From Globomyces pollinis-pini (lineage: Eukaryota > Chytridiomycota > Chytridiomycetes > Rhizophydiales > Globomycetaceae), in assembly GCA_025399215.1 (NCBI GenBank), contig MU621115.1:1-64000 (forward strand): a DNA stretch of 64,000 nucleotides. The letters are read 5' to 3'. This document shows positions 1 to 64,000 of this stretch, in pieces; position 1 is the first letter of the stretch; every line of letters begins with the position of its first letter. The notes beneath the pieces are model-generated. The model saw nothing but the letters and a program-made list of their open reading frames with translations, searched no databases and had not been told where the DNA came from. The position numbers and the translations under genes are program-made.

Positions 1-463
1 TTTGGTTATATGTTGGAGGGGGTTGCTGATATGTTGCTGGAGGTTGCTGGTAGACAGTTGATGGTGGGCTGTACACTGGTTGAGTAGGTTGATTGTATAC
101 TGGTTGATTATACATTGGTTGTGGATTCATCTCGTTTGGTATATTCTGTTTAGACTTCTTTCTTCTCTTTGAAATGCAAACACAACACAGTGCAATTAGC
201 ACTAAAAGAAAGATGATCCCACAAAGGACTTGCCATACCTTCACACCCCCAGAATTGTTTGCATTTGTATTGTAATCAGCTTGAATTGCACCTCCCAGCT
301 GTAGATCCTTTTTACATTGGACTGCAAACATGGATGTGCAAGAAGTAGCTAGACATTGTGAGCTGCTTGTTGCAGAATAGGATGCCACAAACGATGGTTT
401 ACATCCTCTCCCTTGGCAACAATTACACACACATGAACTAGTTGCTTTGATTGAAAAAGACAT
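1..463 (-). CDS. 8-Cys membrane protein family, member 1 (3' end outside window)
   Basis: The frame is open from an ATG at 463 down to the window edge, about 154 codons. It begins with a short Met-Ser leader and then the family cysteine pattern C-x-C-x-C-C-x4-C-x15-C-x4-C-x7-C. A hydrophobic membrane segment (about residues 80-100) and a basic stop-transfer run (KRRKK) follow, then a Pro/Gln/Tyr-rich tail with PPTY, a WW-domain ligand motif. The closest relative in the window is the gene at 1947-2969, which shares the CCQGRGC core and the CKKDLQLGGAIQAD stretch after the last cysteine. No classical signal peptide precedes the cysteines, so a reverse signal-anchor topology (N-terminus outside) is inferred. 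The function is unknown. The C-terminal part, probably with the glycine zipper and terminal box, lies outside the window. Confidence 0.8.
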   Translation of the reverse strand, partial: MSFSIKATSSCVCNCCQGRGCKPSFVASYSATSSSQCLATSCTSMFAVQCKKDLQLGGAIQADYNTNANNSGGVKVWQVLCGIIFLLVLIALCCVCISKRRKKSKQNIPNEMNPQPMYNQPVYNQPTQPVYSPPSTVYQQPPATYQQPPPTYNQ

Positions 464-910
464 TGATGAACTGAATTATTTGTCGATTCTTGGTTTCTTA
501 TAGGAAAGAATCCTATAGCCACATTGTTTTTTGTATGTTGGGGCTGTGTCCAAGACTTACCAATTGGTGAGATAAAAATTGGATTTTGTGGAGATTCAGA
601 GGCACCTTTCCCAATAGTATGTGGATCTATCTGTATAATGTTTACGGATTTATATGAATTATGCATGGGAACTTGTAGTATGGACTAATTGCCTCGATTT
701 TTAAACCCAAGAGTTTCATCGGCTGGATATTTTCTCAGTCTCTGTACTCGGACGCTTCAATCACAACGGTTTAGCACGCGACTAACGAGATATTATCATT
801 TCTTGAACAAAAATTGTCCTCAATTGCTAAAACAGCTTATAAAGTTGATAAAGTCGTGATTTTCATTAGGTGGTTTTATTACTATGCAATCTAATATAAG
901 AAAGACATCA
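464..910. other. Intergenic: upstream of member 1, downstream of the small PPxY protein
   Basis: This AT-rich stretch has no convincing coding frame. A 105-codon minus-strand frame overlaps it and the start of member 1 but shows no domain or compositional support. It should hold the promoter of the minus-strand gene ending at 1. I see no repeat or RNA gene. Confidence 0.5.
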
Positions 911-1315
911 CTAGACGGTTGGAGATGATGGACTAGAACAATCCACAGTAGCAGGTGGTGAACTATCAAAATAACCTTGGCTGATACTGGGTGGGGAACT
1001 ATCAATATAAACTGAATGATGGTGTGTATCATGACTATATGCAGGTGGTGGTGCCTGGTATATATCTGTTGACAATTGAGGATTTGGTTGTATATCTGTT
1101 GACAATTGAGGATTTGATTGGTGCTTCGCAGTAACAGAGCCGTTCATCTTGGACGCGGCCTTTCGACAAATAGCAGCGATGCAAGCAAAAATAAACATTA
1201 TAATAATCGACGGAAATACTATAGGGACCCCACTAGATTGTTGTGTACTAGGTGATTGTGGACCAAAAGTATTAGTTGGTTGAGGACCAAAAAAGCTATC
1301 AGAAGGAGATGACAT
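911..1315 (-). CDS. Small single-pass membrane protein with Pro-rich PPxY tail
   Basis: A 134-residue protein if it starts at the ATG at 1315 (MSSPSD); an in-frame start at 1360 would add 15 residues. The N-terminal third is Ser/Pro/Gln-rich, then comes one hydrophobic segment (about residues 31-51) followed by basic residues. The tail contains two 10-residue repeats (core NPQLSTDI), a PPPAY motif (PPxY class) and two SSPP repeats. It lacks the 8-Cys domain of its neighbours, but like them it has a membrane segment plus a PPxY tail on the inferred cytoplasmic side. It may be a degenerate relative or a functional companion. I do not recognise a family. Confidence 0.5.
   Translation of the reverse strand: MSSPSDSFFGPQPTNTFGPQSPSTQQSSGVPIVFPSIIIMFIFACIAAICRKAASKMNGSVTAKHQSNPQLSTDIQPNPQLSTDIYQAPPPAYSHDTHHHSVYIDSSPPSISQGYFDSSPPATVDCSSPSSPTV
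1061..1120. repeat. 30-bp tandem repeat, 2 copies, in frame
   Basis: The units at 1061-1090 and 1091-1120 differ at one position. They encode the repeated 10-residue unit of the small PPxY membrane protein, so the reading frame is preserved. Confidence 0.85.
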
Positions 1316-1946
1316 TGAAATGAATGTATTTTCATAGATTAATAGCGTGTATTTATACAATTAATCATACAGCCCCAAATCCGATGCCTTGGAAACGTCA
1401 GCTAAAAATTGAAGGTTAGTCAACGTTTATTAAAATCTTGTGTCTTGCGAATCAATCCATGTGGTGATACACCATGGAAAAACACAGCTCACAGTTTTGT
1501 AAATTCAAAATTCAAAATTCGATACAATATATTAAGAATTCTTGTTCATATTGTTCTGATAATTGTACTGAATGTCACGGTGATTACATAGGATAACACT
1601 CGACCACTTAACATACGAGTAACGACATAGTGGAACTAATATGGCAAACAACGTTTCAATCACAAACATTTAGTATCATAAACATTATATTAAAGTTGGC
1701 AATTTCATTCACCAACTGCGGATAGTTCTAATTGGTTAGAGTATCCAAACTATCTTTGGAAGACATGGAAGGTGATTGTTTAGTTCGTCTATGAGATATC
1801 TATCCATGATTTGTTTTGGGATGTTGTAGTGAGAAACAACAACGCAGTTGCAGTTTTCAAATCAGGTTGCTAATGATCAAAGAGTGAATAACGAAATGGT
1901 AGTCTTTACAAAGCAGAAAATGTATATTAGCAATTAACAGTCTATT
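1316..1946. other. Intergenic between two minus-strand membrane-protein genes
   Basis: AT-rich, with only short frames lacking support, including a 60-codon plus-strand frame at 1409-1591 with no recognisable features. It presumably holds the promoter of the 911-1315 gene and the 3' region of the 1947-2969 gene. Confidence 0.5.
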
Positions 1947-2969
1947 TTAATAAGAATTATAGTCTGTTTGATCCACATTACCAGCACCATCATTCGAATA
2001 CGACGTGGTGTGTACTTCAGTTCCACCAAACGCATTAACAGTTTCGGTTGTATGGTTAAATGATGAAGCATTTTGATTTCCACCATCATAGCAGTCTGTT
2101 TGATCCACATTACCAGCACCATCATTCGAATACGACGTGGTGTGTACTTCAGTTCCACCAAACGCATTAACAGTTTCGGTTGTATGGTTAAATGATGAAG
2201 CATTTTGATTTCCACCATCATAGCCTCCGCCATAACCACCACTGTAGCCTCCACCATAACCACCACTGTATGAGCTATGGTGATCGTGATCATATCCATG
2301 TCCGCTATGATGATGTGAGTTGTTCAATGCCTGATTCAGCATAGCTCCAGCCGCTAGTCCACCAACTGCACCCACAGCACCAGCTGCTAATGGTGATACA
2401 CCAGAACTACCCTTCCCAAAACCACTTTGACCAGCACCATAAGGTTTTTGAACTGGAGGTGGATTATAAGTTGACTGTCCATATACAGGCTGTCCGTACG
2501 CTGGTTGGCCGTATGCAGGTTGCCCATAAGCTGGTTGCTGATTTGATGCATTTTGCTTCTGATCATATGGTTGCTGGGGAGGGGGATAGGATGGTGGTTG
2601 ATAAACTGGCTGATTTTGATATGGTTGTTGAGGAGGTACCATAACAATGTTGTTACTATCCACATATTGTTTCTGTTTTCTACTCCTTGAGATACAAAAG
2701 TAACAAAATCCGGCTACAACTGCAATAACTCCAACTACAATTGCAATTAAAATCCACCCGGCAATTGCAGTTCCTCTATTTGCATTTTGATCAAAATCCG
2801 CTTGAATAGCACCACCTAATTGCAAGTCTTTTTTACATTGAACAGGATAAAATCCAGTACAAGAAGTAGCTAAGCATTGAGAAGAGTCCTTAGCCATGAT
2901 ATTTCCCACGAAAACTGGTGAACATCCTCTACCTTGGCAACACTTGCAAACACAGCTCTTAGTTGACAT
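1947..2969 (-). CDS. 8-Cys membrane protein family, member 2 (long form)
   Basis: An intronless 340-residue protein. I chose the ATG at 2969 (MSTKSC) because all family members place the Met 2-10 residues before the first cysteine; the longer frame to 3038 adds an unsupported leader. Cysteines are at 6, 8, 10, 11, 16, 32, 37 and 45. Then come a membrane segment (about 74-96) and a basic stop-transfer region. The Pro/Gln/Tyr tail contains PPSY and repeated YGQPAYGQ-type units. A glycine/alanine-zipper segment (AGAVGAVGGLAAGAM) precedes a His-rich stretch and a Gly/Tyr-rich stretch. The C-terminal family box (GGTEV...YSNDGAGNV) is present twice through a perfect 132-bp duplication. The N-out, C-in topology is inferred. 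The function is unknown. Confidence 0.85.
   Translation of the reverse strand: MSTKSCVCKCCQGRGCSPVFVGNIMAKDSSQCLATSCTGFYPVQCKKDLQLGGAIQADFDQNANRGTAIAGWILIAIVVGVIAVVAGFCYFCISRSRKQKQYVDSNNIVMVPPQQPYQNQPVYQPPSYPPPQQPYDQKQNASNQQPAYGQPAYGQPAYGQPVYGQSTYNPPPVQKPYGAGQSGFGKGSSGVSPLAAGAVGAVGGLAAGAMLNQALNNSHHHSGHGYDHDHHSSYSGGYGGGYSGGYGGGYDGGNQNASSFNHTTETVNAFGGTEVHTTSYSNDGAGNVDQTDCYDGGNQNASSFNHTTETVNAFGGTEVHTTSYSNDGAGNVDQTDYNSY
1961..2224. repeat. Perfect 132-bp tandem duplication inside member 2
   Basis: Bases 1961-2092 and 2093-2224 read as identical. The unit is 44 codons, in frame, and spans the whole conserved C-terminal box, so the predicted protein ends with two copies of it. Complete identity implies a very recent duplication or an assembly artefact. 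Confidence 0.9.
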
Positions 2970-3665
2970 TAAATTTAAAGAAAGAAAATGAAGTGTTTTT
3001 CTCTTTTTATGAAGAATGAGGCTGTTGCCACAAACCACAGCAACATAGCAAAAGATTCGGCGAAGTTTATGAGGCGCTGCAAGTGTTGGTATTTGGTAGA
3101 TATTTGCTGGCTGATTCCAGTTGGATCTGATATGGACATGATCATGAATACTATCAGAAATAAGCTTGATTTGTGGTTAATTTCGTGTTTATATCGTATT
3201 CAAACAACCACAAATTGATTCTATCAAATCTTTTGGGGACAAAACATCATGTCATTACAGTCATCTATTTATAAAGACAGAAAAACATATTTTAAAACAA
3301 GACATTCGTATCAATAGTCAATTATTTGAATAATTCCTCAGTTTTTCAACAATAGAATTTATCATGTTAAAACTTGATTAAAAATATGTTGCCTGTTGGG
3401 GGAAAGTCGGTAGAGGGTTTTTTTTCACATACAGACGGAGACAAAATATGACATATTTTATTTAATATTAGAATTGGTTCTATCTTTGTTAGAACTGTTT
3501 GAATTAAAGGCAAGTAACCCAAGGTATATCTTTGGCGTCTCATGCTAGTCCCAACTTTGCGGCAGACGTACTTCATTTATTTACTTTGACAACAATGCTA
3601 ATTGTTGATTTTATGTTACAGCGTTTAGTTATCTGCATATAATTTTTAAATATTTCCACTGCTTG
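2970..3665. other. Divergent intergenic region
   Basis: This lies between the minus-strand 8-Cys gene and the plus-strand thioredoxin-like gene. Its last ~90 bp resemble the region before the second thioredoxin-like copy (4270-4399), so it includes the left part of that tandem duplication. I see no credible additional gene. Confidence 0.5.
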
Positions 3666-4930
3666 ATGTGGTATACGATAACAAACTTAACAGAATTTGA
3701 CGAATTTATCAAGCAGCAATCTTGTCTAGTTCTGTTCCAGTGCAGTGATAAGAGGTACTGTAATTGTGACTCATAGGTAGAGCTTTGATGGATTCTTTGG
3801 ATAAGTTCACGTGTAAGCAGAAGCTGCGATTCGGTTGCTTAAACATCTTAAATATTTGTGTATGTATCTATTTTTTCAGAAACTAACTCTGGTTGTAGGA
3901 GCTGGCTCCTAGATACTGTATCACATCTATCCCATCATTACAACTATTCATCAAAGGGGAACCATCGATTAGGCTGGATGGGTTGTTAAACTTACCTGAT
4001 GCCAACATCCAGATGTTTGTGGTCGAGAGGGTTCAAGAGGAATGTACAAAAGCATTCAATCGCGCTTATAAAAGAAATTCCACCCCATTGCCATTGATTT
4101 CTGAATCTGAAGAGGCAAAAAAGTGTAACGCTCAATCTAGCGTTTACCGCTTGGCAGAGTTCGATAGTGATGAAGAACTATCCATTAAAGATTCCAAAAT
4201 TGATTTAGAAAAGGGGTGATTGCAGTGGGTGGACATTTCACGCTAGATTCATAGTTTCTCAAGATGGAAATTTAATTTATTTGTTTACTTTCACAACAAT
4301 GATTATCATTTATTAGTGATTTTGTGTCACATTGTTGCCTCTTCAAAAAAGTGAGTGAGCGCGTTTTTAAATATTTCTACTATAACTCCAAATTGCTTGA
4401 TGTGGTATACGATAACAAACTTGACAGAGTTTGACGAATTTATTAAGCAGCAATCTTGCCTAGTTCTGTTTCAGTGCAGTGATAAAAGGTATTCTATTTA
4501 TGACTCATAGTTAGAGCGTTGATGGATTCCTTGGACAAATTCACGTGTAAGCAGAGGCTACGATTCGGTTGCTTAAACATCTTAAATATCTGTGTATATA
4601 TCTATCCAGAAACTAATTTTGTTTGTAGGAGCTGGCTCCTAGATATTGTATCACATCTATCCCATCATTACAACTATTCATCAAAGGTGAGCCATCGATT
4701 AGGTTGGATGGGTTACTAAACTTACCTGATGCAACTATCCAGATGTTTGTGGCCGAGAGGGTTCAGGAGGAATGTACAAAAGCATTCAATCGCGCTTATA
4801 AAAGAAATTCCACCCCATTGCCATTAATATCTGAATCTGAAGAAGCTAAAAATTCCAGCACTCACTCTTACGTTTATGGTTTAGCAGAGTTCGATAGTGA
4901 TGAAGAACTATTCATTAAAGATTCCAAAAT
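3580..4930 (+). repeat. Tandem gene duplication (about 0.7-kb unit, two copies)
   Basis: The unit spans roughly 3580-4230 and 4275-4930. It covers a short upstream stretch (sharing ATTTATTTACTTT-like and TTTTTAAATATTT segments), three exons and two introns. Exons are nearly identical, while introns and the upstream region have diverged by substitutions and indels. After about 4200/4920 the copies diverge completely and use different C-terminal ends. Confidence 0.8.
3666..4219 (+). CDS. Thioredoxin-like protein lacking the CxxC site, copy A
   Basis: Spliced CDS of 162 residues with exons 3666-3754, 3781-3859 and 3899-4219 (introns 26 and 39 nt; the second carries an AACTAAC branch-like site). 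The fold is recognised from the thioredoxin layout: an N-terminal strand and helix (MWYTITNLTEFDEFI), the central strand CLVLFQC, a helix starting RALMDSL, and the cis-proline loop TSIPSLQLF followed by KGEPSIRLDG. Where the active site WCGPCK should stand the sequence is QCSDKR, so only the first cysteine remains. A charged, acidic extension (SESEEAK, DSDEE) follows the domain. Copy A ends early (IDLEKG) relative to copy B. It is probably a non-redox, scaffold or monothiol member; the substrate is unknown. Confidence 0.7.
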
Positions 4931-5045
4931 TGGTCAATCTGACCAAACACTAAATTGTGGCAGTTCGAATGATGAATTAAAACCGAAGAGTCAAAGGAAG
5001 AAGTCCAATGTTACAATTCCTTTGATCAAATCAGACACCTATTAG
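4400..5045 (+). CDS. Thioredoxin-like protein lacking the CxxC site, copy B
   Basis: Tandem paralogue of the gene at 3666, 194 residues, with exons 4400-4488, 4515-4593 and 4629-5045 (introns 26 and 35 nt). All exon boundaries and phases match copy A. It shares the thioredoxin elements, including the cis-Pro motif SIPS and the QCSDKR remnant in place of CGPC. Its tail is 32 residues longer than copy A, Lys/Ser-rich, and reaches a TAG at 5043-5045. Coding differences between copies are scattered substitutions without frameshifts, so both appear to be maintained. The two-intron model is needed because each exon is open only briefly; this is the main uncertainty. Confidence 0.7.
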
Positions 5046-5769
5046 TAATTGTAGTTGTCGGTGTTCAATAAATTGAAGCAGGTCTTTAATTTGATCTCCA
5101 TCTCATTCATTTTCTAGAGTTTTTCAGAGTATATTTCTTTTCAAATTGTTACACTTGTTACATACTAAAAGAACAAGATGGAATCGTAAATCCTTTCGTA
5201 ATTCATTGTACAAGGTGTAACATATTGTAAAGTCCTTCACATGGGTACAAGAGATTGAAATGTGGCATTTTTCCTACGCCAATCTTTCCCACCTGGGCAA
5301 GTGTTCAACACTCTGGTTGATAAATTTGTAACTAGGAGACCAAGGATTCAGAAGAGTTAAATATTCATACCCCCATCATGACAAAAAACCCCAAGAATTT
5401 CACTTTACAAACTTCACTTTTGGATTTCGCAGTCACTACATCATTAATAGCGCTTGTCTGGACAGCCTGCTTCAAACTAGAGGTCAGGTACGAATTATTC
5501 TTGATTGCTGCTGCCAAAATCCTCTTTTTTAGAGCAGTTCTAGTTTACAAGTCTTAGAAACAGTTCAATTTATAAATTCTTTCAAATTTTTAAAAACTTT
5601 GCTCTGTTTCTCTATTTTTTTAAAGTTTCTGTTTCTCTAGATCTGGATGTAGATATGTTAGGCAGAGTTACTCATATACTTACGGAAGAAATACTGAACT
5701 GACATCTTTAGATTTTAATTCGAAATTAAATTCAAGTTGATTTATTTCAATGATAATTTGAATAGACAA
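5046..5769. other. Convergent intergenic region
   Basis: About 720 bp between the 3' ends of the thioredoxin-like gene and the metallo-beta-lactamase-fold gene. It is AT-rich with several T-runs and no supported frame. It most likely contains the 3' untranslated regions of both genes. Confidence 0.5.
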
Positions 5770-6693
5770 CTATGTCTCTATGATGGCGTCCATCTCTACT
5801 TTGGTCAAAACCGTGGGCATTTTTGATAAGCGTGTGATGACTTCAAAATCGTGAGCAGGCAATAGTGCAGTTGGATATGAGCATAATTGTCTAAAAATTG
5901 TTGCTTGCGTTTCTTTTGCCTGTTCCCAGTTACTTGTTGGCGCACATACTTCACACGTTTTGGATTGGTACATTGTAAAGGTTGCATCACCAGCAACTAA
6001 CCAATAATGGCCATCATCCTCAACCATGACGCCAATATGGCCAGGCGTGTGGCCATACAAGGCGATGGCTTTGACTTTACCGTCATTCGTTAGGTTTATG
6101 GATTCACTGAATTCTCCCACTTTGCTCTTATCAAAATCAATCAAGATTGGTTCAAATCCATCTGGAAGGGCTGCACTAGAGGATCCCGTATGTGATGGCC
6201 AATTACCTTTGCCAGTAAACACCTTTGCGTTCTCAAATTCACCAATATACCCTACATGGTCACAATGGAAATGAGTGATATATAATTCATCCACTTGATG
6301 TTTCTCTACTCCAACTTTTTTCAGCAATTCTACGATACGCGATTGAGGAGGTGTGATGAAACGGAAATTACGATTGTAAAACCATTCACTGTTTTTATCT
6401 TGTTTGAAATACCCAGTTTTCGAAATATCTTGATAGACACCAGTGTCCACCAATATATTCTTTCCTTCATGTTGGATTAGGAAACAGAAATTCGGAATCC
6501 AATCATGCCATGTTGAATCTAGAATAATTCTTGGAATATCAAGTAATCTTGGCCATTGTCATTTCCAATGCGCGTTCTTGATACCCACCCAACCAGTGAG
6601 AAGTGCGTGGATCTTGATATTTGACGATGTGGTAAATGTAGTGATTTCTGGTGCTTCTTTCTGCTCAAGTGTCAATGGTTTTGGACCAGACAT
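5770..6693 (-). CDS. Metallo-beta-lactamase-fold hydrolase (AiiA-like) with in-frame TGA
   Basis: The frame runs from an ATG at 6693 to a TAG at 5770 (307 codons) and is interrupted by one TGA at 6559-6561 (codon 45). The protein has the zinc-binding THFHCDHVG motif, GHTPGHI (third histidine), GDAT (bridging Asp) and PAHD (last histidine), the set seen in N-acyl-homoserine-lactonase-like enzymes. Homology-like sequence continues on both sides of the TGA (PRLLDIPRIILDSTWHDWIP), so the interruption lies inside the real coding region. A 66-nt GT-AG interval (6519-6584) would remove it in frame but would also delete conserved-looking residues. Alternatives are a recent nonsense mutation or an assembly error. 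The substrate is unknown. Confidence 0.75.
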
Positions 6694-6827
6694 TGTCTGT
6701 TTTTATTTGATTGAGATGAGTACATTATATACACGATATGGATAATTTAATTTTCCATCACTTTGCAAATAAAATCGAAATGAACAAAGATTGAAAGTTG
6801 AATAAAATCTATTACGTAAAGTTGAAG

Positions 6828-8251
6828 TTAATTAGTTTTGATGGCTACATCGTGTTTGTCTATCATATAAATGCCTCCAAGTTCATTAATAGGAGACCCA
6901 TCAAGGGATAAACCTGAATCACTTCCGATATCGACTTTTTGAGAATTTACAAATTCACCAATTCGGGCAAAAGCAAACGACGTTTGTGATAAATGTGGGA
7001 AAGCTAAATAGTTAGCTTAACAGTCATTACTATGGAATACGTGAAACATATGTTTATATAGCTGTAATTCCACTTGATTTCCGTGTGCCATGGAGTAAGC
7101 ATGAAATCGCACAGCGTCATCAGTAACAACTTCAGAATCACCGGATTGCTAAGATGATTAAAAAACGGTGAAATTTACAATCAACATTGGAGGAAAGTTT
7201 TTCAAATCAGCATACATTGGGGAAATAGATGGATGATCTCGTGCGGTACCATTAGAATAAATTTCGACAGCCCAGTCTACCCCGGCCATATCCAAGGATA
7301 GAAAATCGTAGTTCCAGTTCACATGCCAACTGATAGAATCAAATTTATGATCTAAAAATGGTGACAACATCACAGCACCAGCAGGCATTGGCAGATTTAA
7401 TGCGCGTAATGCTTGAAGCAATTGGAGTGTGAGACAACCACCACTTGAATCTCCCATTATAAATATTCTGGTGGTGGATACAACTTGGAACTCTTCGTTA
7501 AATCTACATGAGGATCCATTAATCCCTTCGGGTAAGGCAAGGGCTAGGTAAGCTGCTAATGCATCTTCAATTCCAGCAGGAAATGGATTTTCTGGTGCCA
7601 AACGGTAATCTGCTGCAAATACTCTTGCTTTACATGCTTTTGCAATTTCTGAAGTAATACCACGGTGAGTTCCAGGAGACATAAATATGTGAGCACTACT
7701 ATCAGTATGTTAAAAATTCTTTACCCTCCATGCAGATATAAAACAACAGTATCATCTTCAGGAGTTGTAACTTTTGGTATAATCCATTCACCATGAACAG
7801 TTCTAACATCACTTGGTGTATCTTTCCATCGTAAATTTTTAATATCTAAAGCATCTCTAACTTGCTGTGAGAAATTTTCGGCATTCTGTAATGTGATAGA
7901 TGTTTCTTGGATGGTAGTATTTTTAAAAACAAATTTTGGTACTTTAAAACTAGTAGCAAATCGAACGATATCCAAAGAATGTCTTCCTTGTGGTGGATTT
8001 GTAAGTAGTACAGATTTTAGCATTGAATGCAATATAGTAGTTTGAAGATCCCAACTATCCAAAATTGGACCATCAATCAAGTGAGTTAAGATTGAAAGTA
8101 GAAAGGTATAGAAAAAGACAGCAGAAGATATCATTAAATGAAAGATTAACGGTAAGGATTGTGATAGTTTTTGTAACATCAGGGTAGGAGAGGGAGCATC
8201 TGGGATTCTTCCTTCCAAAGATTTTCTTGGCTGAAATTTCGAGCGACTCAT
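6828..8251 (-). CDS. Membrane-anchored alpha/beta hydrolase, HSL-family esterase
   Basis: Spliced CDS of 446 residues with exons 8251-7725, 7698-7179, 7148-7031 and 7003-6828 (introns 26, 30 and 27 nt). An N-terminal hydrophobic segment (about residues 35-55) suggests a type II anchor in the ER. The catalytic domain has the oxyanion HGG motif, the nucleophile elbow GDSSGG, an Asp in GDSEVVTDDA, and the catalytic His in HMFHVF. This is the layout of the hormone-sensitive-lipase / arylacetamide-deacetylase group, which hydrolyses esters and deacetylates lipophilic substrates. An acceptor-like TTTTAG about 110 bp upstream of the chosen start could mark a 5' leader exon. The specific substrate cannot be inferred. 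Confidence 0.85.
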
Positions 8252-9096
8252 TAATTCTTTTTGTTGGGAAATTGGAGGCTTTATAGAATCAATCTTCGGA
8301 AAAATCAAGGCTCGGCCCGCATTACAATCCACCAAAAATTGCCTAAAATATTAAAATATACAAACAAATCAATTATATGCTATATATTGTAAGTGAATAG
8401 TCGCTCTAAATGCTAGTATCTTGATCAACCTAGGTGCTAACTGGTTTTTATATTTTAATCGCGTCTGTTGGTCCGATTGATATATGCCACTAATGATGGT
8501 TTGTGTGCCACAACTCAAACTGAACGATTTTCACATGGAAAAACTGAATACTCTCTGACATCACTATTATCAATACTGATTGAAACTATTCAAATAACTG
8601 TTGAACGTGTCAATAAACACCAACTGAATCACTAAAAAATAGTAAAAAAAGAGCGTGTTTACTATCAAAAATATTGAACTATTTATGATTCAGAAATCAA
8701 TCTTAAATTACTTTACGAACCAAAGAGTACACTCAAGCAACAACCCATCACATTCTGATACCAGTAGAACTATACCAAACGTGGACTTAGGTGTTACACA
8801 GCTAAATACACCAACATCAAGGTATCAACCTACAATACAGCAGCTTCTCATAAGATCTGCGTTAAATAATCAACAATTTCCCGTCCTCGAATTCAGTCTA
8901 TTAATCCAGCGTTAGATTATCACTATCGCATTTGCTTCAATTGTTGTAATAAACTATGGAAAAACGGTCAGTTTACAAAGATTATCCGTTGGTTACAAAT
9001 GAGATCATAAGAGTTGAATATTTCAAATGAACAATCGTTAATGAAACTAAATCAAATGCAACTTAAAACTTTGATTATATTTGAAGTATAAAATAA
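8252..9096. other. Intergenic, upstream of the esterase
   Basis: 845 bp between the esterase start and the 3' end of the dehydrogenase, both on the minus strand. It is AT-rich. An 86-codon plus-strand frame at 8655-8915 has no domain or membrane signal and looks like chance. A possible 5'-leader intron acceptor for the esterase lies near 8342-8360. Confidence 0.45.
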
Positions 9097-10153
9097 CTAC
9101 ATAAATTCTTTGACAAAATCAACACTGTAATCAAAAAGTTTGTTGACGTTATCTGAATCTGTTGCCAATGCATTTCCCGGATGCACAGCTCCATCTGAGT
9201 AGTATAGTCCTGATTCCTTCTCCACCGTTGGATCAACTGCACAAAACAAAGTCATCATCGCGCCTACCATGTTGTAAACAAAGATTCATACCTTGCTCTT
9301 CAGTAATCATAAACATTTTCATGATTGACGCTATTGGCCAAGGAATAGGTCTCCAAATATCTGTTGCAACTTGACCTAATTGCGTTAAAGACATTGTGAT
9401 CTAAACCAGGATGAAGGGAATAAGTGGTTACTCCAGTCCCATCCAATAGCTCTGATAACTTTTTTGCATACATGACGTTTGCCAATTTAGAATCTTCATA
9501 ATCATTTATTCCAATGATAGTCCAATTAGGATCTCGTAACTTGTTAAAATCATATAATCGGCCACGAAGACTTGATTCAGATGAGACATTGATGATGCGA
9601 CTTGGTGCGCTTGCTTTCAAACATGGTAGAAGCAATTGAGTGAATAGGAACTACTTGATTGAATAAAATTGGATATTACATGTCCGAGATGATTTGTTTG
9701 AAACGTATATTGAAATCCCTAGTTGTTACATTTTAAAAAATACATCATCAGTCATTCCTGCAGGTCCAGCATATCCAGCATTGTTAATTAATATATGCAA
9801 CGGTAATTTCTTTGCTTCAATGTAAGATACAAGTGGAATATGTTACCAATAAACTGTTGCGCAGCTTCTTTACATGATTGAAGTCTATCCAAGTGAAGTT
9901 CCAAAAACTCTACATTCTTATTCCCAGTTGTTTCAATAATATTCTCAATAACTGCATTGGACTGATATTAACTGAGAAGCTTTACCTTCTCTGGATTTCT
10001 TCCTGCTAAAATGATATGACAGTTTAAAGCTGCTAGTTTCAAACAAGTGATTCTTCCAATTCCAGAGCTTCCACCTGTCACTATCGCTACTTTTCCTGTT
10101 AAATCCACTGTAGGTTCGTAGTTGAACATTTTGGAGAAAGTTTTATCACACAT
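9097..10153 (-). CDS. Short-chain dehydrogenase/reductase, retinol-dehydrogenase-like
   Basis: Spliced CDS of 295 residues in seven exons: 10153-9986, 9961-9847, 9814-9744, 9718-9680, 9650-9407, 9375-9292, 9263-9097. The six introns are 24-32 nt. The Rossmann cofactor motif TGGSSGIG is near residue 25. LINNAG, the NHLGH motif, VSSES and the catalytic pair YEDSK all sit at normal spacing, followed by LHPG. This layout matches NADP(H)-using retinol dehydrogenase / WWOX-like enzymes, which act on retinoids, steroids or other lipophilic carbonyls. In a fungus the substrate is uncertain. It is divergently arranged with the first elongase gene, sharing a 414-bp promoter region. Confidence 0.9.
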
Positions 10154-10567
10154 AAATGATCAGACGATCATGGAATTTCAAATTCCGAATTTGAAACTGT
10201 ATAGCTCCTTCCATGTTAATCTTTCATTACTTTTCCACTACGTTTTAGTGGGTGAGACAGCACTCGCTTCATTCCAAACCTCTGTATCAGAGTTGAACAT
10301 ATGCCAAATCGTAGTGTGACATGTCTTGCGAGTTGGACTGCATGTGATAGCCTGTTGGGACCTTAGAAACCCGTTCAAGAACCCGCCCGTTGGTCGGGCG
10401 GTTCTACACATGTCACTACTGAACCGTCTACCACTACCCTATAGAAACTGTTGCAACCCACAAAAACCTACAATATTGAAATTCAAAGTCATGGGACATC
10501 TGTGTTCAATGGCCGAAATGTATAAAGATGGAGAAAAATCTTCCACTAGAGAATTTTAACATTCTCA
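10154..10567. promoter_or_regulatory. Divergent promoter region, dehydrogenase / elongase 1
   Basis: 414 bp separate the start codons of two lipid-metabolism genes pointing away from each other. The region is locally GC-richer than its surroundings and contains the hairpin at 10378-10405. No coding frame is supported. Confidence 0.5.
10378..10405. promoter_or_regulatory. GC-rich hairpin upstream of elongase 1
   Basis: The arms AGAACC(C)GCCCG and CGGGCGGTTCT pair over 11 bp with one bulged C around a 5-nt TTGGT loop. It lies about 165 bp before the elongase start in an otherwise AT-rich genome. The right arm contains CGGGCGGT (10395-10402), which recurs upstream of elongase 2. An inverted regulatory binding site is plausible; this is inference. 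Confidence 0.5.
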
Positions 10568-11431
10568 ATGGACTTGAACATGTACTTCAATAGCGCGATC
10601 GATCGAGCAATGCATTTCAATACTCATGATTTTCAATTTGATGCTATGCCATTCTATTCTACACAATCCATGGTAACTACTGTGTTGGTGTACTTTTCCG
10701 TGATCTTTGGTCTGCAATCGATGATGAAAAACTTGTCTCCAATCAGAATCAATTCGATCTTTTTCATCCATAACGCCTTGCTCTCATTCGTCTCTTTGGC
10801 ATTACTCGCTTTGATGGTTCCAATGATCGCAGCTGATATATCTAAAAACGGTCTCTTTCACGCTGTATGTGGTCAATCTATGGGTTACAATAATCATTTG
10901 AACTTTCTTTATTATATCAATTATATGATGAAGGTAATGGTCACGTTTATTAATTGTTAGGTTTGGGAACTTGCTGATACCGTGTTCTTGGTTCTTCGAA
11001 AGAAGAAACTCGAATTTCTTCATGTCTATCATCACTCTCTTACCTTCCTACTCTGTGGTGTACAATTACGAGGAGCTACTGCAGTGGTAAACGTAATTCA
11101 TTTTCTAAGTATGTAGCAATGGGTTCCAATCACCATCAACTTGGGTATCCATGTGATCATGTATTATTACTATGCCAATGCAGCAGCAGGAATTCGTATT
11201 TGGTGGAAGAAATATTTGACAGTTGGACAAATCACTCAATTTGTTGTGGATATAGTGTTCATTTACTATAGTGCGTATATGCTTATGACTAGTCCAGGTA
11301 GTTGCCAAATGACTCCATTCTCTGGATACTTTGGTATGTGGGCAATTACCTCATATTTGGCACTATTTGTTCAATTCTATGCCAAAACGTACAAGGCTAA
11401 AAATTGTCCATCTGAAAAGAAGCAATTGTGA
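10568..11431 (+). CDS. ELO-family very-long-chain fatty acid elongase 1
   Basis: Spliced CDS of 268 residues with exons 10568-10933, 10961-11086 and 11117-11431 (introns 27 and 30 nt). ELO proteins are multi-pass ER enzymes that perform the rate-limiting condensation of malonyl-CoA with acyl-CoA. Seen here are the KVWELADT segment, the histidine box HVYHH, the [10 protein letters not shown] segment and MYYYYA. About seven hydrophobic segments run through the protein. The C-terminus is basic and ends KKQL, a possible ER-retrieval KKxx signal. It is duplicated in tandem (12196-13355). Confidence 0.92.
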
Positions 11432-12195
11432 TTAATAAAATTAGCGTGAAGTTCATATTTTATTTAAATTGGATAAATCTAATTGATCTCAAATTTTAGT
11501 GATATTATTTCACCAAATAAACTGATTTTCATTCATATAAATTGTTATAGTGCTGTAAACTCTTGTCCAAACCAATTGAAACTGGTTAGTTTCAATTTGT
11601 CTGTGGATAAAGACAGTTGCTTGCATGTGCATACTGTCGCGTTCAAGACGTCAATTCTACGAACTATTCCTATACCAAAGACTTTGTTTTTAAAGACAAT
11701 CACATGCTTAAATTACATTTTTTAACCAAAGTCACATTGCTTAACTTGTAACAATCAATTACGAAAAATTTACGGCCTACTGATTAAATGACACCGAATC
11801 CATTAGAGAACCCTTAAAATATCCAATTGTTCTCCCGTAGGTGACCATAATCCTACTATGTTTATTATTGAATGAACAATAGTTGAATGTCTTTCAAGTA
11901 AAATTTAAAGCTATGTTTTTTGAAATGGGCGTGTTAGTGGTAAGTTACAACCATTAGGATTTTTCTGTTGAATTGGTTGATACCAATTATTTCCAACCTG
12001 ATAGTATAAAAACTACATTGTTTCCGTTTTGTAAGCGGGCGGTGGGATAAACCACCTTTCCAAGCGGTCAAATATTCGACAATTAGATTTGTGAAATGAA
12101 GGGGTTGAGCAGAGGCGGCTCCCGTGCCATTCATTTAATTTATTTAAAAAGAAACAACAATCGTAATATAATTTCATCATTACAAAATTCAAATC
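11432..12195. other. Intergenic between tandem elongases
   Basis: 764 bp containing the 3' end of elongase 1 and the promoter of elongase 2. Frames at 11483-11725 and 11934-12134 have no support. The only notable feature is a GC-rich patch at about 12030-12060 carrying CGGGCGGT and a small GTGG...CCAC hairpin. Confidence 0.5.
12036..12043 (+). promoter_or_regulatory. CGGGCGGT element upstream of elongase 2
   Basis: The octamer occurs 153 bp before the start of elongase 2 and 166 bp before elongase 1 (10395-10402), although the surrounding leaders do not otherwise align by eye. Shared position and sequence suggest a common regulatory site. It is short, so chance is not excluded. Confidence 0.35.
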
Positions 12196-13355
12196 ATGTC
12201 TGCGTTAGATTTGAATACTTATTTCACTAGTGCTTTGAAAGAAGTTTTGAATTTCAATACTCATGATTTTCAATTTGATGCTATGCCATTCTATTCTACA
12301 CAATCCATGGTAACTACTGTGTTGGTGTACTTTTCCGTGATCTTTGGNNNNNNNNNNNNNNNNNNNNNNNNNNNNNNNNNNNNNNNNNNNNNNNNNNNNN
12401 NNNNNNNNNNNNNNNNNNNNNNNNNNNNNNNNNNNNNNNNNNNNNNNNNNNNNNNNNNNNNNNNNNNNNNNNNNNNNNNNNNNNNNNNNNNNNNNNNNNN
12501 NNNNNNNNNNNNNNNNNNNNNNNNNNNNNNNNNNNNNNNNNNNNNNNNNNNNNNNNNNNNNNNNNNNNNNNNNNNNNNNNNNNNNNNNNNNNNNNNNNNN
12601 NNNNNNNNNNNNNNNNNNNNNNNNNNNNNNNNNNNNNNNNNNNNNNNNNNNNNNNNNNNNNNNNNNNNNNNNNNNNNNNNNNNNNNNNNNNNNNNNNNNN
12701 NNNNNNNNNNNNNNNNNNNNNNNNNNNNNNNNNNNNNNNNNNNNNNNNNNNNNNNNNNNNNNNNNNNNNNNNNNNNNNNNNNNNNNNNNNNNNNNNNNNN
12801 NNNNNNNNNNNNNNNNNNNNNNNNNNNNNNNNNNNNNNNNNNNNNNNNNNNNNNNNNNNNNNNNNNNNNNNNNNNNNNNNNNNNNNNNNNNNNNNNNNNN
12901 NNNNNNNNNNNNNNNNNNNNNNNNNNNNNNNNNNNNNNNNNNNNNNNNNNNNNNNNNNNNNNNNNNNNNNNNNNNNNNNNNNNNNNNNNNNNNNNNNNNN
13001 NNNNNNNNNNNNNNNNNNNNNNNNNNNNNNNNNNNNNNNNNNNNNNNNNNNNNNNNNNNNNNNNNNNNNNNNNNNNNNNNNNNNNNNNNNNNNNNNNNNN
13101 NNNNNNNNNNNNNNNNNNNNNNNNNNNNNNNNNNNNNNNNNNNNNNNNNNNNNNNNNNNNNNNNNNNNNNNNNNNNNNNNNNNNNNNNNNNNNNNNNNNN
13201 NNNNNNNNNNNNNNNNNNNNNNNNNNNNNNNNNNNNNTAGTTGCCAAATGACTCCATTCTCTGGATACTTTGGTATCTGGGCAATTACTTCTTACTTAGT
13301 CTTGTTTGTTCAATTCTTTTCTAAAACGTACAAACCCAAGAAGAAGATAGATTAA
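12196..13355 (+). CDS. ELO-family fatty acid elongase 2 (interior in assembly gap)
   Basis: The N-terminus (12196-12347) and C-terminus (13238-13355) are visible; the interior is an 890-bp run of N. The first ~17 residues differ from elongase 1, then about 95 bp before the gap are identical to it. After the gap the sequence resumes at the position matching elongase 1 base 11299, first near-identically and then diverging. The C-terminus ends KPKKKID, basic like elongase 1 but without the KKxx end. The copy is probably functional but the gap prevents verification. The gap exceeds the matching elongase 1 segment by about 300 bp, so its size may be an estimate. Confidence 0.75.
12348..13237. other. 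Assembly gap (890 N)
   Basis: A run of undetermined bases inside elongase 2, flanked by sequence identical or nearly identical to elongase 1. This is the usual outcome when a recent duplicate collapses during assembly. Any frame read through it is meaningless. Confidence 0.98.
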
Positions 13356-13537
13356 ATCGTTGATTATTATTGGGTAGTAATAAAATTATTGTAGCATTTC
13401 AATGAGTGATTTCCTTTTGATGTCCATTGTGTGAACTGTCTCAGTTGGAATTGAATTAATTAGTTTCATCGATCATTTAGTAGTTTATTCTGATTACATA
13501 GCACAAGCATGTTATGTTACATACATATAAATATGAA

Positions 13538-14408
13538 TTAGGTTTCATTTGTTGCTGGTACAATGACGCTCTTCAAAAATTCTCCCAATATAAAACCAGT
13601 CAATCCTGTTTATGAATAATAGTCAATATAAATACCCCAGATACGATGGCCATCGATATTCCAAGAAGGAATGACCCAGCTAGAATCTCGAAAAGATTCC
13701 ATATCACCAGTTTTCAATAATTGGTCTATTGGAACGGTGAATATACTCTCAACTTCATCAGTGTTGAATTTCAGTAAACTTGGACTTATGATCCCCAAAT
13801 CTCCTTCGATATGTCAGAAAGCAATTCATGTACCTATAACAGCGGTCACTTTCATGGGGAGGTATTTACCTATAACTGCTGTCACTTTGGTGGAGAGTGA
13901 TTTGTTGGGAAGGGAAATAAATGGACCAAGAACGTTAACATTTGTTGGGTGTATTAGAATCTCTTCATGAGTTTCCCTCAATGCTGTTACAGTTGGATTT
14001 TCGTCTTCGGGGTCGGTATTTCCACCAGGGACTAAATTGTACATCAGACCTAAAATAATATCTTACAGCTATAATGCTTTAATACAGTTTTGATTACCTA
14101 ACTTCACCAGTATGAGTTCTCAGTTTACTTGATCTGACAGTAAACAATATACTAGCAATTCCCTATTGAATCAGATATAGTATCGATACATCCACAGTGC
14201 ATAAAGGTAGCAATACCGCAGCTTCTTTTGGAGGGTTCAATTTATATTTCCAAGATTTTGTCTTTGGTTTATAATTCTGAATATAGTATTTGTATTTCTC
14301 TAAATTTGCAGGATTTATTTGTACTGGTCTAATTGTAGGATCCAAAACAAAGGGATTCAGACTGTAACTTCTACTACGTAAAAAGTATTTCAAATGGTTT
14401 GGTTTCAT
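13538..14408 (-). CDS. Nudix hydrolase, CoA-diphosphatase (PCD1/NUDT7) type
   Basis: CDS of 241 residues, or 229 if an upstream alternative donor is used. The N-terminal exon ends in AAVLLPLC; LRTHTG precedes the Nudix box (GGNTDPED...ALRETHEE), the order seen in peroxisomal CoA diphosphatases that cleave CoA to 3',5'-ADP and acyl-phosphopantetheine. NTDEVESIFTVP and HRIWG follow, as in that family. The last intron (30 nt) is clear and the gene ends in a TAA at 13538-13540. The junction before the Nudix box is uncertain: a 58-nt intron keeps frame but loses two residues of the usual GEV motif. Two tandem copies of a splice donor lie at 13864-13888 and 13828-13852. Confidence 0.85.
13828..13888 (-). 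repeat. Tandemly duplicated exon end with two splice donors
   Basis: Read on the minus strand, 13888-13864 and 13852-13828 are 25-nt copies offset by 36 nt, with three mismatches. Each ends in the motif TTATAG followed by GTA. Both can serve as donor for the next acceptor at about 13804. Using the proximal donor adds 12 residues in frame, so the outcome is a 12-residue protein difference. Confidence 0.75.
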
Positions 14409-14565
14409 GGGTTAAAAAAGAAATGAAATTTGAATTCTTTTGGATACTTGACAAAGTTCTTTGAATTACCGGATTAATGATCTAATCGTTTACTAAAGAA
14501 CTCTCTATTGATTCAATTGAATTGTCCGAAAATATTGGATTCAATTTTTTACCTTCAAATTTGTA

Positions 14566-15730
14566 ATGGAATCAGAGAATTTACCTTGGATTGAAAAATA
14601 TAGACCAAAATTGTTAAAGGATATTGTAGGAAATCAAGATACTGTTCAAAGATTATCAGTGATTGCAAAAGAAGGGAATTTACCAAATATCATTCTGTCT
14701 GGTGCTCCTGGTATTGGGAAAACAACTTCAATTCATTGTCTTGCTCATGAATTACTTGGTGCTGCATATAAAGATGCTGTTTTAGAATTGAACGCTTCAG
14801 ATGATCGGTACACAGATGGAAATTGACAGTATAGTGGTATTGAAGTGGTGAGGAATCGAATCAAAATGTTTGCTCAGAAAAAAGTAACATTACCGGCTGG
14901 AAAGCATAAGATAATCATCTTGGATGAAGCAGATTCAATGACAACTGCCGCTCAACAAGCAATGAGAAGAACCATGGAAATCTATTCAACTACTACTCGA
15001 TTTGCATTAGCTTGCAATCTATCAAGTAAAATCATCGAACCTATCCAGAGTCGATGTGCTATATTAAGATACACCAGATTGTCTGATGTGGAACTATTGC
15101 ATCGACTAGTACAAATATGTGAAGCTGAAAATGTATCAATTATAGTATATTTTTACAAATTAGGTCAAATACACCAACGAAGGACTAGAGGCGATTGTAT
15201 TTACATCTGGTAAATGTCAAAAACTAATTATTGCTAGAGGGAGACATGCGGCAAGCAGTAAACAATCTTCAATCTACACATTCTGGGTTCAGTTTGATAT
15301 CTCCCGAAAACGTTTACAAAGTTTGCGATCAACCTCATGTTTGAAGCCTCTCATGACTAATGTTAGCCTGTATCTATTCAAGCAGTGATACAGTATTGTA
15401 TCGAATCCAAAGTAGATGATGCCTTAAACCGTTTGAACGAAGTTTGGGCACAGTAATGGATGGAATTTTTCTAAACATATAGGTTAATAACATCACATTA
15501 CTGATACTCAGGGGTTTTGCTTCAGTTGATATCGTTACAACCTTTTTCAAAGTCGCCAAGTCAACTGAAATGCCAGAATTTTTAAAGTTGGAATTTATCA
15601 AAGTATCTCTATCTTGAACTGATTTGCATAGGAAATTGGATATACTCATATGCGGTTATTGGAAGGATGTCAATCACAACTACAAATTAATGCCTTAGTC
15701 GCTAAACTTGCTAAAATCAACTTAAAATAA
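14566..15730 (+). CDS. RFC2: Replication factor C clamp-loader subunit (RFC2 of animals, Rfc4 of yeast)
   Basis: Spliced CDS of 320 residues with six introns (27, 31, 28, 28, 59, 29 nt). It is an AAA+ ATPase subunit of the pentameric clamp loader that places PCNA on primed DNA. Seen in order: [10 protein letters not shown], Walker [19 protein letters not shown], Walker B LDEADSM, the SRC arginine-finger motif (IQSRC), sensor-2 region [11 protein letters not shown], and the C-terminal collar helices ([13 protein letters not shown]). The length matches the family. The fifth intron (15453-15511) is unusually long for this genome and contains an internal ATATAG acceptor that would put a stop in frame if used. 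Human numbering is used for the symbol. Confidence 0.95.
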
Positions 15731-16120
15731 AAATGCAGATATCTGACCACAAATTCATTTACGTTGTTACGTTTTAGGGATCGATAGTATACGCACAATA
15801 AACAGTTGAGAATACGACATAATGATTCACGTTATTTTAGTGTTTGGTGAACAGCCTGCCATACAACATGCAATGTAAGATGCGTGATTATAAGCTAAAA
15901 ACTGAAATTGACACCACGCTGAATTTATCGATTCGGGGTCTCGTTTTTGGAGGTTCAGTAGTTACAGAACCACCACATCCTTTTAGCATGTCGTTACATT
16001 GATCATATGAGATAGTCGATTCAATTACGGAGTTACTATGGATTGAATTGTATAATTTTCTAGTTTTAATTGGTACTCGATTGAATTGTAAAAAATTGTT
16101 TGAAAAATAAAACCAAATCA
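15731..16120. other. Intergenic between RFC2 and PTH2, possible tiny minus-strand gene
   Basis: A minus-strand frame ending at 15888 has coding-like composition (motif KGCGGSV, TEPPKTRP). A GT-AG interval of 23 nt would extend it to a stop near 15812. I cannot place a start with confidence and recognise no family, so I do not call a gene. A short plus-strand frame from 15821 (MIHVILVFGE) is equally unproven. Confidence 0.2.
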
Positions 16121-16781
16121 ATGGATGTTGTGCTAGAGTTAATATTTGATGAAAAATGGATTGAAGAGAACCAGCATCTAGTGACTTTCTTGAATGGAAT
16201 TGTGATTGGATTGGCTGTTTGTTACGTCTTTATCTTGACCATTCGAAAAGTATTCATTTGACTCTGATTGTTAGAACTCAAAACCACAACACATTCAATC
16301 TGAGTTTAAACCATCTAGTGATGAAGATGATGATTGTAAAATGGTATGATGATATCAGCTTCAACTCGTAGGTTTTATTGGTGCGAAATGATTTAGGAAT
16401 GGGAAAAGGGAAAGCTGCAGCTCAATGTTGTCATGCTACTTTAGCAGCTTACAAAAAATCTTTGAATCATTCACAACAGACTCGAGATTGGCTTCACTCT
16501 TGGGAAACTTTTGGACAAGCAAAGATCACATTAAAATGTCCTGATGAAGATACCTTGTAATTTTTCAGACTTTAGGTTTATCAATTAGGCTAGAATTACA
16601 AAAGAAGGCGAGAAAGGAAGGATTAATAGCCTGCAGTATTCAAGATGCTGGTCGAACACAGATTGCAGCTGGATCTAGGACAGTTTGCGCTATTGGACCA
16701 GGTATGTACGCTAATGTTACTGATAAGAAAGGACCTGCTGATTTAATTGATAAAGTGACTGGTCATTTGAAGTTATACTAG
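16121..16781 (+). CDS. PTH2: Peptidyl-tRNA hydrolase 2
   Basis: Spliced CDS of 181 residues with four introns (25, 28, 32, 30 nt). It hydrolyses peptidyl-tRNA released from stalled ribosomes. An N-terminal hydrophobic segment (residues 24-42) anchors it as in human PTRH2 (Bit1), which sits on the mitochondrial outer membrane. An acidic linker (SSDEDDD) follows, then the catalytic domain with [49 protein letters not shown]. The fourth intron (30 nt, within the IGPG codons) is a multiple of three and has no stop, so its retention would insert 10 residues into a conserved loop. The family normally has no insertion there, which supports splicing. Confidence 0.95.
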
Positions 16782-16880
16782 ATTTTACGCAATATTTATG
16801 TATTGCTGAATAGTAATATAAAACCATAATAATATTCAACGAATCCTTTTATTTAAGAAAAAGAAATGATTGTGTTTTCT

Positions 16881-18078
16881 TTAGTTGGGTTTTAGAGTAT
16901 CAGTCCAAGTTTTTAAAATATAATTGTCTACGATGGTACGTTTAATAAAAGCAGTTTGCTACAATCAATCATAAAAATAATACCATAAGTTGTTGTGGGT
17001 GTGGTCTCGCGTTCACATCTTTAGTCAAACAAAGGACACAAAACTCGTCGAATTCAGATGTAAAGATACCTTTAGGTAAGGTTGGACTAGGTTCCTGAGT
17101 AATGAACTGCATCATATCAAAGGCAGTTGCCATAGCTTCCACTGGAAATGGAAATTTAGCCAACGCAACTTCCATTATTGTTAATCCTAAACTCCACACA
17201 TCTGAAGCTGGTGTACATGGTGACCCTTCCCTGATTCTTTCTGGCTATACAAAATGAAATCAAAATATCATTACAGCCAAGAAACAGTTAGTTCCTACAA
17301 ATGTATCTGCAACCGTATTATTAGTTTCTTTGGAAATTCCAAAATCGGCCAACTTTGCAAATCCTTCTGAACACATCAATATATTGCCGGGTTTAATATC
17401 TACAGTTTCAACATATCATCTACATACCGCGATGAACAATTTTATGATTTTCATATAGATAGATTAAACCTTGCAAGATTTGAACTGTAATTCCAGCAAC
17501 AGGTATTTCAGGAATAGGACCATTTTTTGCATATATAGTTTCCAAAGTTCCCAAATCCATATATTCCATCATAATTGAAATATCATCATTACCCAAAAAT
17601 GCACCTAGAAAAGATACAATATATGGATGTCTACACATTCGCATTATTCTCAACTCTCTTAGAATTGATTTTTCAATCTTGTCTTGATTTTCATCTGTTG
17701 CTGCTAATTTAATCACCTACAATCAAATCAGATATTTAAGATTACTTTTCTAGCCATTTTCAAACCAGTAGGACGATGTAATACTTTGGATACAGCTCCA
17801 CCTGAACCTTGACCTAAATTAGCCATAAATTCTAAATCCTCAATTTTGAATTCATATTTTGAATCTTTACGTACATTAGCATCATTTAATTTTTTAGAAT
17901 TTTTTGTATCTTGAGTATTGGGTTCAATAGGTACAGATAACGTTGATAAGGATCCAACAGATTTCAGTTGTGGAGCGCCAACTCGTTTACGAGATAATCC
18001 TGGTGAATGAAATGGTGATCCACCAGCTGGAATGGATAATTGTTGAGTGCTTGATATCGGAGGAGGATTAATACCCAT
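16881..18078 (-). CDS. MAP kinase kinase, Ste7-like
   Basis: Spliced CDS of 361 residues with four introns (29, 28, 30, 25 nt). The ATG at 18078 (MGINPPP) is preferred over an upstream in-frame non-ATG extension. A Ser/Pro-rich leader of about 85 residues precedes the kinase domain: Gly-rich loop LGQGSGGAV, Lys in KMARKVI, MMEYMDLGTLE, catalytic HRDIKPGNI, DFG (ADFGIS), activation segment with Thr/Ser sites before VADTFVGT, APERI, SDVWSLGL. MAPKKs phosphorylate Thr and Tyr in MAPK activation loops. MEYMD and VADTFVGT favour the mating/filamentation class (Ste7/Fus7) over Pbs2 or Mkk1. An osmosensor Sho1, which in yeasts feeds Ste11 into Pbs2 and Ste7 branches, is encoded at 43281-44272. Confidence 0.9.
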
Positions 18079-18842
18079 TTTTTTTAAAATGTAATGAAAT
18101 AAGATTATCAAATCTCTCTTGTTTGTATTGGTTTATTGTTTACATGATATCCTCCTCCCTTTGTCTTTCACATAGAACACTTTCCATCTGAATTTTAACA
18201 CTAATACATCCATGTATTATCATTGAATTCAATTTTATTAACGTTATTCATACTGTGTTGTTTAAATCGTATAGCCACATTAATCACAACTCAAGAATGA
18301 CTTGATTTTATCATTTGCCACTATGCAAATGACGTTCATTTCTATTATAGGCAACAAAATCAACAAGTCTTCATTTTAATAATGAACTATACAAATTAGA
18401 AAAGAAAGAATTAAAATTGATGATTTTACAATCAGTAATCATTACATCGATTTCATTTGGGGTTCTCTTGTTTTTCGCGTTTGTGGTTTGGTGGCACTTG
18501 TAACCACACAAAACGAACAAAGAGACTAGAATTCCGTTGGCTCAGCTTTTAAATTAAAAAATATTTCGTTGTCTTTTTGGATATCATGAATGGTCGAACT
18601 TGATACATTTCCAAGTTGTTTGAATGTCTTGGTCTTCTTTTACACTCACAGACAGATCAATGCGTCCGAAAAAGACTCGGCTTAATCACATTCAACAGTA
18701 ATGTGATTAACAAACAATAATAAGCAATCTCAAAACGTTGATTAACAAAAGTTCAGTGAATTTTTTATATTTTATTAAGACATAACTAAAATTTTGAATT
18801 AAGTATTAAGAGGTGTGTACAGAAAGGAAAAAAAACACAAGT
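18079..18842. other. Intergenic, upstream of MAPKK and downstream of GATA gene
   Basis: 764 bp, AT-rich, with no supported frame. It should hold the MAPKK promoter (just above 18078) and the GATA-factor 3' UTR. No RNA gene or repeat seen. Confidence 0.5.
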
Positions 18843-19784
18843 TTAACAGGCAATGGAGCGGAGAGTGTTCCAGCAGTCTTCAGTAACATCCAAAACAGTC
18901 ATTTCTACATCCATATTAGCTTTCATGTAATAAGCCATTTTAGGAGCAAAACATTGGGCCAACACAGTCTGAAATTCTATAGTACGGTGGGCAGGTAATC
19001 TTTCTAGTAAGTCGGCAAATTCGTTAGTCAAAATTTGCATTTTAGTCATTTGATCCATTGGTTGAGTCAAAGCGACTTGTAAAGGAGTCATGACTTGTTG
19101 TCTTGGAATTTCTGAAATGACTGGGAATTGGTTGAAGGCAATAGAATCAATAGGTGAATGGACCCCATTGTTGTTGTTCATGAGGAGAGATGATGAGAGA
19201 GTAGGTACAAATGAAGGCATGGAATAAGTTTGGTTGGAGGAGAATGTGTTGGATAAACCAATATTTACATTGACGATATCGTCTTTTACAGGGGATTGCA
19301 AAGGAGTGAAGAGTTGCTTTTGCTTCTTGACGGCATTGCGGGCCTTAGGAGTACGTTGTTCAGGGAAAAAGTCCTTTTCTTTACGGTAAGCTTTAACAGG
19401 AGAAACAGGAGACTTAGGAGAGATTGGAGAGTCCATAGTTTTAGCTTTCTTTTGTTGGGTTGTGTTTCCTGCTTTACACAAATGATGACGGTTTTCACCA
19501 GTATTTAAGATTTTCCCTCTTCTCCATTTAACCCCACAAGAGTTGCATAAGTTTGTAAAGTTGGCAGGTCCATGTCTCCACATTGGAGTTTGAGTAGCAC
19601 CACAATAATTACAACGACGAGTAGTTCCAGTGTTATCGAACACTAGCGGTTTAGGTTCTTCATCCAAAGCATCAGCTTTTCTTTTTGGAGAGGTAGGCAA
19701 GGCTGAAAGAGTAGGTGAAGGTAAACCATTAGGAGTCAAGTCAGCAGTTTGAATGGTGAGTTTTGTAGGCTTTGATAAGTTCAT
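18843..19784 (-). CDS. GATA-type zinc finger transcription factor
   Basis: An intronless 313-residue protein. One GATA finger with cysteines at 58, 61, 80 and 83 (C-x2-C-x18-C-x2-C) contains CGATQTPMWRHGP and LCNSCGVKWRRGK, so DNA binding to GATA-like sites is expected. Several SP sites follow (SPISPKSPVSPVK), possible proline-directed kinase targets, with basic patches that could be nuclear localisation signals (KKQK). The middle is Ser/Asn-rich. The C-terminal ~90 residues (MTPLQVALTQP to the end) are less repetitive and may form a separate helical domain. The finger resembles those of fungal regulators and plant GATA factors with the WRRGK end. Targets cannot be inferred. Confidence 0.92.
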   Translation of the reverse strand: MNLSKPTKLTIQTADLTPNGLPSPTLSALPTSPKRKADALDEEPKPLVFDNTGTTRRCNYCGATQTPMWRHGPANFTNLCNSCGVKWRRGKILNTGENRHHLCKAGNTTQQKKAKTMDSPISPKSPVSPVKAYRKEKDFFPEQRTPKARNAVKKQKQLFTPLQSPVKDDIVNVNIGLSNTFSSNQTYSMPSFVPTLSSSLLMNNNNGVHSPIDSIAFNQFPVISEIPRQQVMTPLQVALTQPMDQMTKMQILTNEFADLLERLPAHRTIEFQTVLAQCFAPKMAYYMKANMDVEMTVLDVTEDCWNTLRSIAC

Positions 19785-21685
19785 TAAAAATACAATTTGA
19801 TGGTTTTTTGAGTCGGATTCTGTTTGTATTTAAATGAAAATAATGCAAGGAATCCCATGTTCAAGCCATCAGGCTTTTGCGCACAGATTCTCGGGGGGAA
19901 ATAGCGAACGCCTCGTGATTTGAGGGCCCTGCGTCGCGACCTCTTCCAAACTAACCTTCAAAGCCCACTACGTATCCCGACTAGTTCTATTACCCATCTG
20001 CTGGCTGCTAGTTGCTTGTAATAAAAATGGCGACGTGTCATTTTGGTTGGTTCTTTCACACCTTCCGCACCAATGACCGTCTTTTGTAGACCAAATATAA
20101 ACTGTCCGTTCTCCTCTTGTTTGTCTGTTGCTCAGAAACATATTATTTTCTTCTCTTGAGTCGATATCAATTCATTGGCCTTTTCTAATTATAGCCAATG
20201 ACCATCAATTCCTCTTCCAATATTACTTGATTCGTTCTTGGAAGATTCCAAACATGTTTCAGTGCTACCTACCCTTTTGGACGACAACCTCCAAAAATAA
20301 CACCAACTCAGTCACCATCAAACTAGCATATGAATCAACGCAACCTCATCTTTATTCATTGGAGTTTATTGCTTTCGTATGCAGCGGTCGATAAAAAGTC
20401 TTTCACGAAAGACATTTCCGTGTGATAAAATGAAACTGATGAAATCAATGTGACCTTTTGGGAAACTCATGATTTCCTTTTACATCACTAAAATTAACTG
20501 TCACACCAGCCAACTTTAATTAAGATAGCGTTTCTCAAAATCAATGATAGTCATTCTATGACGTATAATTCGATAATAGTAAAGTCGGAACTTACCACAA
20601 TGAACGTTTGGACGATGGCCCACGTTACGTAAGTGAAGCAGGTAGGCTCCAATTGTCCATATGCATCGACCTAGTCTGGCCAACTCTGGCCAACTCCGAC
20701 CAAGTTCGATAGCCTCAAAAAACGAGTGGTTACAAAGTCTTACAAGAATGGGGCTTCTACTAAGGTTGGTGAGACTTTGTCTAACCAAAGACTGAGGCTT
20801 CGAGTTTGATTGTTGGTAAAGGGGCATGAGGCGATGGTCTAGTTCACGGTCCAATGGGCTTTTTCAATATCCCAACCCCAATTTTTTCAATCTTTTGTTA
20901 ATTAAACTACAATTCAACATCGAACTACAGTTTAATATCTAACTGCAGTATGTACTCTATCAACCCCATTGAATCAACATGAGTGGCCCATTGACATACC
21001 GGGTCCACACACGTTAAATCATATCATCCATAAATTACCAACTAAAGGGTCTAGTACTAGCGTATCCTTCAACGGTTAAACAACAAATCGTCTTCTTTCA
21101 GAACAATGAAACGGCCAATGCTTAGGCTGAAAGTGGGCCATCAAAGGTGTCTTTCATTGAGTAGATGATGGGCTCCATTTACACGAACCGCTGCCCATGA
21201 CTCATTCTCAGCCAACGTTCTTGATTAAAACTATAGAATCATCATCAATCTGTCTTTTGGATATATTGTGAACGTTCGTGAGCTATGGGAACGTTGACAA
21301 AGAACGTTTTGGTTTAATTGGTAACCAGGTTGATGTGGCATTTCACGGTATTTACTAGTAGTCAACGCAACTACTCAACGTTGTCCCGGGGATTCAAATA
21401 TACTCAATACTGGTATCGTAGAGATTCAAATCCATTTATTACTTAACTAACTGAAAATGTTGGTGGTTTAATCGCTTATCTAATCTTCTCTAGGTACCTG
21501 ACTTTCGGTGATAGCACATCTTATCTCAACTTCACCCACCACCATTCCATACCTTATTAATTTTCCATTTCAAAAACGTGATTTTTAGTCAACTTGATTG
21601 TTTCTGATTTTTATTCAAATGCTATGGTTATTCTAGAATTCCATGAAAAGCTGTTATGGATTGAAACTGCAATGTCCTAATGCTC
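19785..21685. other. Largest gene-free stretch (1.9 kb)
   Basis: Lies between the GATA factor start and the 3' end of the voltage-sensor-like gene. Near 19860-20000, just upstream of the GATA gene, it is relatively GC-rich and contains the palindrome GTCGCGAC. Around 20680-20710 there are short direct repeats of CTGGCCAACT. A 112-codon minus frame at 20516-20854 lacks hydrophobic segments, domains or splice support. I found no tRNA, rRNA or transposon features. It may be a long GATA-factor promoter. Confidence 0.4.
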
Positions 21686-22229
21686 TCAATATTCATCATC
21701 AAAGTTCACTGAGTAGTCATCTGCATTGGAGGGTATCAATTGAGCGCTAACACCTTGCACACTGTCTAAATCGATGTTGCGAGCGCTGTGTGATAATTGG
21801 GAATGGTTTCTATAAAGTAAATATGGAACCAATAAATGCGGACAAAGAGTATGAGAGAATTTGTACATAATTGTAGACTTACTTTTGAACCATGTTTGCC
21901 ATTCGTGTCAGTTGAATCACATTTCGAATGATTAACAAGACTTCTTCTGCTAACACTTCCGTATTTGATTCATTATCCCCGCAATTATGATCCAACATTA
22001 ATGCTACCATTAAAAATAATAGGATACCATAGCATATAATACAAAGAGCGATTACGGATACGTCTAAAATGTTGTAAGGAGAATCCCAAAAAGTTGATTG
22101 TACAGCTACAATTCTGAGAGTAGTTTCGACAGTCATAGTGACGATAATGATAAATTCCAATATATAAAACCAACTTGAAGGACAAGTTTGCAAGAGTGAC
22201 TTTGAAATAAGTAATTTAGCAATACCGTT
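21686..22229 (-). CDS. Voltage-sensor-like membrane protein, 5' end unresolved
   Basis: Two exons are clear: 22229 to about 21878 and a C-terminal exon ending in a TGA at 21686, separated by an intron of about 73 nt, long for this genome. The first has hydrophobic segments in the arrangement of a voltage-sensing domain: an S2-like helix with Glu...Arg (VETTLRIVA), an S3-like helix preceded by NILD, a third hydrophobic helix, then RNVIQLTRM with spaced arginines like a weak S4. The C-terminus is acidic. An upstream hydrophobic exon at about 22250-22345 (KLFYLLMAILSF) could be S1, but I could not join it in frame. It may be a TMEM266/Hv1-like or channel-derived protein without a pore; this is inference. 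Confidence 0.55.
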
Positions 22230-22522
22230 CTACATTTAATCAAATAAAAGCAAGTAATTACAATAGACAAATGAAAGATAGGATAGCCATCAACAGATAA
22301 AATAATTTGTAAGCATCACTATAATGAGAGTCATAAAGAGTACTGATGAATGATTTGATTTGCAATTGAATTCAAGTATTCTGAATTATTGATATGAACT
22401 GGGATTGAATTCCTTCTTCGAATTCCAATTTCTGGGTTCATGAAAAGTTGGTCAAACAAGAAACAGATTGGAAAATAATGGGGTAAAAAAACTGGAAAGG
22501 AATCAAATGGAATCCAATTTTA
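22230..22522. other. Unresolved 5' part of voltage-sensor-like gene and site-2 protease promoter
   Basis: The minus strand from 22345 to 22250 encodes a hydrophobic stretch (KLFYLLMAILSF) likely to be the missing first membrane segment of the voltage-sensor-like protein. It is followed by GT-AG boundaries, but the phase does not match the next exon. A further intron or an indel may intervene. The plus strand here holds the promoter of the site-2 protease. Confidence 0.35.
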
Positions 22523-24238
22523 ATGGAAACTTTTACTTTTTTTTTGTTTTGGATGGGAACAGGGTTGAGTTGGACTTGGTCCACTGCCACCATTTATCGT
22601 CACAAAGATTTCTTACCTTCTTTTCCTACTTTACGAGCATTCTTATCATATCCATATATAGTACCAACAATTGCTTGTTCAATAATCACTGCTTTATCTA
22701 CCTTGTTCTTACTTTGTTTGATCCTAAGCTGCTATGGTGGATTGGAATTTATATCCTCACATCATTTATCAAGTCTTTTAAATATTCCTATATCGTCTTT
22801 CCATGGATATTCTCTAGCTTTACCATCACAGTCTCTCTCTTTTCTATTAATGGTATACTTTTTTTTCTAATTCAAGGTTCCTGGTTTAACATTATCTATC
22901 ATCGCAAGCTGTTATTGGATCTTTACAATCTTCCTATCTTCAATTATACATGAATTTGGACATTCGTTATTAGCACTCATGTATCAAATTTACTCTCACA
23001 CTTAGTCATCACGTTGATTTAGTAGATTTGGGCATTTTTGTTCATTTTGGATTGCCAGGAGCTTTTGTAGCATTAGATGATACCCAATTCAATACTAAAT
23101 CAAACTATATCAAATTATTGATTTTATGTGCTGGGCGTAATTTAAATGGTTGACTTGATTATTTAGCATTACACAATTTTTTACTATGTATCATCTCTAA
23201 ATTTGCTTTATCAAATTTAATTACAATGTTTGCTTGGGGATACGCAATATCGAATCATGTTATGATACTAAACGTCAAACCAAACCTCGGATTGAATTCT
23301 CATTTCTATAAGGGTAGGCTTTTAAAAATTTGATACGTTTTGCAGGATTAGTGATTGATAGTATTAATGGTCATCAACTTGTAACTGGATTACAGGACTA
23401 CAAAGATACATTTGCAAAACAAACATTGAATAACGTCATTACAAAAAAATGTTTCTATCCTACAATTATACCAAAATCTGATATTCATTGCTGTTCAACG
23501 GCGACATTTGATTTCAAAAATACAACAAATTGTGTTTGGGATTTGAAATCTATTGAAACATTTCAGCTAATTACAAAACATATTACTCAAAATGAAGATA
23601 CTAATGGTATTATTCGTGGGATGAATATTTATCCAAATATGTGTAATTTGCTGTCCTTGGAATTCCTTGATGGGGTCGACTGTAATAGAAATGAGGACTG
23701 TTCCGAACATCAAGTGTGTATGGTAAAGTTGTAATAGTCTGTTAATTTATTAGGGAACTGCCTTATTTGACGATAAACGGATTATCAAGATGAATGTGTT
23801 TGACATTAGCTCCCCATCAAAAATGAAACCTATTACTTTCATTGGCTCCCCAAACTCTTTTTTATCGTCAGGTTTGTTATGTTCATGTTGAGTGTTAGTA
23901 CTGGTGACAGAGATACTACCTATTTGGCCTTTCCTCCCAAGATCCCTACCATATAATACTGAAATTATATTTAGGTATTTCAAAAGTTATGTTTATAAAT
24001 ACACACTAGATATCTTTACTCTCTCAATCTAACATTGGGATTTTTCAACCTTATACCAGCTTTCAAACTTGATGGATACCATATTCTATTAGTTCTTCCA
24101 AAATTGCTTAGAGATATTGGTGTATTGAAAAAGAAACACCTGGAGAGTTCATTATTTATTTGTCGACAAATTGTTTCGATCAATTCAATGTTGCTTGTAT
24201 TGATATGTGCATTGAGCATATTCAAACTCCTAATTTAA
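22523..24238 (+). CDS. MBTPS2: Site-2 protease (membrane-bound zinc metalloprotease)
   Basis: Spliced CDS of 503 residues with seven introns (24, 25, 30, 32, 31, 27, 35 nt). Site-2 proteases cut membrane-tethered transcription factors (SREBP, ATF6) within the bilayer. The zinc motif HEFGH is at about residues 135-139 inside a hydrophobic helix. CAGPLHN matches the conserved xGxxxN loop. A Cys-rich luminal/PDZ-like region follows (CNRNEDCSEHQVC). The third zinc ligand lies in the downstream FNLIPAFKLDG motif, as in the family (LDG). The N-terminal region has several further membrane segments. The final exon starts after a 35-nt intron (23979-24013 approx.). Whether this fungus uses it for sterol or hypoxia sensing is unknown. 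Confidence 0.92.
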
Positions 24239-24421
24239 TACGATTTGTTCAATAAACTGTACACCCTTTCATTATCATTTTCGTTCGATGTTCAAAAAAT
24301 ACTGCCTATTTCGCATTTGTTTACACCAAACAGTTAAGTCGCACAATGGTTACAAATCAACAATAGACCTTCATCAAACTGGTAACAAAAGTAAATCTAA
24401 CCTATTTGATAAGGAGCAGCG

Positions 24422-26620
24422 ATGGGTTGTAATATATCAACGAATCGCAATGCACAAGTTAGTGATTTCGATGTCAAAAGTGGACATTCAATTGCCCAAC
24501 TCAATACTGCACATACAGAGAAGCTAAAAACATTCATGAAAACCAGAAATGGTAGTAACCAAAAGGCGATCAAAGGCAAAGATTCGGTTGTAATTGTCAA
24601 TAATACACTTGGACCTGTAAAGAATCATTCCAGTGATAATCTTTAGGTGTCATTATTTGGCAATTTATATCAATATTCGTCCAGTACTGGTAGTTTATTG
24701 GATCTTGGAATGGATATCCAACCAAAACTATTTTTAATCGGATCACCAATTCATAGTTTTGTTTCCACGATTGCTGATGGTGATGATGATTCAGTTGTCA
24801 CAGACCAATCGTTTGGGATGGAACGGTTACCAAGTAAAGAAGAAGGTGTGGATAATACGACATATATACGAGAAGCCTTACGTAAAATCAAAATGTCGGA
24901 TCATAAACCACAAAGTGATGACCCATCCGTGTAATTCAATCATCTATTCATTATATAGACAAGCTTTACAGAAAGTTTGGGAAAGTCAAGAATGTGTTTT
25001 TGAAGCTCCAGATATATTTTCCATTACTGGATCTGTACATCGAAATTCCACCTCAGGATCTGATAATCAGTCCACATCCCCAAACATATCCGTAAACCAA
25101 AAATCTCTTGGTCAATCAAACAAATCCTCAATGAAATTACTCCGACGTCAATCGACTTCAAAATCAGCAGTGGTTAAACAAACATCACTTGGGAAAAATA
25201 AGATTATTTCGCAACCAATACTATCTCATACGGTAAGTAACAAATAATTTCAAACGTTTGTTTAGACATCTAATACAAAAAGTCTTTCTAAATCTGATTC
25301 AACCAAAGAATCAATTGCACGTACTGAACCATCAATGTCACTCAAGACTTCATTGAATACATTTATTGCCGATCAGCGTTTAACTCATGGTAAAAGAATT
25401 TGATTTGATAAATAGATGAATCTACTAATCCGAAAAGTGATCAATTAGGAAAAGTAGAACAACTTCAACCTGAAGATAGTTTGAAATTTTCAAATGTAAA
25501 GACTGTCAATGATGATTTCAATTCTCCCGAAGACGATTTTATCACAGAAGACTCACAAAAGTTTAAAACAAATAGCACTGAATTCAGATACCACGCACCA
25601 TATGAAAAAACTAATAGTTATAGTTTAAGAAAGAGTACAACGGATCAATCAATTAATAGTGGGGTAAACTCAGAAGGACATTTTAGAAGATCAAAGACAA
25701 CTCAAAGGGAAAATGAAAACACTTTGACACGGTTGTTGAGTAAGCATACATCCACAAGTGAAATGGACCCATTTAAAACCAAATTAGATGATACTAATGG
25801 AATGAGACGTAGTTCCACTACTCATCGAGCAAATTCAATACGAAGCAATTCATCATTATCAAGAATGAATTCTGCAAGAGATAAATCATCAATGAAATTA
25901 CCATCTAATATGGATGATACTCTCAGTCGTCAACGATCAAGACTTATTGAAGGTTCATTGCCAATTATTGTAGATCCAGCACCTGATTTAGAACCGTTTG
26001 TGATGTCTACTTCCGTCCTGAATGATACAATTGAAGAAAGTGAAGTTAAGAGTACATTTGAGATATCTAATGAACGAGAACACATCAAACTGCTGATTGA
26101 AAAGAGTATGGAAGGTCGTGAGATAGAAGAAGTTGGAGAGGAGGAAGAAGAAGATGGTAAATTTGAAAAGAATGCAATTCAAGGATCTATTCAAGAGGAA
26201 GAGAGTGGACAAATAGAAGAAGAAATACCGTATCGAAGATCTATTAGAATTATGCCTGATACTATACAAGAAGGATCTGATGAAAATATACCAGGTGAAT
26301 TTGGTGTAACGGATACCGAAAACTCAAAACAACTTGCATCCATAATGGAATCAATTATTCCCAGAAATAATTCAAATTTGTCCGAGATTATAGTCGAGAA
26401 AGGGCCAATCGCAAAAACTGATATGATTCCAAAGATGGAATCATGGGCAAAGGAGAATTCTATTTCAAGTACTAATGCCCACGTTTCGCAGAGTCAGTTA
26501 TCGTCATCAGAGACACAAATAGTGGACACTTCTTTATTCTCGAAAACTGTTGGACAACCTAAAAACTTTAACTCGACGAACCAAAACTTAAGCGATAGTT
26601 TACAAGAAACATTTCTATAA
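24422..26620 (+). CDS. Predicted N-myristoylated/palmitoylated, low-complexity protein
   Basis: Spliced CDS of 693 residues with four introns (30, 28, 33, 26 nt). It begins MGCNIS: Gly-2 with Ser-6 is an N-myristoylation signal, and Cys-3 a likely palmitoylation site, so attachment to a membrane is expected. A modest conserved-looking N-terminal region (about residues 60-200, including LFGNLYQY and ALQKVWESQE) precedes a long Ser/Thr/Asn/Glu-rich tail. The tail repeats basic-Ser motifs (RRQST, RRSKT, RRSST, SRQRS), typical targets of basophilic kinases such as PKA. An acidic block (EEVGEEEEED) lies near residue 500. I do not recognise the family. It may act as a membrane-tethered scaffold; that is inference from the lipidation signal only. 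Confidence 0.75.
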
Positions 26621-26707
26621 ATTAATTTGTTGTTTATCTACTGTAAATAAAGAAATTAAACGAATAGACTGACTCTAAGATTGAAAAGGCAAGTATATTA
26701 TTCAAAA

Positions 26708-28101
26708 TTAAACTCTTTCCAATAAAACTGCAATACCTTGTCCACCTCCAATACAGGCTGAACCGATTGCGTATTTACCTTGGGTTCGGTGTAATTCATA
26801 AGTTAAGTGAGTCAAGATACGAGCACCAGATGCACCAAGTGGATGACTATTGTTTAGAAAATCAAGCTTACCCCATAGCAATTGAACCACCATTTTGGTT
26901 GACCTTGTTAACATCAAGACCAAGTTCTTTTACACAAGCTAATACCTGAGCGGCAAAGGCTTCGTTAATTTCTACAAGATCGACATCGGCTAGGGAGATT
27001 CCGGTTCGTTTAAGTAGATTTTGGATGGCTGGGACTGGGCCAATACCCATAATGGTTGGTTCACAACCAGTGTAATACCAATCGACAATTCGTGCCAAAG
27101 GTTTAATTCCGTTCTCTTTAACTGCTTCTTCTCCAGCAACAACCAAACTACAAGCACCATCGGAAATACCAGATGCGTTACTAGAGTTTAGCGATCGATT
27201 TAATTACCCAGCAGTGACCAAACCAATGTCTTTGATGAAAACAGGTTTTAGCTTTTGTAGGGAAGCGATGGTAGTTTCTGGTCGTGCGTGTTCATCATAG
27301 TCAAATTGTTCAACTCCTTTTCGTGACTTTAATTCTACAGGAGCAATTTCTGACTTGAAAATTCCTTCCTTGTGAGCTATAATTAGAAATAAATATACAA
27401 AGAAATACCTTTAGCCCATCGTTGTTGACTCATTAAAGCATATTCATCAACTTCTTGACGGGTAATTCCATACATTTTGCCAAGGTTTTCTAAATATTTT
27501 ATCATAACAATCAAATACCAGCAGTGATACCCATAGGGGTTTTTGTTGGATAAGAATCAGTCAACGCACTGGCCAAAGAATCCTCCAATTTCATATCAAT
27601 ACCGAATCTGGCACCAGTTCTAGCACCTCGCAAAACATGTGGAGCTTGACTCATACTTTCAGTACCACCAGCCAACACAATCTACAGATTAGACCAAAAA
27701 ACACAACAAACTTTTGCTTCATCCAACAAAATTTCTTGTGCAGCATTGATAACAGATTGGAAACCAGAACCACATAAGCGATTGATGGTTAAACCAGGGG
27801 TTTCAATTGCAAGTCCAGCTCTTAATCCAATATGACGTGCAAGGTAAGGAGCATCTGAGAGTGAACTTGACAATAAAATACCTGCGGAAGTTCCAACGAC
27901 ATTACCATAGATAGTTGAGTCGACTTTGGTTCCTTCTGGTAACTGTTTTATAGCAGCAACGGAAGCCAAACCACCCAATTCAGTAGCCGTGAAGTTAGCG
28001 AGTTTCCCACTGAAAGCACCCCAAGGCTAACATCAGTGAAAACGAGGACTTACTGTTCTTTTAGCAGCTACAATATAAACGTTTTTTGATAATCTGGACA
28101 T
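26708..28101 (-). CDS. ACAA2: 3-ketoacyl-CoA thiolase, mitochondrial (ACAA2) type
   Basis: Spliced CDS of 407 residues with six introns (27, 30, 29, 32, 27, 25 nt). It catalyses thiolytic cleavage of 3-ketoacyl-CoA in beta-oxidation or the reverse condensation. The nucleophile Cys lies in [20 protein letters not shown] follows, and the second catalytic set is NEAFAAQ, HPLGASG and CIGGGQG. Family-typical order and length match ACAA2 from end to end (VVAAKRT start region, DEHARP, GIGPVPA). There is no obvious cleavable presequence beyond the first residues, as in animal ACAA2, whose N-terminus serves as a non-cleaved signal. Together with ETF-alpha in this window it fits mitochondrial fatty-acid oxidation. 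Confidence 0.95.
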
Positions 28102-29144
28102 GGATTACTATAACGAAGGAAAGTTATCTGAGTGGAAATCAGTCGGTGAAACTTCAGTTGCCCGATGACCCAACACTCACGTGCAAACTTGAATGGTTCA
28201 AGTCACGTCGATTCCTTGCTTTACTCTGCTTATCCTGTACATTATCGTTGTAGCAGCAAATGATTTACTTTATTTCAAGTGTACTTCCTGTTGTGAGTAT
28301 TCAAGTATAGCAATTCGCTAACAAAATGAGATAATCTGGAGCGAACTGAATCAGATTTCATATGATTGATATCCCTTCAATAAATTAAAAAACGGTGTTT
28401 GTTTCCTTATCTTGTTTGAGAGCAATTATATGATATCAGTCCAAGGAATAAATAGTTGCCTGGTATATTTGATTCAAGGAAACACAGAAAAGAGGCCTGT
28501 GTACAAAAGCGCAAGAGACTATGATCCTGACTGTTAATCAAATAAGAATAACACTCTCACTGATACTGTCTTTATATCTTTTCTCAACAGTTTCCGTTGC
28601 CAGTGTAAAAAGTGAAGATTCCCTACCACAGTGTCTACATCTACATCCTACCAAGATAGCTGAACGAAGTAGATAATTTTATATCTGTGCTATCATAATT
28701 CAAGTTATTTTGTTCACTTTCGGATTGGATTGTCTCCTTTTTAAGGCAAGGCTTTGTTTCGTGATGGAACAACCTCTTGCTCAATTCTCGCTATCTGCGT
28801 TGATAGATTCTTTGTGAACTGTAATTACTTCATATGCCGATTTTTTTCAACTATGAACTAGCCGCAAGTTCAATATGAAATCGAAACGAGATTGTATCCA
28901 AGTTTCGGTGAATACTCTTCGTACAAACCTACACTGCATCTGAACACTATACTAATTCATTTCATACTTGATTATGCATGCTTGCATTTTCCGTATTGGG
29001 AAATTATTCACAATGAAGCTACGGTCTGTGTAGGGAGAAGCAGTAACACAGCGAAGGGCTCTGCACTTCTATTGTGAATCATTCGATAGCTGGGAACATA
29101 TAAAGTCCCGTACATTAGCAACTTTCTGGCAGTAAACTTCCAAT
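28102..29144. other. Divergent intergenic region, thiolase / HMG gene
   Basis: About 1 kb between two divergently transcribed genes. No supported frame; a 61-codon plus-strand frame at 28892-29077 has no features. It presumably contains both promoters. No repeat or RNA gene seen. Confidence 0.5.
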
Positions 29145-29600
29145 ATGGCACAAGAATCATTTTCTGTAAATCAAAAGAAACCAATGAATGCATTCTTTCT
29201 TTATCGTAAGGCAATAAAAGGCAAAATCATGAGTGAATATGGCGTGTCAAAGAGTCAAGATATATCCGTTCTAGCTGGGAAAGCTTGGGCTATGGAATCA
29301 GACGAAACTAAACACAAATATCATCAATTGGCTTATCAAAATCGATTCGATTTGGAAGTAGAAAAACAGAAACATCAAAAGCGGTTTGTTGATCAATTGT
29401 TCAGTCAAATGTACCTCAAAGATGAAAAGCCTGTGGACTTACATCCAGCAAATGTTCATGTATACGTACATGATAACCAAGGGGCAATTCGTGATTTATA
29501 TAACCAATACCTTCCAATGAAATCACATTCGACACAAGCACTTAACGGAGAATATAATTTAGACCTACTTTTAAAATCGATTATATCTTCAGGGTTGTAA
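29145..29600 (+). CDS. HMG-box protein of MATA_HMG type
   Basis: An intronless 151-residue protein. The HMG box spans about residues 11-80: KKPMNAFFLYRKA opens it, ISVLAGKAW with ES-DE marks the middle, and KHKYHQLAYQ closes it. This is the single-box, sequence-specific subclass that includes fungal mating-type (MATA, sexM/sexP) and other regulatory HMG proteins. The C-terminal half has no recognised domain. The flanking genes are thiolase and an 8-Cys membrane gene; I see no TPT transporter or RNA helicase directly beside it, the neighbours that mark the sex locus in Mucoromycota. It may be a mating-type-like factor or one of many autosomal HMG regulators. Confidence 0.85.
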   Translation: MAQESFSVNQKKPMNAFFLYRKAIKGKIMSEYGVSKSQDISVLAGKAWAMESDETKHKYHQLAYQNRFDLEVEKQKHQKRFVDQLFSQMYLKDEKPVDLHPANVHVYVHDNQGAIRDLYNQYLPMKSHSTQALNGEYNLDLLLKSIISSGL

Positions 29601-29804
29601 ATGATACTGCTTCTCGTATATCTCTCTATCGACGTGGTCAATCAACACACCACTATTTGATCTGTACTGTAACGTAACAAGTACAAATCATGATGAATCA
29701 ATAATTTGGAGTGTCAATCATACAATCAGTTGTGGCATGAAATCTCACAGTTTTTAATTCGAATAAAGCTTAATCAGGCGATATATCATTATTTATAAAA
29801 TTAA

Positions 29805-30380
29805 CTATAACGGATGTTTTGAATCTGGAGATGCCGATTTCTGTTCAATGGGTTCCAAATTGCTGTACCTATCCCGATGTAAAGATGAAAATAGTGGACT
29901 CAGCGACGAGCTATTTCGTCTCTTTGCGTATCCATCTTCATTGTTTAGATCTAGTGTTGCATCCTTTGAAAAGTAGTCAGGTTTATCGTTTAATAATACA
30001 ATTCCAAAAAAAATTATACAAATTACCAACATGCAAAGCATAGCTGAGACTGCTATAATGCGCACTGGTTCGTCAATATAGTGGTGAACTGATTTGTGAT
30101 GTTTTGGAGAATGAGTGTGAGTCGAACTGGCAGTTGTCGTTCCTACACTTAAAACAAACGAAATACCAGTAGGGTTACTATTAACAGCTTGGAAAGAAGG
30201 ATTTTGAGAAGTGAATCTAGTCCTGATTTTTGTAGGAAAAGCCAAGTTATGGGGACAATCATTTGGGTATGCATGGGTGCATCCACTTGCCGTGCATTCC
30301 CCAGAGGATAATACATTGATCAATCCGACTATGATCGGTGTACAGGCATATCCGCTGCAGCAACTGCAGATGCATGACAT
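29805..30380 (-). CDS. 8-Cys membrane protein family, member 3 (short-tail form)
   Basis: An intronless 191-residue protein. The 8-Cys domain starts at residue 3 (C3, 5, 7, 8, 13, 29, 34, 42), keeping the family spacing. A longer juxtamembrane spacer rich in Ser/Thr/His (about residues 55-105) separates it from the membrane segment (about 108-132). The cytoplasmic tail is charged and Ser-rich, without the Pro/Gln/Tyr region, glycine zipper or C-terminal box. With the two distal genes at 35385 and 36069 it forms a short-tail subgroup starting MSCIC. The function is unknown. Confidence 0.8.
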   Translation of the reverse strand: MSCICSCCSGYACTPIIVGLINVLSSGECTASGCTHAYPNDCPHNLAFPTKIRTRFTSQNPSFQAVNSNPTGISFVLSVGTTTASSTHTHSPKHHKSVHHYIDEPVRIIAVSAMLCMLVICIIFFGIVLLNDKPDYFSKDATLDLNNEDGYAKRRNSSSLSPLFSSLHRDRYSNLEPIEQKSASPDSKHPL

Positions 30381-30480
30381 TTTGGAAGTTAGTTAAAGAA
30401 CAACTTTTTAACAACTCCGCCATCCTATCAATTCAATAATGTAAAATTTAACTCCAAATAGTTTATTAAAAAAACCAACA

Positions 30481-31238
30481 CTACCAGGAATCGGTAGTTG
30501 TCTGGTTGATGTTACCGAAGCCATCGTTATTATACGTAGTGGTTTGTTGTTCTGTTCCAAAGGGTGTATACGATGTAGTTGAATTTTCGTAATGGGTAGC
30601 AGTATTATTATTATATCCTCCTGAGTTATATCCTCCTCCATGGTGATGATGGTGACGACCTCCTCCAGAAAGTGCATTGTTTAATAATGCACCACCAACT
30701 AAACCCGCTGCCAATCCTCCTGCCCCTGCTAGTGCTGGATTTACACCTGATGATTGCTGAGGTGCTGGCGCGTATGCTGGTTGTCCATACCCATAACCTG
30801 GTTGCTGATATGTTGGGGGAGTATTGTACATCGGTGGTTGGGAATACGTTGGTTTTGAATTCCTTCTACATGCCATTACACAACAGCCAATTATTAGAGC
30901 AAGTATAACAATAACAATTATTAATGACGTGAATGAAAATGAACCTAGTGGTTAAATTATCGATCTAGTTACTTCCCCTTGTTCCTGCGCGGTTACCTGT
31001 ATTTCCATTATTTCCATTATTAGGAGAACTGTTAAACTGTGTAGTAATCTTTCCTGGAGATGCGAGATTTTTCATACATGGTCCTAACAATAGATGAATA
31101 TAAATTAAATAAACCTGGAAATGCGGAAGTACAGCTCGCAGCTACACATTGAGATGCGACTTGCGCATTTATAGAACCAATCAGAGTAGTGACGCAATTA
31201 ATACCTTGGCAGCAAAAACAAGTACATGATGATGGCAT
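30481..31238 (-). CDS. 8-Cys membrane protein family, member 4 (long form)
   Basis: Spliced CDS of 232 residues with exons 31238-31115, 31083-30973 and 30944-30481 (introns 31 and 28 nt). The first intron splits the codon just before the eighth cysteine, and the resulting spacing (x7) matches the other members exactly, which supports the splice. After an Asn/Gly-rich spacer and membrane segment comes a tail with PPMY and PPTY (PPxY motifs), a glycine zipper (AGAGGLAAGLVGGALL), His5, and the C-terminal box (GTEQQT...YNNDGFGNINQT) ending DSW. It shows that the family retains its pattern through splicing. Confidence 0.82.
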
Positions 31239-31396
31239 CAGAAAGGTTAAAAACACATTTTTGAAGAGTCTGTTCTCTGTCGGAGTTTAATTACGGCAGC
31301 AAATCTAAACGCTGATGCACTAGACAATATGAATTTATAATCAGTTAGATATATTATAAAAGAAGTTGAACCAATATTATTTAGTTTAATAAGTAC

Positions 31397-32168
31397 CTAG
31401 AAATCAACATTAATAGTATAATACATTCGAACCGGATAGATAGAATTTGGGAAGGCCGACTGTTTCGCTTCTTTAACTAGCGTCAATCCAGCTTTTTCAA
31501 AGATACTCTTCCATAATCCATCCGATCTGGTACAGGACTTTACAAATAAATCAAAATAAACTTACTGAATCTTCGTCATCATAAATTATTCCAGCTTCAG
31601 CAACATTTTCTTTGATTCCAATGTATCCACCATTCAAAGAATCTTTACATCTTTTCAAGAAAACCACTAAATCATCATCAGTTAAGTGGCTCAAGACCCA
31701 TTGACACCATATTAAATCATATCGCCCTGCTTCGGGATTAAAATTCTGTAATCCTGTGGGGATGTACTGTTCTACTCTATCATCTAATCCTTTCTCTACA
31801 AACAACTCTTTGGCTTTGACCAAAAACTTTTCGGTTTGTTCTACTAGATCTACATCAAACAATTATCAACTATCTTTTTGATTTGTTTACCAACGGTTTG
31901 GAAGTTTTTCAATAGAAAGACTTCCGATACTCTTCCAATACCAGCTCCGCAATCTTCAAACAATTTAATAAAATGGTTAATTACCACAAGCTCTATGGTT
32001 ATTCAACTTTTTGCTTTCGAGAAACTCCTTGATAAATTTGTTACTACCAAGGGCATCAATTGCAGTCAGTCTTCCATAACCTCCTAACATCCCTTCAACT
32101 GATGATTCGATATTATCCCAGTACTGCTTTGCATCGGAATACCAAGTGGGAGACTCTTGACTCAACAT
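31397..32168 (-). CDS. NTMT1: Protein N-terminal methyltransferase (NTMT1/Tae1)
   Basis: Spliced CDS of 223 residues with three introns (31, 41, 28 nt). It transfers methyl groups from S-adenosylmethionine to the alpha-amino group of proteins with an exposed X-Pro-Lys N-terminus, such as ribosomal proteins. Seen: YWDNIESSVEGMLGGYG at the start, the AdoMet-binding DCGAGIGRV motif, VDLVE, GLQNFNPE, IWCQWVLSHLTDDD, KENV and DSSCTRSD near the end, all matching the family. The full length agrees. It separates the minus-strand and plus-strand halves of the second 8-Cys cluster. Its location may be incidental; the neighbouring 8-Cys proteins start Met-Ser/Met-Pro and lack the X-Pro-Lys motif. Confidence 0.94.
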
Positions 32169-32520
32169 TGGATGTTTCAAAAACCTTAACTTTTTGTGTC
32201 AGTTTCAGACAGAATTTGATAAAGTAGAAGACTCACAAAACCATCAAATACAATTCCATACTGATAAAAAATGGTACGGATTTCAGCCAGAAGGTGTTAC
32301 TGATTGGGATACTTTTACCAAGAAGATTTGATTGATCTTTATATCGACACATTCAATTTGATTTGAATAAATATGCAATCAAAAAAGTGACGGAGATTCT
32401 TTGTGAATAAATAATTCCATGTGTACAGTTGAATGGCGTGGTAAAATACGGATTGTTTATTTATACACAAAACAACTATCAAACACAAATATACGGCTAG
32501 ACTATCATTAAATCTCTCAA
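32169..32520. promoter_or_regulatory. Divergent promoter, NTMT1 / 8-Cys member 5
   Basis: 352 bp between divergent start codons, AT-rich, without a supported frame. No further element could be assigned. Confidence 0.4.
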
Positions 32521-33297
32521 ATGTCAAGTAGCTGTATTTGCAATTGCTGCCAAGGACTGAATTGTATAGCTACTCTTGCGGGATCTATCAATGTGAACTC
32601 TCCTGCAATGTGTCTCTCAACTGCTTGTACACAATTCTATCCAGTCTCATGTGCAAAAAATCTTACATTGCATGGGAAAATAGAGGCCATTTATTCTGGA
32701 TCAAACCAAAAACCACCGAGCTCAAACACAATACCAACATGGGTGTATCTGATTGCAATTCTTGGAGTCATTTCAGTGCTGGGTAGTATCGTTTTTTGTG
32801 TTATGAAGAGAAAGAAGGACAACCCAGTGCCATATCAACCTCCAATGCAGCCAGCATATCAGCAGCAACCTGTGTACATCAATCCCCAACCAGTCTATGC
32901 CCCTCAACAACAGATCTACGCACAGCAACAACCATATGCTGCTTATCCCCCTCAACCCCAGTATGGAGCACCACCAGCTTACAATCAATCCATGTATAGC
33001 AAACCACCTGGATCGGGCATGAATCCAGTCATGGCAGGAGCCGGTGGATTTGCTGCTGGTGTTGTTGGTGGTGTGCTATTGGACCAGGCTCTACACAATT
33101 CACATCATCATAACCATTATGGTCATCATGATAGTAACCATCATGGATACGAGAAACATGATAACCAAATCCAAACCCAAGAGATACATAACGTATTCGA
33201 ATCTGTTAACCCAAATGGTGGAACTGAGGTCCAAACATTCAATTATTCCAGTGATAATAATGGCAATGTAAATCAGTCATCCACTGATCAATGGTGA
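32521..33297 (+). CDS. 8-Cys membrane protein family, member 5 (long form, type sequence)
   Basis: An intronless 258-residue protein showing every family module. Cysteines at 5, 7, 9, 10, 15, 31, 36, 44 are followed by a potential N-glycosylation site (KNLTLHG) and a short spacer. The membrane segment is at about 73-96 with a KRKK stop-transfer signal, supporting N-out, C-in topology. The tail is rich in Gln, Pro and Tyr and contains PPAY, then a glycine zipper (AGAGGFAAGVVGGVLL), a His-rich block (HHHNHYGHHD) and the C-terminal box (NPNGGTEVQTFNYSSD, ending TDQW). It terminates in TGA, direct evidence that TGA is a stop here. The function is unknown. Confidence 0.85.
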   Translation: MSSSCICNCCQGLNCIATLAGSINVNSPAMCLSTACTQFYPVSCAKNLTLHGKIEAIYSGSNQKPPSSNTIPTWVYLIAILGVISVLGSIVFCVMKRKKDNPVPYQPPMQPAYQQQPVYINPQPVYAPQQQIYAQQQPYAAYPPQPQYGAPPAYNQSMYSKPPGSGMNPVMAGAGGFAAGVVGGVLLDQALHNSHHHNHYGHHDSNHHGYEKHDNQIQTQEIHNVFESVNPNGGTEVQTFNYSSDNNGNVNQSSTDQW

Positions 33298-33456
33298 TAA
33301 AACATCTTTCAAATAAACTCTGTCAAATCTTATATTTCTTACAGATTGCAAGATCTTAGACATGATATGGTAAATATCAATTATGATTTAGTATGCGAAG
33401 TATACTGTGGATGACGTGTATAAGTTTGAACAATATAGAGTCAAATTTCTTTACGA

Positions 33457-34184
33457 ATGCCCAGTTGCGATTGTTTCTGCTGTCAAGGAGTAGGTTGTGT
33501 AATTCAATCGGTTGGATCTGTGCAAGTGTCACAATCGAGTACTTGTTTAACCACTCTATGTACGCAAAATTTTCCAATATCTTGTGCAAAAAATTTGACT
33601 TTATCGGGAAAGATTACAGCAACATATTCAACTGCATCAGCCGTTAATAGCAGTGGAACAGGAAGCGTCATTGGAATCATTTTTGGTCTTATTTTCCTTG
33701 CTGTGTTCTTTTCAATCATCGTAATCATCATTAGACGAGCGTGCTGTATCCAAAACAGCTATCAAACTGTTGTACCAATCAATCCAATGTACCAGCAACC
33801 CCCAGTACCAATGTATGGATACAACCAGCCTGGATTTGTTCAACCTACGTACGCTCAAGGATATGGTTACGCACCAGGTGTGAACTATGCGCCAGGGGTT
33901 AACTATGGTGGAGCAGCGGTTGGGTTTGGAGCAGGTATGGTTGGGGGTGCGATACTCTCAAATCAGTGTAAGCCCAACACTTCACTTATTTAATAGTTAA
34001 CAATCACCATCATCATAATAATGGTGGAGGTAGCTATACAAATCGCAATGATAACTATGGTGCTGTAGAGATCAGCAATGTCACAGAAACTGCCAATCCT
34101 TACGGAGGGGTAGAGGTCCAAACGTTTAATTACTCAAACGACGGAAATGGTAATGTTCAGCAAACATCCACAGATGCATGGTAA
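33457..34184 (+). CDS. 8-Cys membrane protein family, member 6 (long form)
   Basis: Spliced CDS of 232 residues with exons 33457-33967 and 33997-34184 (29-nt intron). It has the invariant 8-Cys pattern, KNLTLSG sequon, membrane segment near residues 66-91 and a basic RRA. The tail is Tyr/Pro/Gly-rich with a duplicated APGVNYAPGVNYG segment. The glycine zipper (GAGMVGGAIL) precedes the intron, and the His-rich stretch and C-terminal box (NPYGGVEVQTFNYSNDG, ending DAW) follow it. The PPxY motif is not obvious here; PPVPMY is the nearest. Adjacent to members 5 and 7 in the same orientation, consistent with tandem duplication. Confidence 0.83.
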
Positions 34185-34442
34185 TAAACATATAGATTTA
34201 TTCTATCTGCCTCTCTTTTTATTTCAATCATCTGTGCCTCATTGCCTTTGAACATTTTTGATCTGAAGATAATCATTCGTCTGATTAATATAAGCGTTAA
34301 GATTCAAGAGACAATAAGTTACAATGAAGCGTAGTTTGAATAGCCAAAATGAAATTAGATGCACTTATATCACATGTCTAAGAAAACGCGTCCAGAAAAA
34401 TGAGTTTTGTCATATCTAGACTATATTTTTTTAACTTTTCAG

Positions 34443-35213
34443 ATGTCCTGTGAATGCCGCTGTTGTGTGGGTCTGAATTGTCAAATCAGTTTGATAGGGT
34501 CATTTAAAGTCGCTAGTCCTACCCTTTGCCTCAGTTCATCTTGTACACAAAATTTTCCTGTAGGTTGTATGAAAAACGAAACATTGCATGGACAAATCAA
34601 TGCATCGTACTCTAGCTCGGTCAGTACGGGTAGTACTGTATCAACAACCAGTTCCTCTTCAAACGGGTCTATTATTGGACCTATCATCGGAGGTGTGATT
34701 TTCATGTGTTTTGTAGCTTGCTTCATTAAAATGTGTCGAAATCGAAGGCAAATAACTGCAGTGATTAACAATCCTCCAATGGTTCACGCTCCGCCAATTA
34801 TGGTCCATTCACCTCCCGTTTATGGTCAGCAAATGGTTGGTGGTGCATACCCAAACAGCTATCCACCACAAGGCTATCCACCACAGGGATACCCACCACA
34901 GGGATACCCACCACAAGGATATCCACCACCGCACGGAGTTTCTTATGCTTATCCACATCCCGGGTACGCAGTAGCCGGAGGAGTAGCAGTTGGAGTTGTC
35001 GGTGGGATTGTTGTTCATGACGCTATGCAGCATCATCATATTCATCATGATGTCCACCACAATGTCCATCAACCAGCTTACAATCAAGAACCTGTGTATG
35101 TACACAATGTAACAGAGACCTACAACCCATCTGGTGGGGTAGAAGTTCAAACCTATGAATATTCGAATGACGGAGCAGGGAATGTTCAGCAAACTTCAAA
35201 CGACGTCTTTTAA
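34443..35213 (+). CDS. 8-Cys membrane protein family, member 7 (long form, PPQGY repeats)
   Basis: A 256-residue protein starting at 34443 (MSCECRC). An upstream in-frame start at 34407 is less likely, because a TTTTCAG directly before the ATG could be a 5' UTR intron acceptor. It has the 8-Cys domain, KNETLHG sequon, a Ser/Thr spacer, a membrane segment near 82-104, PPVY, and four to five perfect or near-perfect YPPQG repeats. A zipper-like AGGVAVGVVGG and a His-rich block precede the terminal box (NPSGGVEVQTYEYSNDG, ending NDVF). YPPQG repeats resemble those in rhodopsin tails, annexins and lipid-associated proteins, which suggests flexible, self-associating tails; no function is proven. 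Confidence 0.83.
   Translation: MSCECRCCVGLNCQISLIGSFKVASPTLCLSSSCTQNFPVGCMKNETLHGQINASYSSSVSTGSTVSTTSSSSNGSIIGPIIGGVIFMCFVACFIKMCRNRRQITAVINNPPMVHAPPIMVHSPPVYGQQMVGGAYPNSYPPQGYPPQGYPPQGYPPQGYPPPHGVSYAYPHPGYAVAGGVAVGVVGGIVVHDAMQHHHIHHDVHHNVHQPAYNQEPVYVHNVTETYNPSGGVEVQTYEYSNDGAGNVQQTSNDVF
34861..34929 (+). repeat. 15-bp tandem repeat encoding PPQGY units
   Basis: Four to five copies of a 15-bp unit (CCACCACAAGGATAT type) with a few synonymous differences. All are in frame in 8-Cys member 7. Copy number is likely to vary between strains; that is inference. Confidence 0.8.
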
Positions 35214-35384
35214 TAGATTATCTTGAAATAAACAAATTGTGGCCTATCAGTTTATACGTTCAATGAATACACTTTAATTCTGCGATTAGTACTGTATTTT
35301 TTGAAGAGATTAGTTTAACCAGATTGTGGCAGTTATTTATGTTTACCAAACAAGTTAGAAGTCATACTAAAAACCAATCTTATC

Positions 35385-35837
35385 ATGTCATGCATTTGCT
35401 ATTGCTGTAATGGAATCAATTGTTCAGAACGCTACGTTGGTCAGTTTGGTTCTCTCTCAAACACCAGTTGTATTCCAACTGGTTGTATCACAAACTTTCC
35501 TCACGTATGTAGTATGGATGAAAAACAAACCAACATAGTAAAACCCTATTACACCGGGATAATCTCTAATGCTGTCCCTATCAAATATGCCGAGCATACA
35601 AAAATCATTGCCCTCGTTGTATTGATTGTGACATTTACTTCATGTGCTTTCTTCATTTACTATTGGAGATCTGCGAAATCAAGGCATCCTGTAACTGAGA
35701 GACCTGGTGATTTGAACCCTCATACTCATATGCGAGAATTGGGAGATCAGGAAATAATCACAACACATTCCCTTGAATCACCAGGCATGGATTCTCCCCA
35801 CATTTCTGTTGTTAACATCGAAAAACAATCAGTGTAA
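35385..35837 (+). CDS. 8-Cys membrane protein family, member 8 (short-tail form)
   Basis: An intronless 150-residue protein. The 8-Cys domain begins at residue 3 (MSCICYCC) with the exact family spacing; a short spacer and a membrane segment (about 73-95) follow. The tail is about 55 residues, charged, with Ser/Pro (SPGMDSPHISV), and lacks the zipper, His block and terminal box. Its best relatives in this window are the genes at 36069 and 29805. The function is unknown. Confidence 0.8.
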   Translation: MSCICYCCNGINCSERYVGQFGSLSNTSCIPTGCITNFPHVCSMDEKQTNIVKPYYTGIISNAVPIKYAEHTKIIALVVLIVTFTSCAFFIYYWRSAKSRHPVTERPGDLNPHTHMRELGDQEIITTHSLESPGMDSPHISVVNIEKQSV

Positions 35838-36068
35838 TCTATTGCACCTAAAATAGAATGTACATTATAAACTGCTTTGTGATTTAAAAAGAATCTCATT
35901 TTATCGCTTTAAAAACTATTACATGTACCTACCCATATAATAAATGTCCAAATTGCATTCTTTTTTTGTTTTCTGTGTATAAAATGGTAAAGTTATTGAG
36001 AGCTAGATTGTTCTGAGGCGTTTGTGTATCTAGTCAGAGATTTCCACGATTCCAAACTAGATAACTTC

Positions 36069-36530
36069 ATGTCTTGCATCTGCTCTTGTTGTATAGGAAC
36101 CAATTGCGTAGCAAGTATAGTTGGTCAATTTGCAGTCGCATCTACGAATCTCTGTGTATCCAAATCATGTGAAACTAACTATCCTCAACTATGTGTAAAA
36201 TCAACTAATGTTAGGGGAATAATCAAAACTTATTACTCAGCTACACCAATAGAAGTACCAAATTATCAAGATAATTCTACTGTGATTATAATCATTGTCG
36301 TGATGATTGCAATGACAACATTAATAATGTGTATCAACTTTTGTTGCCTTTCGCCAGGTGCATTTGGATCAGAGCCTCTGTCTCCCATGACTCCTGGTAG
36401 TCCCAGCAATGGTGCTACTCTGATGCATATGCCAGGATATAGAGGACCAGCAATAACCGCGTCTCATCCACTGGATTCACCAGACAGTGAAAGCGAAGAC
36501 AAAGACCCAACGGATAAAATAATCCCCTAA
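36069..36530 (+). CDS. 8-Cys membrane protein family, member 9 (short-tail form)
   Basis: An intronless 153-residue protein starting MSCICSCC at 36069; the in-frame extension upstream uses no ATG. It has the full 8-Cys spacing, a membrane segment (about 75-98), then a Pro/Ser-rich tail (SPMTPGSPSNGA, HPLDSPDSESED) that ends acidic. It shares the VGQF core after the fifth cysteine with member 8. The last gene of the plus-strand run. Confidence 0.8.
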   Translation: MSCICSCCIGTNCVASIVGQFAVASTNLCVSKSCETNYPQLCVKSTNVRGIIKTYYSATPIEVPNYQDNSTVIIIIVVMIAMTTLIMCINFCCLSPGAFGSEPLSPMTPGSPSNGATLMHMPGYRGPAITASHPLDSPDSESEDKDPTDKIIP

Positions 36531-36897
36531 TGTTTTTAACGGATAATATGAATGGCGATATGATTCGGTTATTGGATTATTGTGAAGAATAAATTAAAGA
36601 TCCTACCATCAAATCTAGCAATTGATTTATATTACCATTAAGTGAAAATATTGACTAGTACATATTCGTATGAGAATTAAACTATAAACATATTAATATT
36701 GAACTGAAGAAAATGCGTATTTCATGCATCTGCATCCACAAAAACCACACCCGTGACTGAAGCATGGAACTTCAATACCATGAATCCATATAAAAGCTTA
36801 CTCTTTCGCGACTGGTTTCCATGCCAATATTCGATCAACTTTTGCTTCTTGATTCAATAGTTCACGTGGTTTTTAATAAATCTTTTCTATTTTTCAA
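36531..36897. other. Intergenic, upstream of ETF-alpha
   Basis: 367 bp with no coding support; it contains the 3' end of the last 8-Cys gene and the ETF-alpha promoter. A CCATATAAAAG TATA-like sequence occurs near 36786. Confidence 0.45.
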
Positions 36898-38031
36898 ATG
36901 TTCGTCAGTCGACAATCACTTCGGTTAATTCAACGCTTCCAAGGACGCCATGCATCCACTCTATTGGTCATCGAGCAACGAGCAGGAGCAGCTCAGGCCT
37001 CAAATTTACACGCTCTGACTGCTGCTAATAAGTTGGGATTCCCAATCACCGCCTTCGTAGCTGGTACTGCTTCCCAAGTAGATGCTGCAGCAAAGGAAGT
37101 TGCTAAATATCCTGGAGTTACAAAAGTTTTGGCCGCGAAAGCAGATTCGCTCGACCATTCACTTGCTGAACCTCATGCTGATGCCCTTGCTGCTGTTGCC
37201 AAGAACTTCTCACATGTTGTTACTGCTCATTCTCCTTATGGAAAGAATGTTTTCCCTCGTGCAGCTGCCTTGTTGGACGTCAGCCCAATCTCTGATGTTA
37301 CTTCCATCGATTCCGCTGATACTTTCCAACGTCCAATTTATGCTGGTAAGGATTAATATTATTTTATCTTTCCTTTCCATGTTTCTAATTTAGTTCATTG
37401 CTAAACTTTCAGGAAATGCAATCGCCACTGTCAAATCAACTGACAAAATCAAACTTATCTCAGTTCGTACCACTGCTTTCAAGGCATCTGCTGCAGAAGG
37501 CGGCTCTGCTTCAGTTGAAGATACTGCAGTAACTGCTGCTGGTAATTGTTATAGAATCTCAACCTTAGCTTCCACCAAATGGGTTTCAGAAGAAATTGTG
37601 AAAAGTGACCGCCCAGAATTAGGAGCTGCCAAGATCATTGTATCTGGAGGACGCGGATTGAAGAGTGCAGACAACTTCAAACTCATGTATGACCTTGCAG
37701 ATAAGCTTGGTGCTGCTGGTTAGTTTTAAGTTGAACTTACAAATAGTTGGTGCTTCTCGTGCTGCTGTAGACGCTGGATACGCACCAAATGATCTTCAAA
37801 TTGGACAAACTGGTAAAATTGTTGCACCAGAACTCTACATTGGTGTCGCCGTTAGTGGTGCTATTCAACACTTGTCAGGAATGAAAGATTCTAAACTCAT
37901 TGTCGCCATCAACAATGACCCTGAAGCACCTATTTTCCAGGTCGCTGATCATGGTTTGGTTGCTGATTTGTTCCAAGTACTTATATTTTATCTAATTTTA
38001 GGCTGTTCCTGAATTAACTCAAAAACTTTAG
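36898..38031 (+). CDS. ETFA: Electron transfer flavoprotein alpha subunit
   Basis: Spliced CDS of 328 residues with four introns (67, 27, 28, 25 nt). With ETF-beta it forms the mitochondrial FAD protein that takes electrons from acyl-CoA dehydrogenases and passes them to ETF:ubiquinone oxidoreductase. The basic N-terminus ([16 protein letters not shown]) is a mitochondrial targeting signal. The N-terminal domain has LVIEQRAG, and the C-terminal FAD domain has [35 protein letters not shown] and [10 protein letters not shown], all family hallmarks. The C-terminus ends [13 protein letters not shown]. The first intron, at 67 nt, is the longest among confidently placed introns in this gene set apart from the voltage-sensor-like gene. 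It fits with the thiolase in mitochondrial beta-oxidation. Confidence 0.96.
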
Positions 38032-38190
38032 TTTGTTTGGCCAAATATACGTTACCTCACTTCATACTATCACCTTTTTTATTTTGAGATGATTGATACA
38101 TCTAATTTTGCTTATATTGGAAACCATAAATTCATTATCTTTACTTTATTATTAGAGACTTGAAAGTAAATAGTTGACATGCGAGATGAT

Positions 38191-39340
38191 TTATCTGAAC
38201 ATTCTGATACTATTGCTCTTTGGGCCGGAAGGTTGTTTTTTGGTATGTTTAACTCGCCCTTCAGATTTTTTCGGATCGTTATGCTCCTTTCCAGATATTC
38301 CAGTTAACTTTTGTTTATCCACATTGGTCATTTTTGATGTTTCACGACCAGCTAAAGAGATTGATTTAGGTTTGGAGCTGGTATTAAGATCAGTGTAGTG
38401 ATTAACCAATGGCTGATCAACTAAAACAGATTTATGGATAATATAACGAGTTTCGGTCAAGATTTCTTTTTTCAGCAAATTTGTAGAATGGTTCTTGAAA
38501 AGATTTGCCAAAGATTTCTTTTTAGAAGGTAGAATTGATTTAACTACAGGATCAGTGGAAGGTACCAATTCAACAGCTTGATCATTTGGATGAATTACAT
38601 CTACGCTACCCTAGTAAAGATAAAAACAAGGGATTAAACAGTATACCCGCGAATAGCTATCAAGTTTGGAAAATAAATTGACATGGTCAGTTATATCAGC
38701 CAAAGGTGTTCTATCATCAGTTTTCTTCAACCCTTTGATTTTTTTATAATCGCGATCTGTAGAGTACATCTTTAATTGTCGATCCCAATTTTCCTTATTA
38801 GCTTGGTGTTGATGTGGGGTAATTAGAACAGGTCTTCGTTTATTTGGTGATTGCGGTGATACAAGGTTGCTTGGTGAAATCAAACTCTTTTTTACATTAT
38901 CTGATTTTCTTCCATCATCCTCTTTCATTTCTTTCAATACTTTCAAGTCTTCAAGATTGGTGTTTTTTGATTTCAAAGCGGATTCTTCAGATTTCACCTT
39001 TTGCCGATTTGATTTAGTAGGTTTAACTAGTGAATCTAATTTTGTATGATCCAACTCTTCCATTGGATCTTTAAAAACTGTAAATTTCATCTCTTCAATT
39101 AATTTATTGATTGCTAAGACAATTATGAAGCTATAAGCATACCTGTATGTACTGAGATTGATTCACACTATTCTCCCGGTTGCCTAGACTGATTTCTTGA
39201 GCTGTTGTTGAAATCCAAGGTTCGACTGGACTTTTTTGTTTACGAAAAAGTGTTCGAATTTCTTACAAAAGTATGGACTCTTTTAAAATTTTACCTTCAA
39301 GTTTGAATTTTGATCCTTTACGGTAATGCAGTATCGCCAT
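38191..39340 (-). CDS. Uncharacterised Lys/Ser-rich, probably nuclear protein
   Basis: Spliced CDS of 342 residues with three introns (33, 52, 36 nt) starting at the ATG at 39340 (MAILHYRKG). It is highly charged: many Lys, Ser and Asp, with SP sites (SPSNLVSPQSPNKRRP), a KENWDRQ segment and basic runs such as KSILPSKKKS and KKQPSG. No enzyme motif, coiled coil or membrane segment is evident. Composition fits an intrinsically disordered nuclear or cytoskeletal regulator with CDK-type sites. It precedes another Lys-rich gene in the same orientation, but the two share no repeat. I do not recognise the family. Confidence 0.6.
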
Positions 39341-39611
39341 GATGTTTTTGGTTCTTTCTTGCTTATTTGTTGGGTTTTATGGGATTGATGTTCAATTTAA
39401 GCTTTTTCGTTTTCATTTCCCTTGAGATCTTGAACCACCATAAATATACTTACAAGAACATCATTTTCTGCTTGTTGCTCATTTAATCTTTTCCATTCAT
39501 ATCATCTAAATCCGATGCCATTGAATTCTTAAAATGTAAGGGATTGAATTATCGAAACAAAAAATTTATTTACTTTGATTCAAATTTCTTTAAAATAAGA
39601 CGAAAATGAAT

Positions 39612-40460
39612 TCAAGCTTTTGAAGCTGATCGCGTGACACGTTTAGAAGTTGTTTCTTTAGCCGGTTTGGTAGCTTTACTCACCTTGGATTTTGCTACAG
39701 CCTTAACTGGCACAGCCTTTTCTTTTGCAGGAACTGAAGGAACCTTGGTTGGGGATTTAGGAGATTTGGTGGGAGATTTTGGAGTCTTCTTTTTTTGAGC
39801 GCGTTTCTTAATTTCATCAATCACCGCTTTTTTAACAATCTACAATACATTTAAAACCATTTCATTTTCTAACCTCGGTATTGACCAGAATCTTTGATTG
39901 GGAAGCAATAATTTTCTCACGAACTTGACTTGGTCGAAGACTTGCCATTTTTAATATCTCTTGGTTGAGAACTTTTGATACATCTTTACGAGCTTGTGTT
40001 TTCTTTTTCGATACACCTCCTGCAACAGGTTTCAATGAGATTCCTTTGTGGACCACATGTTTAGCAACTCTTGCAATTGGTCGACTTCCCTATTTTTTAG
40101 TTTACTTTTTGAAGAAATGATTACCAATTTCTTTATTTCATTCACCAATCCTTTGTTTAAAACTTGGGCATTGATGGCAGTACGTAGCTTTACCAATTTT
40201 GGGTCCATGTCTTTGACAATTTTAGACAACACTTTAGCTTTGTTTGGTAATTCATTCAATTTTGTGGACAATTCTTTACCAGCAGCATTTTTGATAACTG
40301 GAGATTTGGCTGTAGCTAACACTGGAGATTTGGCTGTAGCCAACACTGGAGATTTGGATGCAGCTAACACGGGAGATTTAGATGCACCTAAAACTGGTGA
40401 TTTCGCTTTTCCAACCACTGGAGACGCTTTGGTAGGTGACTTTACTTGAGTTGGAGACAT
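39612..40460 (-). CDS. Lys/Ala-rich SPxK-repeat protein, linker-histone-like composition
   Basis: Spliced CDS of 259 residues with two introns (35 and 34 nt). The N-terminus has SPTK and five near-identical 8-residue units with the core KSPVLA; the C-terminus has KKTPKSPTKSPKSPTK and Lys/Ala-rich sequence ending RSASKA. SPxK motifs of this kind bind the DNA minor groove and are CDK sites in linker histones. The middle contains helical, basic sequence (ARKDVSKVL, EIVKKAVIDEIKKRAQ) but I cannot align it to the winged-helix H1 globular domain. It may be an H1-like or other chromatin protein. A TGA ends the frame. Confidence 0.65.
40300..40420 (-). repeat. 24-bp tandem repeats (KSPVLA units)
   Basis: About five copies of a 24-bp unit (containing ACTGGAGATTTGGC on the plus strand), in frame with the Lys-rich gene. 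Copies differ by few bases, so the array is young or homogenised. Confidence 0.8.
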
Positions 40461-40610
40461 TTAGAATTAGCTACTTTTTTTGTCAAAATTTTAAAATGAT
40501 TTCAGAACGCGAATTGGACGTGTTTTATTCAATGAATGAAAAATGTGATCAGTTTTATTTAAATTACAGTTAATTTCAGCATTAAACTTATTAGATAAAA
40601 TCATATGAGT

Positions 40611-41985
40611 CTAGTAACAAATTTTCTTTTCAAATAATTTCGATATTTGATCATCATCATATTCCAATTCCCTTAGAACCTCTTTGGTATGCTGTCCAAG
40701 AGTAGGTGGTGGCAATCTTATCGTGGCAGGGGTGTCACTAAACTTCACTGGTAGTCCAACCAATTTGATTTTTCCAGCTGTTGGATGATCCACTGTTTGA
40801 ATCATTTGTCGGTGAATGACTTGTGGATGCTCGAATGTTTTTTGTATGTTATTGACAGGTCCAAATGGAATCCCAACATTTTCCAGAATTTTGAGCCATT
40901 CTTCTGTTGGTTTTTCACTCATGGTTCTTGAAATAGAGTCAATCTAATATTAAAATATAATTAATTATACCAATTCTTTTCTATTCGTTACTCGATCAAT
41001 GTTTTTAGAATATTTTTGACATATCAAATCTGTACGATCAATAGCAGTACAGAACTTCTTATACTGATCATCGTTTCCAGTTCCAATTACGATATGACCA
41101 TTTTGAGTTTTAAAAGATTGGTAAGGCACGATAGATCCATGTTGTGTCCCCAATCGTTTAGCTTCTAATCCTCCAATTAAGTAGTTTGATCCAATATTTG
41201 CTAAAGATGCTACTTGACATTCCTGGCTTTTTAGAAACTTTTTTAGATTACGATAAGAGATGCATCAATCTTTTGACCTTTACCCGTTTTTGATTTCTCA
41301 ATTAAAGCAGCTAAAATAGCGGATTTGGTGTACAATCCAGTTGTCAAGTCTGTAATAGCTACTCCAACCTTCACTGGTGATGAATTCGCTTCGCCAGTAA
41401 TATGCATTAAACCTAATTGTAAATACAACTGGTGTACCAGCTTCAGCTTCAATAATAACATCATATCCAGGCCGTTGGGCATAGGGCCCATCAGGCCCAT
41501 ATCCAGTAATCTACAATATCAACAGAGAGTGGGAGATATTACTGATGCATATATCAATCCTGGATTAATTATTTTCAAGTCATCATAAGATAAACCATAC
41601 TCCTTCAACTTTCCTGGTAAATAATTTTCGATCAAGATATCACTCTTTTCTGCTAATTTTTTTAATATTTGAACTCCTTCAAGATGTTTGAAATCCACCA
41701 CAATCGATTTCTTGTTTCGATTGACTGACAGGAAATAAGCACTCTCTGGAGTTGCTTTTGAAATGGTATCTGCAAATGGTGGACCCTAAGTATTACGTAT
41801 GGTAATTTATACCCAAGATCTAGTATCATCTCCTCTTGGATGTTCTACTTTAACGACATCAGCTCCAAGATCCCCCAGCATCATTGCTAGGATGAATATG
41901 AAGATCACTAGATACCACAATAAGGACCGGCCAATACCCTAGTTAAATCCAAGACTTTGATTCCAGCTAATGGTCCAGTTTTCAT
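40611..41985 (-). CDS. Class III CoA-transferase (CaiB/BaiF), SUGCT-like
   Basis: Spliced CDS of 401 residues with six introns (29, 27, 32, 25, 29, 27 nt). The family moves CoA between carboxylic acids through an aspartyl-CoA thioester. Seen: [51 protein letters not shown], and the catalytic Asp in GQKIDASL. The C-terminal part has [18 protein letters not shown] and a conserved LG-HTKEVL end. This matches succinyl-CoA:glutarate CoA-transferase most closely by eye, but other family members have similar motifs. No clear mitochondrial presequence is visible at the chosen ATG (41985). It starts only 55 bp from the divergent methyltransferase gene. Confidence 0.9.
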
Positions 41986-42040
41986 TCTTTGAACTGTTTT
42001 TGCAATTGAAGTTCTTTAACAAATAAAAAAACAAGGAGGA

Positions 42041-43049
42041 ATGAAATTACCAAAGTTACCATCAATTCGAGAACTACTGAATCTATACCAAATCAACCCA
42101 CAAAAGAAACTGAGTCAAAATTTCATTTCAAATAAATATGCTCAACAGTTTGTAAAATTAAATGATTCATACCACAATCAACTAGTGATTGAAATAGGTT
42201 CAGGTATATTGAATTATTTGATGGTTGAATAGGACCAGGAGGACTGACGAGACAATTATTATCTACAAATGTAAAGAAACTCATTGGTATTGAAAAAGAT
42301 TCAAGATTTGAACCAATTTTATCCCAATTACAAACTGCTAGTGGAAATCGATTTCAATACCAAATTGCAGATATTTTAGACGATAAAGATGGAGCGTTAT
42401 CAAATCAGATATTGGATTCTCATCATCAAATTGGATATGGTGTATTATTGGTTGGGAATTTACCATTTTCAATCTCGGGATTAGTGTTAAATCAATGGAT
42501 CCGTCAAGCATTGTTGAATCAAGGTTTATTTCGTATTAATAATATTGAACTGTTGCTGATATTTTCAAATGAAGTGGGACAGGTATTGTTATTATTGTTT
42601 GAATATAGAGATTAATACCCAATCATGGTAAAAGAACGAGATTCTCGGCATTAACACAGACCGCTTTTCAAATTACGGATACAATGGTGATCCCCAATTC
42701 TGGGTTTGATCCTGTTCCAAATGTATTTATTTTTTGATTAAATGATAGTGTGATTGTATGGGAATCAAGTTAATTCGAAATCCATCATCACCGACATTTA
42801 ATGGTAATCTATTCATGTTTACACGTAGAATTCGAATATGATTATTATGTTGATTTTTTAAAGTTTTTTTATTCGTTACCGAATAAACTTGCTCGTGTTC
42901 CAATGACTAAAATACCCAATGGATTGGAGATACTGGATACTGCGGGTATTGAATTGAATTCAAGAGTATATTCCATACCTGTTGAGAAACTGATTCAACT
43001 TTCCACTTTGTGCCTTTCTAGTGGCATTTCCTCTGATTCATTCAAATAA
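42041..43049 (+). CDS. rRNA adenine dimethyltransferase family (KsgA/Dim1/mtTFB type)
   Basis: Spliced CDS of 300 residues with four introns (29, 26, 26, 25 nt). The family dimethylates two adenines of small-subunit rRNA; a branch became mitochondrial transcription factor B. Seen: QNFISNKY start, AdoMet-binding IEIGSGPGGLTRQLL, GIEKD, the catalytic VGNLPFSISG (NLPF), and RTRFSALTQTAFQI. The N-terminal segment is short and basic-hydrophobic. The C-terminal region after NPSSPTF is divergent. The organelle-like, divergent sequence points to a mitochondrial member (TFB1M-like) rather than nuclear Dim1; this is inference. Confidence 0.88.
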
Positions 43050-43280
43050 TCAACGTTTATTTATTGGCCATCACAACACAGTTAATATAATTCAATTTCA
43101 ATTAACTTCTTGCGTCTTCGATATTGGTAGTGCCGATTGTTAACTTCTCACTCGCTTCTATTTCCATAATTCAATGCATCGAGCGTGAGGCAAAAGATCC
43201 AAAATAATTTAAAAATCAACCTTTATTGATTGGTACATTTACAAAGAGGAATCACTAGAGTACTGTACTACATTATTAAA

Positions 43281-44272
43281 CTATTCAATCTTTTCCAGAA
43301 AGTTTGAAGGAACGATTCCGATTCGATTATCCCGAAGTACATGCCACCATTGTCCTTGGTGATCAACAATATCAAGAACGTCATCTTTAGAAAACGACAT
43401 TTCATCAGGATCTGTTTCACTTGCAGTATCTAATAACATTAGTTGATATAATATTACAATTGTATAAAGCTTTAGCTTGGAATTGGATAGTGATTGAATC
43501 GTGTATGATTTGACTTTTACGTTCAGTTGGTACTGAAGGGGAATTTAAATTACGTGGCAGTATGGATTTACGATTGTGGTTTGACTTTGGCCTAGCATTT
43601 TCAAGTTGCTTTGGACTTCTGATTGTAACATTTTGACCTGATTCACTTTTGATTGTGATTGGTCGATTTGGATCAAGTGAATAGGACTCACTTTTGATGG
43701 CAGGAGAATAAGTTTGAGATTTGATTGCATCTTTTGGTATTGAAATCATAGGATGTACAGATGCTACAGAATTTGGACTCGAACGCGGTTTAATGCTATC
43801 TGCAGCAAACCCAGAAGAAGGCTTAAACCAGTGAAAGATTGAATCACTCTCAGTGGTGAAAAATCCAAGGATGTAAAACTAGGATAAATAATGAGATTAT
43901 TACCACAGGGAAAAATAATATAATTAAACCCACATATCTGATTGAGTTGCCAATATTATCTGATCGTGTGATGGCAGCAATGGCAGCCGAGTTATGTATA
44001 TCTTGAGGGATGATCGTCAATAGAATGATTGAAGTAGCGACAATGAATTGGCGATAGGTGAGTATTGAGTCAGATATAATTGTATAGAGTATGGCGATAA
44101 TCCATGCGAGTTGTAAAAATAACCAAAACCAAGTTAATCCATATGGGTTAAACTTTGATGTTATTTGAGATTGAGCGATACATAATCCTATGAAATTCAG
44201 TAGCCAAGCAAAGAAAGCAGTGGCTAGAGTAACCGACAAATTTAGGTTGAGCACAAGCGAATTCCAGTTCAT
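43281..44272 (-). CDS. SHO1: Sho1-type osmosensor (four membrane segments, SH3)
   Basis: Spliced CDS of 312 residues with two introns (25 and 28 nt). The ATG at 44272 (MNWNSLV) is used. Four hydrophobic segments lie in the first ~125 residues, in the spacing of Sho1. A disordered Ser/Pro linker (SIKPRSSPNS, YSLDPNRPITIKSES) leads to a C-terminal SH3 domain: KALYNYTASETDPDEMSF, VLDIVDHQGQWWHV, GIVPSNFLEKIE. In yeasts Sho1 recruits Pbs2 and Ste11 to the plasma membrane during osmotic stress, cell-wall stress and filamentation. The MAPKK in this window may act downstream. Sho1 is a fungal protein, and this is the best taxonomic marker here. Confidence 0.93.
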
Positions 44273-44817
44273 TTGATTTGATTGTTGAATGATATGTTCA
44301 AGTGAATTGAAGGACTCCAATTATTTTTTGAAAGACTGATAGAAAGAGGGAATGTTTTATGGATGAAGGCTCAGTACCCAACAAAATTCGATGAAGTCAA
44401 CGACGCCTGAAACAACGGAGCAGGATTATCATTATAGGACCAACATTATGTAATCAACAGTGGTTTGATATGTAATAAGCAGTGCTTTAGTGTGTGATGT
44501 GACTGATAGCGTTGTAGTGGTAGTGGTGCCTAAACACCACACTTGATATTGACAAGAACGCGTCAGTAAAGCTAAACATCAACTACTACGATCAATGGTG
44601 AATCAACAGTAGCGAATAAAGTGTCAACAAGTAATTTAAAAGTAAATTATCAAAGGTGCATTACCTCTAATTTTAATTCCGTTGTATCAACAAATGATCT
44701 ACACTTCACTTTCATTACTAATCTATTTAATCTTACTCTATTTGATAAGAATACAAATCAGTAGTTCATTTCTCGCACGAGTGTTTATTGTGTGTTTGAT
44801 CTCTTACTTTTTCTTTC
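44273..44817. promoter_or_regulatory. Divergent promoter, SHO1 / kinesin-4
   Basis: 545 bp between divergent start codons without a supported frame. Possible 5' leader exons of SHO1 lie in the first 50 bases because its frame continues upstream of the ATG without an in-frame stop until about 44322. Confidence 0.4.
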
Positions 44818-47800
44818 ATGGCCGAATCATCAGTTAGGGTCGCTGTTAGAGTCAGACCAATGGCTGCCAAGGAATTACTGGCTAACTCTTGTTCTTGCGT
44901 CGATTTTATTCCCGGTGCTCCTCAATTGGTCGTCGGTGGTGGACCAGGTTGCGGGGTAGGTACTGATGCAGTTTACGGATTTGCTCAGAAATCATTCTCA
45001 TTCGACTATGTTTTCGATGATAATTCTACTCAACAAGAACTTTATACCCAGTGCGTTTTGCCTTTGGTCTTACGTTTCTTGGATGGCTTTAACGCAACCG
45101 TATGTCATATCTCTTTCTCATTTGACTTTAGATTTTGGCTTATGGACAGACTGGCTCAGGTAAAACATATTCAATGGGAATTGGGTTGGAGGGTCTATCG
45201 CCAACAAACGCTTTGTCCGGACAAGGTATATCGCATTCAATAACAGCAGGAATTGTACCTAGAGCAATTTCAGATTTATTTAACCAGATTTCGGTACTAT
45301 CTAGAAAATCAGAGAGTTATGATGCTAAAGTATCAGTATCTTTCCTAGAATTGCATAACGAAGAATTGATTGATTTACTAAATACTCGTCCTAGAACTGC
45401 CACAGGAGGTCCTACTATTAGAGAGGATGGGCATGGAAATATTGTTTGGTTGAATCTATCCGAAGAAACTGTGCAATCCACCGCAGAAATTTTATCGTAT
45501 GTTTACTGACTTTAATATTAGTATATTACAACGTGGAAGTCTATGCAGAACTACTGGCTCAACGGATATGAATGCCACTTCTTCTCGGTCCCATGCTATC
45601 TTTACTGTTACGCTCCGTCAAACAAATATACCAAACAACGAAGGTGGAACAAATGGACAATCCCTCATTTCAAAGTTTCATTTTGTAGATCTCGCTGGAT
45701 CAGAGCGATTAAAGCGGACCAACGCGGAGGGAGATAGGAAAAAAGAGGGGATTTCAATCAACCAAGGTTTACTTGCTCTCGGTAATGTCATCTCGGCACT
45801 TGGTGATGAAAGTAGAAAATCTGGACATGTTCCTTATAGAGATTCAAAGCTTACTCGTATGTTGCAAGATAGTTTAGGGGGAAATAGCCAAACCCTAATG
45901 CTTGCTTGCATAAGTCCCAGTGATTTAAATTATGGTGAAACTGTCAATACACTACATTATGCGAACCGCGCAAGGAATATCAAAAACAAAGTAGCTGTTA
46001 ATCAAGATTGGGGCAATGCTGGATCCGGTGATATGTATCGAGAAGTTAAATCTCTTCGAACTATAATTTCACAATTAAGAACAGAAATTGCATTGATTAG
46101 AGCCGGTAGTCATACTGATGCTCCTTCAGCTGAACCTGCCTTTCCATTTGCTCATAAAGAAATTGAATTCCGTGAACGTCGTGAAAGAGATCAAAATTCA
46201 GAAATTGAAGAATTAAAATTAAAACTTGCTGCAAGCACATTTCAAATGGAACGATTTCAATTTCATTCTTTTCGTTTGTTAGAACGAGTTCAGAGTCAAG
46301 CTCAACAAATTTTAGAATTAACAACAGAGAGGGATACAGCTATCGCAGAAAAATGTCAAATACTTCATACTTATGCTTCTGATCCAAATGCATTACCTCA
46401 CTTGGATGTGAATACCAGTGGTAAAACTGCAATTAATTCCAAAGAAGTCTGGACCACTGATTTAACAGATGAAACCCCAATGGTAGAATTGCCGTTCAAA
46501 AAGAAGTTGAAAACTTCAAATGGATGCTCACCAGTGTCATCTGGAACTAACACACCAGAAACTGGAAAAAGAAGTCGTTCTCCAGTTCTTGCTGACACAC
46601 CACCAACTGAAAATAAGGTTATCAGTAAAATGATCCGAGAATATCAATCAACAATCACCAACCTTCAAATACAATTGGCAGAATGTGAAGATAAGTTGGC
46701 TTGGCAACATGAAGCAATGGCAAAGTTGGGGCGAAATGGTGGTAAATCTAACTTTGCTTGGACAGAAAACAAATTGGATGAATTCAATATTCCTCATAAT
46801 CCAATGCTGAAGCAAATCAAAATCATATCAAGCGAGAATTTGAATAATACAAATGACGTACATCGTGAAAAAGAAGTGATGAGAGCGTTAAGAGAAAATA
46901 TTGAACTTCAAGAAGCTATTAGCAATTTGGCGTCTGGTGAGGAAACGAAACTAAATATACAATCCATTATGAATGAGGCATTCCAAGATGTAAATAACTG
47001 ACTATTAATAACATTAGAATACCATCAAACTGGGACAAGCAAATCAGCAGCATGAGCATGATCCAGACGCCGATCCAGATGTTTACCTCTTGATCAATAA
47101 GATTCAGAATGATATAGCTCAACATGAGGCTCTAGTGGAAAGAATACAAAAGAGGGATGCTGAATATGAGCAAATGCAAACTAATTATGAATCGAAATTA
47201 ACCATGTTACAAGAGCAAATGAACCGAATCATTAATGAACGTGACTTAGCATTGAAAAAGTTTCCAAATACTGGATCCAAGCAACAAAATTTGGCCAAAT
47301 CTAAATTTGAGGAAGAAAAGAGAAAATTGGATTCGCAAATTGCCGATTATCGTAGAAAGATGGGAGAAAATTCAAGATTACAATCCACAAATCGAAATCG
47401 ATCTGATATGTTGAGCAAAGAATTGCAAAACACTATTAATGCTCTGAAAGGTAAGATATGATTGATTAATTGTAGTTGAAAAAATGCGAATTTTACAAGA
47501 TTTACGCAAACAAAATCAAAAGCATCGTGACACGACCACAGCTAATTTACGAGAGATATCGAAATTGAAGAGACGAGAAAAGGCTGCTACAGATGTGGCA
47601 AAACGATTGGAACGTAGTAATCAATTGCAGCGAGTGATGCTGAAAAAGAAGGACGAATTAGCCATGAAAACGCAAACAAAACTCAACAATGTAATGCAAC
47701 TATTAAAACGTTCAACAACTCCCAATAAAATTTTCAAATCGCATGCATCTGGATATTCATCACCAGTACCGTTTAAAGGCAAAAATCGATTCAATGCACC

Positions 47801-49283
47801 ATCAATGAATCAAATGCTGGCATCCGTAGCCTCTCCTGTCCGAGTCTCTGTTTCGCAATCAATAACAAAGTCCAAATCTAATATTGAAATCCATGCTCAA
47901 TTTAAGAAGCAAATGGTTGATAAAGAATTGGCATCAACAATTACATGTCGGAAAACACAAAAGAAACTTGATAAACTTCAAGAGTGTCGAAATCGATTAG
48001 TTGCTGAACAACGGGAATTGATTGCTGAAAGGAAACGTGTTATTGAAGCTCAATTTAAACAAACTGGGGTTTATGATGATAAATCACCACAGTATATGGA
48101 TGAGCGCGTACAAGCTATTGATGTTGAGGTTGGAATGTTAGATAGTGACATGAAAACATTAGAATCAACGTTGAAGAAAAATAGTGGACTATTGGATGGG
48201 GATCTGATGGATTCGCAATTTGAAAATCTTGGTTGTATAATTGATTTAAGTCTCGAAAATGCCTTAAATCTACTCAAATCTTTAGATCGCATTGAATTGG
48301 AGGCTACACTTATGCTGTTTATGGAGGATATAGTTCATCTTAGGACCGATGAAGCTGAATTACAAGAAGTTATAGAGGAGAAGTCTATGATTGTGGAAAA
48401 TTTGTCACAACAACTTGATGATCTATTGATGACATTGCAGGATTTAAAGAGACGTGGTGATGTTGGTAGTGGCCGTGAAGCAAATATTGAACCTTCTCAT
48501 GATCTGGGTGTGGAAAGAACGAAATCTCCTCAAGAATCCGTGATGGAAGTGTCCGACATCAATGATACTTCTATGAACCATGTTGAAGATATAACTGTCA
48601 ATCACGTTGACAGTGTATCTACAAGCCATCTAAATGATACATTAGCAAAGCCTTCCATTTTGAGTAGGTTAAATACTCGACAACAATCTGGTAAGCCAAT
48701 AACGGACTCAGCAATTACATTGGAGTCTTCGGTCACATTAATAGAAAGTTTGGAACAGTCTTTTCCGGATGCTGCAGTTGTTCAACCAGTCTCTCGAATT
48801 CCTTCACCGGTGAGACGTAAAGAATCGCCTTTTGTCCAAGACGATGATGCAGGTTTGCATCGTGGTAGGACTTCAATACCACGAGTTTTATCACCACTAG
48901 TTGTAAAGGATCGATCCTTGTCACCTCTAAAAGACTATGGAGCTCTTCAAAGATTTGGAGATCTAACGAGGTCTACTGCAGGGTTGGGGCCATTTAAACC
49001 GAAAGAACGCGAATCGATCACATCTAACTCAAGCTCCACCCAACTATCAGGTACACCTGTAATAGAGGAGGAGCCAAAAAAGAAGCGCCATGATTTACTA
49101 TCGCTGGGTGGGTCTGATGTATTCAAACGATTGGCCAATTCTCATACCCTAGCCAGTCAAGCCAAAGTTATCCATCGAGCGCAACCTATTGATAAAGAAT
49201 CTTTATTGCAAGATATATGTGGATTGGATTCTAAACGAAAATCTAGTGGTGATTTTGACACAATGTTGGATGATGGTAGTTAA
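44818..49283 (+). CDS. Kinesin-4 family motor
   Basis: Spliced CDS of 1,451 residues with four introns (32, 25, 28, 25 nt). The N-terminal motor domain starts VRVAVRVRP and contains the P-loop [10 protein letters not shown], switch I ([11 protein letters not shown]), switch II (VDLAGSE), and [11 protein letters not shown]...ACISP. The ending [21 protein letters not shown], with its neck sequence, is typical of kinesin-4 (KIF4/KIF21/KIF7-27). A long stalk of coiled coils follows (about residues 380-750 and 850-1080). The tail is Ser/Pro-rich with many SP sites and no recognised KIF4 Cys-rich domain or WD40. It is a plus-end motor for microtubule length control, spindle midzone or cilia; which role applies cannot be told. 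Confidence 0.93.
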
Positions 49284-49611
49284 ATTTTATTGGTTATCAC
49301 TTGCAGATTGTTGATATTTGAAATGAAATATTTATGTTATTCAACACTTTTAATGCTTATCTTGTGTTCATTTCAAATGTTTAATTTTGAATTACAGTGA
49401 GGTTTCCACTTTTAGTTTGTGTGATTCATTTTTTACCATCTATCGTTTGCATAAATGCGAATTAAGATCAAATTGTGTAATAGATATTGTGAACAATGAC
49501 TGCGTGTGATGTGCATTGTGGGATTGAACCATATATGGAAAGAACCCACAATACTTGATCGTGGATATTGTGATACTAAATTAAAGAGCTGAATTTAGAT
49601 CTTGGTCGGTA
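49284..49611. other. Intergenic, downstream of kinesin
   Basis: 328 bp AT-rich sequence between two plus-strand genes with no supported frame or repeat. Confidence 0.4.
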
Positions 49612-51675
49612 ATGGATTATGTCGAAAACCTAAGACCTTTAAAACCTAAATCAGCAAAGGGGAATCGACCCCAGAACCAATACGTGTCGTTGCCAAGGTA
49701 TTTATTCAAATAAGGATGTAACTAAATATACAGTTTAAAGAAGCAACAAGGAGTTGATATTGGATTTATGGGAATTTCAGTCAGTCAAGCTCCAACTCAA
49801 TATGTTGAAAGGGAGAAAAATGTTCCAAGACCAATTATTGAGAAACCGACGCTAACGTATTATCAACAAAAGACTGTAGAAAATAGTGATACATCTGTTC
49901 CTTCACTTCCTACGTTACAAGAGAAGTTTCCAAGTACAAAATCAAATCCATATACCACAAAGTCGCACAAAGATATCAGTAAATCGGTATCATTTGGACA
50001 ACCAACTGAAAAAGAATTAATTTATCAGCAAGCAAAACCAAAAGTCAAAGAATTAACTCAACGCACTCGAAGACCATTAAATGAGGAATTCAGGCGACAT
50101 GATTCTGAAGACGAAGAAAAACTATCAAGGAGCTCAAAGAAAAAGAGTAAAAGTGGGATAATCCAACCATCTACAGTAGAAGTGTTTGAAAAGCTTCAAG
50201 GCAGAATGGCAAAAAATAACAGTCTAGGTACTTTCATGACTATCTTTATATTTTAGAAATGAATGCTAAACGATCAAATGATTTACTGCAAAGTATTCTC
50301 AATGTGGATCAAGATTATAGTGAACCACAAGCAGATGCTGATTTGCCAGAAGAACTCGACAAATTTATGCCTGTTGAAGCTGAAGTGATTGAAAGAGATC
50401 GTTCGTCATTTCTTTCCACAACCGCCAATCCATTATTAATGTATGGACTGCCAGCTCCAAATCGGAATATTGACGCCGCAGAGGAACCGATTGAATCCGT
50501 TAGACAGACACCCCAACTCTCAAAAGCAGTCAGCTATGCTAGACTTACTTCTGGTATAGTCATACCGAAGAAGGTTATGGTACATTCTCATAAAGTTGAT
50601 TTTGCAAACTCAGAGTCATTAGGTAAGTTCTAAGAAATTTTACTGTTAGTCAATAGGCAAAGTAGCGACTTTGATTTGTTGAAAAAGAAATCGTTTGATG
50701 ATTTCTTTGAAGACTTTGAACGAGTTCTAGAACGTCAACATCATTTGGAAAGAATTGCTTTAAGTTCGCTTTGTAAAAGTTTCGATGATGATTTTACTCC
50801 ACCAAAATCAATTGGAAAGTATTCCAAAGAGAATATATATAAGATGATCTCAAATGTTTTGATTCATATCAATAATCAAAAAAAGAGAATTATAAATGAA
50901 ACGTTTGTTCATTCACTTATACAGGTTTTAGGTAATTTATTCTTGACCGTCTAAAGAATTAGAGGAAGAAGGAACCGAAATATTATACATCAAGGCAATC
51001 AAGGAGTTAATCCAGAATTTACCAAGGTATGAATATATCATATTCAAAGGAATCGTTGGTCATTTGAAGCGCTTAGCAGTTGCTTGTGATATAGACACTA
51101 ACGGCATGAAGCGATTGTTGAGGGGAATGGCATATATAGCAGGCGACGAATTGTTTCGACCCAGTCTGATATCAATCCTTCATATACCAACTAAGAAGAA
51201 GCTACTAAAAGATTTGGATACAAGTGATGTTGAACAATTTTATAGTGAAGAGATATATGATACCCAAGCTATGCACGAAAGTGGTAAGAAGCCTCTGGAG
51301 AAGAGAACTGCTTCAGAATTTTTTCTTTTTCGCAATAATAGCGATCACACACTAGACGCTCCAGATGCAGAGAAGAAAGGAATAAAAGCAAGCCCGTCTA
51401 AAGAAAATTTTAAACATCAAGCGAGTCAAAAAAGTATCCATTCACAACAAGAACCTATGTATGACAACAATGATGATATGGAATACCAGAAAATATTTCA
51501 TCGTAGTACCGAATCTGAATTTCAATTACTTCAGATTGATTATGAACCACCTAGTGACGTGAAAATTGGAGAATTGTTGTTTTCTCACCAAATTTGTTTG
51601 GATGCATGCAGTAGGGGGTTAGAATTGATATTGATTTACTATGAATATGCATTTTATAAAACTAGATCTAAATAA
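49612..51675 (+). CDS. RhoGAP-like protein, copy A
   Basis: Spliced CDS of 648 residues with four introns (36, 29, 27, 25 nt). The first exon starts MDYVENLRPL at 49612. The N-terminal half is basic, Ser/Lys-rich and disordered (LSRSSKKKSKSG). The C-terminal half shows a helical domain with FFEDFERVLERQHHL, a long helical linker, then the RhoGAP-like segment LPRYEYIIFKGIVGHLKRLA...MKRLLRGMAYIAGDELFRP, which follows the LP-H-L-LL-HL-R and NLA-FGP pattern of RhoGAP domains. I do not see the arginine-finger loop, so catalytic activity is doubtful. It shares the same order of segments with the next gene (51937-54430). Confidence 0.7.
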
Positions 51676-51936
51676 AAATACAGTTTTAATTTATTGGTTC
51701 TTGGAGACAGTTTTAGTTTTAATAACAAGCTTATCTGTGAAGCCAAGCAATAATTTACTACACGTAAAGATCCTTGATTCTTAATATATTGAATATAGTT
51801 TTTAGTACTAGAAAATTGTTAATGTTTGTACGCCAAATACAAAATACTAACATTTGTTTGTGTCACCACAATTAGGGTCCAAATGTATGTATCCATTCAC
51901 CCACAAACCCACCGAAAACTTTAATCAATCAAGATA

Positions 51937-54430
51937 ATGACATCTGATTTTGATTCAATCATCAAAAGAAGATGGGAAACATCATTGCCAGAAATTCCGA
52001 TAAAACCAAATAGTAGGAGAGAAGGGTTTCGTAGCAAACCATCTACCCCGTTCAATACAGGACTTTTTACTGTAATCGATTATCAGAGAAACATTAAAGT
52101 CAAATTTGAAAAAGGAATAGAGAATGAATTGGTTGGACACAATGTAAACAGTTTACGTGGTAAAGGGAAGAATAAAGTCGATTATGGAGGGGAATATTAC
52201 GGATTCGGTTATGGGGATCCAAATAGGTCTGGAAATGAAGGTGCGGATTTTGAAGCAGGTATGACAGCTTACTCATATCAAACTGGTAAAAGTTACAAGA
52301 TTGATGATAATTTGGAACACAATGATTTCGGTGACTCTTTTGCTGGTACATTTATAAACATCTAATCTCCTTAGAGTTGAGAAAAGCTGCAGCCATACAA
52401 AGGCAAGTAAAAGTTGTAAAAGAGCGACCAGTAGTAACCAATGATTATCAACGGCCAACACCTCCCAACAATCGCTACTCAGTGAACAGTTCAAATCAGA
52501 AGCAAAAGTTAATGGATGATCTGTTTGACCCTGATGAATTTACTTTGACGTCTAAAAGAGTCAGCATTGGTAAATCCGGTGTAAATTAATTGGTAGTGGA
52601 TCCTCCTCCAGTCTCTTTAAGGGAAAAGATCCGCAAAAGCTTAAAACCACGAATGATTCCATCTACAGGAGATAAAGGAGGCGGATATATCAATCAAGAG
52701 TTTAGACGATTGGATAGACGAATGTCTATCCAAGAAGGTAATATTCGAATGGCTAAATTCTGATAGACATATATGCAAGGGTTTATAAAGAGACGGAGGA
52801 AGGTTACGAAATGCCAAATATAAACAGGTTTGCTCTAGAAAACAATCCGGACGATTTCGAAAATATCATGATGATGGTCCCAGAGATGAAACGATTACAA
52901 CTCATGAGTGATAGGAATGGAGGGATTGTCGATTCCATCTTGATGTATAATCAAGGTGCACAAGTTTTCTTACCAGATTCTTACAAGCGTTTAATCGCAT
53001 CACAGATAAAAGTCCCACGAAGAGTTCTAGTCCCAGTTGGAAAGAGAAAAAATGCTTTTGTTCCGGAAGTTGTTGAAGAGTTTATTGAAGATGACTCTGC
53101 CAGATTGTTTTTTGCCGATTTTGAAATGTTATTGGATAGACAAGTTCATCTACATACAATGCAGTTATCTATGGTCAGTAGCATGGAAACCAAGACCCAG
53201 ATGAGAGATATCGCACGTTATCCAGTTGAGGATTTACTCAAATTAGTTTGGCATCAATATGCACATCTAAAGGTTATGGGAGATGAACTGATACCAGATG
53301 CCGTTTCAACTTGTATTTATGATATTCTACGTAACTACAGTGAAGTTTTTTGACGTTTAGATGATGGTGTTCTAACTCCTGAAGAGCAAGTTGCAGATAT
53401 TACAAATCTAATTATTAATATGACCAGAAAAGGTTTTATATATCTAAAAGCATTTACCGGTCATTTGAAAAGGTTTGATGTAACGTATTTTCATACTAGA
53501 ACAATTGGAGTTTGCAGTGAAGGCATTGGAGGACCAGAAAGATTATGTTCAGGATTAGCAAACATATTTGCATCATTAATATTTAAAAAACCAATGCCAA
53601 TGACCAATGATGTATATATCGCACCCATTCTTCAAATCCGAAAAATTGTAATTGAAGAGGATGAAGAAGAAGAAAGGGAGAGAAAAGAAAAGGCCAGATT
53701 GGCTGCTATTTGGGATGATGAAGATGATATTGTAATAGCTCCTAAACCAACGGTTATCGAAAAGGAAACAAAGCCTATAGTGCCGGATCTAGCTACAAAA
53801 GATACGACTATCGCTTCAGATTCAAACACAGCAAATTCAAACAAAGAAGAAAATGAAAGCAAAACAACCGAGAATGAAGAATATCCAGATGATTTTATTC
53901 CTATGGATGCCAATGACGGCGCTGGTGGTGATATGACCGATGGTGTTAAAAATAGTAAACCAGACTTGAGTAACGAAGCCAATGAAGATGATGAATCAAG
54001 TTCGCAAAACTCGTCAAGCTCCAGTTTAAATTCTCTGGATGAAAATAAAGCTGATAATGATGGCGATCATATAGAGGATGGAGAAAAAGGTGATATCCAA
54101 GCTGAGAGTAATGAAAATGAAGAATATGATGATGAAGATGACGAAGAAGATGAAGAAATACCCAAACCAGGAGCTGGACCACGAAAACCTTCTATATTTG
54201 CTTTCCGTGGTAACCCTCCAGAAATAGATGCAGTTAAAACAACAAAAAATCAAGAGAATTGTGAATTATTTGGCTGGGATGAAATTACCGAAGAAGACTT
54301 GAAATTCCACTTACTTGAACAAGAAACACCATTAACTGCATTTGGTGCTGGGTTGGAAATAATACTCAAAAATTGGGATAAAATGTTCCTTAATGAACAA
54401 GGTGGACGAAGAAGGCGAAGAAATGCATAA
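51937..54430 (+). CDS. RhoGAP-like protein, copy B, acidic tail
   Basis: Spliced CDS of 795 residues with four introns (29, 27, 29 and 21 nt). The domain order matches copy A: INQEFRRLDRR, DLLKLVWHQ, FFADFEMLLDRQVHL, then KAFTGHLKRF...SGLANIFASLIFKKP, which resembles the end of a RhoGAP domain. The arginine finger is not evident. The tail contains a basic-acidic helix (EEDEEEERERKEKARL) and a long Glu/Asp/Ser/Asn-rich region (DDEDDEEDEEIP). An in-frame TGA at about codon 475 lies inside a 21-nt GT-AG interval (53340-53360); removing it restores the frame, and the CDS length becomes a multiple of three. Copy A and copy B are divergent tandem duplicates. Confidence 0.7.
53340..53360 (+). other. 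Candidate 21-nt spliceosomal intron
   Basis: GT-AG interval in the RhoGAP-like copy B. It contains the only stop in the surrounding open frame and ends CGTTTAG like other introns here. Splicing joins AC(A) to AT to give Asn and continues in the expected frame. It would be the shortest intron in the window. Confidence 0.6.
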
Positions 54431-54447
54431 TTAACGTTTAATATACT

Positions 54448-56340
54448 TTATTTTAACCAAGATATGATTTCATTCATTTCAGAAACACTAAGTTTGTTTC
54501 CTGATAGTTTAATCACCTTTAAAGCTTTCATTGATTTTACATCTTGGAAGCTGTCAAGATTAGAGAACACTAAAAATCAGCGATATTAACATACGATTGT
54601 TTTGAACTGACAGTGTTGTTAAATTTGTCAAATTTTTTAATCCATCAATCTTAACCAGTACATTGTTGTCCAGCACGAGCTCCTTCACCTGAAGAATGGG
54701 AAGTGAGATGCTATTGAGCAAATTATGTGATAGATCAATGGTCTTAACCAAACAAAGTCTATCCCATTCATGCACGTTTGACAAATTTTGTTGTGAGAGG
54801 GTGAATGAACATGAAGGTCCTACAAGGGGGTGCCAATTTGAATCAGAGTTGGATGCTTCGTCGAGAGCCTTATTTAGTATTATTTTACTCGCTAAAATTA
54901 AATATGTTCACATTTACCCATATCGCGATAATATCCAATTCTCATCGGATCGATACTTTCTAGTCTCTTTAACAGTTTAATAGATTCCTCAGATTCTTTT
55001 CTGAGCGCTTGTTGCAAGTGCACCAAAGTCAACAAGACCCCTACTATAAATCAAAATCTAGTTTACATTTGCTGTCTGGTTCCAACTCTTCTAATTCTTG
55101 CAGTGACTCATACTCCGCTTCTAACACGACTGCCGGTTGCTTTATTACAGATGGAGTGTATTCCGTTTCAGACTGTTGTGAAAATTTTAAAACTTGATGA
55201 GATAGATCAGGAGGGATATCATTGCTATAGATCATAACAGTTTGTGATAAATTATCGGTAGTGTTTCCCATAAAAGCACCAGCATTAAATTTCAGTTCTA
55301 ATTTGTGAATTGGAAGAGATCCCACAGAATCAAAATAGACATAATGTACTTTGGATGATTTTAGTTTCCTTTGGTTAGTTGAAAAAGATACGATAAACGA
55401 ACAGTAACTGCTTCACCATTCAGCTTCAAATTGACTTCGATTTCAGAGCCAGTTGCCTAATATTTGAAGGAAAGGGTTATGTACATTTGTAACTGGTTGA
55501 TTGAATACAACACAAACGCAGCTCGATTCCAACAGCAGATATGCCTTATTGATATCAATTGCACATGTTTCACGGCCAAACAAGTATCTTTGATATAACC
55601 AAGCTGATTGATCTTTTGGTTCTGTGAAAATTGCATTTCGAACCAAATTCAAGTCATCTTTCATTACTTTCTCAATCTCTGCTTTTTCAAACGAGATTGG
55701 TAAAAGTTTACTTCGATAATGCCATGCTGAGTAATTTGAAAAGTTCTGTTTAATTTTTTTAGTGGTGTAATGGAATTCATCAATGGGATTCACATTCTTT
55801 GATGCATTCACAACATATCTTCTATAATCCCATCCATGAAAATTTCGAACGTCCAAGTCCAACATATAGGTGACAATTTTTAGTTCCTTTGACCACAATG
55901 GAACTGGGCATAACTCTAAAATATATCGTCGATGATTCCAAACCCAATATGATTTAGGTACAATTTTCAACAGTGATTCTGAGAATGCTAATTCGCTTTC
56001 GCAACGTTCCTGGGTTTTATCAGGTGAATTTGCATTTAAAGCCGTTAGTATTTCCCTTCTGTAATTCCAAACAGTATAAAACTCTGGATTTTTAGTCAAC
56101 AATTTAGTTGTTAAATCAAAAGCTGTAATTGATAAGTTTCCAGATTTTCTCTAATATAAATTGATGAGAACATTACTAGTTGAACAAGTTGATCACAAAG
56201 TGATTGGTATTCAATAATTTTGGAAACTTCACGCTCTTCCTTAATTCTTCTAGCTTCTTCAGTTGTTTTGAATCGCTTTTGACCGTGCTGTTTTCAATGG
56301 TTAAAATCAGTGTTTTTGTTACCAATCCAGAAGAAGACAT
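54448..56340 (-). CDS. RABGGTA: Rab geranylgeranyltransferase alpha subunit
   Basis: Spliced CDS of 567 residues with seven introns (35, 26, 28, 23, 26, 26, 25 nt). With its beta subunit and the escort protein it attaches geranylgeranyl groups to Rab GTPases. Five or more PPTA repeats are visible by their W-x-x-R core (VWNYRREIL, VWNHRRYIL, GWDYRRYVV, AWHYRSKLL, AWLYQRYLF). KWVLLTLVHLQQAL marks the end of the helical domain, preceded by a small insert rich in beta-like sequence (about residues 240-330), and the C-terminus is leucine-rich repeats (IDLSHNLLNSI, LVLDNNVLVKI, ALKVIKLSGNKL). The order fits animals and early fungi better than the shorter yeast Bet4, which lacks the LRR part. Confidence 0.93.
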
Positions 56341-56410
56341 GAATTGAAAAATCAAAAAATTGGATAAAGAATTAAAGACAAGTTGCTTATTGTTTATTTT
56401 ATGGACTCTT

Positions 56411-57221
56411 TTATAAATAGCGACGAATCCAAGGTTCTATGGCATACACTTTGGTGAATACACTGGGCCGAATTCCACAACCTTGGCCTAGTCCAACAAT
56501 CCCTCCAAGTGTGAAAGTTCCATCAGAGTTCTTGACAAAGGCTGGTCCACCAGAATCTCCAAAACATGCATCGCGTCCTTTTCGGATGTAACCTGCACAA
56601 AACTGACTTTCGATATTCTTTATTATCGGATTCTGTTGTATACAGACAGCGTCGGTAGTAACTGGTAAAGGTACTTCCATCATTATTGGAGAACCAGAAA
56701 CAGTTGCAAAGTTTCGTAAATCACCCCAACCTATCGTTAATATAAAAATCATCATTACCAGCAACAGTTAGAAACTGATTGGTGGTAACCAAATAGCCAG
56801 TGTCAAGATACACTTGAACAGCAGGGGTTCTTCCACGAATCAACTCCAGGGATAATATTGCTGCATCATACTCAGTATTCCCCGAAATATAGTTGGGATG
56901 AGGTGAGGCTCCCAAAATTCGATAAGCAGCAGCATCTTCTGATTCCAAAGAAGTTCGTAAGTCAAAACGGTGAGCATAAACAACTGCATTGGTATAGTCA
57001 ATTTGGGATAAACAATGGCCAGCAGTCAATACCCGATTTGAACTAATTAATGCTCCACCACAAACGACTGTATTATCTTGAACGATTGCTACAACAAAAG
57101 GATAAACATATGCACTTCCAACGGACGTTCCTCCAACAATCCCAGCGTTTTTTAAGTCGACCACTTGTTTTGGAACAAGTGCGAATATAGCACTAAACAG
57201 CAAACCGAATACAATTGACAT
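56411..57221 (-). CDS. Secreted trypsin-like serine protease (S1)
   Basis: Spliced CDS of 260 residues with one 28-nt intron. A hydrophobic signal peptide (about residues 1-15) is followed by a short propeptide and the activation site before IVGG at residue 28. The catalytic triad is His-69 (TAGHC), Asp-119 (YDAAIL) and Ser-214 (GDSGGP). Asp-208, six residues before the Ser, corresponds to Asp-189 of the S1 pocket, so cleavage after Lys/Arg is expected. WGDL follows the intron. Paired cysteines fit the usual disulfides. Secreted trypsins are common in fungi that live on insects, plants or other eukaryotes, but lifestyle cannot be inferred from one gene. Confidence 0.93.
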
Positions 57222-57812
57222 TGAGCTCCAAAGGATAGAAATCCCGACCTGATTAAATAACTAATTTAGTGTTTTGGTTTAGTGCGACTCAGTACGACCA
57301 ATCAACCAGTTTTGACCAAATTTGGCAGTTCTTGAACCGCAATTAAACACGACTTCAGAATCATTTGACCTAGTTGTGGATTAATTTCAATACATATACG
57401 ATACCAATTGGGTAAACCTGGGATTTATGAATTGCCCACATCTGTAAAGTTGTACCTGAATTCGAATTTCTTACCAGGTTTTTCTAGTGGCAAGTCTCTC
57501 TATCGGCCGAATATAATACAATGATATACTTACAGCTTGTAGAACTGTAAGTTACAGAACCATAAAAGCATTAGAATTTAACTTGCAGCAAAGAAAACAC
57601 TCTCATCATTCTTTTATATATATTTCACAGTGAACTTTTTATGGAAGAATGTCAATGATAAGGTATAACATGTGAACAATACGGTTCGTGTTTCTACAGT
57701 TTCAATAGGCCACTTATTCGTTACTAAATCTTGGACTGGAAACAAGATGATTTTAGATTTACCAATTACCAGAAATGTTTTCAATTCATTTTCGATTTAC
57801 TTTATTAGTAAA

Positions 57813-57843
<31 letters not shown>

Positions 57844-57848
57844 CTGAA
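57222..57848. promoter_or_regulatory. Divergent region, trypsin / DBP7, with T27 tract
   Basis: 627 bp between divergent start codons. A run of 27 T (57817-57843) ends only 5 nt before the DBP7 start codon. Poly(dA:dT) tracts exclude nucleosomes in fungal promoters, but this position suggests the tract is inside the transcribed leader or marks a core promoter. A frame continues upstream through the tract without an in-frame stop, but translating the T-run (poly-Phe) is implausible. Confidence 0.5.
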
Positions 57849-60365
57849 ATGTTGCTTAATTTGAATTTGGATTTAGATGACGCTGGTACCTCAAAATCTA
57901 AACCAAACGTTACCCAAGTAACCAACAATTTAAAAAAAGGTTCTTGGAAGAAACGACGAATGGACGCTAAAAAAATCATTCAGAGAGTTAAAAAATTATC
58001 AAAACCATCTCAACCTGACCAATCAAAGTCAAATGATTCAAAACAACAAAAACCTATTGCTGTACATGAGGAATTCAGAAGGAAAAATAAAGTCGCTCAA
58101 AAACCTGAAATACAAAGACCAGAAATTGCTAAATCTGGATTCTCATCTTCATTATTCACTGCAAATCCAACTACTCCAAAACAAAAAAAGGAAAAGACAG
58201 TGGAATCCATAAAGGCAGTAGTCGATGTTGCAAAAGTTGAACCAGAGCCAATTTTCAACGACACTACTTTTCAAGGTATTTCAATTGGTAACTAAATATT
58301 TTGAAAAGGACTTGGTATCAATGCTATTTTATCTTCTCATCTACAAAAATTGAAAATTTCTCAACCAACTCCAATTCAGCGTTCTTCTATCCCAAAATTG
58401 AATTCTATTACAGATAGAGATATGATTATCCAAGCGCAAACTGGTATGGATTCAATTGATTTCATGAATTAGGTTCTGGTAAAACATTTGCTTTCCTACT
58501 GCCAATTCTCAATCAACTACTTATTGCAGGAGCAGAACTGGAAACCAAATATGGAAAAGAGTTTTTTACAAGAATTACTGGACCATTTGCAATCATATTA
58601 GCACCAACTCGTGAATTGGCCCTTCAAATCTCAACAGTTCTCGAAACTCTCCTCCGTTATACCCGAAATGCATCAGACGACACCAATCCCTCTCATTACT
58701 ATCGTCACTGGATTGTCTCTGGAATCATTACTGGTGGTGAATCGAAAAAATCGGAAAAATCTAGAATTCGAAAAGGATTAAATATTATTGTTGCAACTCC
58801 TGGTCGGTTACTGGATCATTTGAAAACTACAGAATCTTTAGCAGTAGGCAATGTTCGATGGTTGGTCTTAGATGAAGCAGAGTAATAGCATTGTGATGAT
58901 TGACTTTAGTAATTTGTTGCATCTTGGATTTGAAGAAACGTTGAAAGAAATCCTTCAAATTTTGAATGAGAAAGGGAAATTGGCTGTTCAAAATGGACAG
59001 AGACATAGAATTCCTAAGTGGCCATTTGAACGGCAAACTGTTCTGTGTTCAGCAACGATTGAGGGTGGAGTGAAACAATTGGCAGAAAATAGTTTAAGAG
59101 ATCCAATCTTTGTAAAATCTGATAATGGTGAGGTCAAAGAGGGTGCAATTGGCAGTGAAGAAAACACGAATGAGGAAGGTGCCAAGGATATCATTGCAGT
59201 TCCAAAACAATTAAAGCAATTTTATGTGATGAGTCCAGCAAAACTTCGGTTGGTCAATTTGATTGGATTAATACGAAAGGTAAAGGCTAATTTTACTGAA
59301 TGTTAGATTACAGAATCAGGTACAAAGCCTTGTAAAATCATAGTATTCTTGGCCACTGGTGACTCTGTTGATTGGCATTTTGATTCTCTACATCGTATTT
59401 CTGAATCTCCTGACCGAGATGATACCAACGAAGAAACTGTCCTTGATCCTGCCGAAGAAGCCAAACCAATGGTTTACAACGACCTTCCAAAACTTCGACA
59501 GGGGTATGAATCAAAAGTATTACCAAACTGTCGTCTGTTCAGGTTGCATGGATCCTTAATGCAATCTGAAAGACATGCTACCTTTACAGGGTTCTCTCCT
59601 GCTCTAACTTCCACAACGTCAATCCTATTTTGTACTGATGTAGCCGCTCGTGGTCTTGACGTAATCTAAACGGCATTTTTTAAAAACATAGGTTCCCGAT
59701 GTGTCTCATATTATTCAATATGACCCTCCAGCAGATGTTCGCGACTACATTCATCGTATTGGTCGAACAGCCCGTATAGGCAAAGAGGGAGAAGCATATA
59801 TATTTTTATTACCGAGTGAAATAGAATATTTGGATCTATTGGAAGATTACCACTGCTCTTTAAAAGATCAACCGACTACTGAAATTTTACAGAAACTTGT
59901 TCCATTAGCTACATCTAATGTTTCAAAGAAATCTAAACATTTAGTTCATGAAATTGCTGCTACTGATGTTCACATGTCTTTTGAACGTTTCGTACAAGCA
60001 AATCAAACTGTAATTATTTAAAAAAAATCATTAAATTTTAGAATTTAATTTATGCTCAGAAAGCTTTTGGTTCATTCATTAGAGCATATACTACACATAT
60101 AGCATCAGAAAGACATATATTCCATATTAGAAAATTACATTTGGGACATTTAGCAAAATCGTTTTGTTTAAGAGAAGCACCGGCTTTATTACAATCAAAA
60201 CTGGGCAACTTGGTAAAATCTCAAAAGGATATAAAGAATTCTGCTGGTGGTGGGATTACTGCTGGTTCAATGAAACGAAAGGCAGTTGCCATGGCTCAAA
60301 AGGCAATGATATCAGAGTTTGATGATGGAAACATCATTCAAGGAATGAAAAAGCAGAAAAAATGA
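57849..60365 (+). CDS. DBP7: DEAD-box RNA helicase, DBP7/DDX31 type
   Basis: Spliced CDS of 778 residues with six introns (33, 29, 28, 27, 31, 32 nt). It acts in the nucleolus in assembly of early 60S ribosomal precursors. An N-terminal basic region ([15 protein letters not shown]) is followed by [12 protein letters not shown], the Q motif [10 protein letters not shown], motif I AQTGSGKT, Ia APTRELA, Ib and TPGR, motif II DEAD (completed only after the third intron), SAT, RLHGSL, and ARGLDVP and HRIGRTAR (V-VI). A C-terminal extension with [15 protein letters not shown] and [14 protein letters not shown] is characteristic of the Dbp7/DDX31 group. Low-complexity Glu/Asp inserts occur in both RecA domains. 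It ends 32 bp before the convergent THO2 stop. Confidence 0.95.
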
Positions 60366-60397
60366 TAATAAATCACTAGAATTCTTTTATTTCTGTA

Positions 60398-63300
60398 CTA
60401 TTGATGATGTCGATTAATTTTGAATCGTTTTCCTTCATTGTCTGGTCCACCGCTGTTGTGCCTATCGTAATTTCGTTTTTGAGGTGGGCCAGCAAATTGA
60501 ACATCGTTGTGCTGTTGATCCTAATTAGTTAGTCTGATTCTCAATGATACATACGTATTTTTCGGGTCGAGCAGAGCGGTTATCTTGACGACTATCTGGT
60601 CTAATATCTTGACGACTATCAGATCTACCTCCTTGGCGACTGTTAGGTCTTCCATCCTGGCGACTATCAGGTCTTCCATCTTGTCGAATATCAGGGCGTC
60701 CATCTTGTCGAATATCAGGGCGTCCATCTTGTCGCATATCATGCCTCCCATCTTGTCGAATATCATGTCTTCCATCTTGTCGACTGTCTGGCCTTCCCTG
60801 ATATGCATTTTCTCTCCAATTCTCCTGTCTGCGATTTGGACCATCATGTCGCCGGCCACCTCTGCTAAAATCTTGCCGCCGTTGATTTTGATGACCTTGA
60901 AAATAGTTATCCTCTGATTTCCTGTTGCCTCCTACAGAAGGACTGTCTGCGGGATAGTGTTTTGGTTGACGTGTGTTTTTGATATCCCGATTTTGTCCTT
61001 CAAAGTTACGATCACTACTCTTACCAGTCATGTGATACTCCTTGTTTTGGCTCTTTCTTTCGTCACTTATGCCCTCTCTTTCACTGGTTCTTCTAGAAAT
61101 TTCAGGATTAGCAGAAGTAGCGTTGTTCGACCCGTCAACAGACCCTTTGTTTGAACTTGTTGGATCAGTTTTCAATGACCTATTGTTTTCAATTTCATTT
61201 ACACGATCGCTTCGTTCATTCTCTACCGTAACTGCTTGTGGGGATATATTGGTAGTTATTGGTTGCTTCTCTACTACAGATGAAACTTCTTGGGTCTTGC
61301 TAATGGCTTGATTCGAGCTGTTTAGTGCATATGAAACTTTGTCATCACTTGAACTTTGGGTGGTAACTTCACTTGTGTAGTTTTTAACGTTACTATTGCC
61401 CTGAGCCTTATCATTTATATTTCTCTGAGATCCTCTGCCAGGTCTTGCATACTTTCCACTAGCCTCTGAAGAGTTGGTGCCCCTTTCTTTTCCTTGATTT
61501 ATAGAATCATTGCCATTTTGATTTTGATTTGGCCTCGTATAAGCATTTCGTTTCGCATTCTGCTGGTCTTGAGAATTTTGATTATTAAGATCTTTGACAT
61601 TCAATCTGTCAAGCATGAAAGCTTTTACGTTTTGTGAGTCAACTACCACTGGGGAAGATTTAAAGGAATCAGTATTTTGGGAATTTCCTTTTCGTTTCTC
61701 TGCTGCCTTCTTTCGCATAGTTTCTTTTAATCTATTCTTAAGCCTATTCATTTCTTGGTCTGTGATAACATGAGACTGTTGACTATCGGACGGGTTTGAA
61801 ATATTTGAACTTGTCCCAGGATGTTGCGATGACCCACTAGGTAGTTGGTTTCCTTGATCAATTGCGTCACTGGCGTCTCTTGTTTTTATTACACTACCAT
61901 GTGGAGCTATCGAAGGCGCTAGATTCCCAGGGTTACCTTCCGGCAGGTGCTTAACCGTAGTATCAGAAGTGATTGTAGTTGTATTAATGATGACTCCTTC
62001 TTTGGTACTTTGATTTGAACCATCTGCAGCGTTGATGTTTGAAACTACACTGCTAGCTTGGGAAACGGCTTCTTTAAATCTTTGCTTCTGAATATTGATA
62101 TCTGCAACAGTTCTTGCTACCTGCTCTGAAATAGCCACCTTCTCGGTTTTTTCAGTGCGATTATCTACTTCTCGAGCTCTATGTATCTCTGTTGTAGATA
62201 CACGTTTATCAGATGCTTGATCACTTGAACGAGTTTTTGTATCTTGCCTCTGTGTGTTATCATTTCTACTAATTGGTTTGATTTCTTTACGGAGAGGTGA
62301 CTCTTTGACATAAGAATTTCTTGGATCTTTTCGAGGTGACTCTTTTTGATTTTCATGTCGTTCTCTTGTAGATTTTGTAGGATAATCCCGGTCACTACGT
62401 GATCTATCGGAGTCATACCTTTCAGACTCCTTTCCTGTTCTACGGTCTGGTTCTCTCTCTTTTGCTCTATCTGTGTCTCTCCCTCGTCCTCTGTTCGCAT
62501 CACGATCTTGATCTTTTTCATTTTTACGATCACGAACCACTTCATCCTTTTTACGTTCTCGAACCACTTCATCTTTCTTAGTTTGACCTTCCATATGCCG
62601 ATCACTGGTGCGTCGCTTTTCACTATCTCCGTCCAATCCTCTAGAGCGCTCTTTGTCCCTCTCATCGCGGCGACTTGAATTTGGTTGAGTCTTTTCCCGG
62701 CGATCACTATGCCCATCTCCTCTATTACGATCTCGATCACGACTACTCTGGCGCTCATCACGCCCTCTAGATGACCCACGTTTACGAAGGCGACTGTCTT
62801 TGTCATCTTGTCGGGATAAGGGCGATTGAGTGTCAGTTGCTGTTTGCGTTTTCTTTGGTGATGATGCGGTTGCATTTTTTTGTTTAATACTTTCTGCAAT
62901 GGAAGGTATCAAATCGCTTGGCTTTGGATCATCTGTAGCTGAAAATATATGTAACTTTATATCATTAGAACTTTCCAGTCCTGCCTTGTCTGATTGTGCC
63001 GTATCTCCACGCTTCTCCACAATAGAAGATTTATCTTTCTTATTGCAAAATTTAGAAGGTGGTATCCAAGCCTTTTTCAATGGCTGTAACTTCGCACAAT
63101 AGGATTTGGCTAATTGAACCATATCGCTACGTTTTTCAGTTGCTTCAATATGATTAACAGCTGCTTCAATCTCTTTTCCAATAAAGTCCATTTTCGGGTA
63201 AAATTTGTTGATTCGATCAAGAACAATGATAGAGTTTCTCATTTGCATGAATTCTCCCGACTGTAAACATGAAAGAAAACACTACACATTCAATAGGTAA

Positions 63301-64000
63301 TTTAATAATACCTTTCGAAGCTTTAAATGCCATTTAAACATAATAGTTCGGAAATCTTCATAATTCATTAATTGGTCAGACGATTTATAGAATCCAACCC
63401 TTCCATCAAAGATGGCTTCCTTCTCAAACAACTTTTCATCCTTGTGCCAATTATCAAGTTCTTCCAATGTTACAGCCAAGAAAAGACCATAATTTCGAGC
63501 TTCGGTTTCAGTCAAAGAAAAGATAGTGGCATGAATTACGTCACGGCTCCAAATCTGGTATAATAAAAAACCCGGCTAAATTACGTACCTGATCATATAA
63601 TGTAACAATAGACAGATTTGGAGTTCCAATAGAGTGCAAAAGGGACACAAATTTAGCACAATAAATAGCATCAGCGGCAGATATTGCACATCTTGGATAT
63701 ATACAGAACTGCAAGATTTCAACAACTTCTTCCATTGAATCTGGAGAAAACATAGTTGACTGAAACCAGCCGTGCCTCTCAGCCTTTAAACGCTCCAAGG
63801 TTTGACGCTGATTTTCTTTCTGTGCATTTAGTTCTTGTGTTAAATGCTGTTGTGTTGACAAAGCTCGATCTCTCTCTCGTCGCCTGTTGGATGCGTCAGA
63901 TTTACTTCGATCCTTCTTTTTCTCCAAAGTTGATAGTGTATCCTTAAGTTTTTGTAATTCCGACTCGTATCGCTGAATAGGTACATGGATATCTGGTAAA
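60398..64000 (-). CDS. THO2: THO complex subunit 2, C-terminal part (5' end outside window)
   Basis: Partial CDS from the window edge to a TAG at 60398 with at least three introns (34-50 nt). THO2 is the scaffold of the THO/TREX complex that couples transcription to mRNA export. Seen in order: a coiled charged segment (QKENQRQTLERLKAERHGWF), LQFCIYPRCAISAADAIYCAKF and GTPN, TETEARNYGLF and LDNWHKDE, MKWHLKLRK, then the Tho2 C-terminal domain (MQMRNSIIVLDRINKFYPK). A very long tail rich in RD/RS/ER and Ser/Gln (RDRDRNRGD, QKESPRKDPRN) runs to the end, with nine 8-residue RPDIRQDG repeats at the C-terminus. RS/RD-rich tails of THOC2 bind RNA. The long single coding exon (60525-63248) dominates. 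Confidence 0.9.
60560..60810 (-). repeat. 24-bp tandem repeats in THO2 tail
   Basis: About nine copies of a 24-bp unit encoding GRPDIRQD-type octapeptides, with substitutions between copies. On the plus strand they read as repeats of the type CATCTTGTCGAATATC. The expansion makes a basic, Arg/Asp-rich RNA-binding-like tail. Confidence 0.85.

Follow-up and report, generated by a model that had tools for sequence, protein, structure and literature searches.

The pollen-dwelling chytrid fungus Globomyces pollinis-pini (Chytridiomycota) encodes a family of at least ten small membrane proteins built on a single eight-cysteine pattern, C-x-C-x-C-C-x4-C-x15-C-x4-C-x7-C. The preferred reading, to which a probability of roughly 45% is given, is that these proteins expose disulfide-bonded heads, with the N-terminus outside and no signal peptide, and that the long forms are PY-motif trafficking adaptors or receptors. 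Most telling for the mechanism is the PPxY-bearing tail together with its conserved C-terminal block, which went unmentioned in the first-pass annotation of this DNA. Nine members (A to I) are located in the window, that is, the whole stretch of 64,000 bases analysed. The window starts at base 1 of contig C26, so that member A is cut by the contig start. The nine genes are:

A, 2..463, minus strand: long by its tail; 154 residues visible, truncated; eight-cysteine domain, membrane segment 79–97, SKRRKKSK, one PPxY.
B, 1947..2969, minus strand: long; 340 residues; eight-cysteine domain, membrane segment 68–86, PPSY, Gly zipper.
C (= P0006), 29805..30380, minus strand: short; 191 residues; eight-cysteine domain, membrane segment 111–129, no PPxY.
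D (= P0002, BC833DRAFT_655849), 30481..31238, minus strand: long; 232 residues as deposited; three exons.
E (= P0001), 32521..33297, plus strand: long; 258 residues; eight-cysteine domain, membrane segment 77–95, KRKK, PPAY, Gly zipper 169–187, conserved C-terminal block.
F, 33457..34184, plus strand: long; 232 residues when spliced (exons 33457–33967 and 33997–34184, intron 33968–33996); no PPxY.
G, 34443..35213, plus strand: long; 256 residues; eight-cysteine domain, membrane segment 77–95, PPVY, YPPQG repeats, Gly zipper, C-terminal block.
H (= P0003), 35385..35837, plus strand: short; 150 residues; eight-cysteine domain, membrane segment 74–92, no PPxY.
I (= P0004), 36069..36530, plus strand: short; 153 residues; eight-cysteine domain, membrane segment 71–89, neither PPxY nor a basic cluster past the membrane segment.

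The earlier claim that nine members share one exact spacing is confirmed for all nine: eight fit the pattern in the unspliced frame, and D does so only after intron removal. The interruption in D, a 31-nt GT–AG intron (31084–31114), leaves the spacing unaltered after splicing, as had been stated. A second intron in D, probably at 30945–30972, is suggested by comparing P0002 with the DNA and fits the deposited protein. The strand count given previously (‘three minus and six plus or partial’) is corrected to four minus (A to D) and five plus (E to I). Eight pattern matches are present in the window, against none in 50 order-2 Markov sequences modelled on it. The tenth member, P0007 (BC833DRAFT_611389), was deposited from the same species; its contig is a different one, 7,907 bases long, and its spacing is identical. 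Thus the cysteine spacing is invariant in 10/10 proteins although head identities range from 24 to 67%; the first cysteine is residue 3 to 11. Seven members are long forms with a proline/tyrosine-rich tail and three are short; in B, the C-terminal block is doubled via an exact 132-nt tandem repeat. Neither tRNAs nor Rfam matches were found in the window. Whole-genome searches of G000 with E, I, G, P0007 and P0005 as queries recovered nine members, all on C26, and otherwise two weak, tail-only matches on contig C124 (E 0.028 and 0.28). P0007's own gene was absent from these results (best match 44%), which indicates that G000 is incomplete for this family.

PPxY is the ligand of NEDD4/Rsp5 ligases. 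The motif is found in six of the seven long tails, F being the exception, and in none of the three short forms. The total of seven motifs compares with a shuffle mean of 1.4, and 0/2000 global shuffles reach it. With shuffling confined to 30-residue blocks, more members carry PPxY than expected (6 vs 2.7, p 0.0085), and the total is marginal (7 vs 3.6, p 0.06). The genome includes a gene for a WW–HECT ligase, located on the plus strand of contig C284, where three WW matches above cut-off (at 19094, 19437 and 19640) are followed by HECT pieces (20050–21071) on the same strand and within 2 kb. A C2-like piece, recognised by eye, lies upstream of these.

When the 15 residues on either side of the membrane segment are compared, lysine and arginine are more numerous on the C-terminal side in seven of the ten proteins, and in none are they fewer there. 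The surplus is at least two in A, B, E, F, G and H and one in D; C, I and P0007 tie, so that a positive-inside stop signal is not universal in the family. By charge, an N-outside topology is likelier (seven for, three ties, none against), and the cysteine head is probably outside the cell, in line with the first-pass annotation. That annotation had also assigned each protein one membrane segment with a positive-inside signal, of which the signal stands for the seven. Six complete long forms possess a second, weaker hydrophobic stretch, the Gly zipper (best 19-residue Kyte–Doolittle mean 1.25–1.79), and a single membrane segment is therefore certain for the short forms only. None of the nine window members has an upstream in-frame Met within 60 codons; hence, the first exon shows no sign of a signal peptide, an upstream coding exon being conceivable. 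The deposited P0007 and P0002 start at the same Met. The argument for exposure from N-glycosylation sequons fails, since the ten proteins together have 10 N-x-S/T before the membrane segment, and shuffling yields 11.2 on average. In the tails, 18 sequons compare with 11.1 in shuffles, and N-x-T marks the start of the C-terminal block in 5/6 complete long forms; together with the Gly zipper, this may point to a chain that crosses the membrane again and ends outside.

The cysteine region itself has no match at the cut-off of Pfam or NCBIfam among the members scanned, in keeping with the previous remark that the proteins could not be placed in a known family. The scan covered seven members (B, C, E, F, G, H and I; Pfam at E ≤ 1, NCBIfam at E ≤ 0.1; F as first-exon reading frame only) and P0007 (Pfam at E ≤ 0.01), i.e. 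eight of the ten, with A and D left out. A weak NCBIfam match in C (residues 34–111, 12.6 bits vs a cut-off of 310) overlaps the end of the region. XYPPX is matched in the tail of G (23.9 bits, cut-off 19). SARAF was rejected for P0007 (20.7 bits vs a cut-off of 30.8). An AlphaFold2 model of E 1–105 (pTM 0.49) has pLDDT values of 79–89 in ten-residue blocks over residues 1–60, with predicted strands at 3–11, 18–25 and 52–59, a helix at 33–39, and then a helix at 73–100. In the AlphaFold2 model of G, pLDDT is under 50 over residues 43–69 and the third head strand is not formed, so the two head models disagree on this strand; the C-terminal block is modelled as three strands. Foldseek (E ≤ 0.001) gave no match for the head model (best 0.38 and 0.034) or the G model (best 0.22). 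Searching the sequences of solved structures with E 1–105 gave five matches (E 0.036–0.26), which fall in regions of MHC and of a receptor close to the membrane; profiles A4 and A2 matched no solved structure up to E 10.

Seven proteins emerged from protein searches that covered 480, 2798 and 687 candidates with E limits of 0.01, 1 and 10, namely E, D, H, I, C, P0007 and a fragment identical to B 1–209 from a 1,100-base contig; D and P0007 are deposited under the name Globomyces pollinis-pini. The searches yielded no relative from another named organism and also missed the known members A, F and G; their coverage is thus limited, and absence elsewhere cannot be concluded. The pattern was matched 3 times in viral and 57 times in prokaryote contigs, with no confirmed relative, and no publication on this family was found in the literature searched. 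Six paralogue pairs were compared: four of them have a pS of 0.78–0.83, too high to be corrected, and the remaining two have dS values of 1.15 and 2.36. Such values speak for old copies and against the rapid recent expansion proposed earlier. In all six pairs pN is below pS, as in genes kept by selection.

For the adaptor reading, the following sequence of events may be envisaged. A reverse signal-anchor would insert these small proteins without a signal peptide and with the N-terminus outside, where the head would fold into a compact domain that may hold four disulfides. The proline/tyrosine-rich tail of the long forms would face the cytosol, and its PPxY would recruit a NEDD4/Rsp5-type ligase; the head would then select a ligand or membrane partner, and the tail would tag the resulting complex for sorting by an endocytic or endosomal route. 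Short forms, with head and anchor and no PPxY, may be partners or decoys. In favour of the proposal count the invariant spacing in diverged heads, the charge bias, the missing upstream Met, the E model, the PPxY motifs, the ligase gene on C284, pN below pS, and the precedents of Shisa-like/CYYR1 proteins and yeast Rcr1/Rcr2. Points counted against it are the missing PPxY in F and in the three short forms, the marginal total count, the low pTM of the E model, the absent charge signal in C, I and P0007, the disagreeing head models, the lack of sequon support and the possible second crossing in long forms. In a more elaborate and rather unlikely version, the head represents a novel disulfide domain that reaches the cell exterior with no signal peptide and tops chytrid PY-motif adaptors that evolved independently of animal Shisa/CYYR1; the long-form tail may recross at the Gly zipper, which would place a second, three-stranded and glycosylated domain outside and leave the PPxY loop as the sole cytosolic part.

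The first-pass annotation favoured surface receptors or adhesins. On that view the heads would bind a substrate such as pollen wall, polysaccharide or other cells, and the tails would serve as spacers or in signalling with no ligase role. N-outside topology by charge, the tandem arrangement and the age and divergence of the paralogues all suit this; however, adhesins would be expected to have a larger head than these, of about 60 residues, structure searches gave no lectin-like fold, neither a GPI signal nor a long Ser/Thr stalk was noted, and the PPxY in six of seven long tails stays unexplained. The idea is rated as somewhat improbable. C-x-C-x-C-C is also a motif of the metal-thiolate type. 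This resemblance, the lack of a signal peptide, the tail sequon excess and the three members without charge bias would fit a cytosolic N-terminal cluster that is palmitoylated or serves as a ligand of Zn or Cu, the latter an alternative named in the first-pass annotation; the tail would then lie either outside or, like the cluster, in the cytosol. Only a small chance is accorded to this arrangement: charge places the tail inside in seven proteins and never the opposite, and the invariant long-range spacing and the modelled sheet suit a folded disulfide domain. A similarly improbable role is that of transporter or channel beta-subunits, as TMEM9 is for ClC-3/4/5, in which the disulfide-stabilised head would dock on an outer loop of the transporter, to be gated or sorted by means of the tail; the TMEM9 (PF05434) cysteine spacing is unlike the chytrid head past C-x-C-x-C.

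Should the adaptor reading be true, an early-diverging fungus evolved its own cysteine-headed PY-motif membrane adaptors. Shisa-like proteins of animals already show this layout, and yeast Rcr1 has a reduced version of it. Convergent recruitment of NEDD4/Rsp5 by small transmembrane proteins would become testable, and the family would supply candidate surface or endosomal sorting proteins for chytrid zoospores, which are naked cells. Other chytrids can readily be screened for the family by means of the eight-cysteine spacing.

Several known systems invite comparison. Sequence similarity to TMEM9 does not exceed that of shuffles, as the hhalign score of 10.8 was reached by 119/150 cysteine-fixed shuffles; PF05434 was not listed for the eight members scanned, and a genome search gave no match in G000, which is uninformative because control genomes were equally without one. 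CFEM (PF05730) is a fungal extracellular eight-cysteine domain, as the chytrid head probably is too, but its spacing differs: the published cysteine pattern (PMC4530338), even loosened, fits 0/10 members, and CFEM is reported there as absent from Chytridiomycota. DUF2076 (PF09849) matches E with 48.9 bits (cut-off 38) over residues 101–253, i.e. the tail and Gly zipper, with head and membrane segment outside the match. G (20.5 bits), F (11.8) and P0007 (17.4) are below cut-off, as are B, C, H and I; D has a precomputed PF09849 label. Composition alone was rejected as the source of this likeness, since of three E tails shuffled within blocks of 15 residues one was not listed and the others scored 17.8 and 19.6 bits. 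When the shuffling is confined to the 24-residue Gly zipper, E scores 19.1 bits, which locates the likeness in the zipper; these four were the ones scored out of nine shuffles made.

Yeast Rcr1 and Rcr2 are membrane proteins with PY motifs that bind Rsp5, according to PMC5578492; like them (PF12273), the chytrid proteins are fungal, with a membrane segment and, in six of the seven long forms, PY motifs. B scores 22.2 bits against PF12273, below the cut-off of 27.8, by its membrane segment and tail, with the eight-cysteine head outside the match; the family was not listed for C, E, F, G, H and I at E ≤ 1 or for P0007 at E ≤ 0.01 (A and D left out). In Shisa-like/STMC6 proteins (Shisa, CYYR1, WBP1, VOPP1), PPxY is found in a proline-rich cytosolic tail and the proteins are trafficking adaptors, as described in PMC5578492 and PMC11399591. 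Their short single-pass layout with an N-terminal cysteine-rich domain recalls the chytrid proteins, of which six of the seven long forms and none of the three short ones have PPxY in the tail. STMC6 proteins, however, have six luminal cysteines in the order C*C*CC*CC and a signal peptide, whereas the chytrid family has eight and no signal peptide seen; the STMC6 order is present in 0/10 chytrid heads (first 70 residues). The best reading is that the long forms resemble Shisa/CYYR1 or Rcr1, yet are not members of these families.

The window is the opening 64,000 bases of a contig in the 18.5-Mb, 459-contig genome assembly of Globomyces pollinis-pini, a chytrid of the order Rhizophydiales. It contains nine genes for membrane proteins with an N-terminal eight-cysteine domain (the head):

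A, 2-463, minus strand, truncated by the contig start
B, 1947-2969, minus strand
C, 29805-30380, minus strand
D, 30481-31238, minus strand, two introns
E, 32521-33297, plus strand
F, 33457-34184, plus strand, one intron
G, 34443-35213, plus strand
H, 35385-35837, plus strand
I, 36069-36530, plus strand

Member D (P0002) is BC833DRAFT_655849. A tenth member from the same species, J (P0007), lies on a separate 7,907-base contig; the genome assembly searched lacks its gene. Protein searches for relatives had limited reach, failing to return even the known members F and G, and domain scans covered B, C and E to J.

The cysteine spacing C-x-C-x-C-C-x4-C-x15-C-x4-C-x7-C, described in the first-pass annotation, is exact in all ten members. 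This includes D, where the pattern is split, as had been stated, by a 31-nt intron. None of 50 sequences from a Markov model of the window matched it. Pairwise head identity among the nine window members is only 24 to 67%; thus, the spacing has been kept while the remaining residues changed. Beyond the eight cysteines, the Ser preceding the first Cys and the Gly following C-C are invariant in these nine.

Divergence was estimated for six paralogue pairs, drawn from eight single-frame coding sequences. In four pairs pS is 0.78-0.83, and in the remaining two dS is 1.15 and 2.36; these high synonymous values mark the copies as old and do not support a recent burst behind the rapid expansion proposed initially. 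Because pN is also below pS in all six pairs, the array is judged from its sequences to be old and kept by selection, with no fresh burst. The sole recent-looking event seen is an exact 132-nt tandem repeat in B (1961-2092 and 2093-2224) that duplicates the C-terminal block, and this could alternatively be an assembly artefact.

The long forms (A, B, D, E, F, G and J) have a Pro/Gln/Tyr-rich stretch C-terminal to the membrane segment. The six complete ones additionally carry a Gly zipper and a stretch rich in His, and they share a C-terminal block conserved as G-x-E-x-Q/H-T...Y...D...G-N. The short forms (C, H and I) have unrelated tails, extending 61 to 62 residues past the membrane segment. 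As A+B is the only grouping in the tree supported at the starred level, and C, H and D have long branches, any order of the subfamilies taken from the tree would be tentative.

Other features accompany these genes. Between A and B, a 134-residue reading frame (911-1315, minus strand) lacks the Cys head. It contains a single hydrophobic segment and a PPPAY motif, and its tail is rich in SP; it had no Pfam match at E <= 0.01 and is perhaps a head-less relative. Between D and E, the interval 31250-32200 (minus strand), read by eye, resembles a protein N-terminal methyltransferase. An apparent second copy of an ELO fatty-acid elongase gene (the first at 10568) contains 890 N at 12348-13237.

The proteins had been regarded as surface receptors or adhesins with the head outside. 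The positive-inside signal ascribed to the membrane segment holds in seven of ten members (more K+R after than before the membrane segment); C, I and J have the same count on both sides, and none is reversed. The N-terminus does appear signal-less: none of nine members has an upstream in-frame Met within 60 codons, which gives no indication of a signal peptide, barring an unseen upstream exon. A stop codon is met within 3 to 6 codons upstream of A, C, E and F; upstream of B the frame is open, without Met. Only in G does a splice-acceptor-like, pyrimidine-rich stretch ending in CAG (34413-34442) directly precede the start codon, and a leader intron is possible there. Sequons lend the exposed head no support, with 10 before the membrane segment versus 11.2 by shuffling; the tails have 18 versus 11.1, duplicates from the internal repeat of B included. 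All ten members have at least one Cys between the middle of the membrane segment and 14 residues beyond it (a count without a control set), which would suit palmitoylation at the inner face.

The complete long forms may cross the membrane a second time at the Gly zipper, and their features are compatible with a second domain outside. An N-x-T opens the C-terminal block in five of these six. It occupies one and the same alignment column in three members (D, F, G) and is shifted by one or two columns in the other two (B, J); the sixth, E, has N-V-F instead. In G, AlphaFold2 models this block as three strands (218-255; pLDDT 80-86 in ten-residue blocks). The intervening zipper is weak (Kyte-Doolittle means from 1.25 in F to 1.79 in G), and its modelled helix in G (185-195) is of low confidence.

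PPxY is the classical ligand of the WW domains of NEDD4/Rsp5 ligases. Six members carry the motif (A, B, D, E, G and J, with two copies in D), and it is absent from F, C, H and I. The tail total of seven is far above chance under full shuffles (1.4; 0 of 2000 reach it). Under shuffles in 30-residue blocks, which preserve local Pro and Tyr richness, having six members with PPxY is still unusual (2.7 by shuffling, p 0.0085), but the total is marginal (7 versus 3.6, p 0.06). Another contig of the genome (C284, 16500-21500) has three WW matches followed in order by HECT pieces, with a C2-like stretch upstream (frames read by eye). By these matches the genome encodes a NEDD4/Rsp5-type ligase, which is the likely partner of the PPxY tails.

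On the PPxY counts, the WW-HECT ligase and precedent, the long forms are tentatively read as PY-motif adaptors or receptors, at a probability of 0.45. The precedent consists of yeast Rcr1 and Rcr2 and animal Shisa-like proteins and CYYR1, single-pass PY-motif proteins that sort other membrane proteins (PMC5578492, PMC11399591).
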